Assembly (NCBI RefSeq): GCF_002019765.1
Contig: NZ_KV917380.1
Coordinates: 424,707-488,706, forward strand
Reading direction: 5' to 3'
DNA from: Shouchella oshimensis
GTDB lineage: Bacteria; Bacillota; Bacilli; Bacillales; Bacillaceae_D
DNA length: 64,000 nucleotides
Part shown: one piece after another, positions 1 to 64,000 of the stretch
Layout: each line of letters begins with the position of its first letter
Numbering within the stretch: the stretch's first letter is position 1
Notes under the pieces: generated by a model
Database searches by the model: none
Told to the model about the DNA's origin: nothing
Seen by the model: the letters and a program-made list of their open reading frames with translations, nothing else
Made by a program: the position numbers and the translations under genes

Positions 1-1032
1 TTTCTTTTCTTTTCTAACGTACGTACGAATATTATTGACGAGCTTCAACTTGTGACAATAGTCGGCTTTGATCGGGCAGAAGACGAGCAGTTCCGTGGTA
101 CGGTAACATTAACTGCTTACTCAATAGAAGAGGAATTGAATAATGTGACGCTTTCTGCAGTGTCCACATCAACGAGAGAACTTCGTTTAAAGCTGAATGC
201 CATGTCTTCAAGACCTATCCATGGTGGGAAAATCTCCGCCATCGTTGTTCAAGACGAGCTTGCAAAGACTGGTCTTTTCTCCCTTTTGGATACGTATTAT
301 CGCGACCCAACCATTGCACTAAGATCGTATCTATGTGTAACGAGAGGGAATGCAGAGACGATGTTAAACCGTGAGTTTCCTTTGCAAACAGAAATAGGTA
401 CTTATCTAAGTGATATGCTTTCGCATAATGTAGACTATGGAAATTTACCGTTAACGAATATGCACTTGTTTATGAGAGCTTACTATGAAAAAGGCAAAGA
501 CCCTATTATGCCGATAATATCGTATACAAAAAATGCGTTGCGAGTAGAGGGGATGGCTCTTTTTAAAGATGATCGGTTTGTGGCAGAAGTTGATTTAAAC
601 GATTCGTTTTATTTGAAATTAATTCAAGATGGCTATCAGCATGGAGGTTTAATTGAAGTGGCCATGGATCAGGGAGAAAAAGTTGCGGTACTACGAGAAA
701 TACGATCCAATTTAGATTTGAAAACAGATCTGGACAAAAACGTGATTCACCTTGACGTAACATTAAAGAGTCGAATCAGTGAATATTCAGGAGGGCTTAT
801 TACAGAAGAAAAGGTAAAGGAAATTGTAGAAGCAGCTAAAGCCAATATTGCTTCTGGAATTCGTGATATCGTTTCGTTAATGCAAGAAAACCAGGTCGAT
901 CCGATCGGTCTTGGTGCTAGGCAGTTAGAAAAAGAAAAGATAAGTGAGGAAGAGTGGTATGACATCTTCCAACAAATGGATGTTGACGTTACAGTCGATG
1001 TGAAGATTGTTGAATCAGGAGTTAGTCAATGA
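1..1032 (+). CDS. Ger(x)C family spore germination protein (5' end cut by window)
   Basis: Open from the first base (frame 1), so the true start lies outside; 343 residues are visible. The run IIDELQLVTIVGFDRAED followed by a 300-residue body ending in a KxxGxGxxxxExE-like tail region (DPIGLGARQLEK near residue 300) is characteristic of Ger(x)C proteins (Spore_GerAC), the lipoprotein C-subunit of GerA-type nutrient germinant receptors in the spore inner membrane. The first residues FLFFSNVRTN are hydrophobic, as at the end of a lipoprotein signal peptide, but no lipobox cysteine is visible where homologues carry it. The A and B receptor subunits would be expected upstream. Family assignment is firm; function of this particular receptor is unknown. 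Confidence 0.85.
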   Translation, partial: FLFFSNVRTNIIDELQLVTIVGFDRAEDEQFRGTVTLTAYSIEEELNNVTLSAVSTSTRELRLKLNAMSSRPIHGGKISAIVVQDELAKTGLFSLLDTYYRDPTIALRSYLCVTRGNAETMLNREFPLQTEIGTYLSDMLSHNVDYGNLPLTNMHLFMRAYYEKGKDPIMPIISYTKNALRVEGMALFKDDRFVAEVDLNDSFYLKLIQDGYQHGGLIEVAMDQGEKVAVLREIRSNLDLKTDLDKNVIHLDVTLKSRISEYSGGLITEEKVKEIVEAAKANIASGIRDIVSLMQENQVDPIGLGARQLEKEKISEEEWYDIFQQMDVDVTVDVKIVESGVSQ

Positions 1033-1071
1033 CAGTATCTTTTTTATACTATATTTCCTTGAAGTACCTAC

Positions 1072-1099
1072 TTTACAAATGACCGTGTAGCGGTAAAAT
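1072..1099 (+). promoter_or_regulatory. Probable sigma-A promoter of azoR
   Basis: A TTTACA (1072-1077) and TAAAAT (1094-1099) pair separated by 16 bases lies 37 bases before the azoreductase start. Read by eye only. Confidence 0.5.
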
Positions 1100-1135
1100 G
1101 AAAGACGTTCATTTTTTTAGTAGGAGGAAAAGATA

Positions 1136-1762
1136 ATGGCTAATGTACTAATGATTAATGCTAGTGATCGTCATGAGCATGGCGTCAGCGTGAAAATGTA
1201 TAATCAATTTGTTCAATCATATAAGGAAACCCATAAGCAAGATACAGTTGAAGAGGTGAACCTTTTCGAAGCAAACCTGCCTTACTACGGTGAAAAGGCT
1301 ATTGTAGCACTAACAAAGAAAGCGCAACAAGTCGATATGACGGTGGAAGAAGAGGAATTGGTAAATACGATTAGCTATTACCGTGATCAGTTCTCAAGAG
1401 CAGATAAACTAATGATTGCTTTCCCACTTTGGAATTTCACAGTACCGGCTCCCCTTATTACGTATCTATCGTATTTAGCTCAAGCTGGTTTTACATTCCA
1501 GTACACTGAAAATGGTCCGATCGGGTTAGCAGGAGATAAGGAAGTCGTTCTTTTAAGTGCTCGTGGTGGTATTTATTCAGAAGGTACACCGATGGAAAGT
1601 GCTGAGATGGCAATGAAACTAGTTCGTCAGACTATCTCTTTATGGGGGATTGTAAACCCGGAAGAGATTGTTATTGAAGGGCATAATGCGGCTCCAGATC
1701 AAAAAGAGCGCATTCTTGAAGAAGGACTTACAAGCGTTGCGACAGCTGCTGGACGTTTTTAA
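1136..1762 (+). CDS. azoR: FMN-dependent NADH-azoreductase
   Basis: A 208-residue flavodoxin-fold protein of the AzoR/AcpD family (normal length about 200-210). It begins MANVLMINASDR, the N-terminal beta-strand and phosphate loop that binds FMN; AFPLWNFTVPAPLITYLSY (about residue 100) is the family signature around the flavin, and LLSARGGIYSEG the second FMN loop. It reduces azo bonds and quinones with NADH in the cytoplasm, usually as protection against quinone or thiol stress. The start is supported by AGGAGGAAAA about 7 bases upstream. It is monocistronic between its own promoter and a strong terminator. In Bacillus, paralogues are repressed by MarR/DUF24 regulators; no such gene is adjacent here. 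Confidence 0.93.
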   Translation: MANVLMINASDRHEHGVSVKMYNQFVQSYKETHKQDTVEEVNLFEANLPYYGEKAIVALTKKAQQVDMTVEEEELVNTISYYRDQFSRADKLMIAFPLWNFTVPAPLITYLSYLAQAGFTFQYTENGPIGLAGDKEVVLLSARGGIYSEGTPMESAEMAMKLVRQTISLWGIVNPEEIVIEGHNAAPDQKERILEEGLTSVATAAGRF

Positions 1763-1773
1763 GTGAAATCATT

Positions 1774-1810
1774 ACGCATGAGAGGGATTTCCCCTTTCAT
1801 GCGTTTTTTA
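1774..1810 (+). terminator. Rho-independent terminator after azoR
   Basis: Stem ACGCATGA...TCATGCGT with AGGG/CCCT extension, followed by TTTTTTA. Confidence 0.85.
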
Positions 1811-1813
1811 TTT

Positions 1814-2578
1814 CTATAAAAGTTCCAAATCTTCTAGTCGCTTTAACCAATCAGTTAAACAATCATTCCAGTAGGCCCACGTATGATCACCAGGTCCCTC
1901 AATGTATTGATAGGGAAGAGAAGTCATTTCAGCTTGCTGACGAAAGGTTTGATTGATCGGATAGAGAAAATCTTCTGTCCCACAGTATTGAAACAATGGT
2001 AAAGATATAGCCTGTTTGTCAACTTGGTCCAGTTTATATAAAAGATCATTCTTCGTTTGTGTAACGTTCTGCTCAAGCCCAAAAATCGCTTGCATATAAG
2101 GTTTTCTCTCTGTATCCTGATTCTTCTCTTGGAGGGTAACTAATTCTTCGATGAGCAAGGCACCAGAAAAACTTGCTGCTGCTCGAAACCGTTCAGGTTC
2201 GTTCAATGCTAACTTGAATGCACCAAAACCACCCATTGATAAGCCAGCAACGTAACGATGTTCACTTTTTCTAGAAAGAGAAAAATGCTTCTCCATCGTT
2301 GTTGGCAATTCATCTTGAATGAAGGAATAATAGTTCCCACCATAAGTCATGTCATTATAATAACTTAATCCTACATCAGGCATACAGATGACAAGATTAT
2401 ATTGATTTGCAAGCTGTTCAACGTTAGTATTACGTAACCAAGCCGTTTCATTATCGCTCCAACCGTGAAAAAGATAGAGTGTTCTATATGGTGGTGTGGC
2501 ATGATCAGGTACTATTAGTTGAATTCCTATTTGTTTACCTATCGTAGTTGCATGTACTGTCATATGAATGAGTGCCAA
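1814..2578 (-). CDS. Putative esterase, alpha/beta hydrolase (esterase D/PF00756 type)
   Basis: A 254-residue cytosolic hydrolase (no signal peptide). Hallmarks: YLFHGW oxyanion region (residues 35-40), nucleophile Ser114 in GLSMGG, acid Asp203 (CGTEDF), and His232 (GPGDHTWAYW), the WxxW context typical of the putative esterase family that includes esterase D, mycolyltransferase-like and feruloyl esterase proteins. The start is TTG, chosen because AAAGGAG lies 9 bases upstream; an in-frame ATG five codons later is less well spaced. The natural ester substrate cannot be read from sequence. It converges on azoR and shares the intergenic hairpin. Confidence 0.85.
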   Translation of the reverse strand: MALIHMTVHATTIGKQIGIQLIVPDHATPPYRTLYLFHGWSDNETAWLRNTNVEQLANQYNLVICMPDVGLSYYNDMTYGGNYYSFIQDELPTTMEKHFSLSRKSEHRYVAGLSMGGFGAFKLALNEPERFRAAASFSGALLIEELVTLQEKNQDTERKPYMQAIFGLEQNVTQTKNDLLYKLDQVDKQAISLPLFQYCGTEDFLYPINQTFRQQAEMTSLPYQYIEGPGDHTWAYWNDCLTDWLKRLEDLELL

Positions 2579-2707
2579 GACTATTCGCTCCTTTTACAAT
2601 GGTTCCTCAATCCTTATTCGCTATTCATCGTATAATTCCTCCTCTTGCTTAGAGTAAGGTGAGAAATATGATAAAATAAGTCGAGAAAGAAAGAGGAGGC
2701 GGCGTTC

Positions 2708-3130
2708 TTGTTATCAATAGAAGAAATTAAAGCGTTAATTCCCCATCGTTATCCATTTTTATTAGTTGACAAGGTTATTGAATTAGAAGCGGGAAAACGA
2801 GCGGTAGGGATAAAAAACGTGACGGTGAATGAAGAGTTCTTTAATGGTCATTTTCCTGAATATCCTGTTATGCCTGGTGTGTTAATTGTTGAGGCTTTAG
2901 CTCAAGTATCTGGTATTGCAGTAGCCAAAGCACAAGAAGATACAACAAAGATTGGATTGTTTGCAGCGATTGATCAATGCAAATTTAAACGTCCGGTTCG
3001 CCCAGGCGATCAGCTACGACTAGAAATAGAAATTACACGTATAAAAGGACCTGTTGCAAAAGCGACTGGTGTTGCTTACGTAGATGGCAAAGTTGCCGCT
3101 CAAGCTGACATGACATTTGCTTTTAAGTAA
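2708..3130 (+). CDS. fabZ: 3-hydroxyacyl-[acyl-carrier-protein] dehydratase FabZ
   Basis: A 140-residue hotdog-fold enzyme of exactly the usual FabZ length. It removes water from (3R)-hydroxyacyl-ACP in each cycle of type II fatty acid synthesis. The catalytic pair is visible: His48 in NGHFP and Glu62 in LIVEALAQ. The N-terminal [13 protein letters not shown] and the [11 protein letters not shown] segment are FabZ hallmarks. The start is TTG at 2708, preceded by AGAGGAGG about 7 bases away. The gene is monocistronic, with two successive terminators downstream. Essential in Bacillus, where it is the only dehydratase of the pathway. Confidence 0.96.
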
Positions 3131-3192
3131 GCGTAGGTTTAAAAAAAATGAGCGTATCGACTAGAGCGTGGGGGAACCTACGCTCCTTTTTT
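3131..3192 (+). terminator. Terminator after fabZ, long-loop hairpin
   Basis: AGCGTAGGTT (from the stop codon on) pairs with AACCTACGCT near 3174-3183, followed by CCTTTTTTT. The loop of about 30 bases is unusually long. Confidence 0.7.
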
Positions 3193-3221
3193 TATGTGAA
3201 AAAGAGTTCACATATTTTTTT
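3193..3221 (+). terminator. Second terminator hairpin after fabZ
   Basis: TATGTGAA...TTCACATA with a 6-base loop and a following T-run. Confidence 0.6.
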
Positions 3222-3365
3222 ATGAAAGAAAAGACTAGCCTTATAGGAAAACTCCTTGTAAAACAAGGAAATATGTAAGATTGTTCTCTTTATGGATATT
3301 CATTGTCTATTATAAAACTCTCTTGTATGATATGTATCAGTAACCTTAAGGGAGACCGATACGCT

Positions 3366-6044
3366 ATGAAACAAATACGCGACATTATCATACAGGATTT
3401 TAAAAATGTAAAACGAGTACCACTTGTAGCGCTATTATTAGTGGGACTCGCTTTTTTACCAGCTCTTTATGCATGGTTTAATATTGCTGCTTCTTGGGAC
3501 CCTTATAGTAATACAGAGGGAATAAAAGTGGCGATTGTGAATGAGGATCAAGGAACAACTGTAGAAGGAGAGCCCATTAATGTTGGAGACGAGCTGGTTC
3601 ACAATTTAGCCGATAACGACAAGATGGGGTGGATATTTGTTGATCGTGATCAAGCAGAGAAAGGGGTACGAGACGGTGAGTACTATGCTAGTGTGTATCT
3701 TGATGCCGAGTTTTCTGAGCAATTAACGAGCGTTATTAATGGGGATCCACATGCACCAGAAGTTCGTTATGAAGTGAACGAGAAAATGAATGCAATTGCC
3801 CCTAAGATGACCTCTGCTGGTGCATCGGCTGTTGTAGATGAAATTAGTCAGCAATTCCTTGAAGAAGCTTCAAGATCTCTGTTTACTCAACTGAACGACA
3901 TTGGCATCGAGCTTGAAAACGAATTGCCTACCATTCGGCGAATTGAAAATCTGATTTTTGATCTAGAAGATCGTTTCCCCGAGATTAATGAGTTAGGTGA
4001 AACGGTTATTGAACTTCAAAACGACTGGCCAGAATTAAGAGAAAAGCTGGATCGTTTTTTAGCTGTGGAGGAAGAGTTTGATGCCATTAATGAAGGTGCA
4101 GATGTTGTTGTCCAAGTCGAAGGTTATTTACCGATGGTTCACCAAGTAGCAGATCGATTAATCGAGGTTGAACAAGTGCTACCGGACGTAGACGACATTG
4201 TTGTTCAAGCGGAAGAAATAAACGGTCGATTAGATGAGATAGAAAGTCAACTGACGCAAACAGTAAAATTGCTTACGATTGCGGAAGAAGCGCTCACGAA
4301 AGCTAAAGATGCACTTCCTAAAGCAACCGAATTAAGTGGGAATATGGAGCAGTATGCACACCAAATGGTGGATGTGCTAGATGAGCTGGAACGCTCCGTT
4401 GATCCAATTGTTCAGTTCATGTCCAATCAAGCCACGATCATTGAACAAACGTCACGTTCTATTTTAGCTGCATTAGAGCAAGTGGAATCAGGTGAAAGCG
4501 TTGAGAAAATCATCCCGCAATTAGAGCAAGCAAGTCGGTTGCTCCAATCAAATCAAGAGGCCATTGGGCATGCCATTACGTTTCTTGAACAAGTAAATGA
4601 ACTATCACCAAATACAGACACCAAATCGCTAATCGATCCATTAGTATCTCTTAATCAACAATTAAATGCGCTACAAAAGCAAGTTGATGACGGGGTTGCT
4701 GCTTTAAAATCATCTGGATCGATTGGAGAGAATCAGCTTCAATCCTTACGCGACCACATTGCGACCGTACAGGGAGGTGCGAGTCGCGCCAATGGACTTT
4801 TCTCAAATGATGCAGCAACCATGATTAAAGAGGGGATTGGGCAGTTAAAAGCAGATGTAACAAGTGCTGAAGAGACCATTCAACAGCAGCGGGATCGTAT
4901 ACCGCAGCTTGAACAACTTATTGATCAAGCAGATCAAGTTCGAATGGCTGGAGAAGAACAAATTCAATACCTACTAGATGAGTTACCAAACGTTCGAGCG
5001 CAATTGCAAGAAGGTATACACTTTATTCAAGAGGAGTTACCGAAGCTTCAGACGCTCATTCATAATGTGAATGCGTTTTTCGCAACCGATTTTCCACGTA
5101 TTGAAGAGAACATTCATAGTGCAGCAGATTTTGTTCGTACAGATTTGCCGATGATAGAAGATGAGTTGTCAAACGTCATTCAGCTGATTCAAACGAATCT
5201 TCCTCAATTCGAAGAAACGTTAGGAGACGTCGCAGCATTTGCAGATGAACAACTGCCAGATTTAGAAAAAACAGTTGGGAATGCGGCTGATCGAATTCGT
5301 GACTTTGATGAAAACCATAATTTAAATGATATGGTCGCGCTACTTCGAAATGATATTGAAGAGGAAAGTGCGTTTTTTAGAGAGCCAGTTAAGCTTGTTG
5401 AAGAGCAGCTTTATCCAGTACCCAATTACGGTTCTGCTAATGCGCCTTTTTATACGGCGTTGTCTCTTTGGGTAGGTTCTCTCTTGCTCGTTAACTTATT
5501 GAAAACAGATGTTCATCCTGAAGATATGCGGGAAGACTATAAGGTTCATCACATTTATCTGGGTCGTTTAGTACTATTTTTAATCATAAGTTTTTTACAA
5601 GGAACGATCGTGAGTCTAGGGAACTTATTTCTATTAGGCACATACGCCGCTCATCCAGTTTATTTCGTTCTATTTACATGGTTAATTGGATTTGTGTTTA
5701 TGACCATCGTGTATACGCTGGCTTCTGTATTTGGAAATATTGGGAAGGCACTAGCCATCGTTTTAATGGTCTTGCAGCTATCAGGCGCAGGAGGCACATT
5801 TCCAATTCAAGTGGCCCCACCGTTCTTTCAGGCAATTAATCCATTCTTACCGTTTACCTATGCCATTAATTTGCTAAGGGAAGCTGTTGGAGGAATTGTT
5901 TGGTCAACTGCAGCTACTATGATTGGTGTGCTACTTCTTGTCTTTGTACTAGCGTTGTCGTTTGGTTTATTACTAAAAAAACCACTAGCAAAACGGATGC
6001 AAGCGACTACGGCTAAATCAAAATCAAGTCGCATGATTGATTGA
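3366..6044 (+). CDS. YhgE/Pip family membrane protein
   Basis: An 892-residue protein of the YhgE/phage infection protein family. One N-terminal transmembrane helix (about 17-36, ending LPALYAWFNIAASWDPYSNT, the family's signature) is followed by a large extracytoplasmic region of roughly 620 residues made of acidic coiled-coil heptads with ELP-xx-R/E repeats, then five or six C-terminal transmembrane helices in ABC-2 permease style (about 690-880). The start chosen is ATG 3366, with AAGGGAGA 10 bases upstream; an ATG 63 bases earlier would add an unlikely Cys-rich leader. Relatives serve as phage receptors (Pip) and, in Firmicutes with type VII secretion, as secretion components; here no ESX genes are adjacent, so the role is open. 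Confidence 0.88.
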   Translation: MKQIRDIIIQDFKNVKRVPLVALLLVGLAFLPALYAWFNIAASWDPYSNTEGIKVAIVNEDQGTTVEGEPINVGDELVHNLADNDKMGWIFVDRDQAEKGVRDGEYYASVYLDAEFSEQLTSVINGDPHAPEVRYEVNEKMNAIAPKMTSAGASAVVDEISQQFLEEASRSLFTQLNDIGIELENELPTIRRIENLIFDLEDRFPEINELGETVIELQNDWPELREKLDRFLAVEEEFDAINEGADVVVQVEGYLPMVHQVADRLIEVEQVLPDVDDIVVQAEEINGRLDEIESQLTQTVKLLTIAEEALTKAKDALPKATELSGNMEQYAHQMVDVLDELERSVDPIVQFMSNQATIIEQTSRSILAALEQVESGESVEKIIPQLEQASRLLQSNQEAIGHAITFLEQVNELSPNTDTKSLIDPLVSLNQQLNALQKQVDDGVAALKSSGSIGENQLQSLRDHIATVQGGASRANGLFSNDAATMIKEGIGQLKADVTSAEETIQQQRDRIPQLEQLIDQADQVRMAGEEQIQYLLDELPNVRAQLQEGIHFIQEELPKLQTLIHNVNAFFATDFPRIEENIHSAADFVRTDLPMIEDELSNVIQLIQTNLPQFEETLGDVAAFADEQLPDLEKTVGNAADRIRDFDENHNLNDMVALLRNDIEEESAFFREPVKLVEEQLYPVPNYGSANAPFYTALSLWVGSLLLVNLLKTDVHPEDMREDYKVHHIYLGRLVLFLIISFLQGTIVSLGNLFLLGTYAAHPVYFVLFTWLIGFVFMTIVYTLASVFGNIGKALAIVLMVLQLSGAGGTFPIQVAPPFFQAINPFLPFTYAINLLREAVGGIVWSTAATMIGVLLLVFVLALSFGLLLKKPLAKRMQATTAKSKSSRMID

Positions 6045-6140
6045 ACAAGCTATTTCGTGTGTCTCTCCTTATATAAAAAGGTTTTCTTTTCATGAAAACA
6101 GGAATGAAAAAGAAAAAGGGTGTAAAGGAGAGATGAGCAA

Positions 6141-7091
6141 ATGACAGAGCCTATTTATGGAAATACGCCGCCTTTCTTAGGGGCTAAAAATGGAACGGTT
6201 GAGAGGATAAAGGATGCAGATGTTCTCGTATATGGGGTTCCGTGGGAAGGCGCGGTGACATGGGGGGATTATACAGGGTGCGAATTGGGCCCAAAAGTGA
6301 TGCGTCTTTCTTCAGCACGTTATTCGGGGTATTTACCAGAGTTAAACCATATCGACGTGTTTGAACATCTACAATTAGCTGATTTAGGTGATATTGATGT
6401 TGTGCCGGCAGATGTAGAAGAAACGATGAAGCGAATTCAAACCTTCTCACGCAATGTCTGGCAAACGGGGGCTTTTCCAATTGCTTTAGGTGGCGATCAT
6501 GGCATTACGTACCCCATTCTTGCTGGTTTAGCCGAGCAGTATCCAGCTAAAAAAATTGGCATCCTGCATCTAGATGCCCATTACGATAATATGCCGCATC
6601 ACGAAGGGGAAAAGTATGCACGCTCTACCCCATTTGCTCGTTTGTATGAGCTCGATCAAGTACGAAATGAGAGTTTACTACACATCGGCATACACGGACC
6701 ACGTAATAAGCCTGAAACAGGTCGATATGCACATGAAGCAGGAGCAAAGACCATTACTAGTAAGGATATAAAAGAAGCGACGAACTTACGCGATTATGCA
6801 GCTCGTCTCTATGAAGAAGCTTCAAAAGAGGTTGATATGATTTACCTATCGGTTTGTAGTGATGTATTAGACGTTGCATTTAACCCTGGAGGACCAGTTG
6901 ATACAAATGGTCTTACCTCTTATGAATTACTGACGCTCGTGCATGAATTTACATCTAGAGGCGTCATTGGAATGGATTTTGTCGAGGTTTACCCTCAGCA
7001 AGATGCAAACGATGTTTCTTCACATTTTGCTTCAACCCTTGTGTTGTACGCTTTAGCGGGTCATATTCAAGCAAAAACAAATCGGACGTAA
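6141..7091 (+). CDS. Arginase/agmatinase-family ureohydrolase
   Basis: A 316-residue member of the ureohydrolase superfamily (arginase, agmatinase, guanidinobutyrase, formimidoylglutamase), which hydrolyse guanidino groups with a dinuclear Mn centre. Metal ligands visible: His120 in GGDHG; Asp145, His147 and Asp149 in LDAHYDN. The last ligand motif, normally S-x-D-x-D-x-x-D-P, reads SVCSDVLDVAFNPGG: Asp241 is kept, but the first aspartate position is Cys239. AAAGGAGAG precedes the ATG by 9 bases. The gene is monocistronic with a strong terminator. Substrate is undetermined; the changed ligand argues against simple transfer of an agmatinase name. Confidence 0.85.
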   Translation: MTEPIYGNTPPFLGAKNGTVERIKDADVLVYGVPWEGAVTWGDYTGCELGPKVMRLSSARYSGYLPELNHIDVFEHLQLADLGDIDVVPADVEETMKRIQTFSRNVWQTGAFPIALGGDHGITYPILAGLAEQYPAKKIGILHLDAHYDNMPHHEGEKYARSTPFARLYELDQVRNESLLHIGIHGPRNKPETGRYAHEAGAKTITSKDIKEATNLRDYAARLYEEASKEVDMIYLSVCSDVLDVAFNPGGPVDTNGLTSYELLTLVHEFTSRGVIGMDFVEVYPQQDANDVSSHFASTLVLYALAGHIQAKTNRT

Positions 7092-7098
7092 GTGAATG

Positions 7099-7145
7099 AG
7101 CTTGTATGTTCTTTTAACGAGGAGCATGTAAGCTTATTTTTTTGT
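7099..7145 (+). terminator. Terminator after the ureohydrolase
   Basis: AGCTTGTATGTTC pairs (with G-U pairs) to GAGCATGTAAGCT, then TTATTTTTTTG. Confidence 0.75.
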
Positions 7146-7229
7146 CCTAGTAAACTAGTAATTGGAAATTTTTTTTGCGTCAATAGGTTGCTAGTATGCG
7201 TTTTTTGTCGGTACTATTACAAATGTAAT

Positions 7230-7246
7230 ATTACATTTTTGTTACA
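7230..7246 (-). promoter_or_regulatory. WalR-like box upstream of the NlpC/P60 gene
   Basis: On the minus strand TGTAAC-AAAAA-TGTAAT matches the WalR (YycF) consensus TGTWAH-N5-TGTWAH. It lies about 130 bases before a cell-wall hydrolase gene, the typical WalR target class. Binding is inferred. Confidence 0.5.
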
Positions 7247-7377
7247 TTGATAGATTAAGAGCGAAATATCGTGTAAAATTTAGTCAATCTTGTCGAAGAA
7301 GATCATGTAGTCGTTCATTATAATCATTCATGTCATAACAAACTAGATTTATTTTAAAATTTTGAGGAGGCATTCTC

Positions 7378-8877
7378 TTGAGCAAATCGAATCTAAACAA
7401 ATTTTTATTCTCTTCAGCTGTTGTCGCTGGAGTTGTAGCAGTTGCTCCACAAGTGTCAGAAGCAGCAGTAGGTGACCAAACGTTAAAACAAGGTATGTCT
7501 CATCAGGATGTAACGGAACTGCAAAACATACTTAAAGAAAAAGGGTTTTTTACATACCATAAAGCAACAGGTTATTTTGGTACATATACACGTGACGCTG
7601 TATTGGATTATCAAAAAGAAAACAACCTACGCGTTGACGGAATTGCTGGACCAGAAACGTTCGGTTCACTTTTAGGAAAAGAATCGACTACTAAAGTAGA
7701 GAAAAAAGAAACAACAACAACTCAATCAAATTTACTTAGAATTGGTAGCAGAGGAAATGATGTTACAAATCTACAAGACGAATTACGTTCTCTAGGTTAT
7801 TTTAACCAATCTTCTACTGGTTATTATGGTTCCATTACGCGTGATGCTGTTGTAGCTTTCCAAAAAGCGCAAAATTTACGTTTAGTAGACGGAATTGTTG
7901 GTCCAGAAACACGTAGTGCACTAGGTACAGCTGACGCGAAGCCTGCAGCTTCGGAAACGGCATCAACAGAAACAAGTGCGCCAGCTAAGGAAGAGCCTAA
8001 ACAAGAAGCTACGAAAACAGTAGAAAAAGAGCAAGCGCCAGCTGAAACACCAGCATCTTCTTCTATGCGTGTAGGCGTTCGTGGCGAGAATGTTACGGAT
8101 CTACAGCAACAGCTTCGTTCATTAGGGTATTTTAATGCAGAACCGACTGGTTATTATGGTGAAATTACGAAAAAAGCCGTAATGGAATTCCAACGTACGA
8201 ATGGTATTTCTGTTGACGGAATTGCTGGTCCAGCTACAGTACGTACACTTAGTGGCAGCCCGGCATCAGCAAGCACTGGTTCAAGCTCATCTTCTAATGA
8301 GAGCACGAGTACGGAATCAAGCTCATCTTCAAACGAGAGCACTAGCACGGAGTCAAACGCATCTTCAAATGATTCGACTGCTTCTGAAAGTACAAGTTCA
8401 AATAATACAGCGGCAGCACCGGCTCCTAGCACGAATACAAATACAAACACAAACACAAATAATGCAGCACCTGTAACGAATACAAATACGAGCAATACGT
8501 CTACTTCAAGCTCAAGTAACGTTGTATCAGGTTTGATTTCTTCAGCTCAATCTGTTATTGGCGTACCTTACTTATGGGGAGGAACATCTCCTGCTGGATT
8601 TGACTGTAGTGGAATGATTCAATATATCTTCCGTCAAAATGGAATCGAACTTCCTCGTACAGCAGCAGCTCAGTGGAACGCTGGTACATCTGTAGGTTCA
8701 CCAAGCATTGGCGATATTGTCTTCTTTGAGACATATGCAGCTGGTCCAACGCATAACGGAATTTATATTGGGGATAATAAGTTTATTCACACTGGCTCAT
8801 CTCGCGGTGTAGAAGTCTCAGACTTAAACAACTCCTATTGGGCTCCAAGATATTTAGGCGCTAAACGTTTACACTAA
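7378..8877 (+). CDS. Secreted peptidoglycan hydrolase: three PG-binding domains plus NlpC/P60 endopeptidase
   Basis: A 499-residue exported autolysin. Signal peptide about 1-30 (cleavage near SEA-A). Three PG_binding_1 domains at about 34-98, 119-182 and 229-292, each with the pattern L-x-x-L-G-(Y/F)-(F/Y)...TGYYG...T..AV..FQ....L.VDGI.GP.T. A Ser/Thr/Asn-rich linker (about 293-380) leads to the NlpC/P60 domain, with catalytic Cys410 (FDCSGM), His459 (THNGIY) and His471 (FIHTGS). It cuts D-Glu to meso-Dpm linkages in stem peptides, in wall growth or separation. TTG start with GAGGAGG 8 bases upstream. Monocistronic, with a WalR-like box in front and a strong terminator behind. Confidence 0.94.
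   Translation: MSKSNLNKFLFSSAVVAGVVAVAPQVSEAAVGDQTLKQGMSHQDVTELQNILKEKGFFTYHKATGYFGTYTRDAVLDYQKENNLRVDGIAGPETFGSLLGKESTTKVEKKETTTTQSNLLRIGSRGNDVTNLQDELRSLGYFNQSSTGYYGSITRDAVVAFQKAQNLRLVDGIVGPETRSALGTADAKPAASETASTETSAPAKEEPKQEATKTVEKEQAPAETPASSSMRVGVRGENVTDLQQQLRSLGYFNAEPTGYYGEITKKAVMEFQRTNGISVDGIAGPATVRTLSGSPASASTGSSSSSNESTSTESSSSSNESTSTESNASSNDSTASESTSSNNTAAAPAPSTNTNTNTNTNNAAPVTNTNTSNTSTSSSSNVVSGLISSAQSVIGVPYLWGGTSPAGFDCSGMIQYIFRQNGIELPRTAAAQWNAGTSVGSPSIGDIVFFETYAAGPTHNGIYIGDNKFIHTGSSRGVEVSDLNNSYWAPRYLGAKRLH
8281..8388 (+). repeat. 36-bp tandem repeats coding the Ser/Thr linker
   Basis: Three 36-base units (8281-8316, 8317-8352, 8353-8388), the first two nearly identical, encode repeated SSSSSNESTSTE-like peptides inside the hydrolase. 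A second short run of AATACAAATAC-type units (about 8437-8492) encodes Thr-Asn repeats. Confidence 0.85.
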
Positions 8878-8890
8878 AAGTTACGATACA

Positions 8891-8930
8891 AACGGGTTAT
8901 AGATGATTCTTCATCTATACCCGTTTTTTT
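8891..8930 (+). terminator. Terminator after the NlpC/P60 gene
   Basis: AACGGGTTATAGATGA...TCATCTATACCCGTT with seven T residues. Confidence 0.92.
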
Positions 8931-9042
8931 ATATGATCATACATAATTAGACGATTTCCTTTTTTTATAGCTTCTCCTTTCCTTTCATATTAGGAAAAAA
9001 TCGCTCGTGCTGGAAATCCTCGGAGTGTATCCCAGAAAAAAA

Positions 9043-9056
9043 CGAACATACGCACG
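9043..9056 (+). promoter_or_regulatory. Degenerate LexA (SOS) half-site
   Basis: CGAACATACGCACG shares the left half and spacer of the Bacillus SOS box CGAAC-N4-GTTCG, but two bases of the right half differ. Confidence 0.35.
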
Positions 9057-9073
9057 TATTTTAACTGGTTGTA

Positions 9074-9085
9074 GAACGTGTATTC
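9074..9085 (+). promoter_or_regulatory. Probable LexA box in the polymerase promoter
   Basis: GAACGTGTATTC differs by one base from GAAC-N4-GTTC and sits just upstream of a TATAAT at 9089-9094, where LexA would block RNA polymerase. Confidence 0.5.
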
Positions 9086-9088
9086 GGG

Positions 9089-9094
9089 TATAAT
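9089..9094 (+). promoter_or_regulatory. -10 box of the Y-family polymerase gene
   Basis: Perfect TATAAT 21 bases before the start codon; the -35 region is weak (TGGTTG), as is common for regulated promoters. Confidence 0.5.
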
Positions 9095-9114
9095 GTGGGG
9101 AAGGAGGTAGGCAG

Positions 9115-10359
9115 ATGAAAAATGAAAAGGCAATCTTATTACTGGATATGGAGTCTTTTTATGCTTCGATTGAACATGCGGAAAACCTTCAGTACGCAGG
9201 TAAGCCACTTGTTGTATCAGGAGACCCGAATCGGCGAAGTGGTGTCATTTTGGCTGCCTGCCCCCTTGCGAAAGAAAAAGGCATTCAGAATGCCGAGCGT
9301 CTCTATGAAGCGCAACAGAAATGTTCTGATATAGTTGTGGTGAAGCCTCGCATGCAGAAATATGTCGACGTGTCTTTGCGTATTTCTAAGCTATTAGGAG
9401 AGTATACGGACTTGGTTGAACCTTACTCCATTGATGAACAATTTATGGATGTCACAGGGAGTCAACGCTTGTTTGGAGCGCCTCAAGAGATTGCATCAGA
9501 AATTCAAGAACGTATTAAAGAAGAAATGAATTTAAGAGCCCGAGTAGGAATTGGCGAAAATAAAGTTCTTGCCAAGCTTGCCTGTGACTTATTTGCCAAG
9601 AAAAATAAGAGTGGTATCTATACGTTAACAGAAGATATGATGGAGTTAGAGATTTGGCCACGTCCTATTAGTGATTTATTTGGCGTAGGAAAACGAATGG
9701 CTATTCACTTTAAAAGTATGGGCATTCGGACAATTGGTCATTTAGCTCAAACAGAAGGGTCTCGTATAAAAGAAAAGTTCGGTTTACATGGTCAAGTGTT
9801 GTGGATGTCAGCAAATGGTATTGATTATTCACCTGTTACTCGAGCAGCCCATGCTGGTAGAAAAGGGTTTGGCAATGGCATGACATTGCCACGGGACTAT
9901 ACGACGAAAGAAGACCTACACGTCGTTTTATTAGAGCTTTGTGAAGAAGTCTGTTCGAGAGCACGTCACGCAGGAAAAATGGGCGCAACAGTAAGTTTAG
10001 GATTAAATGGTGCAAGTCATGTGGAGAAGCGAAGTTTTCATCGTCAATTGACGCTTCCAACTGAGACGAACATTACGATGGAAGTCTTTAACGGTGTTAA
10101 TCAACTTCTTGAACAACACTGGGACGGGTTTCCAGTGAGGAGAGTCAGTGTAGGTATGACAAATCTCCAAAGCGACCAAAATTGGCAGATGAGTTTACTG
10201 GACGATAATCAAAATCGTGATCGGCTGTCGCAAATTGGCTATGTTATGGATCATATTCGTGATAAATATGGGAAAGTGGCGATTCAGCGAGCCTCATCTT
10301 TAAAACAGGCTTCTCAATTAGTAGACCGAAGCAAAAAAATTGGTGGTCATTACAAATAA
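9115..10359 (+). CDS. Y-family DNA polymerase, UvrX/YqjW (Pol Y2)-like
   Basis: A 414-residue translesion polymerase. Palm residues Asp11 (LLLDMESFYAS) and Asp107-Glu108 (YSIDEQFMD) form the metal site; the SIDEQF form is that of UvrX/YqjW rather than DinB (SIDEAY). Helix-hairpin-helix thumb around 185-235 (DLFGVGKR), little-finger domain about 240-350, and QMSLL near 359, a beta-clamp-binding peptide. It copies past DNA lesions in the cytoplasm, probably as part of the SOS response, which agrees with the LexA-like boxes in front. AAGGAGG lies 7 bases before the ATG. It is monocistronic and converges on the lipoprotein gene. Confidence 0.9.
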   Translation: MKNEKAILLLDMESFYASIEHAENLQYAGKPLVVSGDPNRRSGVILAACPLAKEKGIQNAERLYEAQQKCSDIVVVKPRMQKYVDVSLRISKLLGEYTDLVEPYSIDEQFMDVTGSQRLFGAPQEIASEIQERIKEEMNLRARVGIGENKVLAKLACDLFAKKNKSGIYTLTEDMMELEIWPRPISDLFGVGKRMAIHFKSMGIRTIGHLAQTEGSRIKEKFGLHGQVLWMSANGIDYSPVTRAAHAGRKGFGNGMTLPRDYTTKEDLHVVLLELCEEVCSRARHAGKMGATVSLGLNGASHVEKRSFHRQLTLPTETNITMEVFNGVNQLLEQHWDGFPVRRVSVGMTNLQSDQNWQMSLLDDNQNRDRLSQIGYVMDHIRDKYGKVAIQRASSLKQASQLVDRSKKIGGHYK

Positions 10360-10360
10360 A

Positions 10361-10391
10361 AAAGTGCCTGTTTTATTTAACAGGCACTTCT
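10361..10391. terminator. Bidirectional terminator between polymerase and lipoprotein genes
   Basis: AAGTGCCTGTT...AACAGGCACTT with A-rich left and T-containing right flanks; it overlaps the last codons of the minus-strand gene. Confidence 0.8.
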
Positions 10392-11638
10392 TCTACAAGA
10401 TCTTCAACTTCCAAAAGAGCAGTCATAAGTTTAATAAAGGTTAACTCATCAAGGTATTCTTCGCTTGTACGAATAGATGCTTCGAATATACGTTGATCTT
10501 CACGTTCTTTAATGAGTGTCGCACTTTTAAATGTGTCGTCTTCATTCATCTCGACAAATACATAGTCAAAGAAATCAAACATAGGATACGCCTCAGCAGA
10601 TAATTCTTCATTGGCAGAACGTAAAGCGCTAATATGCAAATCCAATGGAATATCAGGGTGCGTAAGTCCAATAATTAACGTAATTGGTTGAAAATCTGCA
10701 TCTTCCCGATTCGTAAAGCTATAAGAATGCTCTCCTAAAGAACGCTTTTGATAGCCTTCAGGTAAATAAATGCTAAAAGTATTGAAAAGGGTGAAATGGT
10801 CAACAGAGAATGCGAATTCCTCATCTTCGTACAGCGCTGTGAAGACGGTTTGTTCTTTTTCAAAAGTCTGGTCGTTTTCGTCATAAGAAGAGCGATCTTG
10901 TAATTTATCAAGAAGAGCATCGGTATCAGCTTCAACTTCAACTTCATCTTCTTGGTCATTAGCGGAGGACAGAATAGCATGAAAAAGACTAACAACCTCT
11001 GCGTAGGCATTTGGATCTTCTTCTCTCGATTCAGGTGTATTCAATGTTGCAATATACATATGCTCGGCTTGTTCATCAAAGCGAACGAGACGATGAATGG
11101 TTTCATTAGTCGTTTGAATGGTGTAATAGTAGTCGAATGGTAGCTCCGGAAAGCGTTCAAGATCAATATCACTCGGTTCATGAATCGTTGAACGCAAGGA
11201 TAGCGATGTGTAGTCCCGTTGTTGAGCAAGATCAAAATCAGACGGAAGTGATTCAGTGCGAACAGAGACCTGTAAATGATACGGGAGGTCAGGTGTATTC
11301 GTAAACGTTAAAGAATGGTCATTTGCTAATACATCCATTCCTTCGGGTACGATATAGGTCGCATCAAAAGGTGCTGTTACAGCTTGTGCAGATAATATTT
11401 TTGTATCATTTCCAGCCGAGAACGAAAGCTCATTTTCGATTTCGTCATAAGGAACATTCTCCTCTTGATCTACAGGTGCTTGAGCGTTGCCTTCATCAAT
11501 GGCAGAGGGATTAGAGGAATCATTAGGATTTGCTGGAGCAGGACTACTTTCGGGTGTTGTGCAAGCAGCCAGCACCATTACACCAAAAAGAACACTCACA
11601 AGTCGCAATACCACGCGAATAGTGAAGGGTGTTTTCAT
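10373..11638 (-). CDS. Lipoprotein with a duplicated domain, function unknown
   Basis: A 421-residue protein with a lipoprotein signal (about 1-26, lipobox LAAC), then an acidic Pro/Ser/Asn-rich spacer (30-75). Two related segments follow: about 92-225 and 280-410. Each starts with a (Y/F)xxPEGM/Y motif (TYIVPEGMDVL; SIYLPEGYQKR), has a sSxTFTN/YSFTN strand about 20 residues on, and ends with an alpha/beta run, so an ancient internal duplication is likely. It would sit on the outer face of the membrane. I do not recognise a named family. It has no operon partner; the ATG is preceded by GGAGG 6-7 bases upstream. Confidence 0.8.
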   Translation of the reverse strand: MKTPFTIRVVLRLVSVLFGVMVLAACTTPESSPAPANPNDSSNPSAIDEGNAQAPVDQEENVPYDEIENELSFSAGNDTKILSAQAVTAPFDATYIVPEGMDVLANDHSLTFTNTPDLPYHLQVSVRTESLPSDFDLAQQRDYTSLSLRSTIHEPSDIDLERFPELPFDYYYTIQTTNETIHRLVRFDEQAEHMYIATLNTPESREEDPNAYAEVVSLFHAILSSANDQEDEVEVEADTDALLDKLQDRSSYDENDQTFEKEQTVFTALYEDEEFAFSVDHFTLFNTFSIYLPEGYQKRSLGEHSYSFTNREDADFQPITLIIGLTHPDIPLDLHISALRSANEELSAEAYPMFDFFDYVFVEMNEDDTFKSATLIKEREDQRIFEASIRTSEEYLDELTFIKLMTALLEVEDLVEEVPVK

Positions 11639-11734
11639 CGAAAGTTCCTCCGTTTAAGTCAAATTTTTGTATTAAAAATCTTTTCCTATCTTACCATGAA
11701 AACGGATGCGAAAGTATGAAAGATTTTGTACGTG

Positions 11735-12004
11735 CTATAAAAGCACATCCTTGTATTCAGGGTGTTGATCAAACTGTTTTTTGGCGTAAGGACATACTGG
11801 GTCGATCTTCTGCTTCTGTGTACGAGCATCGTCCACGAGAGATGAAACGAGTTTAGCTCCTAATCCTTGTTCCCGGTACTCTGGATCGACAAATGTATGA
11901 GTAATAGTAAGAGCTTCTTTTTCTTTTGTAAAAGTGAGTTCTGCAATTGGTTGTGAAGCTGCTTTTCCCATCCAATAGCGATTAGTAGACTTTTGTATCT
12001 CCAT
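11735..12004 (-). CDS. YjdJ-type GNAT N-acetyltransferase (COG2388)
   Basis: An 89-residue minimal acetyltransferase of the GNAT_YjdJ/Yitl-like family, which is normally about 90 residues. Signature: THTFVDPEYREQGLGAKLV (acetyl-CoA-binding R-x-x-G-x-G/A, about 36-52), then VCPYAKKQFDQHPEY (70-84), the CPY/F..KYI.xHPEY block of the family. Acceptor is unknown; members are often annotated simply as N-acetyltransferase. Cytoplasmic. It stands alone upstream of the lipoprotein gene on the same strand, with about 96 bases between them. Confidence 0.85.
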   Translation of the reverse strand: MEIQKSTNRYWMGKAASQPIAELTFTKEKEALTITHTFVDPEYREQGLGAKLVSSLVDDARTQKQKIDPVCPYAKKQFDQHPEYKDVLL

Positions 12005-12154
12005 GGCGTGTCACTCTTTCTTAGTTAGATTTTTCAATGCACTATAAGAGTCTAGTTCGCTAACATATGTATTTATCTCTTATACCCGTCAGGCTATGAT
12101 TTAATCGTACGAGTATAGTGTCAACGATAAAAATGCAGGCTATACATGAAAACC

Positions 12155-12184
12155 TAAAAAGCTTTGGCGTCAATGCCAAAGCTC
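12155..12184 (-). terminator. Terminator after galE
   Basis: On the minus strand AGCTTTGGC...GCCAAAGCT followed by TTTTTAGG. Confidence 0.8.
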
Positions 12185-12192
12185 TTAACCGG

Positions 12193-13206
12193 TTACTCTG
12201 CTAGTTGTCTTGCTCGATGAGACTGCCATCTCCACGAATCCTCACACATTTCTCCTAACCCACGCTCTGCTTTCCACTCTAACTCGCGTTCTGCTTTTGA
12301 GGCGTCTGCATACGTCACAGGTGCATCTCCTGGGCGTCGTTCCACGATCTTCTTAGGAATGGTTTTTCCTGATGCTTCTTCAAAAGCGGTAACAACTTCT
12401 AATACACTGTATCCATTCCCTGTACCAAGGTTATAGGCGTTAGCACCGCTTGTGTCTTCAAGCTTTTCAAGTGCTTTTAAATGACCTAATGCTAAATCAA
12501 CCACATGAATATAATCGCGAATACATGTACCATCTTCAGTTGGATAATCATCTCCAAAAACGGAAAGCTCTTCTCTTATGCCAACTGCAACTTGTGTAAT
12601 GTAAGGCATTAAATTATTCGGAATGCCACTCGGTTCTTCACCAATTTTACCGCTCTTATGAGCGCCGATCGGATTAAAATAGCGCAGCAACGAAATGCTC
12701 CATTTTTCATCTGTAGCGGCAAGGTCACCCAAAATCTCTTCGATCATAATTTTCGTACGACCATATGGATTGAGTGCTTGAATAGGTGCGTTTTCACGAA
12801 CAGGCACTTGTTCAGGGATACCGTATACTGTGGCAGATGAACTAAAAACCAATTTATAAACACCATGACGTTCCATCGCTTTACATAGCTGAATCGTACT
12901 TAGCAAATTTGTTTCGTAATAGTGTAGTGGTTTTTCAACTGATTCTCCAACGGCTTTTAAGCCTGCGAAATGAATAACTGCGTCAATCGTATGGTTGTCA
13001 AAGATTTGATCCAAACCGTTTGCATCTAACAAATTTGTTGGGTAGTAGGTAAGTGATTTACCAGAGATCGCTTCAACTTCCCTTAACGTCTCTTCACGAC
13101 TATTTGCAAGATTGTCAACGACAATGACGTCATAGCCAGCTTGTAATAACTCTACACATGTATGGCTGCCTATATAACCGGCGCCTCCTGTAACAAGAAT
13201 CGACAT
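12193..13206 (-). CDS. galE: UDP-glucose 4-epimerase
   Basis: A 337-residue extended short-chain dehydrogenase. NAD-binding GGAGYIG at residues 7-13; catalytic Ser/Tyr-x-x-x-Lys in SSSATVYG and NPYGRTK (about 122 and 146-150); FNPIGAH and NLGTGNGYSV are GalE hallmarks. It interconverts UDP-glucose and UDP-galactose for galactose use and for wall or exopolysaccharide precursors. The start is ATG 13206, with AAGGAG 8 bases before it; a TTG two codons earlier would sit too close to the ribosome binding site. Monocistronic with its own terminator; no other gal genes are near. Confidence 0.95.
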   Translation of the reverse strand: MSILVTGGAGYIGSHTCVELLQAGYDVIVVDNLANSREETLREVEAISGKSLTYYPTNLLDANGLDQIFDNHTIDAVIHFAGLKAVGESVEKPLHYYETNLLSTIQLCKAMERHGVYKLVFSSSATVYGIPEQVPVRENAPIQALNPYGRTKIMIEEILGDLAATDEKWSISLLRYFNPIGAHKSGKIGEEPSGIPNNLMPYITQVAVGIREELSVFGDDYPTEDGTCIRDYIHVVDLALGHLKALEKLEDTSGANAYNLGTGNGYSVLEVVTAFEEASGKTIPKKIVERRPGDAPVTYADASKAERELEWKAERGLGEMCEDSWRWQSHRARQLAE

Positions 13207-13306
13207 GAACAAAACTCCTTCTTAATAGATGAGATTAGGTTCAGTATAGCAAAGAAAAGGAAACAACAAAATAGCTAGCTATTTCATGCGCGGTTAGGGA
13301 AAAACA

Positions 13307-13315
13307 TGGTATGAT
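13307..13315 (+). promoter_or_regulatory. Extended -10 promoter of the RodA-like gene
   Basis: TGGTATGAT gives a TGn extension before TATGAT, 35 bases from the start codon; no clear -35. Confidence 0.4.
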
Positions 13316-13349
13316 AGATTGAAAGAAGTGGAAATAAAGGGGGACCGTC

Positions 13350-14573
13350 ATGGAAAGAGAGAAACAATGGCATGACCGGATTGATTATACTTTGCTATTC
13401 CTTGTTTTTTTGCTTTTATGTATAAGTGCAATGGCCATTTATGCAGGGACGACTAGTCAATATGTAGATGAGGCTTATCGGCATGTATACATGTTATCGC
13501 AAGCGCGTTGGATGCTTATTGGAGCAGTGCTAATTGTTATTATCATGTTTTTAGATTACGAATATTTTAAATATTTAACGATTCCGGCTTATACTTTTGG
13601 AATGATACTCTTATTAATTGTAGAATTTTTTGGGGTGTCAAGGAATGAAGCTACGAGATGGATTGGAATTAATAATACGCCTATCTATCAACCATCAGAG
13701 ATTATGAAAATTATATTAGTGCTAGCATTAGCGCATCTTGTTATGTATTTGAACAAACGCTTTAAAGAGCAAAACCTAAAAACGGACTTAATGAAACTGG
13801 GACTGATCTTAGCCGTTAGTTTGCCACCTATTTTCTTAGTATTAAAACAACCTGATCTTGGTTCAGCCCTTGTTCTCGTGTCAATTGTGGCAGTAGCCAT
13901 ACTTGTATCCAATATGTCGATGAAGATTATTCTTACATTAGTGGGTATGGCAACAGCTTTTATTGCCCTTGTCTTTTATTTATTTTTTAACTATGTCGAT
14001 TTACTTATCGAATGGGAACTATTAGAACCACATCAACTTGTACGCATCTATGGATGGTTATATCCAGAAGAATATGCAACGAGCTACGCTATGCAAACGC
14101 TAGGGGCAACGACCGGTATTGGGTCTGGTCAACTACTAGGCGTTGGTTTCTTGAACAGTGTGCAAGCAGCAAATGCTGCGATCCCCGAAATGCATACAGA
14201 CTTTATTTTTGCCGTAATAGGGGAAGAGTTTGGCTTCGTTGGTTCAACACTTGTTATTTGTGTGTTTTTCCTGCTTATTTACCGCATGATTATGTTAGCG
14301 ATGGCGTGTAAAGATTTATATGGAACTTATATGATTGCAGGTATTGCTGGGATGCTAACGTTTCAAATTTTTCAAAACATCGCTATGACAGTGGGTTTGA
14401 TGCCAGTCACAGGTATTGCTCTACCTTTTTTAAGCTACGGTGGGAGTGCATTGATGACCAATATGATTGCCATTGGGATTGTTTTAAATATTGGGATGAG
14501 ACAGAAGAGCTATATGTTTGAACCTTCCAAAGAGGCGGCCAAGTTAAATGAGTTAAACGGAAGGCATGCATAA
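13350..14573 (+). CDS. RodA/FtsW/SpoVE (SEDS) family peptidoglycan glycosyltransferase
   Basis: A 407-residue protein with about ten transmembrane helices. SEDS hallmarks: ARWMLIGA near 54, QPSEIMKI (about 113-120), LKQPDLGSALV (about 168-178, with the catalytic-region Asp), MHTDFIFAVIGEEFGF (about 280-295), and LPFLSYGGSALMTNM (about 356-370). It polymerises lipid II into glycan strands together with a class B PBP. The length and lack of an FtsW-like C-terminal extension favour RodA (elongation), but the sequence is only moderately typical. GGGGGA precedes the ATG. Monocistronic, ending in a perfect bidirectional hairpin. Many Bacilli have several SEDS genes, so which one this is remains open. 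Confidence 0.85.
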   Translation: MEREKQWHDRIDYTLLFLVFLLLCISAMAIYAGTTSQYVDEAYRHVYMLSQARWMLIGAVLIVIIMFLDYEYFKYLTIPAYTFGMILLLIVEFFGVSRNEATRWIGINNTPIYQPSEIMKIILVLALAHLVMYLNKRFKEQNLKTDLMKLGLILAVSLPPIFLVLKQPDLGSALVLVSIVAVAILVSNMSMKIILTLVGMATAFIALVFYLFFNYVDLLIEWELLEPHQLVRIYGWLYPEEYATSYAMQTLGATTGIGSGQLLGVGFLNSVQAANAAIPEMHTDFIFAVIGEEFGFVGSTLVICVFFLLIYRMIMLAMACKDLYGTYMIAGIAGMLTFQIFQNIAMTVGLMPVTGIALPFLSYGGSALMTNMIAIGIVLNIGMRQKSYMFEPSKEAAKLNELNGRHA

Positions 14574-14609
14574 AGAAGCTTGCTATGCTACGGCATAGCA
14601 AGCTTCTTA
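14574..14609. terminator. Perfect bidirectional terminator
   Basis: AAGAAGCTTGCTATGC pairs perfectly with GCATAGCAAGCTTCTT (4-base loop), between convergent genes. Confidence 0.88.
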
Positions 14610-14611
14610 AA

Positions 14612-15259
14612 TTAGTTCAGTGCAGATAATGCGTCTGTTCGTTGTTCACTACCTCCAACGATTTCAAAGGCTTTACCGAAAGTAGCTTCATTTGTTAATG
14701 CTTCAATTAATACAGCTGCCACATCAGCTCTTGATATAGAGCTATCTGAGAGTTGCTCAAATGCAGCTTTAGCTTGAATAGTGCCTGCTGCCTTGTCGTT
14801 TGTTAAAACTCCTGGACGTACAATGCTATAAGATAATGATGTTGACATGAGTACTTGATCTGCGACTGCTTTGGCAACCATATAGTGTTTAATTTTGTCT
14901 GGCTGGGCATCTGGATTCCCTGCCCCGATGGAACTTAACTGAACAAACTGCTTAATAGATGCGTCTTCTGCGTAACGAAATGCTTTAATGGCACCCCATA
15001 AATCAACAGTTAGCGTCTTATCCGCTCCCGTTGATCCACCAGAACCAGCTGCGAATATGACCGCATCCGCTTGTGTGAATGCTTCACTAAAATCATCTTC
15101 TAAATCGGCAATCACGACGTTATCTGCTCCTAGCTCTTTCATCGTCTCGACTTGTTCCTGTTTTCGAACCATGGCAATTGATGTATGTTCGCTTTCCTGC
15201 AATTGTTGAATAAGGTGTTTACCGACTTGGCCATTCGCTCCTATAACGAGTACGTTCAT
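14612..15259 (-). CDS. NAD(P)-binding atypical SDR (YhfK/NmrA-like)
   Basis: A 215-residue NAD(P)H-binding protein. GANGQVG (residues 7-13) is the GxxGxxG dinucleotide loop; SSIGAGNP and the absence of a classical YxxxK at the usual place, with HYMVAKAVAD instead (Tyr and Lys spaced Y-x-x-x-K), fit atypical SDR family 5 (YhfK, YtfG). The start is ATG 15259 with AGGAGG 9 bases upstream; the longer open frame extends back through the neighbouring tetR gene and is an artefact. It lies 76 bases downstream of the TetR gene and is probably cotranscribed. Redox partner and substrate unknown. Confidence 0.85.
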   Translation of the reverse strand: MNVLVIGANGQVGKHLIQQLQESEHTSIAMVRKQEQVETMKELGADNVVIADLEDDFSEAFTQADAVIFAAGSGGSTGADKTLTVDLWGAIKAFRYAEDASIKQFVQLSSIGAGNPDAQPDKIKHYMVAKAVADQVLMSTSLSYSIVRPGVLTNDKAAGTIQAKAAFEQLSDSSISRADVAAVLIEALTNEATFGKAFEIVGGSEQRTDALSALN

Positions 15260-15335
15260 GAGTGTTATTCCTCCTAAGGTATTCACTGATGTGTGTATTG
15301 GATTCCCAAGGAGAACATTTTTAAAACCTCCAAGT

Positions 15336-15923
15336 TTATAACGAGTCGGTGGATATACCGTACCAAAAAATCGTCCAAGCTTCTTTAAACCGCCGTTGAA
15401 AGTCATCGTCTTCATAGATGAAACTTTCGGTAAAAAGCCCATCAAGCAGGCAGAAATAGGCTGAACGAAACATTTGTTCAGGTATAAGTTTAAACCGCTT
15501 TTCTTTTTGCCCTTGTTGAAAAAGCTCGTGAAGGGTGCGGTGAATTGCTTCATCTCCTTTTAAAACAATGGAATGAACGTCTTGTTTGAGATCAGCTGGT
15601 GGAAACAACATGAATCGTTTATACATAGCACCTTCTTGTTCGTACATAATAAAATCACAGCTATTTTTTAATACATGATAAAGCCTTGTTTTACTCTCTG
15701 ACGTTTCATACTGTGCTGCAGTTGTTGCAATGGTATCAACAAGTTGGTTTGTAATTCGTTCGCATAGAAGTAAATAGAGCTCGGCTTTGCTTTTGAAGTG
15801 ATTGTACATAGATGGTTTTTGAATGCCAACTTCTTTTGCAATCTGAGCTAACGTGGTTCCTTCATATCCATGTTTTGAAAAAGAGTGACGTGCGACGTTC
15901 ATGATTCGTGCTTTTGTATTCAT
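15336..15923 (-). CDS. TetR family repressor of the SMR efflux pair (YvdT-like)
   Basis: A 195-residue TetR protein. HTH at about 10-55: ARHSFSKHGYEGTTLAQIAKEVGIQKPSMYNHFKSK, with the recognition helix around KPSMYNHF. The C-terminal half is a helical ligand-binding domain ending DDDFQRRFKEAWTIFWYGI. It diverges from the paired SMR genes over a 100-bp gap that contains one near-perfect 26-bp palindrome, so it most likely represses both itself and the pump until a cationic compound binds. The arrangement tetR/SMR/SMR matches yvdT-yvdS-yvdR of B. subtilis. The downstream SDR gene may be in the same transcript. Confidence 0.9.
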   Translation of the reverse strand: MNTKARIMNVARHSFSKHGYEGTTLAQIAKEVGIQKPSMYNHFKSKAELYLLLCERITNQLVDTIATTAAQYETSESKTRLYHVLKNSCDFIMYEQEGAMYKRFMLFPPADLKQDVHSIVLKGDEAIHRTLHELFQQGQKEKRFKLIPEQMFRSAYFCLLDGLFTESFIYEDDDFQRRFKEAWTIFWYGISTDSL

Positions 15924-15970
15924 TGTGTCATCCTTTCGGAAAAAAGATTGTCAATATAGTTAAAGCGTGG

Positions 15971-15996
15971 TATACTAACTACCGTTAGTTAGTATA
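15971..15996. promoter_or_regulatory. TetR operator overlapping the SMR promoter
   Basis: TATACTAACTA-CCGT-TAGTTAGTATA has perfect 11-base arms. Its right end overlaps a TATAAT -10 box at 15993-15998, so a bound repressor would block RNA polymerase. Confidence 0.8.
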
Positions 15997-16024
15997 ATGA
16001 ATAGATAAAGGTGCGTGACTTTAT

Positions 16025-16360
16025 ATGTGGTTGTTCGTAATTATAGCAGGTATCTTTGAAGTCGGTTGGGCAACGGGTCTTAAGTATGCAAGTACACCGT
16101 TTGAATGGGGGCTGACAGCCATTGGAATCGTCGTCAGCTTTACGTTACTTGTCCGTGCTGCAACGGTATTACCGACGAGTACAGTATACGCAATATTTGT
16201 AGCACTTGGTACCGTTGGAACAGTATTTGTTGATATTTTTCTATTTGGTGCATCGTTTAATCTATGGATGCTCTTTTTTATTGTTGTTTTACTCGCAGGG
16301 GTATTAGGATTAAAACTTGTCACTGGTACTAAAAAGGTTGAAGGGGTGGATGAAGCATGA
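16025..16360 (+). CDS. Small multidrug resistance (SMR) protein, subunit 1 (YvdS/YkkC-like)
   Basis: A 111-residue four-helix inner-membrane antiporter of the EmrE/SugE fold. Membrane segments about 2-22, 28-48, 57-77 and 82-102. The essential Glu is Glu12 in AGIFEVGWATGLKY, and the family's GTVGTVFVD motif lies at about 60-70. Longer and more hydrophilic C-terminus than its partner, as in paired SMRs. It works as a heterodimer with the next gene, whose start overlaps its stop by 4 bases. It exports quaternary or guanidinium cations with proton exchange. The upstream ribosome site (AAGGTG) is weak. Confidence 0.9.
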   Translation: MWLFVIIAGIFEVGWATGLKYASTPFEWGLTAIGIVVSFTLLVRAATVLPTSTVYAIFVALGTVGTVFVDIFLFGASFNLWMLFFIVVLLAGVLGLKLVTGTKKVEGVDEA

Positions 16361-16671
16361 GTTGGATCATGTTAATCATCGCCGGTATCTTTGAAGTAAT
16401 AGGCGTGAGTGGGATTCAGATGATTGCAAAAGGAGAAAAGAAAAAGGGTTTTAGTATCTTAATTGTTGGCTTTATTATAAGCTTCACCCTTTTAGGATTA
16501 GCAATGGAAACCATCCCTCTCGGTGTGGCATATGCAGTGTGGACTGGAATCGGTACAGTCGGTAGTGCGCTAGTTGGGATGTTCTTTTACAATGAATCAA
16601 AAGATCGCTTAAGGCTATTCTTTATCGGTCTTGTAGTTATTGCCGTTATAGGTTTACGGTTAGTATCTTAG
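16357..16671 (+). CDS. Small multidrug resistance (SMR) protein, subunit 2 (YvdR/YkkD-like)
   Basis: A 104-residue, four-helix partner of the preceding SMR protein. Glu13 in AGIFEVIGVSGIQ is the proton/substrate-binding acid; GVAYAVWTGIGTVGSALVGM (about 58-77) is the canonical SMR third-helix motif. The ATGA overlap with the upstream gene indicates translational coupling and a 1:1 heterodimer. No guanidine riboswitch is visible ahead of the pair; control appears to be the TetR operator instead. Confidence 0.9.
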   Translation: MSWIMLIIAGIFEVIGVSGIQMIAKGEKKKGFSILIVGFIISFTLLGLAMETIPLGVAYAVWTGIGTVGSALVGMFFYNESKDRLRLFFIGLVVIAVIGLRLVS

Positions 16672-16674
16672 AAG

Positions 16675-16706
16675 GAAAAAGGAGCGCATTATGCGCTCCT
16701 TTTTTG
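16675..16706 (+). terminator. Terminator after the SMR pair
   Basis: AAAAAGGAGCGCA...TGCGCTCCTTTTTT, 3-base loop; also serves the convergent LCP gene. Confidence 0.9.
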
Positions 16707-16713
16707 TGTTGCT

Positions 16714-17634
16714 TTATAAATCAAGGTGGCTACGCATTTCGTCTCGTACACGCGCTTTTTCTTCCTCACTTACAATGGCATACCATAAGCCGTCAATCGT
16801 CTGTCCTGTATAATTCACTTCAATTTGCTCCACTTGGTCAAGTGCATCAATATAGTCAGACTGGTAGGACCACATATCCCCTAATGCTAAATCAGTTCGA
16901 ACAGTAGAACCTAATACATCGAGAATATCCCCAGCTTTCGTAATCGAACTGAGGGAAGCAGCTTCATTCATTAATGCTTCGATTACATCCCGTTGTCGGT
17001 TGGCGCGTCCTGCATCGCCGCGAGGGTCGTCATAGCGCATGCGTGTATACTTTAGTGCTTCCTCCCCGTTCAATGCAATGGTTCCTTCAGGAAATTGAGA
17101 GCCATCCATTGTAAAGGAAAGATCATTGTAGACTTCAACTCCATTAAACGCATCAATAAGGCGAGTGAACCCTTCCATATTAATGCCGGCGTAGTGATCA
17201 ATAGGGATGTTAAACGCTTCTTCAATTGTGTTAATTAACATTTCTGCACCACCGTATGCGTGGGCATGGTTAATTTTTTCTGTTGTTCCTCTACCAACAA
17301 TGTCCACACGTGTATCACGCGGAATGGACAACATTTTCGTTGATCGTTCTGCTGGATTGAGTGTCATAACGATAATGGAATCTGAACGTCCAACGACATC
17401 TTCTTCGCGACCAGGTGTATGGTCAACGCCAGCTAGTAAAATGGAAATTGGTTCTCCTTCTTGAATTTCATTTTCACGAATAGGTGAAGACCCTTGACGA
17501 TCACCAAGTGGCTCATACATTTGATTAGCAGTTGTTCGTATATCATTAAAGATATAAAGGCCAACTCCAATGACGACTAAAAAAAGGATGCCAAAAATTA
17601 GTGCGGTTACTTTTAATGCCGTTTTTTTCTTCAT
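16714..17634 (-). CDS. LytR-CpsA-Psr (LCP) family glycopolymer ligase
   Basis: A 306-residue protein with one N-terminal transmembrane helix (about 8-28) and an extracytoplasmic LCP domain (about 62-250). Key residues: LLAGVDHTPG (62-71), the Asp/Arg-rich SDSIIVMTLNP, SIPRDTRVDI (about 102-111), INHAHAYGGAEMLI and KYTRMRYDD, with RANRQRDVI. LCP enzymes transfer undecaprenyl-linked teichoic acids or capsule to peptidoglycan. It diverges from the BY-kinase/exopolysaccharide operon, consistent with attaching that or another wall polymer. It may equally be a TagU-type wall teichoic acid ligase. Confidence 0.92.
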   Translation of the reverse strand: MKKKTALKVTALIFGILFLVVIGVGLYIFNDIRTTANQMYEPLGDRQGSSPIRENEIQEGEPISILLAGVDHTPGREEDVVGRSDSIIVMTLNPAERSTKMLSIPRDTRVDIVGRGTTEKINHAHAYGGAEMLINTIEEAFNIPIDHYAGINMEGFTRLIDAFNGVEVYNDLSFTMDGSQFPEGTIALNGEEALKYTRMRYDDPRGDAGRANRQRDVIEALMNEAASLSSITKAGDILDVLGSTVRTDLALGDMWSYQSDYIDALDQVEQIEVNYTGQTIDGLWYAIVSEEEKARVRDEMRSHLDL

Positions 17635-17916
17635 TTAAAAACGCCTTTCTACTATTAAAATGGTAAATATAACGATCTATGTATTCATTCTCTCTTATTA
17701 GAATAAAAGAAGCTGATCATAAGAACAAGAACATTTTGTTGTAATGTTTAGTGAAAAGTTCGCTTTCCTGGTCTACAAATACAACAGATGCGGTCTAATC
17801 CTGTATGAAACTGTAGAATTAGCAATAAAAATGACGATGATTTATCAATATTGTTAGTCAAATTATGATATAATTCGATTTGAGTTATGGGATATGTTTA
17901 GGAGGTTAGCGATTAG
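17635..17916. other. Divergent regulatory region
   Basis: A 282-base A+T-rich gap between the LCP gene and the polysaccharide operon. Apart from the extended -10 promoter reported separately and several T/A-rich tracts, I see no gene, riboswitch or clear operator. Confidence 0.5.
17866..17874 (+). promoter_or_regulatory. Extended -10 promoter of the BY-kinase operon
   Basis: TGATATAAT (TGn plus TATAAT) 42 bases before the start; the -35 is poor. Confidence 0.45.
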
Positions 17917-18615
17917 ATGGAAGAAACGATAAGTTTGAAAGAAATCTTTCAAACATTAAAACAACGCTGGAAATTGCTCGTTGCGATTCCGTTGTTAGCA
18001 ATGTTAGCTGGTACGTTAGTAAGTGTTTTTGTCCTTACTCCAAAATACGAACGTTCTGCAGAATTATTAATTTATCAAGCAGGTACAGAGGAAGGCGTAA
18101 CTCAAAACGATGTTCGAACAAGTTTAGAGCTCGTCGGTACATACACGCAGATTATTAAAAGTCCTCGTATTTTAAATGATGTGATTGAAAATGGAAACTT
18201 GGATTATAGTCTTAGTACACTTCAAAATATGGTGTCTGTGACAAATCAAAACAATTCCCAAGTGTTACTCGTAACGGTTGAAGCAGACAAGCCAGAGGAA
18301 GCAACAGCCATTGTAAATGAAATTTCTACTGTATTTGAAACGCAAATCCCAGATATTTTAAGCACAGATAATGTAACGATCTTATCAGAGGCTGTAGTTG
18401 GTGAAAATCCGTCACCATCAAGCCCTAATACGATTTTAAATATGGCGATTGCGTTTGTAGTTGGATTAATGGGAGCAGTAGGGTTAGCATTTTTACTTGA
18501 ATACTTAGATACAACAGTGAAATCAGAAAAGGATATTGAAAAGATCCTAGATCTGCCTGTTCTCGGCGTAGTCTCAACGATGGATGCTGTTGAACCGACG
18601 AGGAAATCGTCATAG
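17917..18615 (+). CDS. Wzz/YveK-type polysaccharide co-polymerase, BY-kinase adaptor (YwqC-like)
   Basis: A 232-residue membrane protein with helices at about 22-42 and 172-192 enclosing an extracytoplasmic Wzz domain; KYERSAELLIYQ follows the first helix and ENPSPSSPNTILN precedes the second (Pro-rich family motif). The short cytoplasmic tail activates the separate tyrosine kinase encoded next, the usual Firmicute split arrangement. AGGAGG 9 bases before the ATG. First gene of a three-gene operon. It controls chain length or kinase state for an exopolysaccharide whose synthesis genes are not in the window. Confidence 0.9.
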   Translation: MEETISLKEIFQTLKQRWKLLVAIPLLAMLAGTLVSVFVLTPKYERSAELLIYQAGTEEGVTQNDVRTSLELVGTYTQIIKSPRILNDVIENGNLDYSLSTLQNMVSVTNQNNSQVLLVTVEADKPEEATAIVNEISTVFETQIPDILSTDNVTILSEAVVGENPSPSSPNTILNMAIAFVVGLMGAVGLAFLLEYLDTTVKSEKDIEKILDLPVLGVVSTMDAVEPTRKSS

Positions 18616-18635
18616 CTTAAGAAAGTAGGTGACTT

Positions 18636-19331
18636 ATGGTCAGGTCAACTCGCACGAAAAAAGGTCAAGGACAAAAAAAACGCCAGCTTATTGCAGATGT
18701 AAATAAACACTCGCCAATAACGGAGCAATATCGGAATATCCGTACAAATATTGAATACTCTGCTATCGATACAGATATACATTCTCTTTTAATTACCTCT
18801 GCTGGTCCAGGAGAAGGGAAGTCAACGACTGCTTCTAACCTCGCAGTTGTTATGGGACAAAACGGACAACGTGTTTTATTAATTGATGCGGATATGAGAA
18901 AGCCTACCGCTCATTATACATTCAGCTTGATGAACACCCATGGTTTAACAAATGTACTAACAAGGCAGCAGAAGCTAGTGGATGTAGCACAGGAAACGTC
19001 CATTGAAAATGTTAGCCTATTAACGTGTGGACCAGTTCCGCCAAACCCAGCTGAGCTTTTAAACTCAAAAATGATGGAAATGGTTATTAAAGAAGCATGT
19101 GAGAACTTTGATATGGTTATCATTGATACGCCGCCCGTTATGGCTGTAGCAGATGCTCAAATTTTATCTAGTAAAGTGGATGGCACGATTATCGTGACAT
19201 CAAGTGGCAAAACAGACCGCGATCAGCTTGAGCAGACAAAAGGGAATCTAGTAAAAGCAAAAGCGAACATACTAGGTGTGGTACTTAACAACAAGCCAAT
19301 CGATCAGAATACGTATTACTATTATCAATAA
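18636..19331 (+). CDS. Bacterial tyrosine kinase (CpsD/CapB, YwqD-like)
   Basis: A 231-residue cytoplasmic BY-kinase. Walker A SAGPGEGKST (Lys62), Walker A' LLIDADMRKP (Asp84, Asp86), Walker B MVIIDTPP (Asp164), and a C-terminal tyrosine cluster YYYY at 227-230 for autophosphorylation. It needs the transmembrane adaptor encoded 20 bases upstream, and is dephosphorylated by the PHP phosphatase 20 bases downstream. Family substrates include UDP-glucose dehydrogenases, single-stranded DNA-binding proteins and polysaccharide enzymes. Confidence 0.94.
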   Translation: MVRSTRTKKGQGQKKRQLIADVNKHSPITEQYRNIRTNIEYSAIDTDIHSLLITSAGPGEGKSTTASNLAVVMGQNGQRVLLIDADMRKPTAHYTFSLMNTHGLTNVLTRQQKLVDVAQETSIENVSLLTCGPVPPNPAELLNSKMMEMVIKEACENFDMVIIDTPPVMAVADAQILSSKVDGTIIVTSSGKTDRDQLEQTKGNLVKAKANILGVVLNNKPIDQNTYYYYQ

Positions 19332-19351
19332 AGGAAAAAGGGGAGAGCTGG

Positions 19352-20125
19352 ATGATTGACATTCATAGCCATATCTTACCCGGGCTTGATGATGGGGCTA
19401 AGACAATTGAGGACAGTATCGCAATTGCAGAGCAAGCAGTAAGCGAAGGGATTACAGCAATGGTGGCAACACCTCATCATCAGCATCCGAATTTCACTCT
19501 GCTAGATGGATCGTTCTTACACGATGCGGTGGCGGAGTTAAATGACGAGCTAAACAAACAAGGTATACCTTTAACGGTTTTGGCCGGTCAGGAAATACGT
19601 TTGTATGGGGATGTGCTAAGCGACCTTGCGTCGGGTTCTAGCTTAAGTTTGGCAAACAGCAAATATGTTCTTGTGGAATTTCCTTCAAATGATATACCGG
19701 TTTATGCAACTCGTTTGTTCTATGAACTGGGTTCTCAAGGGTATATTCCAATTATTGCACACCCAGAGCGGAACAAGGTGATTATGGAATCGCCAAACAA
19801 ACTATATGAGCTCATTAAAAACGGTGCCCTCGCCCAGTTAACATCATCTAGTTTAACTGGATATTTTGGAAAAGAGATTCAAACGTTAAGCGAGCAACTC
19901 ATTGAAGCGAATCTTGTTCATGTCATTGCATCTGATGTTCATAATACATCGAATCGCACGTTACGAATGCAGGAAGCATATCAAGTTGTAGAAGATCGAT
20001 TTGGTTCTCAATTACTGTTTGAATACAAGGAAAATGCTCGCTTAATTGTTGAAAATAAGCATATTTACCTTGAGCCTCCTGAACGAGTTACAAAAAAAAG
20101 AAAGAAGTTATTTGGTTTGTTTTAA
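19352..20125 (+). CDS. PHP-domain tyrosine phosphatase (CpsB/YwqE-like)
   Basis: A 257-residue manganese-dependent phosphatase. Metal-binding motifs: MIDIHSHILPGLDDGA (residues 1-16), TPHH (about 41-44), Glu in GQEIRLYGD, IIAHPER (about 132-138) and ASDVHN (about 191-196). It removes phosphate from the BY-kinase and its substrates, opposing the preceding gene. GGGGAG precedes the ATG. Last gene of the operon, followed by a terminator. In the related B. subtilis ywqCDEF locus a ugd gene follows; it is missing here. Confidence 0.94.
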   Translation: MIDIHSHILPGLDDGAKTIEDSIAIAEQAVSEGITAMVATPHHQHPNFTLLDGSFLHDAVAELNDELNKQGIPLTVLAGQEIRLYGDVLSDLASGSSLSLANSKYVLVEFPSNDIPVYATRLFYELGSQGYIPIIAHPERNKVIMESPNKLYELIKNGALAQLTSSSLTGYFGKEIQTLSEQLIEANLVHVIASDVHNTSNRTLRMQEAYQVVEDRFGSQLLFEYKENARLIVENKHIYLEPPERVTKKRKKLFGLF

Positions 20126-20142
20126 GATCTCATTTGAGTTTG

Positions 20143-20171
20143 AGAAGCTCTATAGTAGAGTTTCTTTTTTT
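20143..20171 (+). terminator. Terminator of the BY-kinase operon
   Basis: AGAAGCTCTA-TAG-TAGAGTTTCT (one G-U pair) followed by TTTTTT. Confidence 0.85.
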
Positions 20172-20285
20172 ATATAAATAAAGTTTAGAATCTTTTAAAA
20201 ATAATTTGCTTGTTCGAGATGTGATTGCTAAAATAATAGAGAATCATAATGAAAGCGCAAACAATTAGAGAGGGGTTTTTGGCAA

Positions 20286-21896
20286 ATGATGAACACACCT
20301 TTAACCATTCCGCCAATGTTAGAACGCGCGGAGCGTTATTTCCCATCAAAGCAAGTAATCTCAAGAACATTGGATGACATGCATCGATTATCGTACAGGG
20401 AGATTGGTAGGCGCACAAGAGCTTTAGCCAGTGTGCTGACCGAGTTTGGTCTAAAGCGTGGAGAGCGTGTAGGGACGGTTGCATGGAATCATCATCGCCA
20501 TTTAGAAGCTTATTTTGCTGCCCCAGGTATAGGTGCTGTGTTGCATATGATTAATATGCGACTTTCCTCAGATCACCTCGTTTATGTGATCAATCATGCT
20601 GAAGATCGAATATTACTCATTGATGAAGACCTTTTACCGATTGTAGAAGCAGTGAAAGACCAATTGACATCTGTGCACACGTATATCGTTTTATCTGATA
20701 AAAAAGAAGTGCCTCATTCAACTCTTAAGCCTTTGTACTCGTACGAAGCGCTATTAGAGAAAGGGAATCCGAACTTTGCTTTTCTCGAAGATCTTGATGA
20801 AAATGAACCAGCAGCAATGTGCTACACATCTGCCACAACTGGAAAACCAAAGGGTGTGTTATATACACATAGAGGAATTACGCTTCATAGCCTGGTACAA
20901 GGTATGGTGGATACAACAGCTCTATCAGAAAACGATGTCTGTATGCCTGTAGTGCCAATGTTTCATGTTAATGCATGGGGTTTACCTTTTAGCGCCACTT
21001 TTTATGGCGCAACACAAGTTCTCCCGGGACCTCAGTTTACACCCCAACTGCTTGCAGAATTAATTGAAAGTGAAAACGTTACCTTTACAGGAGGCGTACC
21101 GACAATTTGGCTAGGTCTCTTACAAGTCATTGAAAAAGGAAATTATGATTTAAGCAGTCTTAGAGCGGTCATATGCGGAGGTTCAGCAGCTCCTAGAAGT
21201 ATGATTGAACGTTTCGAGAAAACATTAAACGTCCCGTTCTTTCATGCTTACGGAATGACTGAAACTTCCCCTATCGTTTCTTACGCTCGCTTAAAAAGTT
21301 ACCAACACAGCTGGTCAGAGGAAGAGCGGTACCAAATAAGATCAAAGCAAGGAATGGCTGTTCCACTTATAGACATAAAAGGGGTGAACGAAAACGGGGA
21401 GATCGCTTGGAATGGGAAGGAAATGGGCGAGCTGCTTATACGTGGTCCGTGGGTAGCTGACCACTACCACGAGGATGAGCGAAGCCAAGAAGCTTTTCGT
21501 AATGGCTGGCTTCACACTGGGGACGTTGTGACAATTGATGAAGAAGGCGCTATTAAAATTGTTGATCGAACAAAAGATTTAATTAAAAGTGGTGGCGAAT
21601 GGATCTCTTCTGTTGATTTAGAAAACGCTATTATGGGACACGAAGCTGTACTTGAAGCGGCGGTTGTATCCGTTCCTCACGAGAGATGGCAGGAGCGTCC
21701 TGTAGCGTGTGTTGTATTAAAAGAAGGTCATGTAGTAACGAAGGAAGAATTGAATGAATACTTAGCTACTCAATTTTCAAAATGGTGGTTGCCTGATGAT
21801 GTTCTCTTTATGAAACAGCTTCCGCGCACATCAGTAGGTAAGTTTTTAAAGCGGGCATTGCGTGAACAAATAGTAGGCGCAAAAAAGGAATCATGA
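20286..21896 (+). CDS. Long-chain fatty-acid--CoA ligase (AMP-binding)
   Basis: A 536-residue adenylate-forming enzyme of the usual length. P-loop-like YTSATTGKPKGV (about 179-190), HAYGMTETSPIV (about 319-330, A5 motif), GWLHTGDVVTID (A7, about 400-411), VDRTKDLIKSGGEWIS (A8, about 417-432) and the C-terminal lysine in RTSVGKFLKR. The GGEWISS form is typical of long/medium-chain acyl-CoA ligases. It activates a fatty acid with ATP and CoA in the cytoplasm. GAGAGGGG lies 10 bases before the first ATG; the second ATG (next codon) is equally possible. It is a single gene without adjacent beta-oxidation partners. Confidence 0.9.
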   Translation: MMNTPLTIPPMLERAERYFPSKQVISRTLDDMHRLSYREIGRRTRALASVLTEFGLKRGERVGTVAWNHHRHLEAYFAAPGIGAVLHMINMRLSSDHLVYVINHAEDRILLIDEDLLPIVEAVKDQLTSVHTYIVLSDKKEVPHSTLKPLYSYEALLEKGNPNFAFLEDLDENEPAAMCYTSATTGKPKGVLYTHRGITLHSLVQGMVDTTALSENDVCMPVVPMFHVNAWGLPFSATFYGATQVLPGPQFTPQLLAELIESENVTFTGGVPTIWLGLLQVIEKGNYDLSSLRAVICGGSAAPRSMIERFEKTLNVPFFHAYGMTETSPIVSYARLKSYQHSWSEEERYQIRSKQGMAVPLIDIKGVNENGEIAWNGKEMGELLIRGPWVADHYHEDERSQEAFRNGWLHTGDVVTIDEEGAIKIVDRTKDLIKSGGEWISSVDLENAIMGHEAVLEAAVVSVPHERWQERPVACVVLKEGHVVTKEELNEYLATQFSKWWLPDDVLFMKQLPRTSVGKFLKRALREQIVGAKKES

Positions 21897-21922
21897 AGGC
21901 AATCTTACGATTGTCTTTTTTT
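21897..21922 (+). terminator. Terminator after the acyl-CoA ligase
   Basis: AGGCAATC-TTAC-GATTGTCT then TTTTTT. Confidence 0.8.
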
Positions 21923-22045
21923 GATTAACTGTACGTTAGGATCGCTTCTCTCCACCTCCTATGACATCTCATGGTACACTAAAAAGAGAGGGGAGGAGGA
22001 TGCGCAATAAACAAAAGTCGGCATTATCTTATGGGAGAGAAACGT

Positions 22046-23596
22046 ATGACGATAAGAACCCGTGTCTTACTCGTATTCTCTATTCTTGTCGCCATTCTTA
22101 TCTCATTATTCACACTTGTTCACGCTTATTTTGAAAGCGTTAACTTAAATCAAGAATATAAACAATTATCAAGACAAACCGCCAATGCCCTCTCGTTCAT
22201 GCCTGCATTAGCGAACGCTTTACATGAAAACGATGTAAGTGAAGTGCAAGGTATTATTGATCGTGTACGACTTCAAGCAAATAATCCGATAGTCTTTGTC
22301 CTTGATCATAACGGTAAAGATATGTTGTCTGGAAAGGAAGATGAGACACGCCATAGTTTGCAGGCGACACTTGTATTTGGGTCATATCGGACAGAGCGAA
22401 CGATTGTACATGGAGAAGAAGTCATCCAAACAACAGCCCCAATCTATGATCAACTAGGTGATGCAGAACAACTAATAGGAGCTGTTCGAGTATCTTATCC
22501 ATTAGAGAGTATACACGAGGTGTTATATGAACGTCTTTGGCGTAATGCGTTGGTCGGCCTAGCTGGATTGGTATTAAGTTTACTTTGTGCAGGAATCATT
22601 TCATCAAGTATACAGCGTGATACATTCGGTCACGAGCCTGCTCTTATTGCAACGCTTTATAAAGAAAGAGAAGCTTTACTTCAGTCCCTAAATGAGGGTA
22701 TTTGTGCTGTAAATGAACATGGCGATGTTACATTGTTTAACCCGGCAGCCGCTTTTATCTTATCTGCTGACGAGGCGAATAAAGACGTTTTGCATAAGCT
22801 AGGATTGTTTGAGTCTTTACATAAAGGTCAATCGCTCTTTGATGATATGCGGAACATTAGTGGAAAATCGCTAGTAGTGAATTGTCACCCTATATACGAA
22901 AACAAAAAAAGGGTTGGCGCTATTTGTAGTTTTAGAGATTTTACAGAGATGAAGCAAGTGAAAGAAACGATGGCGCAAATGCAGGCACAGTCTGATGGTT
23001 TAAGAGCTCAGACCCATGAGTTCCGCAATAAATTATATGTGTTAATGGGGCTTTTACAGCTTGGAAAGCAAGAAGAGGCGCTGTCGTTTATTGTGAATGA
23101 AACAAGTGTACAACGGACCCAGACCATTCCGCTTTTTCAAAAAATCACGGACGTCGGAGTACAGGCACTTTTACTTGCAAAAATGGCAAGAGCAGCAGAA
23201 AAACATGTTCATTTGTCGATAGAGGAGTCTAGTGAATTGCATACGATTGAGCGAATCCCTATAGCGGATTTGTCGACAATCATTGGAAATGTGCTAGATA
23301 ACGCGATTGAAGCAGTGGTACACACTGAAAAGAAAGACGTGCTCTTTTTTGCAAGTGACGCAGGGGATGAATGGGTTATTGATATTTATGATAGTGGAAA
23401 AGGTTTTAAAGAAAACCAGAAGCATTTTCTTCAACCAGGTGTATCAACAAAAGGTGAAGGACGAGGATTTGGTCTTTCGAATGTTCAGCAAGCATTGAAG
23501 AAGTGGAACGGTGTGATGGAAATCGATGGCTTGCCTCATGTGGGAGGTACAGTTGTTTCGATCTATATTCCAAAAACAGAAGGGGATAAGAGATGA
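22046..23596 (+). CDS. Sensor histidine kinase, CitA/DcuS family
   Basis: A 516-residue membrane sensor. Transmembrane helix about 7-28, extracytoplasmic PAS-like ligand domain (about 30-160), second helix (about 168-188), cytoplasmic PAS (about 198-295), then the phosphoacceptor His324 in THEFRNKLYVLMGLLQL, the SpoB-type H-box of citrate/C4-dicarboxylate sensors, and an ATPase domain with NVLDNAIEAV and GEGRGFGLSNVQ. The ATG at 22046 is chosen because GGGAGAG is 5-6 bases upstream; the ATG 15 bases earlier lies on top of that site. It overlaps the response regulator by 4 bases. Context suggests it senses a tri- or dicarboxylate and turns on the TctCBA genes that follow. Confidence 0.92.
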   Translation: MTIRTRVLLVFSILVAILISLFTLVHAYFESVNLNQEYKQLSRQTANALSFMPALANALHENDVSEVQGIIDRVRLQANNPIVFVLDHNGKDMLSGKEDETRHSLQATLVFGSYRTERTIVHGEEVIQTTAPIYDQLGDAEQLIGAVRVSYPLESIHEVLYERLWRNALVGLAGLVLSLLCAGIISSSIQRDTFGHEPALIATLYKEREALLQSLNEGICAVNEHGDVTLFNPAAAFILSADEANKDVLHKLGLFESLHKGQSLFDDMRNISGKSLVVNCHPIYENKKRVGAICSFRDFTEMKQVKETMAQMQAQSDGLRAQTHEFRNKLYVLMGLLQLGKQEEALSFIVNETSVQRTQTIPLFQKITDVGVQALLLAKMARAAEKHVHLSIEESSELHTIERIPIADLSTIIGNVLDNAIEAVVHTEKKDVLFFASDAGDEWVIDIYDSGKGFKENQKHFLQPGVSTKGEGRGFGLSNVQQALKKWNGVMEIDGLPHVGGTVVSIYIPKTEGDKR

Positions 23597-24285
23597 ATGT
23601 ATTAATAGCAGAAGACGACTATCGGCTAGTGATGATTCACTCAGAATATGTCCTAGCATGTAGTGGTTTTCATTTAGTAGGCTATGTCCTAAATGGACAG
23701 GAATTGTTTAAGCGACTTGATGAAGAAGAGCACGTCGATTTATTGCTTCTAGATTTGTATTTTCCTGATATTGAGAGGGTTGAACTACTACAAGATATAC
23801 GAAGAAAATACCCGAAGTTAGATATACTCATTATTTCTGCATCAGATGACATGGCTATTCTTCAACAGGCTAAACGATGTGGGGTGTTTGCTTTTTTACA
23901 AAAGCCAGTAGATGCAGCATTGTTTAAACAAACGTTGGAAGCGTATGCGGCGCAACAATCTTTTTTTAACCGTCCTTACGCGACATTTTCTAACGAAGAT
24001 GGAGCACGGGTGTTAGGTGGTAGTCTGTCGTTAAAGGCTGCTTCGACCCTACATCCAGACTTACCTTCCGGAATTGATGCGATCACGCTTCAACGGGTGT
24101 ATGATTTACTTCATCAATCGGAAGAAGGGTTAACGATTGAAAAAACCTGTGAGGAGCTCGGTGTGTCTCGGACAACAGCAAGGCGATACTTAGAGCATCT
24201 TGTAAGAGAGGACACTAGTTACACACAGTTAAGCTATGGAGAGATCGGTAGACCTGAGCGGCGGTATCGATTGAAACATCCCTAA
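23593..24285 (+). CDS. Response regulator, CitT/DcuR family
   Basis: A 230-residue regulator. Receiver domain 1-120 with acidic pocket EDD (7-9), phosphoacceptor Asp54 (LLLDLYFPD) and Lys in LQKP (about 103). C-terminal winged-helix/HTH (about 160-225): TIEKTCEELGVSRTTARRYLEHL is the CitT/CitB-type DNA-binding helix pair. The start overlaps the kinase stop by four bases. The likely target is the promoter of tctC, 244 bases downstream after a terminator. Confidence 0.92.
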   Translation: MNVLIAEDDYRLVMIHSEYVLACSGFHLVGYVLNGQELFKRLDEEEHVDLLLLDLYFPDIERVELLQDIRRKYPKLDILIISASDDMAILQQAKRCGVFAFLQKPVDAALFKQTLEAYAAQQSFFNRPYATFSNEDGARVLGGSLSLKAASTLHPDLPSGIDAITLQRVYDLLHQSEEGLTIEKTCEELGVSRTTARRYLEHLVREDTSYTQLSYGEIGRPERRYRLKHP

Positions 24286-24324
24286 GAGCTTTGTGACAAA
24301 ACTTGTTCCTTACTTGTATTAATG

Positions 24325-24368
24325 ACGTTTGCGTGGATGCTATGCATCCTAGTCGCGAACGTTTTTTA
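24325..24368 (+). terminator. Terminator after the two-component system
   Basis: ACGTTTGCG...CGCGAACGT outer stem and GGATGC-TAT-GCATCC inner stem, then TTTTTTATTTT. Confidence 0.8.
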
Positions 24369-24497
24369 TTTTCTGTACTAGGGCTTCTTATCGCCGTGAA
24401 CAGAAAGGACGAAATGACTGAAAAAGATATAAAGAATGTTAAAGATGTATGCTTGTTTTAAGAAACACGTGCATGCTATAGTGCATAAATAGTTAAA

Positions 24498-24513
24498 TTG
24501 AAAGCGGTTACTT
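24498..24513 (+). promoter_or_regulatory. cre site (CcpA) before tctC
   Basis: TTGAAAGCGGTTACTT fits the catabolite-responsive consensus WTGNAANCGNWNNCAW except at one of the last bases. It lies just before the ribosome binding site, a position for repression. Confidence 0.6.
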
Positions 24514-24528
24514 TCAGGGGGGATCGAG

Positions 24529-25497
24529 ATGAAAAAATGGGTATTGGCATGTTCGATAATCGTTTTGATTGGATGTTCAACAGATGTAGAATCAAGTGCG
24601 CACTTTCCAGGTCGGACAGTTGAAATTATTGCTTCTGCAACGCCAGGAGGGGGATGGGATATGACGGCACGTTCCATACAACGCTCGCTCGTAAGTGATG
24701 GACTTCTAGAAGAAAGTATCACTGTTTTAAATAAACCTGGTGGAGGTGGTGAGGTAGGCTGGCAATACCTTAACCAGCAAGACAGTCATTATGCAGCGGT
24801 AAATTCCAGTTTGTTAATTACGAGTAATCTGCTCGGGCAAAGTGATTTATCGTACGAAGATTTTACTCCCCTTGCGATGCTCTCGACAGAATGGCTTGCC
24901 ATAGCATCTAGGTCTGACGCCCCATTTGAAAACGGTGCGGAAGTGATGCAGAAATTAAAAGAGAACCCTACTTCGCTGACAATTGGTGTTAGTCCTTCAC
25001 TTGGTTCAGGTAACCATTTGGCTTTTGTTCAAGCAGCTGTTGCATACGGTGTTGACCCTACGGAGCTACAATTCCTTGTTTATAGTAGTGGTGGGGATAT
25101 TATGAATGCTTTGTTAGGCGGACACATTGATATTGCAACAAATTCAGTGTCTGGGTTTGCTGAACAGTATCAAGTTGGAGAGGTTTCCATTTTAGCGATT
25201 ACATCGGAAGAGCGACTGGATGCATTTCCAGACGTCCCGACGCGGACAGAAATGGGAGCAGAGATGGTTTTCCCGCACTGGCGTGGAATTATGGGACCAT
25301 CAGAAATGGCTGATGAAGAGGTGGCACAATGGGATGAATGGCTCGCCTCAATGGTAGAAACAGAGGAATGGAATACCATTCTTGAAAATAATGACTTAGA
25401 TGCTTTTTATATGAACAGTCAAGAAACGATTGCATTCATGGAAGAGCAAGCAACATTTTTTGAAGAAATCATTGTGGACTCAGGTCTCGCACCTTAA
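24529..25497 (+). CDS. tctC: Tripartite tricarboxylate transporter substrate-binding protein TctC
   Basis: A 322-residue lipoprotein (signal about 1-16, lipobox LIGC). Bug-family solute receptor: PGRTVEIIASATPGGGWDMTARSI (residues about 29-50) with the GGxxD ligand loop, VLNKPGGGGEVGW (about 66-78) and SSGGDIMNALLGGHIDIATNS (about 184-204). It captures citrate or another tri/dicarboxylate outside the cell and delivers it to TctAB. GGGGGGATCGAG lies before the ATG. First gene of tctCBA, with a cre site and an adjacent citrate-type two-component system. Exact substrate not determined. Confidence 0.92.
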   Translation: MKKWVLACSIIVLIGCSTDVESSAHFPGRTVEIIASATPGGGWDMTARSIQRSLVSDGLLEESITVLNKPGGGGEVGWQYLNQQDSHYAAVNSSLLITSNLLGQSDLSYEDFTPLAMLSTEWLAIASRSDAPFENGAEVMQKLKENPTSLTIGVSPSLGSGNHLAFVQAAVAYGVDPTELQFLVYSSGGDIMNALLGGHIDIATNSVSGFAEQYQVGEVSILAITSEERLDAFPDVPTRTEMGAEMVFPHWRGIMGPSEMADEEVAQWDEWLASMVETEEWNTILENNDLDAFYMNSQETIAFMEEQATFFEEIIVDSGLAP

Positions 25498-25512
25498 TGA
25501 GGAGGGGAACAT

Positions 25513-25977
25513 ATGCAGGTCGTTCGATTATCCATGCCACTATTTTTTATTGTATTGAGCGTGGCTTACGCGCTCTTAATCTTACAACTACCACAAGCAA
25601 CATTGGGAGATCCGTTAGCACCGATTTATTTTCCACTTGCCATTTGTATCGGACTATTTTTGTTTGCCATCATTGATTTAATTCAAGTTTTGAAGGAAAA
25701 AGGGGACCATGCGACAGAGGATTTACAGCTACTCGTTCAAAAATCAACACTGTTAACGATCGGCGTCGTCATTTTACTCTGTATAGCGTATACGTTGTTG
25801 TTTGATTTTGCAGGTTTTCTGCTATCTACCATTCTATTTTTAGTTGCTTTGCTTTTTTATTTAAACGGTTTAAAGAAGTGGCTTATGAATGTACTTGTGA
25901 CAGGCATTGTCTCGTTCAGCACATGGTTTATTTTTAGTGATTTGCTTGAAATTAGTTTGCCGGGATTTGGAGGGTAA
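25513..25977 (+). CDS. tctB: Tripartite tricarboxylate transporter small membrane subunit TctB
   Basis: A 154-residue protein with four transmembrane helices (about 7-25, 40-60, 77-97 and 104-145 as two), the expected size and topology of TctB. Sequence is poorly conserved in the family; placement between tctC (15 bases upstream) and tctA (4 bases downstream) makes the call firm. It assists TctA in solute uptake driven by an ion gradient. AGGAGGGGAA precedes the ATG by 5 bases. Confidence 0.88.
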   Translation: MQVVRLSMPLFFIVLSVAYALLILQLPQATLGDPLAPIYFPLAICIGLFLFAIIDLIQVLKEKGDHATEDLQLLVQKSTLLTIGVVILLCIAYTLLFDFAGFLLSTILFLVALLFYLNGLKKWLMNVLVTGIVSFSTWFIFSDLLEISLPGFGG

Positions 25978-25981
25978 AGGC

Positions 25982-27493
25982 ATGGAATGGTCAATCATTA
26001 TCGATGGGCTTTTTACCGCACTTGAACCAATGAATATGGTGTGGCTCATTTTTGGTGCCTTGTTAGGTACAATCGTTGGAATTCTTCCTGGTCTAGGTCC
26101 TGCAACGGGAGTAGCGGTTTTAATTCCATTAACGTTTGGAATGAATCCAGTAAGTGCATTAATCTTGATGTCATCTATTTATTACGGTGCGCTTTTCGGC
26201 GGGTCGAGGAGTTCTATTCTTATTAATACACCAGGAGATGGTTCATCCATTGCGGCTACGTTCGACGGGTACCCGATGACATTAAAAGGGCAAGCTGGTC
26301 AAGCAATGTCAATTGCAGCAATGGCGTCATTGTTCGGTGGTATTATGGCGATTTTTGGTTTTATCTTTCTTGCGATCCCTCTTGCTCAATTTGCGTTAAA
26401 CTTTGGTCCAGCTGAGTATTTTATGCTTTTTCTTTTTACTTTATCAGCAGTTGTCGCTCTTTCAACAGGAAAGATGATCAAAGGGTTTGTTGCCATGTTT
26501 GCTGGTCTTGCGATTAGCACGGTCGGTATTGATTTGCAATCAGGTGTGCATCGATTCACATTTGGTGTTCCACATTTTACAGATGGGATTAATTTCATCG
26601 TTATCATTATTGGGATTTATGCGCTAGGAGAAGTTTTATACAATATGTTTCCTAAGAAAAAAGGACAGCAACCGAAAAAGGACCAGGCTATCGGGAGCAA
26701 GTGGTTTACAAAAGAACAATGGAAACGATCGCTTGGTCCAATTTTCCGCAGTGGTCCACTTGGTTTCTTTCTCGGTGTTTTACCGGGATCTGGTGGAACA
26801 ATTTCCTCCTTACTTGCGTATTCTACCGAAAAACAACTATCGAAGCGAAAGGATGAATTCGGTAAAGGGGCAGTAGAAGGGCTTGTTGCACCAGAATCAG
26901 CGAACAGTTCAGCTGCTGTAGGGTCCCTTATTCCCATGTTAACAATGGGTATTCCAGGGTCCGGTACAACTGCGGTTATGCTTGGAGCGTTAGTCATGAT
27001 CGGCATTACACCAGGTCCATTACTGTTTGAGAATAGCCCGGATCTTGTCTGGACCCTTATTAACAGTATGTTTATAGGGAATTTAATTTTAGTCATTATT
27101 AATATTTTAATGGTAGGCATGTTAATTAAGGTGTTACGAACGCCTGCAAATGTGTTGTATCCTATTGTGCTTGTTTTATCATTTATTGGCGCTTATACAC
27201 TTGGGTACAGTACAATCGATTTCTACTTGCTTATCGTAGCAGGCTTACTTGGCTTACTTATGCGTGTATTAGACTACCCAGTAGCGCCAATGATTTTAGC
27301 CCTTATTGTTGGTGGAGAAATGGAGCAAAATATGCGAAGAGCCTCTATTATTTATGAGAGTCCACAGGCGATTTTCTTTGCTTCACCAATTGCGACAACT
27401 TTATTTTTCTTAACGTTGCTTTCCTTAAGTTATCCTCTTCTTTTGAAGCTATTTAAAAGGAGAAAAGGTACAGGGACAGGCGCTTCTATGTAA
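25982..27493 (+). CDS. tctA: Tripartite tricarboxylate transporter large membrane subunit TctA
   Basis: A 503-residue permease with about 11-12 transmembrane helices. TctA motifs: GILPGLGPATGVAVLIPLT (about 33-51), YYGALFGGSRSSILINTPGD (about 69-88, the repeat motif), and FLGVLPGSGGTISSLLAY with MGIPGSGTTAVMLGAL in the second half, reflecting the internal duplication typical of the family. ATG 25982 is chosen: GGAGGGTAAAGG precedes it and it starts 4 bases after the tctB stop. Driven by proton or sodium gradient. Confidence 0.94.
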   Translation: MEWSIIIDGLFTALEPMNMVWLIFGALLGTIVGILPGLGPATGVAVLIPLTFGMNPVSALILMSSIYYGALFGGSRSSILINTPGDGSSIAATFDGYPMTLKGQAGQAMSIAAMASLFGGIMAIFGFIFLAIPLAQFALNFGPAEYFMLFLFTLSAVVALSTGKMIKGFVAMFAGLAISTVGIDLQSGVHRFTFGVPHFTDGINFIVIIIGIYALGEVLYNMFPKKKGQQPKKDQAIGSKWFTKEQWKRSLGPIFRSGPLGFFLGVLPGSGGTISSLLAYSTEKQLSKRKDEFGKGAVEGLVAPESANSSAAVGSLIPMLTMGIPGSGTTAVMLGALVMIGITPGPLLFENSPDLVWTLINSMFIGNLILVIINILMVGMLIKVLRTPANVLYPIVLVLSFIGAYTLGYSTIDFYLLIVAGLLGLLMRVLDYPVAPMILALIVGGEMEQNMRRASIIYESPQAIFFASPIATTLFFLTLLSLSYPLLLKLFKRRKGTGTGASM

Positions 27494-27568
27494 CGATCAA
27501 ACCTTATCTTGTACGCATTCGATGAAATACGTATCATAGGGTAAAAGCGTAGAGAAAGGTGGACCAGT

Positions 27569-27973
27569 ATGCAAAATAGCTACTTATTCGTATATGGAAC
27601 CTTGCGTAAAGGGGGCACAAATGCACATTATCTAGAATCGGCGACTTGTGTGAAGAACGATTGTTATGTAGAAGGAGAACTGCATGCGACTCCATATGGC
27701 TATCCAATTGCGCGGTTTAAAAAAGGCCAGTTCATACGTGGAGAGCTTTACAGCGTAACTCCTAAAGTATTGGAAATGATAGATGAATTAGAGGGTTATA
27801 AAGAAGGTCGATTCACTGGGAATGAGTATGAACGTGTAAAAATGAACGTGACGGTAGAAGGGGAAACGGTTCAGGCGTTTGGTTATATAGCGACCGATTT
27901 TTTTGAACACATTGTCGAACCAATACCAAATGGTGATTGGATGGTTTATTGTTCCAATCAAAGCGGTCGATAA
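27569..27973 (+). CDS. Gamma-glutamylcyclotransferase-like (AIG2/GGCT) protein
   Basis: A 134-residue GGCT-fold protein. LFVYGTLRKGGTNAHYL (residues 6-22) is the signature substrate loop; Glu in DELEGY (about 72-77) is the catalytic acid position, followed by YERVKMNV. The family cyclises gamma-glutamyl-amines or amino acids to 5-oxoproline, but many members are unassigned. Cytoplasmic. GAAAGGTGG precedes the ATG. Single gene; a strong GTCCTGTC/GACAGGAC hairpin follows. Confidence 0.88.
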   Translation: MQNSYLFVYGTLRKGGTNAHYLESATCVKNDCYVEGELHATPYGYPIARFKKGQFIRGELYSVTPKVLEMIDELEGYKEGRFTGNEYERVKMNVTVEGETVQAFGYIATDFFEHIVEPIPNGDWMVYCSNQSGR

Positions 27974-28002
27974 GTATGTACAAAGGAAAGCAACAGGCAG
28001 AA

Positions 28003-28033
28003 GTCCTGTCGTCGTCGCTAACGTTGACAGGAC
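28003..28033. other. Hairpin without T-tract between GGCT and terpene cyclase genes
   Basis: GTCCTGTC and GACAGGAC form perfect 8-base arms around a 15-base loop. No T-run follows on either strand, so it is only a weak terminator candidate. Confidence 0.4.
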
Positions 28034-28102
28034 AGCTAGATGCAATTAAAAAGTAGCTTGACTGAAATCACATATGGGGCTCTTTAATGAGTATGAAGCA
28101 GC

Positions 28103-29986
28103 TTACGATTGATTATATTTGTTCTGGTAATGAGCGAGAGCAAGTAGCGGATAGAAATACCGGTAACTATGGTAGTGAAAATAAATTCGGTCAGCTAGTC
28201 CTTTACCAACGGGATACGCGTTTGTCCAGTCTGAACTAGTATGAAGATGGGCAAGCAAATAACGAACCCCGTCTCGAATCGATTTTTCAGGATAATCAAG
28301 TGTTGCAATAAGTGCATCGATCGCCCAAGCTGTTTGAGTGAGGTTGCTTGCAGGTAGCTTGGTGAATGTCTTGTTTCGATCGCTTAAACAAGATTCTCCC
28401 CATCCTCCATCTTGATGCTGAATGCTTTTAAGCCAGTTCACTGCTTTCCTTACATGAGGTTCATCTTTAGACACTCCAGCTGCGTCAAGAGCTGTTAATG
28501 CTGCCCACGTACCATAGATGTAATTTACACCCCATTGTCCTTCCCATGAGCCGTCCTTTTGTTGATTTCTTTTAAGCCAGCGAATGCCTCTTTTCAGTAC
28601 CTTTTCATCTTTTGGTACATGAGTGAAATTCCCGAGAAACTCTATGACTCTACCAGTTAAATCTGGTGTGCTTGGATCAGTTAGAATGCCTTTACTTTCT
28701 TGGATAGGAAGGAGTGCAAGAAGCCGGCTGTTGGTGTTTTTTTCAAACGCGCCCCAACCACCGTCGCGGTTTTGCATAGACGTAACCCACAGCGTACCAC
28801 GTTTCCATGCCTCCTTTATTTCTTCATTTTCTACGGCTTGGGCAGTGATGGCACGAAGTGAAGAGGTTGTATCATCCATATCCGGTTGAATCGAATTAAT
28901 GGTAGAGAATCCCCAGCCACCTGGAAGAATTCCTGGATTATGAACAATCCAGTCTCCGTATGTATTGTGCTGCTTCTGTACTAAGTAACTTGAAGCTTTT
29001 TGAATCATCTCGTCGGATGGCTTTACCTTGGCTTCCTGTAAGGCATAGCTAATGAGGGACGTATTCCAAATCGTTGCCGTTGTAAATTGTATATGAGGTT
29101 TCCCATTCACTGTCGTTTGAAAAGACTTTAAGCCTTCCATGGCTTTTTCGATTAGTGGATCGTGTTTGGGGTGACCTAGAGCAAGAAGAGCAAATACCAT
29201 AAACATTGTTGATGTAAAGTAACTAAAGAGCGTCCCATCTTGTTCAGTTGCGTTCATCATATAGCGCTTTGCCTGACTGATGGCAAGTTGATGAATATTC
29301 GTTGGGCCAGGAATGACCTTTTTAACTAAATAGTGAATGGTACCGTGAAGTTTACGAGAGGCCTCTCCATCCACCCAATCTAAGAAGGGGTCGTTTCTTG
29401 ACTGGCTATACAAGTCAGAAAGATCAGGACTTCTTGATGTTGTGACTTGTAATTTATGATCGGCAGCGATTAAGAGAGGTACCATGTGAGCCCGCCCATA
29501 GACAGACATACTAAATAAATTAAATGGAAAAGCAACTGGTAATAGTATGAGTTCAATAGGGATAGGAAAGAAAGAAGGCCATTTGTATTGTCCGGTTAAC
29601 AGAAGAACAAACTTTGTTAATAACGTTGTTTGTTCAATGCCACCATTGGTTAGAATAAATTGCTTTGCTTTTTGCAGGCGCTGATCATTTTTTGACAGAT
29701 AGCCAGAATATAAGAGTGCATAATAACACTCAACTGTTGTGGTCAGGTTCCCTTCGTTCTCATCTTTAACTAGTTTCCAAGCGCCATTTTCACCTTGTAA
29801 GCTTAACAAGCGTTCGGCTAATGCTTGAATAAGTGTCTCATCGTCCTTCTCCAATGTACGTAACAAAATAATCATATAAGCATCCGTAAACGTTCCGGCT
29901 TCAAACGGATACTGCCATGAGCCATCTTCAAGTTGATCTTCTCGAAGCTTTGAAACTAACGTATCAATTGCTGCTTGAATCTTCAT
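28103..29986 (-). CDS. sqhC: Squalene-hopene cyclase family terpene cyclase (SqhC, sporulenol synthase-like)
   Basis: A 627-residue class II triterpene/sesquarterpene cyclase, close to the roughly 630 residues of B. subtilis SqhC. The proton-donating DxDD motif is DMDD at 369-372 followed by TTSSL; several QW repeats are visible (QLEDGSW 18-24, QGENGAW, QNRDGGWG, QQKDGSW, QHQDGGWG). The TTSSL context resembles tetraprenyl-beta-curcumene cyclases rather than hopanoid producers. It would make sporulenes or related polyprenoid lipids at the membrane, a spore-associated trait. No prenyltransferase lies nearby. Faces away from the intergenic repeat upstream. Confidence 0.88.
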   Translation of the reverse strand: MKIQAAIDTLVSKLREDQLEDGSWQYPFEAGTFTDAYMIILLRTLEKDDETLIQALAERLLSLQGENGAWKLVKDENEGNLTTTVECYYALLYSGYLSKNDQRLQKAKQFILTNGGIEQTTLLTKFVLLLTGQYKWPSFFPIPIELILLPVAFPFNLFSMSVYGRAHMVPLLIAADHKLQVTTSRSPDLSDLYSQSRNDPFLDWVDGEASRKLHGTIHYLVKKVIPGPTNIHQLAISQAKRYMMNATEQDGTLFSYFTSTMFMVFALLALGHPKHDPLIEKAMEGLKSFQTTVNGKPHIQFTTATIWNTSLISYALQEAKVKPSDEMIQKASSYLVQKQHNTYGDWIVHNPGILPGGWGFSTINSIQPDMDDTTSSLRAITAQAVENEEIKEAWKRGTLWVTSMQNRDGGWGAFEKNTNSRLLALLPIQESKGILTDPSTPDLTGRVIEFLGNFTHVPKDEKVLKRGIRWLKRNQQKDGSWEGQWGVNYIYGTWAALTALDAAGVSKDEPHVRKAVNWLKSIQHQDGGWGESCLSDRNKTFTKLPASNLTQTAWAIDALIATLDYPEKSIRDGVRYLLAHLHTSSDWTNAYPVGKGLADRIYFHYHSYRYFYPLLALAHYQNKYNQS

Positions 29987-30061
29987 ACGAGCCCTCCCGC
30001 CGAACAGTTACTTCTACAATCTATTCAGTAGGAAAAGCAGACATGACGATAAAAGAAAAAC
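29987..30061. other. Gap between terpene cyclase and repeat element
   Basis: Short A-rich spacer carrying the cyclase ribosome binding site; nothing else seen. The remaining gap to 30346 is filled by the repeat element. Confidence 0.5.
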
Positions 30062-30333
30062 AGGCTGGGACATAACGAAAAGTAGTATTTGAAAAGACGA
30101 ATAGTCTAAAATATGTTGAGTAGCACCGCTACAGGAGAATCCTTCGCTTTCCGGGGACACGGCCTCAGCCTCCTCCGTGGAAAACCGCCACTCCGAGTCT
30201 TCAGACACGTGCTGATTCCCCAGGAGTCTTCGGATTCTCCTTCCGCTCATTTTCATAGAAAACAAACGACGAACGTTCCTATTTTCAGGAATGTTCGTCA
30301 TTTTGGTCTGTCTATCTACTTTTGTCCCAGCCT
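30062..30333. repeat. Structured inverted-repeat-bounded element, copy 1 (272 bp)
   Basis: Ends AGGCTGGGACA (30062-30072) and TGTCCCAGCCT (30323-30333) are perfect inverted repeats. Inside, GGAGAATCC (30134-30142) pairs with GGATTCTCC (30232-30240), and GACGAACGTTCCT (30268-30280) with AGGAATGTTCGTC (30287-30299), the latter followed by ATTTT. No plausible protein is encoded. A second copy lies at 37901-38140. It sits 13 bases from the stop of the ABC permease gene. It may act as a terminator or structured RNA, or be a non-autonomous mobile element. Confidence 0.88.
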
Positions 30334-30346
30334 CTCGTCTATTGAA

Positions 30347-31213
30347 TTAGCCTTTTGTACCCGAGATCACCACGCCTTGGATAAAATATTTCTGTGCGAA
30401 AAAGAACAGAATGAGAGGTGGTAGCACAGCCATTACGGAGGCGGCCATAAGCAACTGCCAAGGTGTAGCCGCGTACGCAGCAGTGAAATTGGCTAATCCT
30501 AGAGACAAGGGATACAGCTCTTGAGAATTTAAATAAATAAGAGGTCCCATTAGATCATTCCAGCGAAACATAAATTCAATGATTGCAGCTGTTGCCATCG
30601 CAGGTAAAGAGAGAGGAAGTATAATCTTAAAGAAGATCGTTAAGTAACCGCCGCCATCAATGGTTACCGCCTCATCTAGTTCTTTCGGTAAGCCGAGATA
30701 AAACTGACGTAACAAAAAGATTAAGAATGCACTTCCAGCTATGGCAGGGATGGTTAAAGGTAAATACGAATCCACCCACCCAATCGAATTAAACAGTAAA
30801 TACTGTGGAATCATAACCACTTGTTGTGGGAGCATCATCGTACTTAACACAAGCGCGAACAAGAATGTTTGCCCTCTAGCGCGAAAGCGAGCAAAACCAA
30901 ATGCAATCATAGCGGAAAAGAAAACCGTACCGACTACCGTGACGACGGTGTACCAGGATGTGTTCCAGAGGTAGGTTGCAAACGGATGGTTCTGGAAGAC
31001 TTCAAGATAGTTGGACCAATTCCAGGTAGTAGGAAAAAAAGAGAGTGGGTTTGAAACAATTTCTTCCAAGCTTTTAACCGATGTAAAAAACATCCAAGCT
31101 ACTGGAAACAAAAACAAAGATAGACAAGCCACTAAACCAGTATACGTAAGCATTTTTCCACCTTTAGATAGCTCGCCAGGGGAATAATGAGTTTTATTAA
31201 ATAGGTGCTTCAT
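30347..31213 (-). CDS. Carbohydrate ABC transporter permease (MalG type), system 1
   Basis: A 288-residue CUT1-family permease with six transmembrane helices. The EAA loop is ELDEAVTIDGGGYLTIFFKIILPLS (about 180-205), which docks the ATPase. The start ATG is preceded by a GGAGG. It is the third gene of an SBP-permease-permease operon; 17 bases separate it from the upstream permease. No ATPase gene accompanies it. The substrate is probably an oligosaccharide or glycoside, given the neighbouring GH2 hydrolase. Confidence 0.92.
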   Translation of the reverse strand: MKHLFNKTHYSPGELSKGGKMLTYTGLVACLSLFLFPVAWMFFTSVKSLEEIVSNPLSFFPTTWNWSNYLEVFQNHPFATYLWNTSWYTVVTVVGTVFFSAMIAFGFARFRARGQTFLFALVLSTMMLPQQVVMIPQYLLFNSIGWVDSYLPLTIPAIAGSAFLIFLLRQFYLGLPKELDEAVTIDGGGYLTIFFKIILPLSLPAMATAAIIEFMFRWNDLMGPLIYLNSQELYPLSLGLANFTAAYAATPWQLLMAASVMAVLPPLILFFFAQKYFIQGVVISGTKG

Positions 31214-31230
31214 GTGCTTGACCTCCTTGA

Positions 31231-32166
31231 TTATTTGTCATATTCGTAGTGAACATTTTTACGAGATACGTAAAGAGCGATAAACGTCAGAACAAAGATG
31301 ATTAAAAACAAAATCCAAGCTTGAGCAGAAGCGTAACCCATCCGGTTTTGGAAAAAGGCGGTTTCAAATAAATAATACACATAGAAGTAGCTCATCCAAT
31401 CGGGTCCTCCATCTGTAATCACGTATGCTTGAGTGAAAATTTGAAACGACGCAATGATGGAGATAATGACATTAAAGAGAATAATCGGTGAGATTAATGG
31501 AATTGTAATGTTTCGGAACCGCCTCCAAGGGCTTGCTCCATCTATAGCTGCTGCTTCATAAAGTTCTTTTGGAAGCTGTTGTAGACTAGCGAGAAAAATA
31601 ATCATCGTACTTCCGACTGCAGTCAACTGCATAAGGACAAAGGAAGGAATAACAGTATAAGGGTCCGTAAACCAGCCAGGCCCTGTCAGACCAAAAACCT
31701 CGTATAGAAATGAATTGACGACCCCGAATTGAGGATTTAGAATCCACATCCATAGAAAGGCAACAGACACCCCTGAAATGATGGAAGGCGCATAAAAGAA
31801 AGTTCGAAAAAAGGCCTGCCCTTTAATTTTGGCATTCAGTAACAAAGCAAGCCCAATGGCTAAAACAATGGAGAAGGGAACAGCGAGAGCAGCATAAGCG
31901 GTCGTTACAAATAAGGAGCGGTAAAACAGTGGATCTGAAAAGAGGTTCACAAAGTTTTGTAAGCCTACAAACGAAGCTTCACCCATAATGGCATAATCGG
32001 TAAAGCTAAAGTAAAGCGAAGCGACCATTGGACCCGCAATAAAGAGAGTAAAACCGATTAACCATGGAGAAATAAACAGCCAGAAGTATTTTTCTTCTCT
32101 CCTTGCTCCGATGGACGTATGTTTAAGTGGCTTTCGACTTCGATTTGGCGCTGGGTTCGTTTCCAT
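31231..32166 (-). CDS. Carbohydrate ABC transporter permease (MalF type), system 1
   Basis: A 311-residue CUT1 permease: cytoplasmic basic N-terminus (1-30), six membrane helices starting YFWLFISPWLIGFTLF, EAA loop ELYEAAAIDGASPWRRFRNITIPL (about 199-222). It pairs with the downstream MalG-type subunit to form the membrane channel. 20 bases separate it from the binding-protein gene upstream. Confidence 0.92.
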   Translation of the reverse strand: METNPAPNRSRKPLKHTSIGARREEKYFWLFISPWLIGFTLFIAGPMVASLYFSFTDYAIMGEASFVGLQNFVNLFSDPLFYRSLFVTTAYAALAVPFSIVLAIGLALLLNAKIKGQAFFRTFFYAPSIISGVSVAFLWMWILNPQFGVVNSFLYEVFGLTGPGWFTDPYTVIPSFVLMQLTAVGSTMIIFLASLQQLPKELYEAAAIDGASPWRRFRNITIPLISPIILFNVIISIIASFQIFTQAYVITDGGPDWMSYFYVYYLFETAFFQNRMGYASAQAWILFLIIFVLTFIALYVSRKNVHYEYDK

Positions 32167-32186
32167 TCGTAATCCCCTCCATCCCG

Positions 32187-33515
32187 TTAGTAGGTGAGTG
32201 ACGTCATATTTTGTTGAAGTTCTTCTATGCCTTCATCAACGCCTTTTCGACGATCGTAAATCGCATTGATTGTCATGTTCTGGTGTTTTAAAATTGGTGC
32301 AAAGTTTGAAATTAAATGGTTATCAGTTGGTCGCCCAAACTGCAATGCGCCTTCTTCTGCAATGCGTAAGTCAGCAACCGGTATGCCTGTTCTTTCTGAG
32401 ATAAGCTCGAACCATAATTCCTTTAAATCAGAGTGGGCAGGACTCTCTAAAGTCATCTCGACCATCCATTTCGCCGCTTTATCTGGATCTAATAGAAATT
32501 TAAGAAATTCCCAAGCCTCTTCAGGATGCTTGCTGCCTTCACTCATTGCCCAAGGGTCGACATACAATGAAATTTGACGCTCATCGTTTGTGTAAGGATA
32601 AGCCGCTAGCCCCCAGTTTAAGTCGGTGTTGGCATACTGTTTTGTGCCCCAACCACCTTTCATCACCATACCAACCCGTCCACTTAAAAACGGATCACTT
32701 AGCTGTTGTAGAGCGGCAATTTCACTTTGTGGTGGCATTACTTCATGGACGTTAATGAGATCAGAACGCTGTTGAATCGCTTCACGGTTCCGTGGGTTTT
32801 CCGTAATAACAGGCTCTGTTAACAAACCGGTTTCATAATCTTCTTTTGCAAAAAAATCACCGCCAAATGCCCAAGCGTTTTTATTAGGTGAATCTTCATC
32901 TAAGACACCGTAGACTCGTTGGGTAGGAGGAAGGTCATTCTGTGTAATCGCTTGTGCTGCTTCAATCATGGCGTCATAATTCCAGCTTTCGTCGTTCCAA
33001 TCAGTCGGAGGGTAAGGCACGCCAGCTTCGTCAAAAAGATCCCGATTGTAATAAAGAAAGGAACCCATTGATAAAATCGGAATGCCGTAAACCCCATCTT
33101 CCATTTTATAGACATCAGTCAACGTGTCATCAATACCATCTAGCACATGGGGGTCTTTTTCTAGAAAAGGCGTTAAATCTTTCAGTGCTCCCATTGCATA
33201 ATAACTGCCAAATCCTGAGTCTGCCCAGTTCGGTGACCAGACATCTGGGACGTTGCCACCAGCTATCATCGTCTGCAATTTTTGATCAATTTCACCTTGG
33301 GGAATCGTCTGTAACTGGACGCGGATGCCAGGGTTTTCGTCTTCGAATGCTTCAATGACTCGATGTTCCCATTCAATAAGGTTCGGATCACTACGGACAA
33401 GCCAAGTGAGTACGACATCTCCACCTCCAGAGGTTTGTTCATCTGAACAACTCGCTAGTAGAGATACACTTGTCACAATAGGGATAAGTAAAGCTGCTTG
33501 AATTCTTTTCCTCAT
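32187..33515 (-). CDS. Sugar ABC transporter substrate-binding lipoprotein, system 1
   Basis: A 442-residue CUT1 solute receptor. Lipoprotein signal 1-22 with lipobox LLASC; VVLTWLVRSDPNLIEWEH and VQLQTIPQGEIDQKLQTMIAGGNVPDVW (about 66-95) are typical of family 1 extracellular binding proteins, as is GRVGMVMKGGWG (about 280-291). ATG 33515 is chosen since GGAGGGA lies 7 bases upstream; the longer frame would translate through the cre site. First gene of the three-gene importer operon. Substrate inferred only as a sugar or glycoside. Confidence 0.9.
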   Translation of the reverse strand: MRKRIQAALLIPIVTSVSLLASCSDEQTSGGGDVVLTWLVRSDPNLIEWEHRVIEAFEDENPGIRVQLQTIPQGEIDQKLQTMIAGGNVPDVWSPNWADSGFGSYYAMGALKDLTPFLEKDPHVLDGIDDTLTDVYKMEDGVYGIPILSMGSFLYYNRDLFDEAGVPYPPTDWNDESWNYDAMIEAAQAITQNDLPPTQRVYGVLDEDSPNKNAWAFGGDFFAKEDYETGLLTEPVITENPRNREAIQQRSDLINVHEVMPPQSEIAALQQLSDPFLSGRVGMVMKGGWGTKQYANTDLNWGLAAYPYTNDERQISLYVDPWAMSEGSKHPEEAWEFLKFLLDPDKAAKWMVEMTLESPAHSDLKELWFELISERTGIPVADLRIAEEGALQFGRPTDNHLISNFAPILKHQNMTINAIYDRRKGVDEGIEELQQNMTSLTY

Positions 33516-33538
33516 TCTAATCCCTCCACGAGAAGATA

Positions 33539-33553
33539 TGGTAAGCGCTTTCA
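33539..33553 (-). promoter_or_regulatory. cre-like site before the system 1 operon
   Basis: On the minus strand TGAAAGCGCTTACCA closely matches the CcpA site (TGAAANCGNTTNCA pattern with one extra base before the final CA). It lies 24 bases before the start codon, a repressing position. Confidence 0.65.
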
Positions 33554-33725
33554 TTAATTCTTCTTGATCAATAAAGAAAGTCCTGCTTCATTTCTTGTAC
33601 AATATGCATGCAGAGAAGTAGATATGCAGGGTATAGGAATGCAACGAATAAGCGTCTTGAGGTAGATGAGCATAGTAATAGAAAAATTTTTTATAGTAAG
33701 CTGACTAAACGTTAGCTTATTTGAC

Positions 33726-34250
33726 CTATCCTTGATGGATATGCAAAAAACAAAGAGCAGCAAAAAACGCAGGAGGAAACGTCAATGAATGGGGATGTAG
33801 CGCTAGATCAAACGTTGGGTTATGGATGCTTCCCTTTCTTTTTCCTTTAGCGATGGCTACCGGTTTATCTAAGCGCAGATTTATTTCAATTTCCCTCAAC
33901 GATAGAAGTGTTGACTTCACTTCCAGTTCACCTTGTTCAGTGGTTACAATTAACGTTCTCCCCACAGGTTGTTCACGGATTTCTCCAATGGTCACCCCTT
34001 GTTCTTTAAGTGTCCAAGATGCATTGGAAAGAAATGCACGTAGTTGGTTGTTCAATCTAAAGTCAAACTGAGAATTATAGGATTGTATCGTTAGATTTGA
34101 AACGAAAGATGAAGAAAGGTGACGTCCGAGTGTTCTCTTTAAACGGTTCTTAGAATACCGACGAAATGTGCCAATGATTGCTTCCTCGTTTTTTACATGA
34201 ATATCTTTTAGACTTGCTTTATAAGTAGGTATATCAAAATGAATGTTCAT
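33726..34250 (-). CDS. Hypothetical protein, possibly tubby C-terminal-like
   Basis: A 174-residue cytoplasmic protein without signal peptide. The middle (about 55-130) has the strand pattern FRLNNQLRAFLSNASWTLKE...GEIREQPVGRTLIVTT...LEVKSTLLSLREIEI, reminiscent of the tubby-like beta-barrel proteins common in Bacillus, but I cannot confirm this. The last 15 residues are hydrophobic (PPAFFAALCFLHI). ATG 34250 is favoured: GGGGAGG lies 10 bases upstream, whereas the ATG 9 bases earlier is too close and the longest frame overlaps the divergent GH2 gene. Monocistronic. Confidence 0.65.
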   Translation of the reverse strand: MNIHFDIPTYKASLKDIHVKNEEAIIGTFRRYSKNRLKRTLGRHLSSSFVSNLTIQSYNSQFDFRLNNQLRAFLSNASWTLKEQGVTIGEIREQPVGRTLIVTTEQGELEVKSTLLSLREIEINLRLDKPVAIAKGKRKGSIHNPTFDLALHPHSLTFPPAFFAALCFLHIHQG

Positions 34251-34287
34251 TCTAAGCATTCCTCCCCTCGTTTTCATCAATAATAGT

Positions 34288-34316
34288 TTGACAATTCCGC
34301 AAAAACTGCTCATACT
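34288..34316 (+). promoter_or_regulatory. Sigma-A-type promoter of the GH2 gene
   Basis: TTGACA (34288-34293), 17-base spacer, CATACT (34311-34316). Confidence 0.6.
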
Positions 34317-34391
34317 TCCTTTAAAACAATCTTTGATAGGAAAAACGTATCTAATTGATTGAGTGTATGTCAACAAAAGGGAGCTGAGTAG

Positions 34392-36137
34392 ATGAAGACG
34401 ATAGTGGATTGTCCTAGACCGAAATTTGTTAGGCAAGAGTGGGAGCTACTAAATGGCCAATGGGCATTTGGTTTTGACGATGAAAATGTAGGTCTGAAGC
34501 AGCGATGGTTTCAAGGAAATAAACTAAATCAAACGATTGCCGTTCCTTTTACGTATGAAACGAAACAAAGTGGAATTCAAGACGAACAGTTTCATCCAGT
34601 TGTTTGGTATGAGCGTCATATAAAAATTGCTGAAGAGAATAAGAAGAAACAGGTTCTTCTTCATTTCCAAGCAAGCGATTACAAAACAACGGTTTGGATA
34701 AATGGTTGCTATGCTGGAGTGCATGAAGGCGGCTACACGTCATTTTCGTTTGACATCACTCCCTATTTAGTAGAAGCACATACACAGCAAGTGACCGTGC
34801 GGGTAGAAGATAGTATGAGTACGGACCAACCGAGAGGGAAGCAGCGCTGGATTGGTGAAAATTTTGGCTGCTGGTATGTTCAAACAACAGGTATTTGGCA
34901 ATCAGTATGGATTGAATATGTGAACAAGCACCATTTAAATAAAGTGGAGATCCAGCCAGATTTAGATGAACAAACGGTAAGCTTTGCATACGACCTTCGT
35001 GGTGGCGTTGCAGGAATCGAAATTGAAACGATCATCACGTTTAAAGGATATGAAGTACGACGGTTTACGTTGACACCTGAACGAGAAGAGACCCTCTTTA
35101 ACGTTGATTTAGCGTCAGCCATTCATGAATGGCGTGTAGCCGTCTGGTCACCAGAGCAACCAAATTTATATGAAGTCGCCTTTGTTGTTCGAAAAGATGG
35201 ACAAGAGGTAGATCAGGTGCACTCTTATTTTGGGCTTCGAAAAATTTCAATAAAAAATGGACATGTTTTGTTAAATAATCGTCCTATTTATCAAAAGCTC
35301 ATTCTCGATCAAGGTTATTGGAAAGATAGTCATTTGACCCCTCCTTCTCTTGAAGCTCTTGAAGAAGATATTGATGCGATTAAAGCATTAGGTTTCAACG
35401 GCATTCGTAAACATCAAAAGATTGAAGATGAACGATTCTATGCTCTATGCGACCAAAAAGGGTTGCTTGTGTGGGCAGAAATGCCATCCTCTTATTCTTA
35501 TTCAAGGAAAGCCGTGAAAGCGTTTACTAAAGAATGGCTAGATGTGGTTGAGCAACTCGCTCATTATCCATCTATTGTGACATGGGTTCCGTTTAACGAG
35601 TCATGGGGTGTTGGGCAAATCTTCACAAATACGCAGCAACAAGCCTTCACTGAAAGTATTTACTATGGAACCAAAGCGATCGATGCGACGAGACCGGTCA
35701 TTGTCAATGATGGCTGGGAGCATACGGTATCAGACATTATTACGCTTCACGACTATGAAGAATTTGCAGACCGTTTAATCAAGCGCTATCAAGATCAGAG
35801 CGCTGTTTTAGGAAACGCGTACCCTCATAACAATGATAAATATGCGTTTGCAGAAGGTTATCAATACAAAGGGCAACCGGTCATCATTAGTGAATATGGT
35901 GGCATTGCTTTTACAACAGAGGATGGCTGGGGATATGGAAATCAAGTAAAGTCTGAAAAAGACTTTTTAGCTCGTTACGAAAGTATAACTGATGCTATAA
36001 AAGCCCTCCCTTATGTAAGCGGTTATTGTTATACCCAGATTACCGATGTCCAACAGGAAGTAAACGGGTTGCTTGATGAAAATCGAAAACCAAAAATGAA
36101 AATGGACAAAATAAAAGCGCTAAACGATAAAGCATAA
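34392..36137 (+). CDS. Glycoside hydrolase family 2 (beta-galactosidase/beta-glucuronidase type)
   Basis: A 581-residue cytoplasmic enzyme, short compared with LacZ and close to beta-glucuronidase size. Order: jelly-roll sugar-binding domain (about 14-170; WELLNGQWAFGFDD, VPFTYETKQSGI, VWINGCYAGVHEGGYTSF), immunoglobulin-like domain (about 180-285), TIM barrel (about 290-575). Catalytic acid/base Glu403 in PFNESWG; nucleophile Glu501 in ISEYGG. Start ATG with AAGGGAG 9 bases upstream. It probably cleaves a glycoside imported by the adjacent ABC system. Precise specificity cannot be read. Confidence 0.9.
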   Translation: MKTIVDCPRPKFVRQEWELLNGQWAFGFDDENVGLKQRWFQGNKLNQTIAVPFTYETKQSGIQDEQFHPVVWYERHIKIAEENKKKQVLLHFQASDYKTTVWINGCYAGVHEGGYTSFSFDITPYLVEAHTQQVTVRVEDSMSTDQPRGKQRWIGENFGCWYVQTTGIWQSVWIEYVNKHHLNKVEIQPDLDEQTVSFAYDLRGGVAGIEIETIITFKGYEVRRFTLTPEREETLFNVDLASAIHEWRVAVWSPEQPNLYEVAFVVRKDGQEVDQVHSYFGLRKISIKNGHVLLNNRPIYQKLILDQGYWKDSHLTPPSLEALEEDIDAIKALGFNGIRKHQKIEDERFYALCDQKGLLVWAEMPSSYSYSRKAVKAFTKEWLDVVEQLAHYPSIVTWVPFNESWGVGQIFTNTQQQAFTESIYYGTKAIDATRPVIVNDGWEHTVSDIITLHDYEEFADRLIKRYQDQSAVLGNAYPHNNDKYAFAEGYQYKGQPVIISEYGGIAFTTEDGWGYGNQVKSEKDFLARYESITDAIKALPYVSGYCYTQITDVQQEVNGLLDENRKPKMKMDKIKALNDKA

Positions 36138-36222
36138 GAATAAACGGACGTTTGCGATCGACGCAAAATCTTGTCGTAAGGATAATAGGTTCCGTATACC
36201 CTATTATAAAGGGGTGATGCAG

Positions 36223-36684
36223 GTGAAACGCTGGCTGCTTCTTGTTGCTTTTATTGGGGGGCTCGCATGTCTCTCAATGAATCTATTCTTTTACTACGAC
36301 GAGCGTTCGTTAGAAAGTCTCATTTACTATAATGAAGATGATGTGATGATTATAGCTGTAACCACAGACATAACAAAGGGTGAACAAGCAAATGGCTATG
36401 AATTTTACCTTGAAAATCGTGAACAAATGGAAGAGTTAATGGCGTTTCTTTCTACTTATCAGGTAAAGCGTGTGACGCAAAACCATTACCAAAGGCAGCT
36501 CTTATATGGAACACAGCAACAAATCTTTGTCAGTCATTATTCTCATACACCCTCTGTTGCTTTTATAGGCGAAGCAGGTGTTCATTTAGTGGATGACGGT
36601 ACGTATCAAGTCACGAATGGACCCATTGATATGAAATGGCTGGCTGAGTTTGTTGATAAGAAAAAAGAGAGGAACCCAGAGTAG
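36223..36684 (+). CDS. Hypothetical membrane-anchored protein
   Basis: A 153-residue protein: one N-terminal transmembrane segment (about 4-24, WLLLVAFIGGLACLSMNLFF) and a mixed alpha/beta extracytoplasmic domain rich in Tyr and Gln. GTG 36223 is chosen because AAAGGGGTGA lies 4-6 bases before it; the upstream GTG/ATG overlap that site. I do not recognise the family. It follows the GH2 gene after 85 bases and precedes the OYE gene by 63 bases; whether they share a transcript is unclear. Confidence 0.65.
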   Translation: MKRWLLLVAFIGGLACLSMNLFFYYDERSLESLIYYNEDDVMIIAVTTDITKGEQANGYEFYLENREQMEELMAFLSTYQVKRVTQNHYQRQLLYGTQQQIFVSHYSHTPSVAFIGEAGVHLVDDGTYQVTNGPIDMKWLAEFVDKKKERNPE

Positions 36685-36747
36685 GTTTAACATTAATCGA
36701 CAAAAGGAAAGGGAGGTTAGCAAACGTTATTAGAAAGTAGGGAGTCG

Positions 36748-37902
36748 ATGTCGATGTTAAATGAAAAAGAACTCTTGCTAAATCAAGGAACGATTGGGAA
36801 TCACATTTTCAAAAATCGCTACATTGTGGCGCCAATGACACGTGTGTCCTCTTCTCAAAATGGAAAGCCAAACGAGACAGTCCACCGTTATTACGAACGT
36901 TTTGCAAAAGGTGGGTTCTCTGCCATTATTTCAGAAGGAATTTATCCAGATACCGAACATAGTCAAGGGTATGAGTGCCAGCCTGGCTTAGCTACTCATG
37001 AACAAATGGAAGCTTGGAAACCCATCGTCGAGACAATTCATGAAAATCGAAGCTTATTCATTGCTCAACTCATGCACGCAGGGGCTCAGTCCCAAGGAAA
37101 TGCCTATACGAATGAGACTGTGGCCCCAAGCGTATTCACACCACCCAGCGATAAAGTGGCTCTATATGGTGGACAAGGATCTTTCCCTGAGGCACGCCCG
37201 CTTTCAATCGAGGAGATAGAGCAAATTAAAAAAGGATTTGTTCAAGCTGCTCGACGGGCGCAAGAAGCAGGGTTTGATGGCATCGAGTTACATGGAGCGA
37301 ATGGTTATTTGCTTGATCAGTTTCTTTCAGAAGGAAGTAACCAACGTGGGGATGCTTATGGTGGTTCTATTGAAAATCGGCTCAAACTGATTGTTGATCT
37401 GATTACAGAAGTTCGAGAAGCCGTTGGAGCTACGATGTTGCTTGGCGTGAGAATTTCACAAATGAAAGCGACGGACCCTTCTTATAAATGGGAGGGCGGC
37501 GAGGCAGAGGCAGCTACACTCTTCTCAGCTTTAGGAGAAACAGACATTGATTATATTCATTTGTCTGAGCGTGATGCGAAAATCCCGGCATTTGGAAATG
37601 ACTCCATGCTTATGTCAGAAGTTGCGAAGCGCTATTCGAATAAGCCAATTATTGCGTGTGGAAGTCTTGAAAATCCAGCTGAAGCTGCGAAGCTAATTGC
37701 CATTGAACAGTGTGACTTTATCGCATTAGGTAGACAAGCACTTGTTCAGCCTGATTTTCCGAATCGCTTTGATCAGGGAGAACCTCTGATGGAAGTGAGT
37801 CATGTGAAGCACATATTATCCGACAATACAACCCCGGCTGCTGCTATATCAGAAGAGGAATTGAAGATGGACGTAATTAAAAATGAAGAAGTAACACAAT
37901 GA
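36748..37902 (+). CDS. NADH:flavin oxidoreductase, Old Yellow Enzyme family
   Basis: A 384-residue FMN-dependent TIM-barrel reductase. NRYIVAPMTRVSS (about 24-36) begins the barrel; GFDGIELHGANGYLLDQF (about 180-197) carries the substrate-binding His/Asn pair of the HGAN motif; SNQRGDAYGGSIENR (about 201-215) is the family signature; GRQALVQPDFPNR near the C-terminus binds FMN phosphate. It reduces alpha,beta-unsaturated carbonyls or nitro compounds with NAD(P)H. The stop codon TGA is completed by the first two bases of the repeat element that follows, so the final residues may be a product of that insertion. Confidence 0.92.
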   Translation: MSMLNEKELLLNQGTIGNHIFKNRYIVAPMTRVSSSQNGKPNETVHRYYERFAKGGFSAIISEGIYPDTEHSQGYECQPGLATHEQMEAWKPIVETIHENRSLFIAQLMHAGAQSQGNAYTNETVAPSVFTPPSDKVALYGGQGSFPEARPLSIEEIEQIKKGFVQAARRAQEAGFDGIELHGANGYLLDQFLSEGSNQRGDAYGGSIENRLKLIVDLITEVREAVGATMLLGVRISQMKATDPSYKWEGGEAEAATLFSALGETDIDYIHLSERDAKIPAFGNDSMLMSEVAKRYSNKPIIACGSLENPAEAAKLIAIEQCDFIALGRQALVQPDFPNRFDQGEPLMEVSHVKHILSDNTTPAAAISEEELKMDVIKNEEVTQ

Positions 37903-38140
37903 GGCTGGGACATAACTAACAGTAGTATTTGAAAAGAGTAGCACCGCTACAGGAGAATCCTTAACGACCTCAGCCTCCTCCGTGGAAAACCGCCACTCCA
38001 GGGTCTTCAGACACGTGCTGATCCCCCAGGATTCTTCGGATTCTCCTTCCGCTAATGTTCATATAAAACAAACGACGAACGTTCCTATTTTCAGGAATGT
38101 TCGTCATTTTGGTCTGTCTATCTACTTTTGTCCCAGCCTC
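37901..38140. repeat. Structured inverted-repeat-bounded element, copy 2 (240 bp)
   Basis: Ends GAGGCTGGGACA (37901-37912) and TGTCCCAGCCTC (38129-38140) are perfect inverted repeats. Same orientation as copy 1 but with a deletion of about 23 bases after GAAAAGA and a shortened segment after GAGAATCC. The arms GGAGAATCC (37952-37960) / GGATTCTCC (38038-38046) and GACGAACGTTCCT (38074-38086) / AGGAATGTTCGTC (38093-38105) are kept unchanged. It fills the whole gap between two convergent genes. Confidence 0.9.
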
Positions 38141-38580
38141 TACGTGTGTACGCTTCGATTTAAAGACATGGTTTCAACTCGCTCATTTTGCTCTTTAACT
38201 GTAAAGCCAAACGATTCATAGAGCGGTTTAGCTCGACTGCCTTTAAAAATTTTTAATGAAATCTCACGTTTGTCTTTGTAGTGCTCAACAACATGCTGAA
38301 AAACAGCACGACCCATTCCGTTCCCTTGAAACGATGGTTCAATATAAAAGTTCTTTAATTCAACATAATCGTTGTGTTCAATGATTCCAATACATCCAAT
38401 TGTACCTACCTCATCTACTTTAATTAAATAGATATGCTCAGGGTGGAAGTTCTCTTCAAAACGTTTAAAAACACGTTCATAAGGGAGTTGAAGCCGATCG
38501 AAATCCGCTTGTAATACGTTCATTCTTAATTGTGCTAAATAGGGTTTATCTGAGTAGCTACTTTGACTCAATGTGAACAT
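38140..38580 (-). CDS. GNAT family N-acetyltransferase
   Basis: A 146-residue GNAT protein. Motif A: VELKNFYIEPSFQGNGMGRAVFQHVVEHY (about 79-107; Q-x-x-G-x-G acetyl-CoA loop), motif B KPLYESFGFTVKEQN (about 122-136). ATG 38580 is chosen; AAAGGAGG lies inside the end of the upstream ASCH gene, 4 bases away, suggesting coupled translation. The stop codon TAG uses the last base of the repeat element. Acceptor unknown. Confidence 0.85.
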   Translation of the reverse strand: MFTLSQSSYSDKPYLAQLRMNVLQADFDRLQLPYERVFKRFEENFHPEHIYLIKVDEVGTIGCIGIIEHNDYVELKNFYIEPSFQGNGMGRAVFQHVVEHYKDKREISLKIFKGSRAKPLYESFGFTVKEQNERVETMSLNRSVHT

Positions 38581-38584
38581 TTGT

Positions 38585-39073
38585 TTAAACGGATACCTCC
38601 TTTGCTTCGTTTTTATACACAAGCTTTAGCCATTCGTATACAACTAAATCGTTCTCTTGAAACGTTAGCCCTAACGTAGGTGCCAACTGAGAAAAGAAGG
38701 GTTCGTGAACTTCTTTCCAATAGGCAAGGGTTTGATCCCCTTCTCCTTCTGCGTAGGCGTGTTTCTCAGTCATTTCGTTATAAGGTAGGATATCCACTTT
38801 AATGGTCTGCATAATTGCCTGAGCAACACCGTTTCCATCTAAAATAATGTTCCACTGCCCTTTAACTGGTAAAGGTTCATTTTCTTTTTCATAGGCGTCA
38901 TAATAAGAGGAAGTACCTTGTTTCTTTCCTTCTAGCACGAGCTTGCATAAGTCATCTGCCATCTCTTTTGTACCATCGCCAAAAGCCCACGCTATGTACG
39001 TAGATTGAGAAAATTGAGGGTGTTGAGATGTAAAAGCGTTCCACATTTCTTGAATAGACGAATGTTCAGTCAT
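38585..39073 (-). CDS. ASCH domain-containing protein
   Basis: A 162-residue protein of COG4405: W-rich N-terminus, GKKQGTSSYYDAYEKENEPLPVKGQWNIILDGNG (about 50-85) with the Gly-Lys-x-x-(G)T-x-S motif of ASCH domains, a beta-barrel fold related to PUA that may bind RNA or act on nucleoside derivatives. Function is not established. GGGAG precedes the ATG. Operon with the downstream acetyltransferase. Confidence 0.85.
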   Translation of the reverse strand: MTEHSSIQEMWNAFTSQHPQFSQSTYIAWAFGDGTKEMADDLCKLVLEGKKQGTSSYYDAYEKENEPLPVKGQWNIILDGNGVAQAIMQTIKVDILPYNEMTEKHAYAEGEGDQTLAYWKEVHEPFFSQLAPTLGLTFQENDLVVYEWLKLVYKNEAKEVSV

Positions 39074-39181
39074 CGCAAAAACTCCCTTTCTAACTGTGTT
39101 TGACCATTGTATATATGGTTTAGTTTACCATGAATGGATCGGTGATTAGAAACAGGACAGATGAAAAGAGAGGGGTGCCTA

Positions 39182-39420
39182 ATGAACTGTCTTTTTTGTG
39201 AAATCAGTCAGAGTCGTCAGGATGCTAAAATCATTTATGAAGATGAGCATTGCCTGGCGATACAACCAGGACATACCCTCGTGATCCCGAAGGAACATGT
39301 GACAGATATTCATCAACTAGAGACATCCACTTGATGAAAGTATTGAGAGAACGAAGTCGACATCTTCAAAGCATGCTAAACCCGAAAAAAGTAGGTATGG
39401 CGATTGTAGAATCGTTTTAA
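39182..39420 (+). pseudogene. Broken HIT-family hydrolase gene
   Basis: The start MNCLFCEISQ with GAGGGGTG before it, then IIYEDEHCLAIQPGHTLVIPKEHV, is a HIT protein lacking the usual 8-10 residues between LAI and GHTLV. The frame stops at TGA 39332-39334; the next frame continues LMKVLRERSRHLQSMLNPKK and VGMAIVESF, then stops at 39420, just before the HxHxH triad would appear. So there are an internal deletion, a frameshift and loss of the catalytic end. No functional nucleotide hydrolase can be made. It shares a terminator with the convergent MFS gene. Confidence 0.85.
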
Positions 39421-39423
39421 CAA

Positions 39424-39466
39424 AGAAAGTCTACCGGCTGTGCAATTCCGGTAGACTTTCTTTTTA
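39424..39466. terminator. Bidirectional terminator at the HIT remnant
   Basis: GAAAGTCTACCGG...CCGGTAGACTTTC followed by TTTTTA. Confidence 0.88.
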
Positions 39467-40639
39467 TTCGTATAATGCTTTATCTTCCACTTTGCTAGTA
39501 ATGATGGTTAAAACAAGTCCAAACAGGATGATACCACCAGCTACAAATGTAATCATCGTAAAGCTGTATCCCATATTGAGGAAGAGGGTACCAAGGCTAG
39601 CTCCAAGAGCATTCGCAACATTGAAAATCGATGCAGCAATTGTTCCTGATAGCATCGGTGCTTCTTTTGCTGCTAAAATCACTTTTGCGTTTAGTAATGG
39701 TGTCGTTCCAAACGTTCCGGCCCCGAATAGAAAGCAGCTTACAATTGCAAGCACAGGACTTTGCAGAAGGAATGTAAATGCAAATAAGACGACGGCTAGT
39801 GCTACGAGAGAAGCCATTAATGTTTTTGTTAATAAGCGTGGAGACACACGCCCAGATGTGAAATTACCGATAACGGCTCCTAGACCGAAAAAGAATAGTC
39901 CGAGTGTCACACCAGGAACGCCAAATCCAGCAAATTCACGTAACATTGGCTCTTTAAACGTATATGCCGTAAAAACACCGGAGAAGCCAAAGACGATGAT
40001 AGCAAGAACCCATAAGACGTTTTTGTTCGCCAATGCTTTTAACTCTGATCTCAAATGAGGTGTGACAGTTTGTTTTTCATTCGGAACAAAAAGAAGCAAC
40101 CCTATTAAAACGAGTGTTCCTAATAATACTAAAAACCAAAACACTAAGCGCCAGTCTACCAATCCGCCAATAAAGGAACCAAAGGGCACACCAATCATAA
40201 TGGCAATAGTTAACCCACCTTGCACAATGGCGATGGCCTGTGTTCGTTTTTCTGGCAGTGACATGTTAATAGCCATCATCATGGCAAGACCAAAAAATGG
40301 TGCATGCATGGTAGCGGACAGTAGCCTTGATAACAACAATACTTCAAAAGTTGGCGCTGTAGCGGCAATGATATTACTAATAACAAAAAGCGCCGTTAGC
40401 CCTATAAGCAATGGTTTTGGTGGATACTTAATGGTAATGATGCGCAAGAGAGGCCCAAAGACAGCTACGCTAATGGCGTATACACTTAACAATAGTCCAG
40501 TTGTCGACACAGCCACGTCTAAATCACGTGCGAATTCGGTTAATAAACCAGTGACGACGTATTCTGTCATTCCTATGGCGAAAGTACCTAGCATAAAAAT
40601 AGTTAATACAATGCGATGATTGTTCATAAAACGTAACAT
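39464..40639 (-). CDS. MFS transporter, DHA1 family (AraJ-like efflux)
   Basis: A 391-residue protein with 12 predicted transmembrane helices. GTFAIGMTEYVVTGLLTEFARDL (about 17-40) is the hallmark of the AraJ/YdhP/SotB group of drug and sugar efflux permeases; RLLSATMHAPFFGLAMMMA follows in helix 4. Two ATG codons start the frame (residues 1 and 5); GGAGG lies upstream of the first. No regulator is adjacent. Substrate unknown. Confidence 0.88.
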   Translation of the reverse strand: MLRFMNNHRIVLTIFMLGTFAIGMTEYVVTGLLTEFARDLDVAVSTTGLLLSVYAISVAVFGPLLRIITIKYPPKPLLIGLTALFVISNIIAATAPTFEVLLLSRLLSATMHAPFFGLAMMMAINMSLPEKRTQAIAIVQGGLTIAIMIGVPFGSFIGGLVDWRLVFWFLVLLGTLVLIGLLLFVPNEKQTVTPHLRSELKALANKNVLWVLAIIVFGFSGVFTAYTFKEPMLREFAGFGVPGVTLGLFFFGLGAVIGNFTSGRVSPRLLTKTLMASLVALAVVLFAFTFLLQSPVLAIVSCFLFGAGTFGTTPLLNAKVILAAKEAPMLSGTIAASIFNVANALGASLGTLFLNMGYSFTMITFVAGGIILFGLVLTIITSKVEDKALYE

Positions 40640-40860
40640 AAATCTTCACTCCTCCCGCGCTTTTCTTTTCTCACAAACAAGTTCCTAAGATACAGGAAGA
40701 AAAGAGGAATGTCTAGCCATTTGATTAAAAAAGGAGAGACTCCTAAAATGAGATCGCTTTCAAGATAGGATTGGGAAACCATTTGCACAGGTATAGACGA
40801 TGTGAGTCATTCATATATACAAGGGAAAGGTTCAGATTTATGAAGTAGGAGGCGCTAAAC
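40640..40860. other. Divergent regulatory region
   Basis: 221 bases between the MFS gene and the GH13 gene. Contains the cre-like site reported separately and an AGGAGG before the GTG start; I see no clear promoter pair. Confidence 0.4.
40749..40762 (+). promoter_or_regulatory. cre-like site upstream of the GH13 gene
   Basis: TGAGATCGCTTTCA differs from TGNAANCGNWNNCA at one position (G for A). Confidence 0.45.
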
Positions 40861-42411
40861 GTGAGAAAACGAATCGCATGGATCGCTCCAATCGTTTTCA
40901 TGAGCGGCTGTACGGACGCTTTTCCTGGGGAGGAAGAGGCAATGAAGTGGTCAAAAGAAACACCTTTCGTAGAAGACGCAGAAAGTCGGGTATATTATGA
41001 AATATTTGTGCGAGCGTTTGCAGACGGAGATGGAGACGGTATCGGTGATTTAAAAGGAGCGACGAATAAGCTTGATTATTTACAAGATCTTGGCATAAAC
41101 GGGATATGGCTCATGCCTATTAATCCATCGCCGAGTTATCATGGGTATGACGTAACGAATTATACAGATGTACATCCTGATTATGGATCGGTAGAAGACA
41201 TGAAAACATTCGTAGAGGAAGCCCACAATCGTGGCATTGACGTTATCATTGATTTCGTTATGAATCACAGTTCCTCTGAACACCCATGGTTTCAGAAGGC
41301 ATTAGCAGGAGATGAGCCGTATCGTGATTATTATGTTTGGAGTGACGAATCAACAAATCTTAATCAAGTAGGAGATTGGCAACAGCCTGTTTGGCATGGA
41401 GAGGGCGAGCCAAAGTATGAAGGTGTTTTTTGGCACGGTATGCCTGACATGAATTTCGCTAACCCACAGGTAATGGATGAATTTAAAGAAGCAAGCCAAT
41501 TTTGGTTAGAGGAAGTGGGGATCGATGGGTTTCGATTAGACGCAGCCAAATACTTATATAGTGCTTATCAATTGGAGGATCATCATGAAGAGAACGTTGC
41601 CTTATGGAAGGATTTCAATGCTCATGTGAAAGGGATTAAACCTCATACCATGCTGGTTGGTGAGGTATGGGATAGTGCGTCAGTGGTAGGACAGTACCTA
41701 CAAGGGCTTGATAGTGGGTTTAACTTTGATTTATCTAGTCGTATTCTTTCCTCTGTTCAGCAAGAAAGGGATACGGGAATTGCCTCAGGGTTGGAAAAAG
41801 TGCGAAATCATTTTTCATCTGTTGCAGAAGGGTATGTAGATAGTACCTTTTTAACGAACCATGATATTGATCGTGTGATGAGTCAGCTTAACGGAAATGA
41901 AGAACACGCGAAAATGGCTGCTTCTCTCTTGCTCACACTGCCGGGAAACCCCTATCTTTATTATGGTGAAGAAGTGGGGCTTGAAGGAATGAAGCCAGAT
42001 GAACATATTCGGGAGCCGATGATATGGAAGAAAGATAAAAGTCCTGAAGAGACAACATGGATTGAACGTCGCTATAGTACGAATCGAGAGAAAGTCGCAG
42101 TAGAAGCTCAACTGGAAAATGAAGATTCTTTGCTTCATCATTATAGAGAAATAATAGCAGTAAGACGAAGTCACCCTCTATTAATGGATGGTGAGGTGAA
42201 GGTCTCTGAAATAAAAAAAGAGGGGCTTGTTGCGTTTGAGCGCGTATTCGATAAAGAGAGCGTCCTTGTAATGCATAACTTAACAGGAGAAGGAGTGAAT
42301 GTACAACTGCCAGAACAATGGGTAGATGTATATTATCGGAATGGCGATTTGGAACAGGATGGGCAAAGCGTTCAGTTGGCACCTTATTCAACCGTCGTCT
42401 TTAGTCAATGA
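40861..42411 (+). CDS. Lipoprotein alpha-glucosidase/alpha-amylase (GH13)
   Basis: A 516-residue surface enzyme: signal 1-16, lipobox FMSGC. GH13 barrel begins YYEIFVRAFADGDGDGIGDL (calcium-binding DxDxDG loop). Catalytic residues: nucleophile Asp227 (GFRLDAAKY), acid/base Glu268 (LVGEVWD), transition-state Asp335 (TNHDIDR); also VMNHSS. A short beta-sandwich ends the protein. It would cut starch-derived oligosaccharides outside the cell and feed the MdxEFG-type importer two genes away. GTG start with AGGAGG 7 bases upstream. Confidence 0.93.
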   Translation: MRKRIAWIAPIVFMSGCTDAFPGEEEAMKWSKETPFVEDAESRVYYEIFVRAFADGDGDGIGDLKGATNKLDYLQDLGINGIWLMPINPSPSYHGYDVTNYTDVHPDYGSVEDMKTFVEEAHNRGIDVIIDFVMNHSSSEHPWFQKALAGDEPYRDYYVWSDESTNLNQVGDWQQPVWHGEGEPKYEGVFWHGMPDMNFANPQVMDEFKEASQFWLEEVGIDGFRLDAAKYLYSAYQLEDHHEENVALWKDFNAHVKGIKPHTMLVGEVWDSASVVGQYLQGLDSGFNFDLSSRILSSVQQERDTGIASGLEKVRNHFSSVAEGYVDSTFLTNHDIDRVMSQLNGNEEHAKMAASLLLTLPGNPYLYYGEEVGLEGMKPDEHIREPMIWKKDKSPEETTWIERRYSTNREKVAVEAQLENEDSLLHHYREIIAVRRSHPLLMDGEVKVSEIKKEGLVAFERVFDKESVLVMHNLTGEGVNVQLPEQWVDVYYRNGDLEQDGQSVQLAPYSTVVFSQ

Positions 42412-42446
42412 AAAAAACCAGCTACATACTCGTAGCTGGTTTTTTA
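42411..42446. terminator. Bidirectional terminator
   Basis: AAAAAACCAGCTAC-ATACTC-GTAGCTGGTTTTTT between convergent genes. Confidence 0.92.
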
Positions 42447-42884
42447 ATGATGGAGTTTCTTTTTTAATTGATCGACGTGCTCACGTTGTTCATCAATGAT
42501 ACGATGAACGAGCTGTAAACTCTCTTCGTCCAAACCTTGTCGGGCAATTTTTTCAGACATCCGAATACCGTACATATTTTCGCCTTTGATGGCGTGTTTA
42601 AGAATGTCCTCCTCACCATGGGGACGATCAAACAGTTCACCCAGCCAGCGTTGAATGGTTCCCATAGTGCCTTCACTTTTAACAGGTACACCATCAAGAG
42701 CTTCAATACGGGCGGCGAGTAAGGAAGCGTGTCTTTCCAAATCATGATGAATGGCAGTCATCGTGTCGTATAAGGATGACTCTTCTGAAAGGTGTTCTAA
42801 AAAGTGATCGTATGAGTGAATTCCCATATACTGCCCTTCTAACAACTGATTTAATGTTTTCACTTCGTGTGCATCCATGTGCAT
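42444..42884 (-). CDS. Ferritin-like domain protein (DUF2383-type)
   Basis: A 146-residue four-helix protein. Acidic/His residues spaced as in ferritin-like folds: LLEGQYMGIHSYDHFL (about 14-29), TAIHHDLERHASLL (43-56), KGENMYGIRMSEKI (100-113) and IIDEQREHVDQLKKKL (128-143). Members of this group are about 150 residues and of unknown role, sometimes stress-linked. Start: first ATG, with AAGGGG about 9 bases upstream; a second ATG two codons later is possible. It lies between the GH13 gene and the maltodextrin permeases but on the same strand as the latter, 72 bases downstream. Confidence 0.75.
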   Translation of the reverse strand: MHMDAHEVKTLNQLLEGQYMGIHSYDHFLEHLSEESSLYDTMTAIHHDLERHASLLAARIEALDGVPVKSEGTMGTIQRWLGELFDRPHGEEDILKHAIKGENMYGIRMSEKIARQGLDEESLQLVHRIIDEQREHVDQLKKKLHH

Positions 42885-42955
42885 TGCGCGTTAGCCCCTT
42901 CTACCATCCTTTTTCTTAGTAGTATGGAATTTACATGAAGTCTATGCACCTGCCA

Positions 42956-43864
42956 TTATTTATTTGCTCCTGCTTTAAGTCCTTCCACCATAAACCGTTG
43001 AAACATCATAAAGAGAATGGTAATGGGTACAGCGACAAGAACGGCTCCAGCAGCAAATAGGGTGAATTCCGTATTGCCCCGTCCTGTAACCATTTCAAAC
43101 AAACCAATGGCAAGGGTTTTATTTTCATTTGAACGTAAGACTAGTCGAGCAAAGATAAAATCCATCCACGGGCCAATAAAGTTTGAAACAGCGACAAAGA
43201 CGAGGATGGGGACAGAGAGCGGCATAAGTACCCTAGCAAAAATCGTTGCATTGCCTGCTCCATCAATTTTTGCGGCTTCTTCAAGACTCTTTGGTAATGT
43301 ATCAAAATAGCCCTTTACAATCCAAGCATTGAAAGGGATGGATCCACCGGCATAAACGAGGACTAGTCCCCAATGATTATCTAGCAAATTCAGTTGCAGC
43401 AATAAAATATAAATAGCAATCATCCCCATAAATCCCGGGAACATTTGCAGGACGAGCATGGTCATTAATCCTTGCTTACGACCAGGAAAGCGAAAACGAC
43501 TAAACGCATAAGCCGCTGTGACAACAAGAAAGGTAGACAAAACCATATTCCAAAATGCGATCTTCAATGTGTTTTTATACCAAAGCAGGTAATTGGTTTC
43601 TTGGAATAAATGACTATAATGGGTGAGCGTCAATCGAATGGAACGAAAGGATTCCATAACAGTGTGAAAGTCAAACTGTCGCATGCCTTCCCAAAAGAGA
43701 GACCAGTTCATTCCTGGTATCACTTGAGCGGTAAAAAGGGAGCTTCCTGGATTAAACGAACCCATGACAATCCATATCACGGGATAAACAGTAAATATAG
43801 CAACAAAGGTTAAGAGAAGATGCTTAAAAAACGAGCTGAAACGATCTTTTTGTTTGCGGTTCAT
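42956..43864 (-). CDS. mdxG: Maltodextrin ABC transporter permease MdxG/MalG
   Basis: A 302-residue CUT1 permease with six membrane helices. N-terminal HLLLTFVAIFTVYPVIWIVMGSFNPG, a large extracytoplasmic insert (about 45-95) as in MalG, and the EAA loop SLEEAAKIDGAGNATIFARVLMPLS (about 192-216). C-terminus MFQRFMVEGLKAGANK matches the MalG ending (..VEGLTAGAVK). Overlaps the upstream mdxF by 4 bases. Confidence 0.92.
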   Translation of the reverse strand: MNRKQKDRFSSFFKHLLLTFVAIFTVYPVIWIVMGSFNPGSSLFTAQVIPGMNWSLFWEGMRQFDFHTVMESFRSIRLTLTHYSHLFQETNYLLWYKNTLKIAFWNMVLSTFLVVTAAYAFSRFRFPGRKQGLMTMLVLQMFPGFMGMIAIYILLLQLNLLDNHWGLVLVYAGGSIPFNAWIVKGYFDTLPKSLEEAAKIDGAGNATIFARVLMPLSVPILVFVAVSNFIGPWMDFIFARLVLRSNENKTLAIGLFEMVTGRGNTEFTLFAAGAVLVAVPITILFMMFQRFMVEGLKAGANK

Positions 43865-45210
43865 AGCATCGTGTCCTCCTCTTTAAAAGCCCGGGTTCGT
43901 CTGAAATTCCAAATCGATACGGCAGCAAGAACGAAAAAGATTAAGATTGAGATAACAGAAGCAATCGCAAATTGACTTTGTTCTAATGTCAGTTTATAAA
44001 TCCATGAAATGAGGATATCAGTTGAACCAGCATAAGAATAGTCGATATTAACAGGTCCACCTTGTGTAAGAAGATAAATCAAATTAAAATTATTGAAATT
44101 ACCTGCAAAATTCATAATGAGGAGTGGTGCTGTAGAGAACATAACAATGGGAAGCGTAATGCCTATGAAACGTTGACGGCCGCTAGCGCCATCTACCTCA
44201 GCTGCTTGATATAGCTCCCGATCAATGCTGGTCATGACCCCACTCATTAACACCATCCAAAACGGAAAGCCAAACCAAATGTTCACAAGAACAAGGGTAA
44301 ATTTAGCCCAGTTCGGATCACTAAGCCAAGGAACGGCGGCAAGACCTAGAAATTCAACGTATTGATTAATGGGACCAAATTCTCCATTAAATAAATTACG
44401 CATAATTAAAATGGAGACAAACGAAGGAATTGCCCAAGGCAAAATGTAAATGCTACGCCAAAATTTCCGAAATCGAATGCCTTTTGAATTTAACAGTACA
44501 GCGAAAAATAAACCAACAAAAAAGGTCGTCACAGTTGCCAACACTGCCCAAATAATTGTCCAAGAGAATACACCGAGAAACGTCCGATTCCATGTTTTCA
44601 TATTGAACAGGTCGATGAATGTTTGGAAACCAACCCAATCAACTAAGGAGGCTGGTGGAATATGATTTGGTGCTGAATAGTTGGTAAAGGCAATGGCAAT
44701 TCCGAAAATAAGTGGGAGTATAGTGAGAAAGGCTGTAAAGAAGACAGAAGGCATCAATAGAAAATAAGGAAAGCCCTTATCCGTTAATAATCTCCATGTT
44801 TCTTTAAAGGTATTGGCTTTTTTTCCTTGATCTCGCTGAAACCCGACTCGGCGTGCATCACGTATGGCTAGCACATACATCCATAGAAAGAGTAACCCAC
44901 AAATAAGAAAAATGATTCCTTCGATTAATAGAAAGATCGAGTGGTCGCCTTGAACGATGGTGAAACCAACTCTTGTTTGAGTGGTCTCTCCTAAAGTATA
45001 TAAGCCCCACATTGCATTTCGAAAAGGTAATGTCCAAAACAACAGTAAATAAAGTTCTAAAGCGATAAAAAGCCCGCCTTTTACGAATTGACGATGATAC
45101 AGTTGACCGAACCCCATAAAGATAATTGACAATAGCGTGCCGAGGCTCTTATGACTGCGCACGGTTCTCACCCCTTTACTAGCGTGAATGGCAAGCCAAC
45201 TTCTTCTCAA
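43861..45210 (-). CDS. mdxF: Maltodextrin ABC transporter permease MdxF/MalF
   Basis: A 449-residue permease, larger than ordinary CUT1 permeases because of two or three extra N-terminal helices (about 25-135), as in Firmicute MdxF/MalC. The core has six helices and the EAA loop ELYQAAEVDGASGRQRFIGITLPI (about 332-355). It forms the channel with MdxG. 19 bases separate it from the binding-protein gene. Confidence 0.92.
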   Translation of the reverse strand: MRRSWLAIHASKGVRTVRSHKSLGTLLSIIFMGFGQLYHRQFVKGGLFIALELYLLLFWTLPFRNAMWGLYTLGETTQTRVGFTIVQGDHSIFLLIEGIIFLICGLLFLWMYVLAIRDARRVGFQRDQGKKANTFKETWRLLTDKGFPYFLLMPSVFFTAFLTILPLIFGIAIAFTNYSAPNHIPPASLVDWVGFQTFIDLFNMKTWNRTFLGVFSWTIIWAVLATVTTFFVGLFFAVLLNSKGIRFRKFWRSIYILPWAIPSFVSILIMRNLFNGEFGPINQYVEFLGLAAVPWLSDPNWAKFTLVLVNIWFGFPFWMVLMSGVMTSIDRELYQAAEVDGASGRQRFIGITLPIVMFSTAPLLIMNFAGNFNNFNLIYLLTQGGPVNIDYSYAGSTDILISWIYKLTLEQSQFAIASVISILIFFVLAAVSIWNFRRTRAFKEEDTML

Positions 45211-45229
45211 GAAGTTGGCTAATGAAGCT

Positions 45230-46546
45230 TTATGGACTTAACGTCGCAATGGCATCTTCAATTTGTTCCCGAGCAGCTTTTAATGCTTGTTCAGGGTCCG
45301 TTCCATCATTCCAGATAGACGTATAGGCTACTTGCATTGGACCCCATACAGAAATCATTTCTGGCATATTCGGCATTGGAACAGCTTGTAAGGCTTGCTC
45401 TAAAAAGGCAGTTGAAATGTCGTCCTGTTGAATAAGCTCATGTTCAATCAGTGATTTTATTGGTGGAAGTTGACCAGTCATTTCATAACGCTTTAACAAC
45501 ATCTCTTCACTTGATGCAAATTGTGCTAGTAATGTAGCTGCCTTTGGATACTCACTATAGGAGTTGACGTAATACGCTTTAATACCAGAAAATGATTGTG
45601 GGGCTTCTCCATTTTCTAGTAATGGAAGTGGGGCCACACCAAAATTCACCCCTGCGCTTTCGTGATTGCGGACATCCCAAGGACCCGAAATGCGATAAGC
45701 AAGGTTGCCCTCGTTAAAGAAAGAAGAAATCACATCACCTGTAATATCTTCAATAGCTAACGGCAATAACTCATCATGCATGGACGCTAAGAAATGCCCT
45801 GATTTAATGGCACCTTCATTATCGATGCCAAGGTCTTTAGCATTTGTATTCTGATCTCCAAATACATAGCCGCCGTAGCCTGCCATAAACGCATGGGTAT
45901 AGTAAAAGTTTGCTGGCTCCATCATAAAGCCAAACCTGCGCTCACTATTTGTGGACTCTTCTTGGAACGCTTTTGCTGTAGTGAACAACTCTTCCCATGT
46001 GGTTGGAGGTTCTTCTACAATGTCTTTATTGTAATAAAGTGCATACGTTTCGATGGCAAGAGGGAAACCATACATTGTTAATTGCCCATCTTGATCAACG
46101 TAGGAGGCCCCACTTACAGATGCATCCATAAATGCTTCTTTGTAATCGCTTGCATAATAGTTGTCATAAACAAGTCCTGCCGACACCATTTTTCCAAGGT
46201 GATCGTGAGCGGCATTAAACACATCAGCTCCGAGACCAGCAGGCCCATCGGTTTCCAATTTCGTTGGTGCATCCGTATGCCCTACCTCTTGTAACTCGAC
46301 TGGAACACCATACGCTTTTTCAAATGTTTCCGCAACGTATGCCGCCCACTCCGCCTCTTCATCTCCATTGTCCCAGAGTATGAGGTGTGCCCCTTCTTCA
46401 GGTGATAAACTTTCTTCTGTTGGTGGCTCATTTGGTTCATTTGCCACTTCCTCAGGCTCTTTTTCATTTCCATTTGTACAGCCAACTAATAAGCTTGTTA
46501 ACAGCGCCCCGGAAATAAGTGTACCGATTGTTTTTTTAAACGCCAT
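45230..46546 (-). CDS. mdxE: Maltodextrin-binding lipoprotein MdxE/MalE
   Basis: A 438-residue extracellular solute receptor: signal 1-22, lipobox LLVGC, acidic linker, then a MalE-like domain (LILWDNGDEEAEWAAYVAETFEKAYGVPVELQEVGHTDAPTKL region about 55-100; GADVFNAAHDHLGKMVSAGLV; AYRISGPWDV). ATG 46546 is preceded by AAGGGGGAG. First gene of mdxEFG. The MalE-type features and the nearby GH13 enzyme support maltodextrin as substrate. No ATPase gene follows. Confidence 0.92.
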   Translation of the reverse strand: MAFKKTIGTLISGALLTSLLVGCTNGNEKEPEEVANEPNEPPTEESLSPEEGAHLILWDNGDEEAEWAAYVAETFEKAYGVPVELQEVGHTDAPTKLETDGPAGLGADVFNAAHDHLGKMVSAGLVYDNYYASDYKEAFMDASVSGASYVDQDGQLTMYGFPLAIETYALYYNKDIVEEPPTTWEELFTTAKAFQEESTNSERRFGFMMEPANFYYTHAFMAGYGGYVFGDQNTNAKDLGIDNEGAIKSGHFLASMHDELLPLAIEDITGDVISSFFNEGNLAYRISGPWDVRNHESAGVNFGVAPLPLLENGEAPQSFSGIKAYYVNSYSEYPKAATLLAQFASSEEMLLKRYEMTGQLPPIKSLIEHELIQQDDISTAFLEQALQAVPMPNMPEMISVWGPMQVAYTSIWNDGTDPEQALKAAREQIEDAIATLSP

Positions 46547-46563
46547 TCTTGACTCCCCCTTAG

Positions 46564-46584
46564 TAATGAAAGCATCTTTCATTA
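46564..46584. promoter_or_regulatory. 21-bp perfect palindrome before mdxE
   Basis: TAATGAAAG-CAT-CTTTCATTA, 9-base arms, ends about 18 bases before the mdxE start codon. Could be an operator in the leader or an RNA hairpin. Confidence 0.6.
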
Positions 46585-46704
46585 GTAAAGGTGTATGTGG
46601 AAAACAAGCTGTTTATGTTGGGTAACAGTAGTCATAGCAATGCTTAGAAGATGTTTTAGCCGAGAATGATAAGACGATATGCCTTGTACATCCTTCTACG
46701 GTAA

Positions 46705-46719
46705 GCGCAAACGCTTGCA
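46705..46719 (-). promoter_or_regulatory. LacI-family/cre operator before mdxEFG
   Basis: On the minus strand TGCAAGCGTTTGCGC; centre AAGCGTTTGC resembles CcpA/MalR-type sites (TGNAANCGNTNNCA with one mismatch at the end). Confidence 0.6.
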
Positions 46720-46764
46720 CCGAGTCGTAAAATACGGTGCTTATAAATATTTTTCGACAAAAAA

Positions 46765-46805
46765 TAAAAAAGCAAAACACCCATCAGTGATCCCGATAGG
46801 TGTTT
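46765..46805 (-). terminator. Terminator after the MFS gene
   Basis: On the minus strand AAACACCTATC...GATGGGTGTTT then TTGCTTTTTTATTTT. Confidence 0.82.
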
Positions 46806-46815
46806 AAGACAACTG

Positions 46816-48021
46816 TTAAGATTTAGCATAGTATGGTGCCTTCCATTTTACAATGCATGCGATTAGTAAGCCGACAAGCCCGAGACCGAACAAAATAAGC
46901 TGGATGCTAACATCAGCAGCGACTAATGCACTGACAAGTCCATAAGCTATCGGATCAAAGCCATTCATAGCAAGGAAAATAATGCTCATGACACGACCCA
47001 TCAATCTACCATCCGTATTTTCTTGTGCCGCTGTAAAGAAAGGGATATAAACGAACGACATTGAAAAACCAATAAAAAAGACAATGATTGTGAGTAGAAG
47101 CAAGCTAGGAGCCATACTAAATAATAGTAAAGTTCCTACAGCAGCAAAGAGCCCCATTAATGAGGTGAAGCCCCTGCGTCGGATTGGAATTGAACTTAGA
47201 ATGAACGTACTAATCACCATGCCGACACCTAAACTGACTTCCATATAACTTAAATGAATGGGTGTCCCGTCATGCAGATTGACTAGTAATGGAATGGCGA
47301 TGTGCAGGGCTCCGAAAACAAAGAAATTCAGTGTAATCAATACGGCTAAACCAACAAGTAAGAAGTTAGAGCTTTTAATATAGTGGAAACCTTCCCGTAA
47401 ATCGTTTAGTGGGCTTTGTTTAATGCGGTTTTCCACAGGTGCCTCTTTAATAAAAGGTGGAAAAATGACAATCGCCGAGAGAAAGACAAGAATGGTAGCA
47501 ACGAGATAGCTTGTTGCTACTGTGCCAGTTTCCATAATTAAACCTGCTACAATCGGACCAATAATGAAAGAAATTTGGTCAACCCCTTGGAAGTACGCAT
47601 TTGCTTTTTGCAGTTGTTCTTTTGGAACAATTTTTGGAATCATTGATGAACTGGCGGGACCAAAGAATGCATCAAGTGAACCAAAAACAGCAGCTGATAG
47701 TAACAAAAGAATAAACGTCATTTGATCCAAATCGACAAGTAGATAAATCGTCAGCAGTAAGAGGGCCTGAGCTAAGTTGGTTCCAAACATAATGGTGGTT
47801 TTTTTATATTTATCTGCTACAACGCCGCCGAAAGTCATCATGAGCAAACGAGGGACGGTAGCAGCGATTAAGACAATACCAAGTGAGCTTGCTGATCCAA
47901 GAATGGTTACAACATACCACGTTGTTGTCGTTAAAAACATACTAAAGCCGACAACAGCGAAGATACCTGCAACGAGCAGGAGCACGAACGTTGAATTTTT
48001 TCTTAATGGTGTTTGTGCCAT
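46816..48021 (-). CDS. MFS transporter, DHA3/MefA-like drug efflux
   Basis: A 401-residue MFS protein with 12 helices. LIAATVPRLLMMTFGGVVADKYKKTTIM (about 52-79) contains the helix 2-3 loop motif G-x-x-x-D-(R/K); SLDAFFGPASSSMIPKIVPKEQLQKANAY (about 115-143) is typical of the macrolide-efflux (DHA3) group. ATG 48021 chosen: AAAGGAG lies 9 bases upstream. It diverges from a TetR gene, with two operator-like palindromes between them, so it is likely repressed by that protein. Confidence 0.9.
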   Translation of the reverse strand: MAQTPLRKNSTFVLLLVAGIFAVVGFSMFLTTTTWYVVTILGSASSLGIVLIAATVPRLLMMTFGGVVADKYKKTTIMFGTNLAQALLLLTIYLLVDLDQMTFILLLLSAAVFGSLDAFFGPASSSMIPKIVPKEQLQKANAYFQGVDQISFIIGPIVAGLIMETGTVATSYLVATILVFLSAIVIFPPFIKEAPVENRIKQSPLNDLREGFHYIKSSNFLLVGLAVLITLNFFVFGALHIAIPLLVNLHDGTPIHLSYMEVSLGVGMVISTFILSSIPIRRRGFTSLMGLFAAVGTLLLFSMAPSLLLLTIIVFFIGFSMSFVYIPFFTAAQENTDGRLMGRVMSIIFLAMNGFDPIAYGLVSALVAADVSIQLILFGLGLVGLLIACIVKWKAPYYAKS

Positions 48022-48084
48022 AGAGTCGATCTCCTTTAAGACAGTAAGAATAGTATGACCGAACAAAGGTTTATCATGTACAAA

Positions 48085-48098
48085 ACCTAACGTTAGGT
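48085..48098. promoter_or_regulatory. TetR operator 1 (MFS/tetR intergenic)
   Basis: ACCTAACGTTAGGT is a perfect 14-base palindrome in the divergent region. Confidence 0.65.
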
Positions 48099-48157
48099 AG
48101 GTTTGAGTGGTAAGCTGGCTTTACAGAACAAAAAAAAATCAGTACAATGAACCTATA

Positions 48158-48175
48158 ACCTAACGATCGGTCGGT
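48158..48175. promoter_or_regulatory. TetR operator 2 (MFS/tetR intergenic)
   Basis: ACCTAACGATCGGTCGGT repeats the left half of operator 1 and has ACC...CGATCG...GGT symmetry. Confidence 0.5.
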
Positions 48176-48222
48176 AGATAAGGATTATAACCTAGACGTT
48201 TAAAGATGTAAAGGAGAATGAT

Positions 48223-48804
48223 ATGCACACAAAAGAAAAAATTAAACACGAAAGTACGGAGCTGTTTGCAACTCTCGGATATGAGGGAACATCAATGGCT
48301 CATATTGCCGAACGTGTTGGAATTAAGAAACCATCTCTCTACGCCCATTATAAAAACAAAGAGGCACTATTCTTGGATCTAGTAATGGACATGTCACTGG
48401 ATTACGTAACATTTATTGAAGGTTCTCTTGGACAAGGGAATGTTCCCATTGAGAAGCAGCTTTATCAAGCGTTTATAACGTATGTTCATGACTGGACCCA
48501 AGATAACCCAGCCAATCAATTTTACAGCCGTTTTCTTCAGTATCCACCTCAACAATTAGCAGAACCATTAAAAGAGATGCTTAGTGAGAGTGAAAGAAAG
48601 GTACGTGCTCTTTTCTCTGTTGTTATGAAAGACGGTCAAAAACAAGGCATTTTAACGACAGAGCTTGATTCTGAAACAATGGCATATACGTACTTTGCTT
48701 TAATTGAAGGATTGGTTACAGAAGTAGTTTTTTATACACCAGATGAAATTAGTAAGCAAGCAGAGGAGTCTTGGAACGTCTATTGGCGGGGTATTAGAGC
48801 ATAG
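48223..48804 (+). CDS. TetR family repressor
   Basis: A 193-residue regulator. HTH about 7-50: ESTELFATLGYEGTSMAHIAERVGIKKPSLYAHYKNKEALF. The C-terminal half shares layout with the SMR-linked TetR protein at 15336-15923 (…FxxRFLxxPPxxL…; ending W-x-x-Y/F-W-x-G-I), so the two are probably paralogues. It likely controls the divergent MFS pump and itself. AAAGGAG precedes the ATG. Confidence 0.92.
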   Translation: MHTKEKIKHESTELFATLGYEGTSMAHIAERVGIKKPSLYAHYKNKEALFLDLVMDMSLDYVTFIEGSLGQGNVPIEKQLYQAFITYVHDWTQDNPANQFYSRFLQYPPQQLAEPLKEMLSESERKVRALFSVVMKDGQKQGILTTELDSETMAYTYFALIEGLVTEVVFYTPDEISKQAEESWNVYWRGIRA

Positions 48805-48821
48805 CTGATGGGTACTTGATC

Positions 48822-48857
48822 GTGATGGGGGAAGGTCATTTCCTTCCCTTTCATCAT
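48822..48857. terminator. Possible bidirectional terminator hairpin
   Basis: GATGGGGGAAGG...CCTTCCCTTTCATC between convergent genes; no long T-run, so weak. Confidence 0.4.
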
Positions 48858-48871
48858 GTGAAGAGTGACCT

Positions 48872-49540
48872 TTATTCCGAACCCTTTAAAAAGAATCGAC
48901 GATGGATCATTGTACGAAAGAAGTGAGTCCACTTCACGAATAAGCCAACGAGAAAGGCAGCAATTAACGTACCCTCGCGAATGCCGTAAAACCCTCCAAG
49001 AAGCGCTAAAGATAGAAGTAAGCCAGTTAAAACAAGCATCCAGTCAAAGTATATTTTTACGGAGCTAAATGGTTTCCGTAAACGATTGGCGAGTACATGA
49101 ACAATCGCTTCACCAGCGTTCATGACGGTTTTAGCTTCTATTTGTAATGTGACCCCTAATGCAACAAAAAAACTGCCAATGACCACAATTCCGATTTTCT
49201 CTAAATAGAACGTAGGCTCTAAAAACGAGGTAAGATACATACCGAGATCAACACTCATACCGAGTAAAGGCGCAATCATAAGTTGTGCATATTGAATAAA
49301 AGGGAAATCCTTTTTAAGAATGAGTTTTTGGAGAAAGACAAAGAGCAGTAATGTTAAAAAAGTAAAGGTACCAAGGGACAAAGGAAGCGCAAGACTCAAT
49401 ACATATGGAACGCTTGATATTGGAGTTGTTCCGAGATCAGATCGAGTCGTAAGGGCAATGCCTAAACCCATAGAGACGATGCCTAATAAAAACAGTACAT
49501 AGCGCTGAAAAACGTGCAATTGAATCCCTTCTTTAATCAA
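48872..49540 (-). CDS. YczE/YitT-type integral membrane protein
   Basis: A 222-residue protein with five or six transmembrane helices. RYVLFLLGIVSMGLGIALTTRSDLGTTPISSVPYVLS (about 13-49) and NAGEAIVHVLANRLRKPFSSVKIYFDW (about 141-167) are the conserved blocks of the YczE/YyaS family. B. subtilis YczE affects antibiotic synthesis, by an unknown route. Overlaps the upstream marR gene by 8 bases, so it is probably its regulatory target. Confidence 0.88.
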   Translation of the reverse strand: MIKEGIQLHVFQRYVLFLLGIVSMGLGIALTTRSDLGTTPISSVPYVLSLALPLSLGTFTFLTLLLFVFLQKLILKKDFPFIQYAQLMIAPLLGMSVDLGMYLTSFLEPTFYLEKIGIVVIGSFFVALGVTLQIEAKTVMNAGEAIVHVLANRLRKPFSSVKIYFDWMLVLTGLLLSLALLGGFYGIREGTLIAAFLVGLFVKWTHFFRTMIHRRFFLKGSE

Positions 49541-49976
49541 TATGATACCGACATGCTTCTTGAAGTTTCTGAAGCGTGTCCATGTAATTAGCTAGATCAG
49601 TCGTTGAAATATCTTTTACTAAATCTTTATAGAATTGCTCTGTACCAGGTTGAACCGCTTTGTACAGCTGAATACCATGTTCCGTTAAACAAATGTAGTG
49701 GGAACGTTTGTCTTCATTGTTAAGCTTTTTCCTTATAAGTGTTTTTTTTTCAAGCAAGTCAATAATCCGCGTCAGCGTGGCTTTATCTTTTTCAGCAGCA
49801 ATAACTAGTTGCTTTTGAGTGAGGTCGCCATTGGTGTAAAGTCTTTTAATAACTGTCCACTGTTCTGGTGTAATAGCAAATGATCTTAAGTAGGATGTAA
49901 AGGCTCGAAACATCATACGATGGGTTTGCGCCGTTGCAAACCCAATGGATTCGTCGAATGAATCCAAACGAATCAC
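49533..49976 (-). CDS. MarR family transcriptional regulator
   Basis: A 147-residue winged-helix regulator: ITPEQWTVIKRLYTNGDLTQKQLVIAAEKDKATLTRIIDLLEKKTLIRKKLNNEDKRSHYICLTEHG (about 36-103) with the DKR wing. It forms an operon with yczE. Two palindromes centred on CAACTAT/ATAGTTG half-sites lie within 80 bases upstream and are likely autoregulatory operators. Inducer unknown. Confidence 0.92.
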   Translation of the reverse strand: MIRLDSFDESIGFATAQTHRMMFRAFTSYLRSFAITPEQWTVIKRLYTNGDLTQKQLVIAAEKDKATLTRIIDLLEKKTLIRKKLNNEDKRSHYICLTEHGIQLYKAVQPGTEQFYKDLVKDISTTDLANYMDTLQKLQEACRYHID

Positions 49977-49991
49977 ACTCCTTCTTCATAA

Positions 49992-50008
49992 AGTTCGTGC
50001 AACAACTA
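49992..50008. promoter_or_regulatory. MarR operator candidate 1
   Basis: AGTTCGTGCAACAACT with AGTT/AACT arms, next to the marR start. Confidence 0.4.
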
Positions 50009-50035
50009 TATCAAGAATAAGAAGTGCTGTCAAAG

Positions 50036-50053
50036 TAGTTTGTGAGACAACTA
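50036..50053. promoter_or_regulatory. MarR operator candidate 2
   Basis: TAGTTTGTGAGACAACTA: arms TAGTT/AACTA; the ACAACTATAT half-site recurs at 50002-50011. Confidence 0.5.
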
Positions 50054-50079
50054 TATGGACATTCAGTTAGGGATTAAAA

Positions 50080-50111
50080 AAAGCAGATGAATGATTTCAT
50101 TCATCTGCTTT
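50080..50111 (-). terminator. Terminator after ferritin gene
   Basis: AAAGCAGATGAATGA-TT-TCATTCATCTGCTTT; on the minus strand followed by TTTTTAATCC. Confidence 0.88.
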
Positions 50112-50114
50112 CAC

Positions 50115-50603
50115 TTATTCAGCGCTGCTAAAGGTTTGTTCGTAATTGTACAAAGCGTTCGCATCGTCTTTTATACGGGTTAAGTAATCAATATGGGTTT
50201 CAAAGGTTGCTTCTTCTTCCACTTGTTCGTCTAAGAACCAGTTTAAAAACGAAAGGGTTTGGTATTCTCGTTCTTTTTCAGCAATGGCATAGACTTCGTA
50301 GTAACTTTTGGTTACGGCTCGTTCTTGTGCTAATGCTGCATTGAATGTATCAATTAACGCACCGTAATCACGTTTTGGTGCATCAAGGGCGTCAAATACG
50401 GCTAAATGACCTTTGTCATTTAGATAGGTATACACTTTCATCCCGTGTTCCCGTTCTTCAGCCGCTTGATTTAGAAAGAATTGTGCAAACCCATTATAGC
50501 TAATAGAGTGGCAGTAAGCTGCCATTGCCATGTAATCATGTGCCGCTTGGAATTCTATGTTCATTTGTTTATTAAGTGCAGAAGCAAGATTTTCTGATAA
50601 CAT
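50115..50603 (-). CDS. Non-heme ferritin
   Basis: A 162-residue FtnA-type ferritin. Ferroxidase ligands: Glu in [13 protein letters not shown] (about 16-28), EEREHGMKV with E-x-x-H (about 49-57), [11 protein letters not shown] (about 91-101) and [11 protein letters not shown] (about 125-135). It assembles into a 24-mer iron store. ATG 50603 is favoured; the ATG three codons earlier is only two bases from AAGGAG. Monocistronic. Iron or peroxide control is likely but no Fur/PerR box was clearly seen. Confidence 0.93.
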
Positions 50604-50720
50604 AATTGGCATCGCTCCTTATCTCATAAGAGTAGTAGGTAAGATTGAAAAAGTAGCAACAACAAAACAGCGTTACTACTTTCTTCACTATAGCATATGA
50701 ATGGTTTTGGAACCTACTTG

Positions 50721-50921
50721 TTACACTTCATCCTCAATTTTCTCGTAGTCATCGTGTTTAATAACTGTACGCTGTAGTTCGTCGTCACGCCCGGTATAGT
50801 CATCAAATTCGACAGAGATGGTATTGTCATAAATATTAATCACATGTGCTTTTTTGTCTTTAAACTCTCCCTTTGTGACGATGACACGATGTAAGTTTTG
50901 TATTTTTGTTTCTTCTGCCAT
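50721..50921 (-). CDS. Small DUF2187-like protein
   Basis: A 66-residue cytoplasmic protein with a KOW/SH3-like pattern: HRVIVTKGEFKDKKAHVINIYDNTISVEFDDYTG, then ELQRTVIKHDDYEKIE, which resembles the ending of DUF2187 proteins (YkvS type). GAAAGGAGCG lies about 8 bases before the ATG. No function is known. Stand-alone. Confidence 0.65.
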   Translation of the reverse strand: MAEETKIQNLHRVIVTKGEFKDKKAHVINIYDNTISVEFDDYTGRDDELQRTVIKHDDYEKIEDEV

Positions 50922-51190
50922 GACAATCGCTCCTTTCGTTTATTCATTTTTTCCCGTAAGTGAGATAGTGAAAACTTGATTTTCTTTATTTCTAACATAG
51001 GAAGCTGGATGATTTCAAGAATTCTGGTCCTACGATTTTAAAAAAAATTACTACAAAATTTGTCAATTTTTTCAGTTAGAAATGGTACACTATTCCTATA
51101 AGTAGATGGATTGGAGCGAACAGGGCGTGTAAACATTTTTTCTCTTTTCAGCTTTTCAAAAACTGAATAGGAAGAAGGAGTGTTTTTGCC

Positions 51191-52375
51191 ATGCGCTCAA
51201 AAGCGTTTTTTTTGTTGCTAATAGGGCAAGCCAATAATAGTGCTGTCATGGTGCTGTATATCATTGCCCTTATGGACGTTATGTGGAAACAGACTGGTTC
51301 TGTTTTCATAATGAGTTTGGTTCCTGTGGTTATTACAGGTACTCGTTTTGTGTCTAGTTTGGTGGCACCTTTATTGTTAAGACGCTATGCCCTACCCACC
51401 ATTTTAGCAGGAAGTCAATGGACGAAAAGTGTTCTGTTTCTTTGTTTAGTTAGCCTTATTTCGTTTGAAAACGTGATCCTGCTATTTTTTGCTGTAAGCA
51501 TGGTTGCCTTCTTGGACGGTCTCTCTGATCCAGCGAGTCAGGCATTACTGCCGCAAATCGTCGTCAAAACAGATTTGATGAAGGCAAATAGCACTTCATC
51601 TGTTGTCTTTGAGACAGTGAGTATGAGCTGTTGGCCAGTTGGTGGCATCCTATTAGTGTGGCTTCATGCAGAAGGCGTATTTATTGCAGTTATTGGCTTT
51701 TCCATCATTGCAGCCCTTTTCTTTTCACTAGTGGGTTTACATGCTCCGCAATGCCGTCCACATTCACAATCGGTTGAATGGAGAGTAAGTATGGGCATTG
51801 GGTGGAAGAAAGTTCTTGAAACGCCTTGGCTCAGACGGGTTATGGCAACAACAGCATTAGAGGCCATTGCCGGCGTAGTATGGATTGCGGCAATTGTATA
51901 CGTGTTTGTTGATGAAGTCCTCCATGTTTCGCAAGCGTGGTGGGGGTTCATGAACGCCAGTTTTTTTGCAGGCCTCATTCTCGCAGGCGTAATACTTGTG
52001 AAAATGGCTCATGTATGTGAGAGGCGGCTACCGCTGTTGCTTTTAGTCGGGTTTAGTGGTGGTGCAGTTTTAACGACGGTTTTTGCCTTGCATGCCATTC
52101 CGCTACTTGCGCTTTTGCTGGTAGCTGGTGTTGGTGTTTGTGAACAAATGAGAAGTGTAGCCTTACACACGATCTTGCAACAACAAATTGAAGAAGAAAA
52201 ACTAGCATATGTGTATACGGTGCAAGGAGCTGTGTCGACTCTTGCTTTCGGCATGGGAGCCTTTCTGGTTGGAATTTTGGCGGATGTCATGGACATACGT
52301 GTAGTCTATATCGGTTCAGCTCTCTTGCTGAGCGGTTGTTTTATTATCTGGCTCAAAACATGGAAGCGAATGTAA
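51191..52375 (+). CDS. MFS transporter
   Basis: A 394-residue protein with about 12 helices. FLDGLSDPASQALLPQIVVKTDLMKANS (about 114-141) is the DHA3-type central motif, as in the pump at 46816-48021. The first loop motif is degenerate (APLLLRRYALPT instead of G-x-x-x-D-R-x-G-R). AGAAGGAG before the ATG. No regulator adjacent; substrate unknown. Confidence 0.85.
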   Translation: MRSKAFFLLLIGQANNSAVMVLYIIALMDVMWKQTGSVFIMSLVPVVITGTRFVSSLVAPLLLRRYALPTILAGSQWTKSVLFLCLVSLISFENVILLFFAVSMVAFLDGLSDPASQALLPQIVVKTDLMKANSTSSVVFETVSMSCWPVGGILLVWLHAEGVFIAVIGFSIIAALFFSLVGLHAPQCRPHSQSVEWRVSMGIGWKKVLETPWLRRVMATTALEAIAGVVWIAAIVYVFVDEVLHVSQAWWGFMNASFFAGLILAGVILVKMAHVCERRLPLLLLVGFSGGAVLTTVFALHAIPLLALLLVAGVGVCEQMRSVALHTILQQQIEEEKLAYVYTVQGAVSTLAFGMGAFLVGILADVMDIRVVYIGSALLLSGCFIIWLKTWKRM

Positions 52376-52402
52376 AAAGGGCGGGTGATCCGCTCTTTTT
52401 TT
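52376..52402 (+). terminator. Terminator after the MFS gene
   Basis: AAAGGGCGG-GTGAT-CCGCTCTTT followed by TTTT. Confidence 0.8.
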
Positions 52403-52429
52403 AGTGGTTTAAAATGAGAGGAGAGGAAC

Positions 52430-52658
52430 ATGGCGGAGATTAAAATGAAGGCAAGGGGTGCTAACGCAAACAGAGACATGTGAATATGTTAAGACGATCT
52501 TGTATCCAGAAGCGGGACATGATATTGGAATTCCTTACTTGCCTATTTTTGCTACTTCTTCTCTAGGTGGTAGAAAAAGAGAAACAGCAATGGCAAGTAT
52601 AGAATTTTGGAAGGCAGTCATTCAATTCTTCCATACACACCTACAAAAAGAATCGTAA
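52430..52658 (+). pseudogene. Remnant of an acyl-CoA thioesterase/BAAT-type hydrolase
   Basis: Starting at an ATG with GAGGAGAGG upstream, frame one reads MAEIKMKARGANANRDM then TGA; the following frame reads CEYVKTILYPEAGHDIGIPY, LPIFATSSLGG and a C-terminus EFWKAVIQFFHTHL. These are the last 80 or so residues of a BAAT C-terminal hydrolase (about 400 residues), including its catalytic His in YPEAGHDI. The N-terminal three quarters with the nucleophile are missing and a frameshift separates the rest. Confidence 0.78.
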
Positions 52659-52691
52659 GAAACAGTCCTCATGCCCTGTTTTTACGATTCG
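52655..52691. terminator. Bidirectional hairpin
   Basis: CGTAAGAAACAG...CTGTTTTTACG, 12-base stem with one G-U pair, between the remnant and the lipase gene. Confidence 0.65.
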
Positions 52692-53320
52692 TTTATAGGA
52701 GAAATGCCTGACGCTATTAATTGTGCAAGTAACTTTTGATAACCTCGTTCATTTGGAAGTTCATGGTCAATAGCGAGTAGTTGGTTTGTGTTTTTTTGTA
52801 GAGCTTGATACGCATCGATAATTTGAACGGTACCGCGGTTTTCTAACACTTTCAAACGGTGGTTGTAGCTTTGTATTGCTTGATCAAGTTCTTCTTCTTG
52901 GGGGTACGGGTTGTATACATTTACGATTCGTATACAATAGGGCTGACGTGAGCCTTCTTTAATAGACAAGATATAGCGTAGAAGTGTTTCCATTGCTTGG
53001 AAGGTTACCATTTCCGCTTGTAAGAATGGGCGATCCGATTGAATCAGCTTCGCCATCTCATAAGCGTCTAGGAAATCGTTTCCTCCAGCTGTAATGGTTA
53101 TAATGGATGCGTTATAAATGAGATGTTCGTGCTGGTAGTTTGATGCATACCAGTAAAGTTTCCTGGCGGTAAAAGTCCCTTCACCCAAACGTTTTAAACA
53201 AACCGGCTCTTTTAGGGTTTTATTTAAATACTGTAAATAAGGAGTGATCAGTCCATTTTGTTGATGGCTAAGTGAATCTTCCGTTGTGAGTGAATCCCCT
53301 ATTGCGAGATAGGTGTACAT
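52682..53320 (-). CDS. SGNH/GDSL hydrolase (lipase/esterase) with altered His block
   Basis: A 212-residue protein. Block I YLAIGDSLTTED (nucleophile Ser10), block III TAGGNDFLD, block V IDHELPNERGYQ. In active GDSL lipases the last block is D-x-x-H-P-N; here it reads D-H-E-L-P-N (Asp185, His186, Leu188), so the catalytic His is shifted or lost. ATG 53320 chosen: AAAGGAGGTG lies upstream, and the longer frame antisense to the next gene is unlikely. No signal peptide; probably cytoplasmic. Relatives (YpmR/LipM type) are usually anchored. Confidence 0.78.
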   Translation of the reverse strand: MYTYLAIGDSLTTEDSLSHQQNGLITPYLQYLNKTLKEPVCLKRLGEGTFTARKLYWYASNYQHEHLIYNASIITITAGGNDFLDAYEMAKLIQSDRPFLQAEMVTFQAMETLLRYILSIKEGSRQPYCIRIVNVYNPYPQEEELDQAIQSYNHRLKVLENRGTVQIIDAYQALQKNTNQLLAIDHELPNERGYQKLLAQLIASGISPINES

Positions 53321-53418
53321 GAGGGGTGGATTCACCTCCTTTGTACAGTTTACTCTTAAAGGCAAGCAAAGCAACGGCGACTGTTTGTACAACTGAAAAA
53401 GAAAAGAGGGCTCTTTAT

Positions 53419-53820
53419 ATGTGGAAATATCATGTTCTAATTTGTTCATTGTTTATGATGGTTGGCGCTTTTATCGGTTTCTCCCTGCCCATGTATATAA
53501 GTGGTGTTACCATCACACCGTTAGATCTAGTGATCGCGCTCATTGTGGCAGTTATCTCCATTCCCATTCATGTTCTCATTCATGAAGCTGGTCATCTACT
53601 GTTTGGGAAACTATCGGGCTATCGGTTTTTATCGTTTCGTCTATTCTCGTACATGTGGGTGATGGATGAAGAACGAATTCGATTTAAACGATTGACGACA
53701 CCAGGCATAATTGGACAGTGTTTAATGATTCCACCTCCCTTTAAAGAAGGAGAGGCGTTAGAAGCGCAATTCATAAACGAATTAAAAGCTTATATTGCCC
53801 ATACTAGCCAGATTGGATAA
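53419..53820 (+). CDS. Truncated M50-like zinc metallopeptidase
   Basis: A 133-residue protein with two helices (about 5-25, 32-52) and the zinc motif HEAGH in HVLIHEAGHLLFGKLSGYRF (about 50-69), then LFSYMWVMDEERIRFKRLTTPGIIGQCLMIPPPFKEGE, characteristic of a family of large membrane peptidases of unknown role. In relatives the chain continues for hundreds of residues with more helices and an NxxP-type motif; here it ends 21 residues later with an unrelated-looking tail. Probably a clipped, inactive derivative. Weak ribosome site (AGAGGG). Confidence 0.6.
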   Translation: MWKYHVLICSLFMMVGAFIGFSLPMYISGVTITPLDLVIALIVAVISIPIHVLIHEAGHLLFGKLSGYRFLSFRLFSYMWVMDEERIRFKRLTTPGIIGQCLMIPPPFKEGEALEAQFINELKAYIAHTSQIG

Positions 53821-53920
53821 AGAAGAGTTTATTATTAGCTAACATCCAACTATGAAAAGAGTATAAAAAGTTTCTTCTTATTTATAAGCACCGCCCCGAG
53901 GCAAAGGGAAAAATCAGGTG

Positions 53921-53949
53921 TTGACAATGAAATTGGAAACCACTATGAT
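53921..53949 (+). promoter_or_regulatory. Near-consensus promoter of the RHH gene
   Basis: TTGACA (53921-53926), 17-base spacer, TATGAT (53944-53949). Confidence 0.8.
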
Positions 53950-53988
53950 CTCCTATATTAGAGCGAATAGGATGCAGAGGAGATGCAG

Positions 53989-54141
53989 GTGTTGAATCGC
54001 ATACCGAAACTAATAAAGTTTCCTGAGGAAATTGTTCGAAGGGTAAAAAACTATCAAACCGAACACAATATATCGACTTTTTCTAAAGCGGTCTATCAGC
54101 TCATTGAAAAAGGATTAAACAAGAAAGAACACTCGAAGTGA
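53989..54141 (+). CDS. Small ribbon-helix-helix (Arc/CopG-like) protein
   Basis: A 50-residue basic protein: KLIKFPEEIVRRVKNYQTEHNISTFSKAVYQLIEKGL fits a beta-strand (LIKFP), helix A (EEIVRRVKNYQTEH), turn (NIST) and helix B (FSKAVYQLIEKGL), the layout of RHH DNA-binding proteins. GAGGAG lies 6 bases before GTG 53989 (TTG 53992 and ATG 53983 are also in frame). A near-consensus promoter precedes it. It may be transcribed with the nucleotidyltransferase 57 bases on. Target unknown. Confidence 0.7.
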   Translation: MLNRIPKLIKFPEEIVRRVKNYQTEHNISTFSKAVYQLIEKGLNKKEHSK

Positions 54142-54198
54142 CAGTGTTTCTTTTCTATAAAAATGGAAGCGTTAACAATTAGGGGGAGGGGGGCGCTA

Positions 54199-54930
54199 AT
54201 GATTGACCGCACGAAAGCGATTAAAACAGCAGAAGAGCTAGTAGCTAATAGGTTTCCTGCATGTGAGCTAGCCTTATTGGCAGGGAGTGTTGCTCGAAAT
54301 GAACACACGAAAACATCTGATTTAGATATGATTGTATTTGATAATCATGTGTCTTCATCCTTTCGAGAGTCGCGTTATCGCGATAGTTGGCCAGTTGAGT
54401 GGTTTGTTCATTCTGCCACTTCGTATCGGGTTATGTTTGAAGCTGATCAACAAAGCGCGAGCCCTACCATGCAACGAATGATGGTTGATGGATTGGTGTT
54501 AGTCAACCGTACTCATGACTTTTATGAACGATTAAAAGCTGAATCAGAATTGGTTTTACAAAAAGGGCCTGACCCTTGGTCTTCACAAATGCAAAAGGAA
54601 AAGCGCTATTTTCTTACAGACACGTTAGAAGATCTAATAGGCGAACATAGAAAGCGAGAATCGTTCTTCATCGTTAACCATTTGATGGAACAGTTAGGAG
54701 AGTTTGTTTTGCGTATGAATGGTCACTGGATTGGTCAATCAAAATGGCTTTATCGGTGTTTATATGCATACGACAGCCATTTTGCGGAGTCTTTTTATCA
54801 AGCATTTGAATATTTTTATCAAACTGGTCGGAAAGAAAAGGTCATTGGGCTGACTCAGCATGTATTAGATGAAGCAGGAGGCCCGTTATTCGATGGGGTT
54901 TCTTTAGGGAAGAACAACTACGCTACATAA
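54199..54930 (+). CDS. Nucleotidyltransferase-domain protein
   Basis: A 243-residue protein. Pol-beta-type core: LLAGSVARNEHTKTSDLDMIVFD (about 27-49), i.e. GS...DxD with Asp45 and Asp47, then helical C-terminal part (about 125-243). Similar to aminoglycoside-type and stand-alone nucleotidyltransferases; substrate unknown. ATG 54199 is chosen: GGGAGGGGGG lies 7 bases upstream, and the earlier ATG has no site. Followed after 21 bases by an acetyltransferase, a pairing also seen in resistance-like gene sets, but resistance is not shown here. Confidence 0.82.
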   Translation: MIDRTKAIKTAEELVANRFPACELALLAGSVARNEHTKTSDLDMIVFDNHVSSSFRESRYRDSWPVEWFVHSATSYRVMFEADQQSASPTMQRMMVDGLVLVNRTHDFYERLKAESELVLQKGPDPWSSQMQKEKRYFLTDTLEDLIGEHRKRESFFIVNHLMEQLGEFVLRMNGHWIGQSKWLYRCLYAYDSHFAESFYQAFEYFYQTGRKEKVIGLTQHVLDEAGGPLFDGVSLGKNNYAT

Positions 54931-54951
54931 ACGAGTTAAAGGAGGATCTCG

Positions 54952-55425
54952 ATGCTACGTAAAGCAACTGAAGCAGACGTAAATGGCATCGCGTCTGTAC
55001 ATGTCCAGGCGTGGTTCACTACATACACAGGCATAATTAAATCTGAAATCCTTGCTGGTATGTCAGTTGAAAATCGAGCTAAAAGCTGGTCGCATCACGT
55101 TAAGGACAAGGACCAGCTTATTTATGTATACGAACGTGATGGTCACATTGTTGGTTTTGCGAGTGCAAGACAATCAACTGCTCTCATTTTGACAATATAC
55201 ATTTTAGAGGACAATCAAGGGGAGGGTATTGGGAAATTGCTCATACAAACCATCCTTAAAGAGCTAGCAAGTCTTGGTCATCAAAAGGCAACCGTTGAGG
55301 TATTAGAAGCGAATAGTAGTAAGTCTTTTTATGAGCGAATGGGCGCAAGTCTAATTGAGAGAAAGCTTGTACCTCAATATGGGGAAGGGAACGTTTTGTT
55401 GACGTATAGATGGGATGCTATGTAA
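54952..55425 (+). CDS. GNAT family N-acetyltransferase
   Basis: A 157-residue acetyltransferase. IRKATEADV-type start (MLRKATEADVNGIASVHVQAW), motif A LTIYILEDNQGEGIGKLLIQTIL (about 80-102; Q-G-E-G-I-G loop), motif B EVLEANSSKSFYERMGASLIER (about 118-139). AAAGGAGG precedes the ATG by 7 bases. Likely cotranscribed with the nucleotidyltransferase. Acceptor unknown. Confidence 0.9.
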   Translation: MLRKATEADVNGIASVHVQAWFTTYTGIIKSEILAGMSVENRAKSWSHHVKDKDQLIYVYERDGHIVGFASARQSTALILTIYILEDNQGEGIGKLLIQTILKELASLGHQKATVEVLEANSSKSFYERMGASLIERKLVPQYGEGNVLLTYRWDAM

Positions 55426-55509
55426 AAAATAAATAGAGTATTTGAAAGGCTAATTTCTCCCGCTCCTTCATAGGTATGAAGAAAACGTAAGATGAAGGAG
55501 CGTGTATCT

Positions 55510-56898
55510 ATGACTGATAACTATTCTGCTACTCAACCGTTTCCATCACCATTTTCAGGAAATAGGAGCTATGATTGGGAGCAAGATCAACCTGCAAGAC
55601 TTCATTCACAAACCGTTGGCAAACGTGGACCGATCTTAAAGCAAGATACGATTGAACATGAAACGTTGCAAACGTTTATTCACGAAAAGCTAAGAGAGCG
55701 ACCTGTTCATGTAAAAGGATTTGGCGCCTTCGGATACTTTGAAACGTATTATTCTATGTCTTCCTATACGTCATTATCTTTTATGCAACAAGCGGGAACG
55801 CAAGTACCGGTTTTTGTCCGGTTTTCTCTCGCTGTTAGCACAAAAGGAACACCGGACACTTCGAGAAATGTTCGAGGATTCTCGACGAAATTTTATACGC
55901 AAGAGGGAATTTATGATTTAGTATGTAATCATATACCCGTATTTTCGGTTCGTGATACGATTCGCTTTCCAGAGGCTATTAAGGCATTTTTACCTTCACC
56001 TGAAAATAACTTAATAGATCCCAATCGTTTTTGGCAGTTTGTGGCACGTAGTCCAGAATCCTTACATTTTGTCCTTCGCTTATATTCGAATATGGGGACT
56101 GTCAAAAGCTTGCGCCATATCCCAGGTCATAGCGTGAATACCTACGTATGGAAGAATGCTAACGGAGAGCGTCGTTATGTGAAGCTGGCTTGGTTTCCAC
56201 TTGCAGGAGAACGCTACATTCGAAACAATGAGGCGGTTCGTCTAGCTGGTGAAAATCCTGATGTGGCAGGACAAGATCTGTATGACACCATTAAATCCGG
56301 TGGAAAAGTAGAATACGGCTTATATACCCAAGTAATGGATATGGAGGCTGCGAATGGCTTACCGTATGACCCTTTAGATGATACAAAAGTGTGGGATGAA
56401 CAACAGTTCCCGTTTCTTCCAATTGGAAAAATGACCCTTAATAAGAACCCTGATAATTTTGAAGAACAAGTGGAAAAAGCCGCTTTTTCTCCGAGTCATC
56501 TGCTAGAAGGGGTAGAGCTCTCAGACGACAAGATGCTTCAAGGTCGTGCTAACATTTATTGGGATTCACAACGTCACAGAATTGGTTCCGAATTCCGTAA
56601 AGTACCGGTTAATCAGCAATCGAACTGGTCGCCAGGTGATTTAGTGACGAGTGGAGATGGCCGGTACATAGAAGGAATTATGCAACGATCGGACATTGAG
56701 AAACAAAATGATTACACTCAACCACGACTGTTCTTTGAAGCGTTACCAGAAAAAGAACAAGAGGATTTAATTCTAAACATTGGTAGCCAGTTAAAGGAAG
56801 TGGAACAGGAATTACAGGTAAGTGTGTTAGCTGAGCTGAACAATGTATCACCGGAACTTTCCTCAAGAATTAAACAGAATATGAACAACGAGAGATAA
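55510..56898 (+). CDS. Divergent heme catalase
   Basis: A 462-residue small-subunit catalase. Distal His67 (RPVHVKGFGAFGYF), Asn140 in DLVCNHIPVF (the second Asn of the usual GNN is His), proximal Tyr350 in RANIYWDSQRHRIG, NADPH/heme region RNVRGFSTKFYTQEG. It breaks hydrogen peroxide to water and oxygen. Many normally invariant positions differ (e.g. VRFSLAVSTKGTPDT for VRFSTVAGERGSADT), so it is not a plain KatA. ATG 55510 is chosen because AAGGAG lies 9 bases upstream, inside the longer frame. Monocistronic; no PerR box clearly seen. Confidence 0.88.
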   Translation: MTDNYSATQPFPSPFSGNRSYDWEQDQPARLHSQTVGKRGPILKQDTIEHETLQTFIHEKLRERPVHVKGFGAFGYFETYYSMSSYTSLSFMQQAGTQVPVFVRFSLAVSTKGTPDTSRNVRGFSTKFYTQEGIYDLVCNHIPVFSVRDTIRFPEAIKAFLPSPENNLIDPNRFWQFVARSPESLHFVLRLYSNMGTVKSLRHIPGHSVNTYVWKNANGERRYVKLAWFPLAGERYIRNNEAVRLAGENPDVAGQDLYDTIKSGGKVEYGLYTQVMDMEAANGLPYDPLDDTKVWDEQQFPFLPIGKMTLNKNPDNFEEQVEKAAFSPSHLLEGVELSDDKMLQGRANIYWDSQRHRIGSEFRKVPVNQQSNWSPGDLVTSGDGRYIEGIMQRSDIEKQNDYTQPRLFFEALPEKEQEDLILNIGSQLKEVEQELQVSVLAELNNVSPELSSRIKQNMNNER

Positions 56899-56926
56899 GG
56901 CATTTCCTCGTCTTATTGCGAAAAGG

Positions 56927-56957
56927 AAACAGAAGAGTTTAACGGCTCTTCTGTTTA
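56927..56957. terminator. Bidirectional terminator
   Basis: AAACAGAAGAG...CTCTTCTGTTT, overlapping the last codons of the minus-strand lipoprotein gene. Confidence 0.75.
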
Positions 56958-57547
56958 ATTGGTTTTAAATCTTCTTCTGTTACCCACTTGAAATTTTGAA
57001 CGTCTTCTTTGGAATTAGAGATAAAATCAATCATATAAACGGTTGTTTCCCGTTGATCGACAATTTTTACCCTCTCTCCTTCTTGTTGAGGAATAGGTGT
57101 ATGAAGCTGAACAAATGCCTCATTTTCTATAGAAGTTTCCCCGTCATCGTACATTTCTTCTTGAATGATCCATTTATAAGATAAGGGCTCAGAATCATTA
57201 GCCGCTTTATACTCAACTTCGTATGCAGTTGTTTCATATGCTCCTTTAATTGTTGCGACTGCATAGGCCATTCCAGGAACGGCATCATACAGAATGATTG
57301 CTTTTGAACCAACTGGATACGTTGGGTCTTCTGCTACCTCCAGTTGAGGTGGAACCTCATTCGAATAGTGCTGTTGAATGGTACCAATGTCCTGGCGATT
57401 TTTTGATTCATGTAATGTTTGAAAATGGTCAGTGTGTTCCTTCAAAGGGTGAGGTTGACCGCCATTTTGGTGGACGCCACAACCTGTTACAAGCATAATG
57501 AGCGTACAACATACGCCTGTATGCTTAATGAATGTGTTCAATTGCAT
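56939..57547 (-). CDS. YdhK/DUF1541-type lipoprotein
   Basis: A 202-residue lipoprotein (signal about 1-23, lipobox LVTGC). Two DUF1541 repeats: about 79-142 (YPVGSKAIILYDAVPGMAYAVATIKGAYETTAYEVEY...YKWIIQEEM) and about 145-198 (ERVKIVDQRETTVYMIDF...FKWVTEEDL). The family occurs next to copper or metal genes in some genomes but has no proven function. The second repeat lacks the H/M-PGMxGA motif present in the first. ATG 57547 has AAAGGAG 9 bases upstream. Confidence 0.85.
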   Translation of the reverse strand: MQLNTFIKHTGVCCTLIMLVTGCGVHQNGGQPHPLKEHTDHFQTLHESKNRQDIGTIQQHYSNEVPPQLEVAEDPTYPVGSKAIILYDAVPGMAYAVATIKGAYETTAYEVEYKAANDSEPLSYKWIIQEEMYDDGETSIENEAFVQLHTPIPQQEGERVKIVDQRETTVYMIDFISNSKEDVQNFKWVTEEDLKPIKQKSR

Positions 57548-57697
57548 TGATAACACTCCTTTTTAAAGTCGTGTTATTAGATTCTCCAATCTACTTAAAA
57601 GCATGCTTGACTTAAAAAAGAAAGTAAGTTTGATCAAATATTGTCAATGTAGTCTAGCGTATACTGTACGTAAGAAGTGGAGGTGAGTAAAGGTTAA

Positions 57698-58564
57698 ATG
57701 TCTACATTCTCGCAAATGTGTATGCAAGAGATCGAACAAATACTGTTTGAACCAACACAACTTAAAACGATTGCGGTAAGGACGGGGTATTCACCCTCTC
57801 ATTTTCATCGTAAGTTTATGGCTGAATTTAAGATGAGTTTCGTTGAGTATGTAAGAAAAAGACGATTGGCTTATGCTTCATCTTTATTAATCCATACAAG
57901 AAAACGAATTATAGAAGTTGCATTAAGTGTCGGCTTTGAGAGTCAGGAGTCGTTTACACGAGCATTTCAAAAAAGATACGGGCTACCACCGGGAAGATAC
58001 CGTACACTATTAAAGGGATTAAAGGAAGGGGATCAAACGATGGAAGGAACATCGATAAAAGGATGGATGTTAGCAGGGGACGAACCACAGCATTATGAGG
58101 TTGGGCTAGATACGCAAGTTGTCCACCAAGGAAAGCAGTCAGCTTATATAAAGGGGGTAACGGCAAAACCAAATGGAGGATTTGTTACACTTATGCAACA
58201 ATTCAAAGCGGATAAGTATGTAGGAAAACGCATGAAGCTTTCTGGATTTGTGAAAACGAATGGCATTCAAGAATATTGTGGATTATGGATGAGAGTGGAT
58301 AATAAGCAACATGATGTTCTCCAATTTGATAATATGTTTGACCGTAAAATTATAGGAGATACCGATTGGAACATCTATAGTATCGTTCTAGATATCCCGG
58401 AAGAGAGTGACTTGATTGCTTTTGGTCTAAACGTATCGGGGCCCGGACAAGTATGGTTAGACAGTTTAATCTTTCATGAAGTAAAGAAGACAGTTCCTAC
58501 AACAAATGTTGATTGGCAATCTGAATTGGATGATGAGCCACAGAACCTCACTTTTGATAACTGA
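57698..58564 (+). CDS. AraC-type regulator with N-terminal HTH and C-terminal beta-sandwich-like domain
   Basis: A 288-residue protein. The double HTH is N-terminal (about 8-105): FEPTQLKTIAVRTGYSPSHFHRKFMAEFKMSFVEYVRKRRLAYASSLL and IIEVALSVGFESQESFTRAFQKRYGLPPGRYR. The C-terminal region (about 118-270) begins IKGWMLAGDEPQHYEVGLDTQVVHQGKQSAYIKG and resembles jelly-roll carbohydrate- or lipid-binding modules found in such reversed AraC proteins. It probably senses a small ligand. GGAGGTGAG lies upstream of the ATG. Diverges from the YdhK gene; target unknown. Confidence 0.85.
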   Translation: MSTFSQMCMQEIEQILFEPTQLKTIAVRTGYSPSHFHRKFMAEFKMSFVEYVRKRRLAYASSLLIHTRKRIIEVALSVGFESQESFTRAFQKRYGLPPGRYRTLLKGLKEGDQTMEGTSIKGWMLAGDEPQHYEVGLDTQVVHQGKQSAYIKGVTAKPNGGFVTLMQQFKADKYVGKRMKLSGFVKTNGIQEYCGLWMRVDNKQHDVLQFDNMFDRKIIGDTDWNIYSIVLDIPEESDLIAFGLNVSGPGQVWLDSLIFHEVKKTVPTTNVDWQSELDDEPQNLTFDN

Positions 58565-58600
58565 AGAGACCTTCCCTTATGTAGGGAGGTTTCTTTTTAG
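58565..58600 (+). terminator. Terminator after the AraC gene
   Basis: AGAGACCTTCCC...GGGAGGTTTCT with G-U pairs, then TTTTTAG. Confidence 0.7.
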
Positions 58601-58854
58601 TTAACATCATAAAAATAAGGCGAAAACCTTTCGCATATTAAACGGAAGGAAGATAAAATGGAAATAGTATGTAGATTTGGTGCGTCTAGGGAAGCGTGTA
58701 CGTTTTACTTACATAACAATTAAGAAGAAATGGTTTAAGCGAGAGCTACTACATCCTTATAATATCGATAAAAAATAGTAAAAAGAACAGAAGCTTGTAT
58801 AGTCAGATAATTGAAAGTAGAGTAAGATAATGAGAAAAAAGTGGAGTGTCAAAG

Positions 58855-59322
58855 ATGGATCGTAACTATGTCATTATTGTCGTATCTCGAAACGTGGGTG
58901 CCTTAAGGAAAGAAAGTCATCTTACTGAAACACAAATGGCAAATGCGTTAGGCGTCACAAAGAAAACCATCGTTCAGTTAGAGTCAGGTCACCTCCGGGC
59001 AGGATGGACGCTGGTTTGTGCGATTTGTGCCATTTTTCAAGAAAGTGAGATTCTTGAACGGTTATTTGGTGGTGACCCTTTAGAAGTAATTAAGTTATTG
59101 AGTCATGATCGTGAAACGATTGTGCGGCAAAAAACAAAAGGTGGTAAAATTTGGTGGAAAAGCGTTAAAACATTGGGAAGTTATAGGCTTCAACAAAACA
59201 TGATAAGCCAACATTATCGGATTATTGATGATTTGGATTACAGAATAGAAAGTACATTTAGTTACGAAACGGCTCTTGAAACATTGGAACATCTTGCAAA
59301 AGGACGGTATGAAAAGAGGTAA
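58855..59322 (+). CDS. XRE family HTH protein
   Basis: A 155-residue protein with an N-terminal HTH_3 domain (about 12-65): NVGALRKESHLTETQMANALGVTKKTIVQLESGHLRAGW. The rest is a helical, basic domain without a recognised family. ATG 58855 has GGAGTG 8 bases upstream; a GTG three codons earlier would overlap it. Cytoplasmic DNA-binding regulator; target unknown. Followed after 138 bases by an RsbR paralogue. Confidence 0.82.
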   Translation: MDRNYVIIVVSRNVGALRKESHLTETQMANALGVTKKTIVQLESGHLRAGWTLVCAICAIFQESEILERLFGGDPLEVIKLLSHDRETIVRQKTKGGKIWWKSVKTLGSYRLQQNMISQHYRIIDDLDYRIESTFSYETALETLEHLAKGRYEKR

Positions 59323-59460
59323 GGTTCGTAGGTGAAATGAAAAGGAAATAGATAGGAAATTCAAGGGCATAAGGGTAATGTTGCTACGTTTGTGTTACTC
59401 TATAGTGGATAGTAAGGATCAAGTGAATAGTAGAATGTAGATGCAGGAGAAGATAGAGAT

Positions 59461-60279
59461 ATGATCAAATCCAAAGACTATTTAAAGCCAATTACAGAAA
59501 CCATATTAGCTGAGAAAATGGCATTAGCGAACATGCCTCCATCGCATGATCATATAGATGAAGCGACGCTCGTTTCAAGGCTAAAACCGTGGCGACACGA
59601 ACTTATTGAAGTCTATGCACATTCATTTTTAAAGGATAAAGAAGAATCAGAAGAAGCAATGGATATTTGGGGAGAAGCTGTTGCAGGCTTGTTAGTATCT
59701 CTTGATTTAAAATTGGATGTAGCGTTAAAAGAAATAACCTATTACCGCGATCGAATAGGTGTCATTGTTAAAGACCAAGCAGAGGAAGAGGGCTTTTCCT
59801 TTAATCATTTGTATGACGTTATTTCGAAATTTAACCAAATTGTAGACTTGGCGATCCAAAAGGTGAGCCAAACGTATATGAGAGATTATGCAAATAATAT
59901 TGAAGTGGCGAAATATGCGATTGACGAACTTTCTGTTCCTCTTGTGCAGTTAACCGATGAAGTGGGAATCATACCGATTATCGGTGAAATCGATACAAAG
60001 CGAGCGCAATATTTGATGACGAATGCATTGGATAAAGGTTCTCAGCTAGGGTTGAAATACATTATCCTTGATTTATCAGGTGTAAGCGTCATTGATACGA
60101 TGGTCGCTGCTCAGATCTTTAAAGTTGTTGATGCGCTTAAGTTGATTGGAATCGAAACAATGATTAGTGGAGTTCGTCCCGAAATTGCTCAAACAATGGT
60201 TTCATTAGGTATTAAAGTAGATTTAAAAATCTATAGCTCGTTAAGACAAGCATTTGGAAAGATTTCAATCGACCAATAG
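59461..60279 (+). CDS. RsbR paralogue (stressosome co-antagonist)
   Basis: A 272-residue protein: N-terminal non-heme globin-like sensory domain (about 1-145) and C-terminal STAS domain (about 155-268). Both RsbT phosphorylation threonines of RsbR-type STAS domains are present: Thr179 in GEIDTKRAQ and Thr213 in DLSGVSVIDTMVA. Such proteins form the core of the 1.8-MDa stressosome with RsbS and release RsbT to switch on sigma-B. It stands alone, as yqhA, ykoB and yojH do in B. subtilis. A GGAGAAGATAGAG precedes the ATG. Confidence 0.92.
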   Translation: MIKSKDYLKPITETILAEKMALANMPPSHDHIDEATLVSRLKPWRHELIEVYAHSFLKDKEESEEAMDIWGEAVAGLLVSLDLKLDVALKEITYYRDRIGVIVKDQAEEEGFSFNHLYDVISKFNQIVDLAIQKVSQTYMRDYANNIEVAKYAIDELSVPLVQLTDEVGIIPIIGEIDTKRAQYLMTNALDKGSQLGLKYIILDLSGVSVIDTMVAAQIFKVVDALKLIGIETMISGVRPEIAQTMVSLGIKVDLKIYSSLRQAFGKISIDQ

Positions 60280-60363
60280 CTTCTAGCGTCTGAGTTGCTA
60301 TTTTTAAACAGAGCTCTATTTGGTATAAATACACTTCATTGGGTACAAACAACCCTTAATAAG

Positions 60364-60402
60364 GAAAGAAAAGCAGTGTCAAAGGGCACTGCTTTTCTTT
60401 CG
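60364..60402. terminator. Bidirectional terminator
   Basis: GAAAGAAAAGCAGTG...CACTGCTTTTCTTTC between convergent genes. Confidence 0.9.
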
Positions 60403-60409
60403 TGTCTTT

Positions 60410-61040
60410 TCACTGAATGAGATCTTTGTAAAAAGACTGGAGGGCATTTGCAAGAGGTAATGGTTGATCTTCATTCACTTCATGACCTGCATGAGGAATG
60501 CATAGTAGCTTGCTGTTAGGAATAGCTTTAGTCAACTGAAAAGATGCACGCTTATTAACATAATCCTTTCCACCATAGATAATGAGAGTGGGACAAGCAA
60601 TCCCGGCTAAAGAAGAGCGGAAATCGAGGTCTTCCATTGAACGGGTTAAAGTAATAAAATCCTGCTTTTGAAGTCCTTCTTGAGGAAAGATACGGCGTGG
60701 TAATAGATGGAAGATGGCAGATTGCACCTGTAACAATCGTTTTGGCATCACGCATTGAGTGCCGATTAAGCATAAGGAAGCCACTCTTTCTGGGTAATCA
60801 ATTGTGTAATGAAGAGAAAGGATACCACCTAGTGATAAACCTGTTAGATGAAGGGGTTCATCTGACTGATGGCACCAGTCAACGAAACGTTGATACACGT
60901 TTACATAAGTAGCATCTGCTCTTTTTAGTAACGAGACTAAAATAGGACAGTTGACAGTTTCAGCTGCCGGTAGTCCTTGAAGTGTGTGAGTGATTCCAGC
61001 TTGAAGGCTTTTGCCCAAGACCATGTACAAATACGTGCAC
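60410..61040 (-). pseudogene. Alpha/beta hydrolase gene with a frameshift near its 5' end
   Basis: The largest open frame encodes about 200 residues with GLSLGG (nucleophile), LIIYGGKD and AGHEVNED (acid and His of an alpha/beta hydrolase) but lacks an N-terminus. Reading from GTG 61040, which has AAAGGAG 10 bases upstream, the next frame gives VHVFVHGLGQKPSSWN, exactly the missing start (HGLGQ oxyanion loop). The two frames join if one base is removed within the CACTCACACA tract near 60985-60994. Either a real slippage mutation or a sequencing error; the remaining protein is intact. Confidence 0.8.
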
Positions 61041-61062
61041 TCGCGTTTCTCTCCTTTCAGAG

Positions 61063-61260
61063 CTATTTGTCTCCTCTGTTATACTTATGATAAATGAATA
61101 CAAGATAAATGAGAACTGGTACTAAAGGAAGTAAATATACCAATTCAGCAACTTCCACTTGACGATCTGAATCTGGATTTGACGTAAAGGAATACATTAA
61201 AAAAAGAATACCGCTAATGGCTATAGCAATCATTAAGAAGAGGGTACCAATAGTGAACAC
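61063..61260 (-). CDS. Small two-helix membrane protein
   Basis: A 65-residue hydrophobic protein with helices at about 4-24 and 41-60, and a short acidic loop between. GTG start; AAAAAGGT is too close to be a good ribosome site, and an ATG at residue 10 is an alternative. No family recognised. It precedes the frameshifted hydrolase on the same strand. Confidence 0.45.
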   Translation of the reverse strand: MFTIGTLFLMIAIAISGILFLMYSFTSNPDSDRQVEVAELVYLLPLVPVLIYLVFIYHKYNRGDK

Positions 61261-61482
61261 ACCTTTTTATAGCTGTTTTTCTAAGTATACCAAGTGGTTG
61301 CTAGTCATAACAGCTACAATTCATGTAATTGGTTTTCTGACCCCATAGATTCTTACTTACTGATACGTTTGTAGTAAAACAAATGTTTTTACACAGCATT
61401 TCCGCATCTTTTACCTTTCACGATCAAATGAAAGGTGCTACTCTCAGTTCATATGAACGTTTACTAGATAAAGGAGTGCACC

Positions 61483-62028
61483 ATGGATTATTACCTATTT
61501 CGTTTAATAAACGACTTATCTGGCCATTATAGGCTACTTGATATGGTCATGTTATGGAGTTCGGAGTATGTCACGATTTTGTTGGCATTCGCGCTGTTTG
61601 GTTTTTTTATAGTTGGTTTAAAGAAAAGAATATATATGAAAACCGCATTGTTTACAGGGGCAGCTCTTATTATTTCAATGGGCATTGGGTATGTGATAAA
61701 AGGATTGTTTTATCGACCAAGACCATTTGTCGAACATGATGTAAACTTACTCATCATACATAATACGGCTTCCAGCTTTCCTTCTAACCACACGCTTGCT
61801 GCTTTTGCCATTGGGCTTGGAATCTTCTTTTTTCATAAAAAAGTAGGTAGCTTACTTCTTCTAGGTGCCGCGCTTATTGGGCTATCACGTGTTTATCTCG
61901 GACACCATTATCCGCTGGATGTTTTTGCAGGCTTTAGCATTGCCCTTCTTGTAGTGTTTCTACTTAAGAAAGGCATGAACAAATTAGAAAAAGGGGATCG
62001 TCGCCATGTCGCCAAGCGGGTTTCATAG
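61483..62028 (+). CDS. PAP2 family phosphatase (BcrC-type undecaprenyl-diphosphatase)
   Basis: A 181-residue membrane protein with five or six helices. The three PAP2 motifs are intact: KGLFYRPRP (about 73-81), PSNH (about 99-102) and SRVYLGHHYPLDV (about 129-141). In BcrC enzymes this site removes a phosphate from undecaprenyl diphosphate on the outer face, recycling the carrier for wall synthesis and giving bacitracin tolerance. A general lipid phosphatase cannot be excluded. AAAGGAG 7 bases before the ATG; own terminator. Confidence 0.88.
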   Translation: MDYYLFRLINDLSGHYRLLDMVMLWSSEYVTILLAFALFGFFIVGLKKRIYMKTALFTGAALIISMGIGYVIKGLFYRPRPFVEHDVNLLIIHNTASSFPSNHTLAAFAIGLGIFFFHKKVGSLLLLGAALIGLSRVYLGHHYPLDVFAGFSIALLVVFLLKKGMNKLEKGDRRHVAKRVS

Positions 62029-62093
62029 GTGTACGTGAACAAATAAGGAAGCTGGAATTGAAATTATCAGGGCAAGCTAGAGGAAAGAGCTTG

Positions 62094-62127
62094 TTGGGGC
62101 AACAGAACCCAACAGGCTTTTTTTTAT
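62094..62127 (+). terminator. Terminator after the PAP2 gene
   Basis: AAGAGCTTGTTGGG...CCCAACAGGCTTTT, then TTTTT. Confidence 0.9.
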
Positions 62128-62310
62128 ACGATCGAACACAAAAAATTATTAGAAAATTCATTTACTTATTGTCTCTTTATAGGTAAACTAGATTTAAAAG
62201 CAATTGGAAGAACTTCATAGGATTTCTTCGTTATTTTGCTGATAAACATATAAACAACTGTTTTTACCGCATAACTTTTTAAAAATACTTTTTGAAGTGA
62301 GGGATATTGC

Positions 62311-63519
62311 ATTAAAACGAAATTACATGAAGTCAACCGCGTAAATGTATTAAATCTTATTCGCAACAAAGGCCCTTTGTCAAAAGCAGAGTTGGCTGAA
62401 AACGTGCAGGTGAGTCAAACGACGGTTTCGACCATTTTAGCTAAATTAATGAAGGAAGACTATGTGATGGAGGAAGGAATCGGTGACTCAACTGGTGGTA
62501 GAAAGCCTGTCCTTTATCGGTTTAATCCGAATAAAGCATTAATTATTGCGGTATCGTTACGCAATTCCTCTATTCAAATGGCGGTTCTTAATTTATCAGG
62601 TGAACGAAAGAACGAGATGGTCTATCACGTTCAAAATGTAAAAGGCCATGCCTATGTCGAGCACATCTTAACATCCCTTTCTCTTTTTGTGCAGCCCATC
62701 CTTGAGAGTCAATCAAAATTAGTTGGGATCTCTATCGTTTGCCCTGGCGTTGTGGATGCCAAAAATGGTGTCATTCTCTATAATGCGAAACTTGATTTGT
62801 ATAAGATCGAGCTTAAACGCCTTGTGGAAGAAGCATTTGGACTTCAAGTTTTTGTTGAAAATGATCTAAATGCACTTGTTATTGCAGAGAAGCAGTTTGG
62901 TGACGCACCTTATCAGGAGTTGCTCTATCTTTCTATTGATGAAGGAGTTGGTGCTGGGATTGTTGTCCATGATCATATTTTTCGAGGGTATAGTGGTAGT
63001 GCAGGAGAAATTGGGCATATGTCTGTTGTTCCAGGAGGAATAGGCTGTTCATGTGGCAATCAGGGATGCTTAGAGAATTATGTAAGCTGGCCAGCCATCT
63101 ATGCTCGCATTCTATCAGGGTGGTTCACTCAACAAGAGGGAGAAGCCATTGTGGCGAGAGCGGATTTTGTTCCTGAAAAAGTGAAGGCCAGTCATTTTGT
63201 AGAGGCAGCATGTGAAGGAGATCCGTTTGCATTAAAAATTGTGGAGGAGATGGCGGAGTACATCGCCGTAGCCATTACAAATGTGCTTCACTTCATGAAT
63301 CCCCAAGCAGTCATTTTAAATGGTGCGCATGTGGTTAATAACGAACCACTTTTAGCGATATTGCGAGAGAAGATTGAAAAGAGAGCCATGACGATCGTTC
63401 AGAAGGATTTTGAAATGAAACAAACGGCATTAGGAAACGATATGAATTTGTTAGGAGCGTTGGCGGTTTTGCTTCAAGATGAAATGCAAGTTGGAAAATA
63501 CAATGTGTTTTTACGGTAG
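62311..63519 (+). CDS. ROK family transcriptional repressor (XylR/NagC-like), apparent ATT start
   Basis: A 402-residue regulator. The winged HTH needs the segment IKTKLHEVNRVNVLNLIRNKGPLSKAELAENVQVSQTTVS, which is open upstream of the first usual start (TTG 62377). Between the in-frame stop at 62293 and that TTG no ATG/GTG/TTG exists; ATT 62311 has GTGAGGG 7 bases upstream and gives the standard N-terminus. ROK kinase-like domain about 85-400: VENDLNALVIAEKQFG and the zinc motif GCSCGNQGCLENY. It probably controls the sugar importer that begins 24 bases downstream. Confidence 0.85.
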   Translation: MKTKLHEVNRVNVLNLIRNKGPLSKAELAENVQVSQTTVSTILAKLMKEDYVMEEGIGDSTGGRKPVLYRFNPNKALIIAVSLRNSSIQMAVLNLSGERKNEMVYHVQNVKGHAYVEHILTSLSLFVQPILESQSKLVGISIVCPGVVDAKNGVILYNAKLDLYKIELKRLVEEAFGLQVFVENDLNALVIAEKQFGDAPYQELLYLSIDEGVGAGIVVHDHIFRGYSGSAGEIGHMSVVPGGIGCSCGNQGCLENYVSWPAIYARILSGWFTQQEGEAIVARADFVPEKVKASHFVEAACEGDPFALKIVEEMAEYIAVAITNVLHFMNPQAVILNGAHVVNNEPLLAILREKIEKRAMTIVQKDFEMKQTALGNDMNLLGALAVLLQDEMQVGKYNVFLR

Positions 63520-63543
63520 CAAAATGGGCAAGGAGGCGAAATA

Positions 63544-64000
63544 GTGAAAAGGGTGGCGAATTGGGTAAGTCTTGCTGTTGTTGCATTAGGATTAATCGGC
63601 TGTAGTGGTAATGATGATGATTCTGGTAACCAGTCAATTAGTATTGCCCTGTGGGATGAAAAGGCAAGTGATGCCATAGATGGTGCCATTGCTTCATTTA
63701 AAGAAAAACATCCAGATGTTGATGTAACAGTTACATATAGCCCGTTTTCACAATATTGGACAACCTTGAGAACAAGTATTGGAGGTGGAGCGGGTCCGGA
63801 TCTCTTTTGGATGAATGCAGTTAACTTTTATCAATATGCCCAGCCTGGCTTAATCCAAAACTTAGAACCGTTTATAGAGGAAGATGCGGATTTTGAAAAA
63901 AGTGATTATTACGAAAGTATGATCGATTTATATAGTTATGAAGACAATTTGTATGCTGCGCCTTACTTCGTAGATGCTGTTGGGCTTTATTATAACAAAG
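63544..64000 (+). CDS. Sugar ABC transporter substrate-binding lipoprotein, system 3 (3' end outside window)
   Basis: 152 residues visible from GTG 63544, with AAGGAGG 8 bases upstream. Lipoprotein signal about 1-20 (lipobox LIGC). SIALWDEKASDAIDGAIASFKEKHPDVDVTV and GGGAGPDLFWMNAVNFYQYA are typical of CUT1 binding proteins. It follows the ROK gene in the same direction and is likely its target. Permease genes are expected beyond the window. Confidence 0.88.
   Translation, partial: MKRVANWVSLAVVALGLIGCSGNDDDSGNQSISIALWDEKASDAIDGAIASFKEKHPDVDVTVTYSPFSQYWTTLRTSIGGGAGPDLFWMNAVNFYQYAQPGLIQNLEPFIEEDADFEKSDYYESMIDLYSYEDNLYAAPYFVDAVGLYYNK

What the first reader, a model, noticed from the sequence alone, without database searches (positions are those of the whole stretch)
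30062..30333. Two-copy structured intergenic element with conserved pairing arms
Copies at 30062-30333 and 37901-38140 share terminal inverted repeats (AGGCTGGGACA/TGTCCCAGCCT) and two internal paired arms (GGAGAATCC/GGATTCTCC; GACGAACGTTCCT/AGGAATGTTCGTC). The copies differ by two deletions and scattered changes, yet every arm is unchanged, which suggests selection on folded RNA or DNA. The last hairpin plus ATTTT is terminator-like. Similar GAGGCTGGGACA ends recur between genes in Firmicutes, but I know of no agreed function. It could be a MITE-like mobile element that doubles as a terminator.
Basis: partly seen in the sequence, partly recalled or inferred. Interest (0 to 1): 0.72.

Follow-up and report, generated by a model that had tools for sequence, protein, structure and literature searches.

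The report
Mini-transposon that swaps gene terminators
The repeat is a small transposase-less jumping element that, by comparison with a related genome, lands on the hairpin stop signals at gene ends, replaces them, and brings a hairpin of its own that probably does the same job.

Summary
The element is real. It is not two-copy: at least 68 copies in this genome carry paired ends. It is best explained as a MITE of the IS1182 (IS1272) insertion-sequence group. Its ends, GAGGCTGGGACA, are those of autonomous IS1182 elements: 62 of 80 relatives of an IS1182 transposase carry them at both ends. No target duplication was seen. Of 68 copies, 20 had an orthologous site in the stretches of a relative that I took: 15 are unoccupied with a hairpin where the element sits here, 2 occupied, 3 unclear. 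Copies sit at gene ends: 34 convergent, 32 tandem, 0 divergent of 68. Stem-loop replacement is published for IS1272/TnSha1. I did not find in print a high-copy MITE that does it, or the strong hairpin about 30 nt inside this MITE's end and all 41 distinct relatives' left ends (28 of 41 with a T-rich tract). So it probably swaps terminator for terminator; no transcript data were available.

The parts
30061..30334 (+). copy 1 of the MITE (272 bp from AGG to CCT; 274 with the outer base on each side; the left outer base here is C, not the usual G)
30061..30076 (+). left end, ..GGCTGGGACATAAC = the usual right-end type of IS1182-group ISs
30319..30334 (-). right end, read inward GAGGCTGGGACAAAAG = close to the usual left-end type (AAAC) of IS1182-group ISs
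30134..30240 (+). core bounded by the GGAGAATCC / GGATTCTCC arms; missing from the ~174-bp copies; related cores occur without these ends in G009 and inside other elements of the family
30268..30299 (+). subterminal hairpin, 13 pairs (one G-T) on + followed by ATTTTGG; on - one A.C mismatch in the stem, followed by GTTTGTTTT: proposed terminator. Only the + strand passes the tool's terminator scan
37901..38140 (+). copy 2 of the MITE; GA of the left end completes stop TGA of the left gene, G of the right end completes stop TAG of the right gene
38074..38105 (+). the same hairpin in copy 2
30347..31213 (-). ABC-type permease gene (PF00528) that reads into copy 1
28103..29986 (-). squalene-hopene cyclase-like gene (PF13243, PF13249) downstream of copy 1
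36748..37902 (+). FMN oxidoreductase gene (PF00724) ending at copy 2
38140..38622 (-). GNAT acetyltransferase gene (PF13508) ending at copy 2 from the other side

Best explanation
The element is a non-autonomous derivative (MITE) of the IS1182 family, IS1272-like group. A transposase acting in trans joined its ends at the foot of a DNA stem-loop, usually the hairpin of an intrinsic terminator just past a gene's stop codon. The stem-loop was lost, so there is no target duplication, while outer base pairs and the A/T tracts often stayed. The element brings its own hairpin near the IS-left-type end, with T-rich stretches after it on both strands, and this plausibly ends transcription in place of the lost terminator. 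Shown here by comparison: ends, copy number, replacement of hairpins, position at gene ends. Inferred: that an IS1182 transposase did it, that the inner hairpin terminates transcription, and that this makes insertion nearly harmless and allows about 70 copies.
For: Ends: 62 of 80 loci of IS1182 transposase relatives have GAGGCTGGGACA within 2 mismatches at both ends, 1.8-2.1 kb apart (shuffled null 1.2% and 1.4% per end). The query transposase is IS1182 by NCBIfam, 410 bits against a cut-off of 270. The MITE keeps two unlike ends, TAAC (63 of 68) and AAAG (65 of 68), as the ISs mostly have TAAC (42 of 62) and AAAC (51 of 62). Target: of 68 copies, 20 had an orthologous site in the stretches of G003 that I took; 15 are unoccupied with a hairpin there, 2 occupied, 3 unclear. 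Of 11 tight sites, 10 fold at -15 kcal/mol or lower against 11% of 400 non-coding controls. At copy 1, G002, G003 and G009 all carry a hairpin. Flanks: the first base outside the 12-bp end pairs across the element in 47 of 59 copies (9 of 68 beside an IS110 left out) against 38.4 expected, 0 of 2000 shuffles; for the ISs 48 of 62 against 34.1, 0 of 2000. Position: 34 convergent, 32 tandem, 0 divergent, 1 inside an ORF, 1 edge of 68; median 11 bp from a gene's 3' end; other gaps in the same loci 87 tandem, 45 divergent, 21 convergent. Inner hairpin: 41 of 41 distinct IS left ends fold with z <= -2, median start 30 nt inside; in the MITE its stem is the least variable part measured.
Against: No IS1182 transposase was found in this genome, nor by DUF772 in five other genus genomes that hold copies (G002, G003, G005, G008, G012), so the mobiliser is absent or lost. 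Termination was not measured. The tool's terminator scan passes only the + strand; on the other strand the stem has an A.C mismatch, so termination in both directions is less sure. Tandem copies show no preferred orientation (17 against 15). No compensatory changes in the named arms. One of 11 tight sites has only a weak hairpin (-8.4). Only one species pair was compared in bulk, and 48 of 68 copies gave no site.
Confidence: 0.83

Rival explanations
1. Same MITE, but it inserts more or less anywhere and survives mainly between gene ends, because insertions in promoters or genes are selected out; the hairpins at empty sites are there only because most gene ends have terminators.
For: Gene ends commonly carry terminators (recalled), and 11% of random non-coding controls fold at -15 or lower.
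Against: The hairpin is not beside the element but missing from the occupied site, exchanged near the base of its stem in the tight sites, and bases outside the end repeat pair across the element more often than shuffled.
Confidence: 0.07
2. The inner hairpin is an insulator kept from the parent IS, where it stops host transcription from running into the transposase gene; in the MITE it is a relic and termination of host genes is incidental. (Not exclusive with the best explanation: it concerns only the hairpin's role.)
For: In 28 of 41 IS left ends there are at least 5 T in the 9 bases on the inward side; the MITE shows no orientation preference; only one strand passes the terminator scan.
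Against: 22 of 41 also have at least 5 A in 9 on the outer side, fit for both directions; in the MITE, which has no gene to protect, the stem is the least variable part measured.
Confidence: 0.3
3. A structured regulatory RNA family under selection for its fold, spread by duplication, not a transposon derivative.
For: Very stable fold, z -8.05 and -7.05; weak Rfam match of the core to tsr24, 20.3 bits against a gathering score of 50; low variation of the hairpin stem.
Against: No Rfam match at gathering score; no two-sided changes in the named arms over 68 copies, one in the inner core; ends identical to those of ISs; sites empty in a relative.
Confidence: 0.04
4. A REP/BIME-like or other hairpin element moved by a Y1 (RAYT) or unknown transposase, with end repeats resembling IS1182 by convergence.
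For: No IS1182 transposase was found in the genome; intergenic palindromic repeats are typical of REP (recalled).
Against: 12- to 16-base likeness to both unlike IS1182 ends and the same hairpin-replacing footprint as IS1272. No RAYT search was made.
Confidence: 0.04

Closest known systems
IS1272 / TnSha1 (IS1182 family, Staphylococcus), PMC5678879 and PMC4923244
   Same: Target is an inverted repeat or terminator hairpin, the stem-loop is deleted, no target duplication (passages of both, and section 22 of PMC5678879). An IS1272 primer in PMC5678879 contains GAGGCTGAGACG, close to these ends.
   Different: Those are an autonomous IS and a composite transposon; this is a transposase-less MITE of about 70 copies. 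In the passages seen there was no mention of a terminator supplied by the IS itself.
MITEPye1 of Paracoccus yeei (IS1182-related MITE), PMC11578231
   Same: Non-autonomous, end repeats like IS1182, folds into a long stem-loop (passages).
   Different: Has direct repeats, 1-3 copies per chromosome; no terminator replacement in the passages seen.
GAGGCTGGGACA-ended elements of other genera in the family (G022, G023, G024, G031, G035, G040)
   Same: Same ends, sizes 42-291 bp in 20 stretches that I chose for close end pairs, many with a related core.
   Different: Other inner sequence; the 42- and 49-bp forms are little more than end-loop-end hairpins.
Intrinsic (Rho-independent) terminators
   Same: Stem followed by T-rich tract on the + strand, at gene ends.
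   Different: Carried on a mobile element; termination not measured.

Membership tests
MITE of the IS1182 family (IS1272 group) | terminal inverted repeats match those of autonomous members | tested here: met
   62 of 80 IS loci carry GAGGCTGGGACA at both ends within 2 mismatches; unlike 13th-16th bases also largely kept
MITE of the IS1182 family (IS1272 group) | short, no transposase gene | tested here: met
   173-275 bp in 68 copies
MITE of the IS1182 family (IS1272 group) | mobility: present/absent difference at orthologous sites | tested here: met
   15 unoccupied, 2 occupied, 3 unclear of 20 recovered sites in G003; 48 of 68 copies gave no site
MITE of the IS1182 family (IS1272 group) | IS1272-type footprint: hairpin target replaced, no target duplication | tested here: met
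MITE of the IS1182 family (IS1272 group) | autonomous partner in the same genome (usual, not defining) | tested here: not met
   0 DUF772 matches and 0 tblastn matches; the same DUF772 search does find 9 in G001
MITE of the IS1182 family (IS1272 group) | moved in trans by an IS1182 transposase | not testable with these tools
   needs a transposition assay
Intrinsic transcription terminator | stable stem then T-rich tract, downstream of genes | tested here: met
   (one site in the region scanned, 30268-30299, + strand; shuffled mean 0.4; none on -)
Intrinsic transcription terminator | transcripts end there | not testable with these tools
   no RNA data
Structured RNA under selection | compensatory changes in paired arms | tested here: not met
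   0 two-sided changes in end repeat, GGAGAATCC arms and hairpin over 68 copies, 1 cell in the inner core
Known Rfam family | score above gathering | tested here: not met
   none in the window

The most novel reading that the evidence does not exclude
IS1182/IS1272-group elements and their MITEs are terminator exchangers: each insertion removes a host terminator and installs a built-in one, so an element can reach about 70 copies with little harm, and dozens of genes in this genome now end on a transposon-borne terminator. A second, RNA-guided IS110 element exploits the same refuge: all 10 copies found of it sit beside this MITE.
Probability: 0.5. Interest if true: 0.72.

Novelty: new variant of a known kind. 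Interest (0 to 1): 0.56.

Why it matters
It gives a likely answer to what the recurrent GAGGCTGGGACA sequences between genes of Bacilli are: ends of IS1182-group elements and their miniatures. It points to hairpin-replacing transposition at tens of sites in one genome, and raises a testable idea of how a transposon can be harmless: replace a functional host part with an equivalent part. If right, part of a genome's terminators is of transposon origin, and terminator annotation, operon boundaries and MITE detection (which often looks for target duplications) should take it into account.

Tried and rejected
Structured regulatory RNA: no Rfam match at gathering score, one weak match to tsr24, no compensatory changes in the named arms. 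Target-site duplication: none seen by eye; flanks tend to be inverted rather than direct. Orientation bias as a sign of terminator function: none, 17 against 15. Autonomous partner in the own genome: none found. Bridge-RNA guide of the neighbouring IS110 for the MITE end: only a 6-base match, AGCCTC, in its 5' non-coding part, which chance can give. Plasmid and phage collections: one record, a Radiobacillus plasmid with a 76% match to 45% of the query, none in phages. Literature: the exact 12-base ends occur in 2 papers, by title both unrelated; searches listed only part of what they found (5 to 20 titles each) and, beyond the IS1272/TnSha1 and MITEPye1 papers, no listed title describes such an element. 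Passages were seen in PMC4923244, PMC5678879 (plus its section 22), PMC9208149, PMC11578231 and PMC3852290; the rest as listings only. PMC9208149 reports IS1182 among families over-represented between convergent genes (passage), which fits.

Mended on checking: one search had at least one row in the wrong orientation; one search repeats the count with every row turned by similarity to copy 1.

Full report
What is there. The two copies and their arms are as described. The end repeat AGGCTGGGACA occurs 107 times in the 4.06-Mb genome, 0 times for the reversed control. A DNA search gave 40 scored copies, the query itself and 39 at 95-98% identity (40 was the number scored of 88 candidates, not a total). 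I took stretches around the places listed and those with at most one mismatch; two-mismatch matches away from any end repeat were left out. These hold 68 copies with both ends, 170-276 bp, at most 2 mismatches in the two ends together. Copies with a damaged end are not in the 68. Main sizes are 272-275 bp and 173-175 bp, others between. Orientation on the chromosome is even, 34 to 34.

Ends. The 12-bp end is GAGGCTGGGACA: the outer G is present in 64 of 68 copies on the left and the outer C in 67 of 68 on the right. In the genus, 4 of 13 genomes have DUF772 transposases, the window's own genome not among them. One in G001 has exactly this end before the gene; its far end was not found, and another transposase-like ORF follows (by eye). 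That protein is IS1182 family. A scan of named genomes with it found 125 loci and kept the best 80, from Evansella, Thalassobacillus, Oceanobacillus, Exiguobacterium, Halobacillus, Trichococcus and others. In 62 of 80, both ends lie within 2 mismatches of GAGGCTGGGACA; the other 18 include contig ends and degenerate or missing ends. The loci are not independent, since several come from one genome; they hold 41 distinct left ends. The ISs are slightly asymmetric in bases 13-16 (AAAC left 51 of 62, TAAC right 42 of 62) and the MITE shows a similar asymmetry (TAAC 63 of 68, AAAG 65 of 68). PMC5678879 states that IS1272 has 16-bp ends matching at 15 of 16 (passage); here 31 of 62 ISs also have 15 of 16.

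Targets. At copy 1 the close relatives G002 and G003 and the more distant G009 have no element but a short hairpin in an A- and T-rich setting. Three genomes with a hairpin at the site make the empty state the likely ancestral one. I then compared all 68 copies with 38 stretches of G003. For 48 no paired flanks were found, probably in the main because the region was not taken. Of 20 with paired flanks, 15 are unoccupied with a hairpin at the spot (14 clear by eye, 1 weak at 846229). One holds the short form where this genome has the long form (157596), one is occupied in both (526826), and three are unclear (216347, 2242907, 2354462). Eleven of the 15 are tight (gap up to 65 bases); in four (137997, 405203, 646902, 677576) the flanks align less closely. 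Examples: the hairpin GAGTCCGT..ACGGACTC is exchanged for GAGGCTGG..CCAGCCTC with TTTT kept (644867); GCACTTTC..GAAAGTGC is exchanged with most of the T run kept (732131); in 536228 outer pairs of the old stem remain outside the element. At copy 2, G003 ends both neighbouring genes with TAA, this genome with TGA and TAG made with the element's own end bases, and the proteins end at the same places (direct reading). In the 11 tight sites the best 50-mer folds at -8.4 to -26.4 kcal/mol, 10 of 11 at -15 or lower; controls 11% of 400.

Flanks and position. Just outside the 12-bp end the two flanks are complementary more often than in shuffles: 47 of 59 against 38.4 (0 of 2000); position 2, 45 against 40.6 (48 of 2000); no excess further out. 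The 9 of 68 copies next to an IS110 were left out. The ISs show the same at position 1, 48 of 62 against 34.1, and at position 3, 37 against 28.7. A simple ORF-based gene call puts 34 copies between convergent genes, 32 between tandem genes, none between divergent genes, 1 inside an ORF and 1 at an edge; other gaps in the same loci are 87 tandem, 45 divergent, 21 convergent. The median distance to a gene's 3' end is 11 bp, and 30 of 32 tandem copies are nearer the 3' end. The gene call is crude (ORFs of 90 aa or more), and where an IS110 lies beside a copy the IS110 or the gene beyond it was taken as the neighbour.

The inner hairpin. The tool scan of 29950-30400 finds one terminator-like site, 30268-30299 on the + strand, and none on the - strand, where the stem has an A.C mismatch. 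It starts 35 nt inside the IS-left-type end. All 41 distinct IS left ends have a strong hairpin (mean z -7.3 against 60 simple base shuffles each, 41 of 41 at -2 or lower), with a median start 30 nt inside; sequences differ widely, structure and place mostly agree. 28 of 41 have at least 5 T in the 9 bases inward, 22 at least 5 A outward, 20 both. Right ends fold too (41 of 41), which may be the transposase gene's own terminator. No other IS family was measured as a control, so I cannot say that this is special to IS1182. Within the MITE the stem is the least variable part measured: 0.005 minority bases per site against 0.017 to 0.066 in the others.

Mechanism. Published work on IS1272 and TnSha1 describes insertion into hairpins with loss of the stem-loop and no duplication; five of the TnSha1 target hairpins were matched to RNA-seq terminators there (passages). 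The footprint here is the same. I infer that an IS1182 transposase, not found in this genome, spread the MITE. G003 has 20 exact ends against 100 here, so most of the growth probably came after the two lineages split. That the element restores termination is inference from position and structure.

Spread of the ends. In the taxonomic family 32 of 41 genomes have GAGGCTGGGACA, some richly (96, 65, 32 sites), with 2 hits in all for the reversed control. In 299 genomes of the phylum 58 have it, but outside the class mostly one site per genome, and there the reversed control also scores single hits. Other genera have their own elements with these ends, from 291 bp down to 42 bp in the 20 stretches that I chose.

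What it is and is not. It meets the tests made for a MITE of the IS1182 family except residence of the autonomous partner, which is usual but not defining. It works like IS1272 in target choice. It is not shown to be a structured RNA. Another IS1182-related MITE is in print (MITEPye1), so the kind is known; the terminator-replacing, high-copy form with a built-in hairpin is what I did not find in the searches listed.

Noticed in passing
L248-L257 (G000:C1 near 299548, 574006, 670815, 1260215, 1827984, 2327546, 2971038, 2975894, 2991161, 3644920): All 10 places found of an IS110-family, RNA-guided transposase element in this genome (17 match rows) sit within a few bases of an end of this MITE, always with the same IS end towards it. 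It looks like an IS110 whose target is the MITE end or the hybrid terminator.
   Followed up: partly
window 30134-30240; L121-L127: The core with the GGAGAATCC/GGATTCTCC arms is related to stand-alone repeats in G009 that lack GAGGCTGGGACA ends and are bounded by other inverted repeats: perhaps a second hairpin-dwelling element nested in the MITE.
   Followed up: partly
58808, 2327368, 2990983, 3029753 and others in G000; G003 site of 157596: About 174-bp forms equal the long form minus about 99 bp between two TCCTTC direct repeats (by eye); at one orthologous site G003 has the short and this genome the long form, as if the core can be lost in place by slippage.
   Followed up: partly
L233, L247 (G035): Relatives of 290-291 bp carry a further hairpin inserted inside the core.
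   Followed up: no
L241 (G024), L242 (G031): 49- and 42-bp elements that are just end, short loop, end: minimal GAGGCTGGGACA hairpins. Moved as such, or worn-down remnants?
   Followed up: no
G332: A 2.1-Mb genome of the same class holds 53 exact GAGGCTGGGACA sites.
   Followed up: no
   Followed up: no
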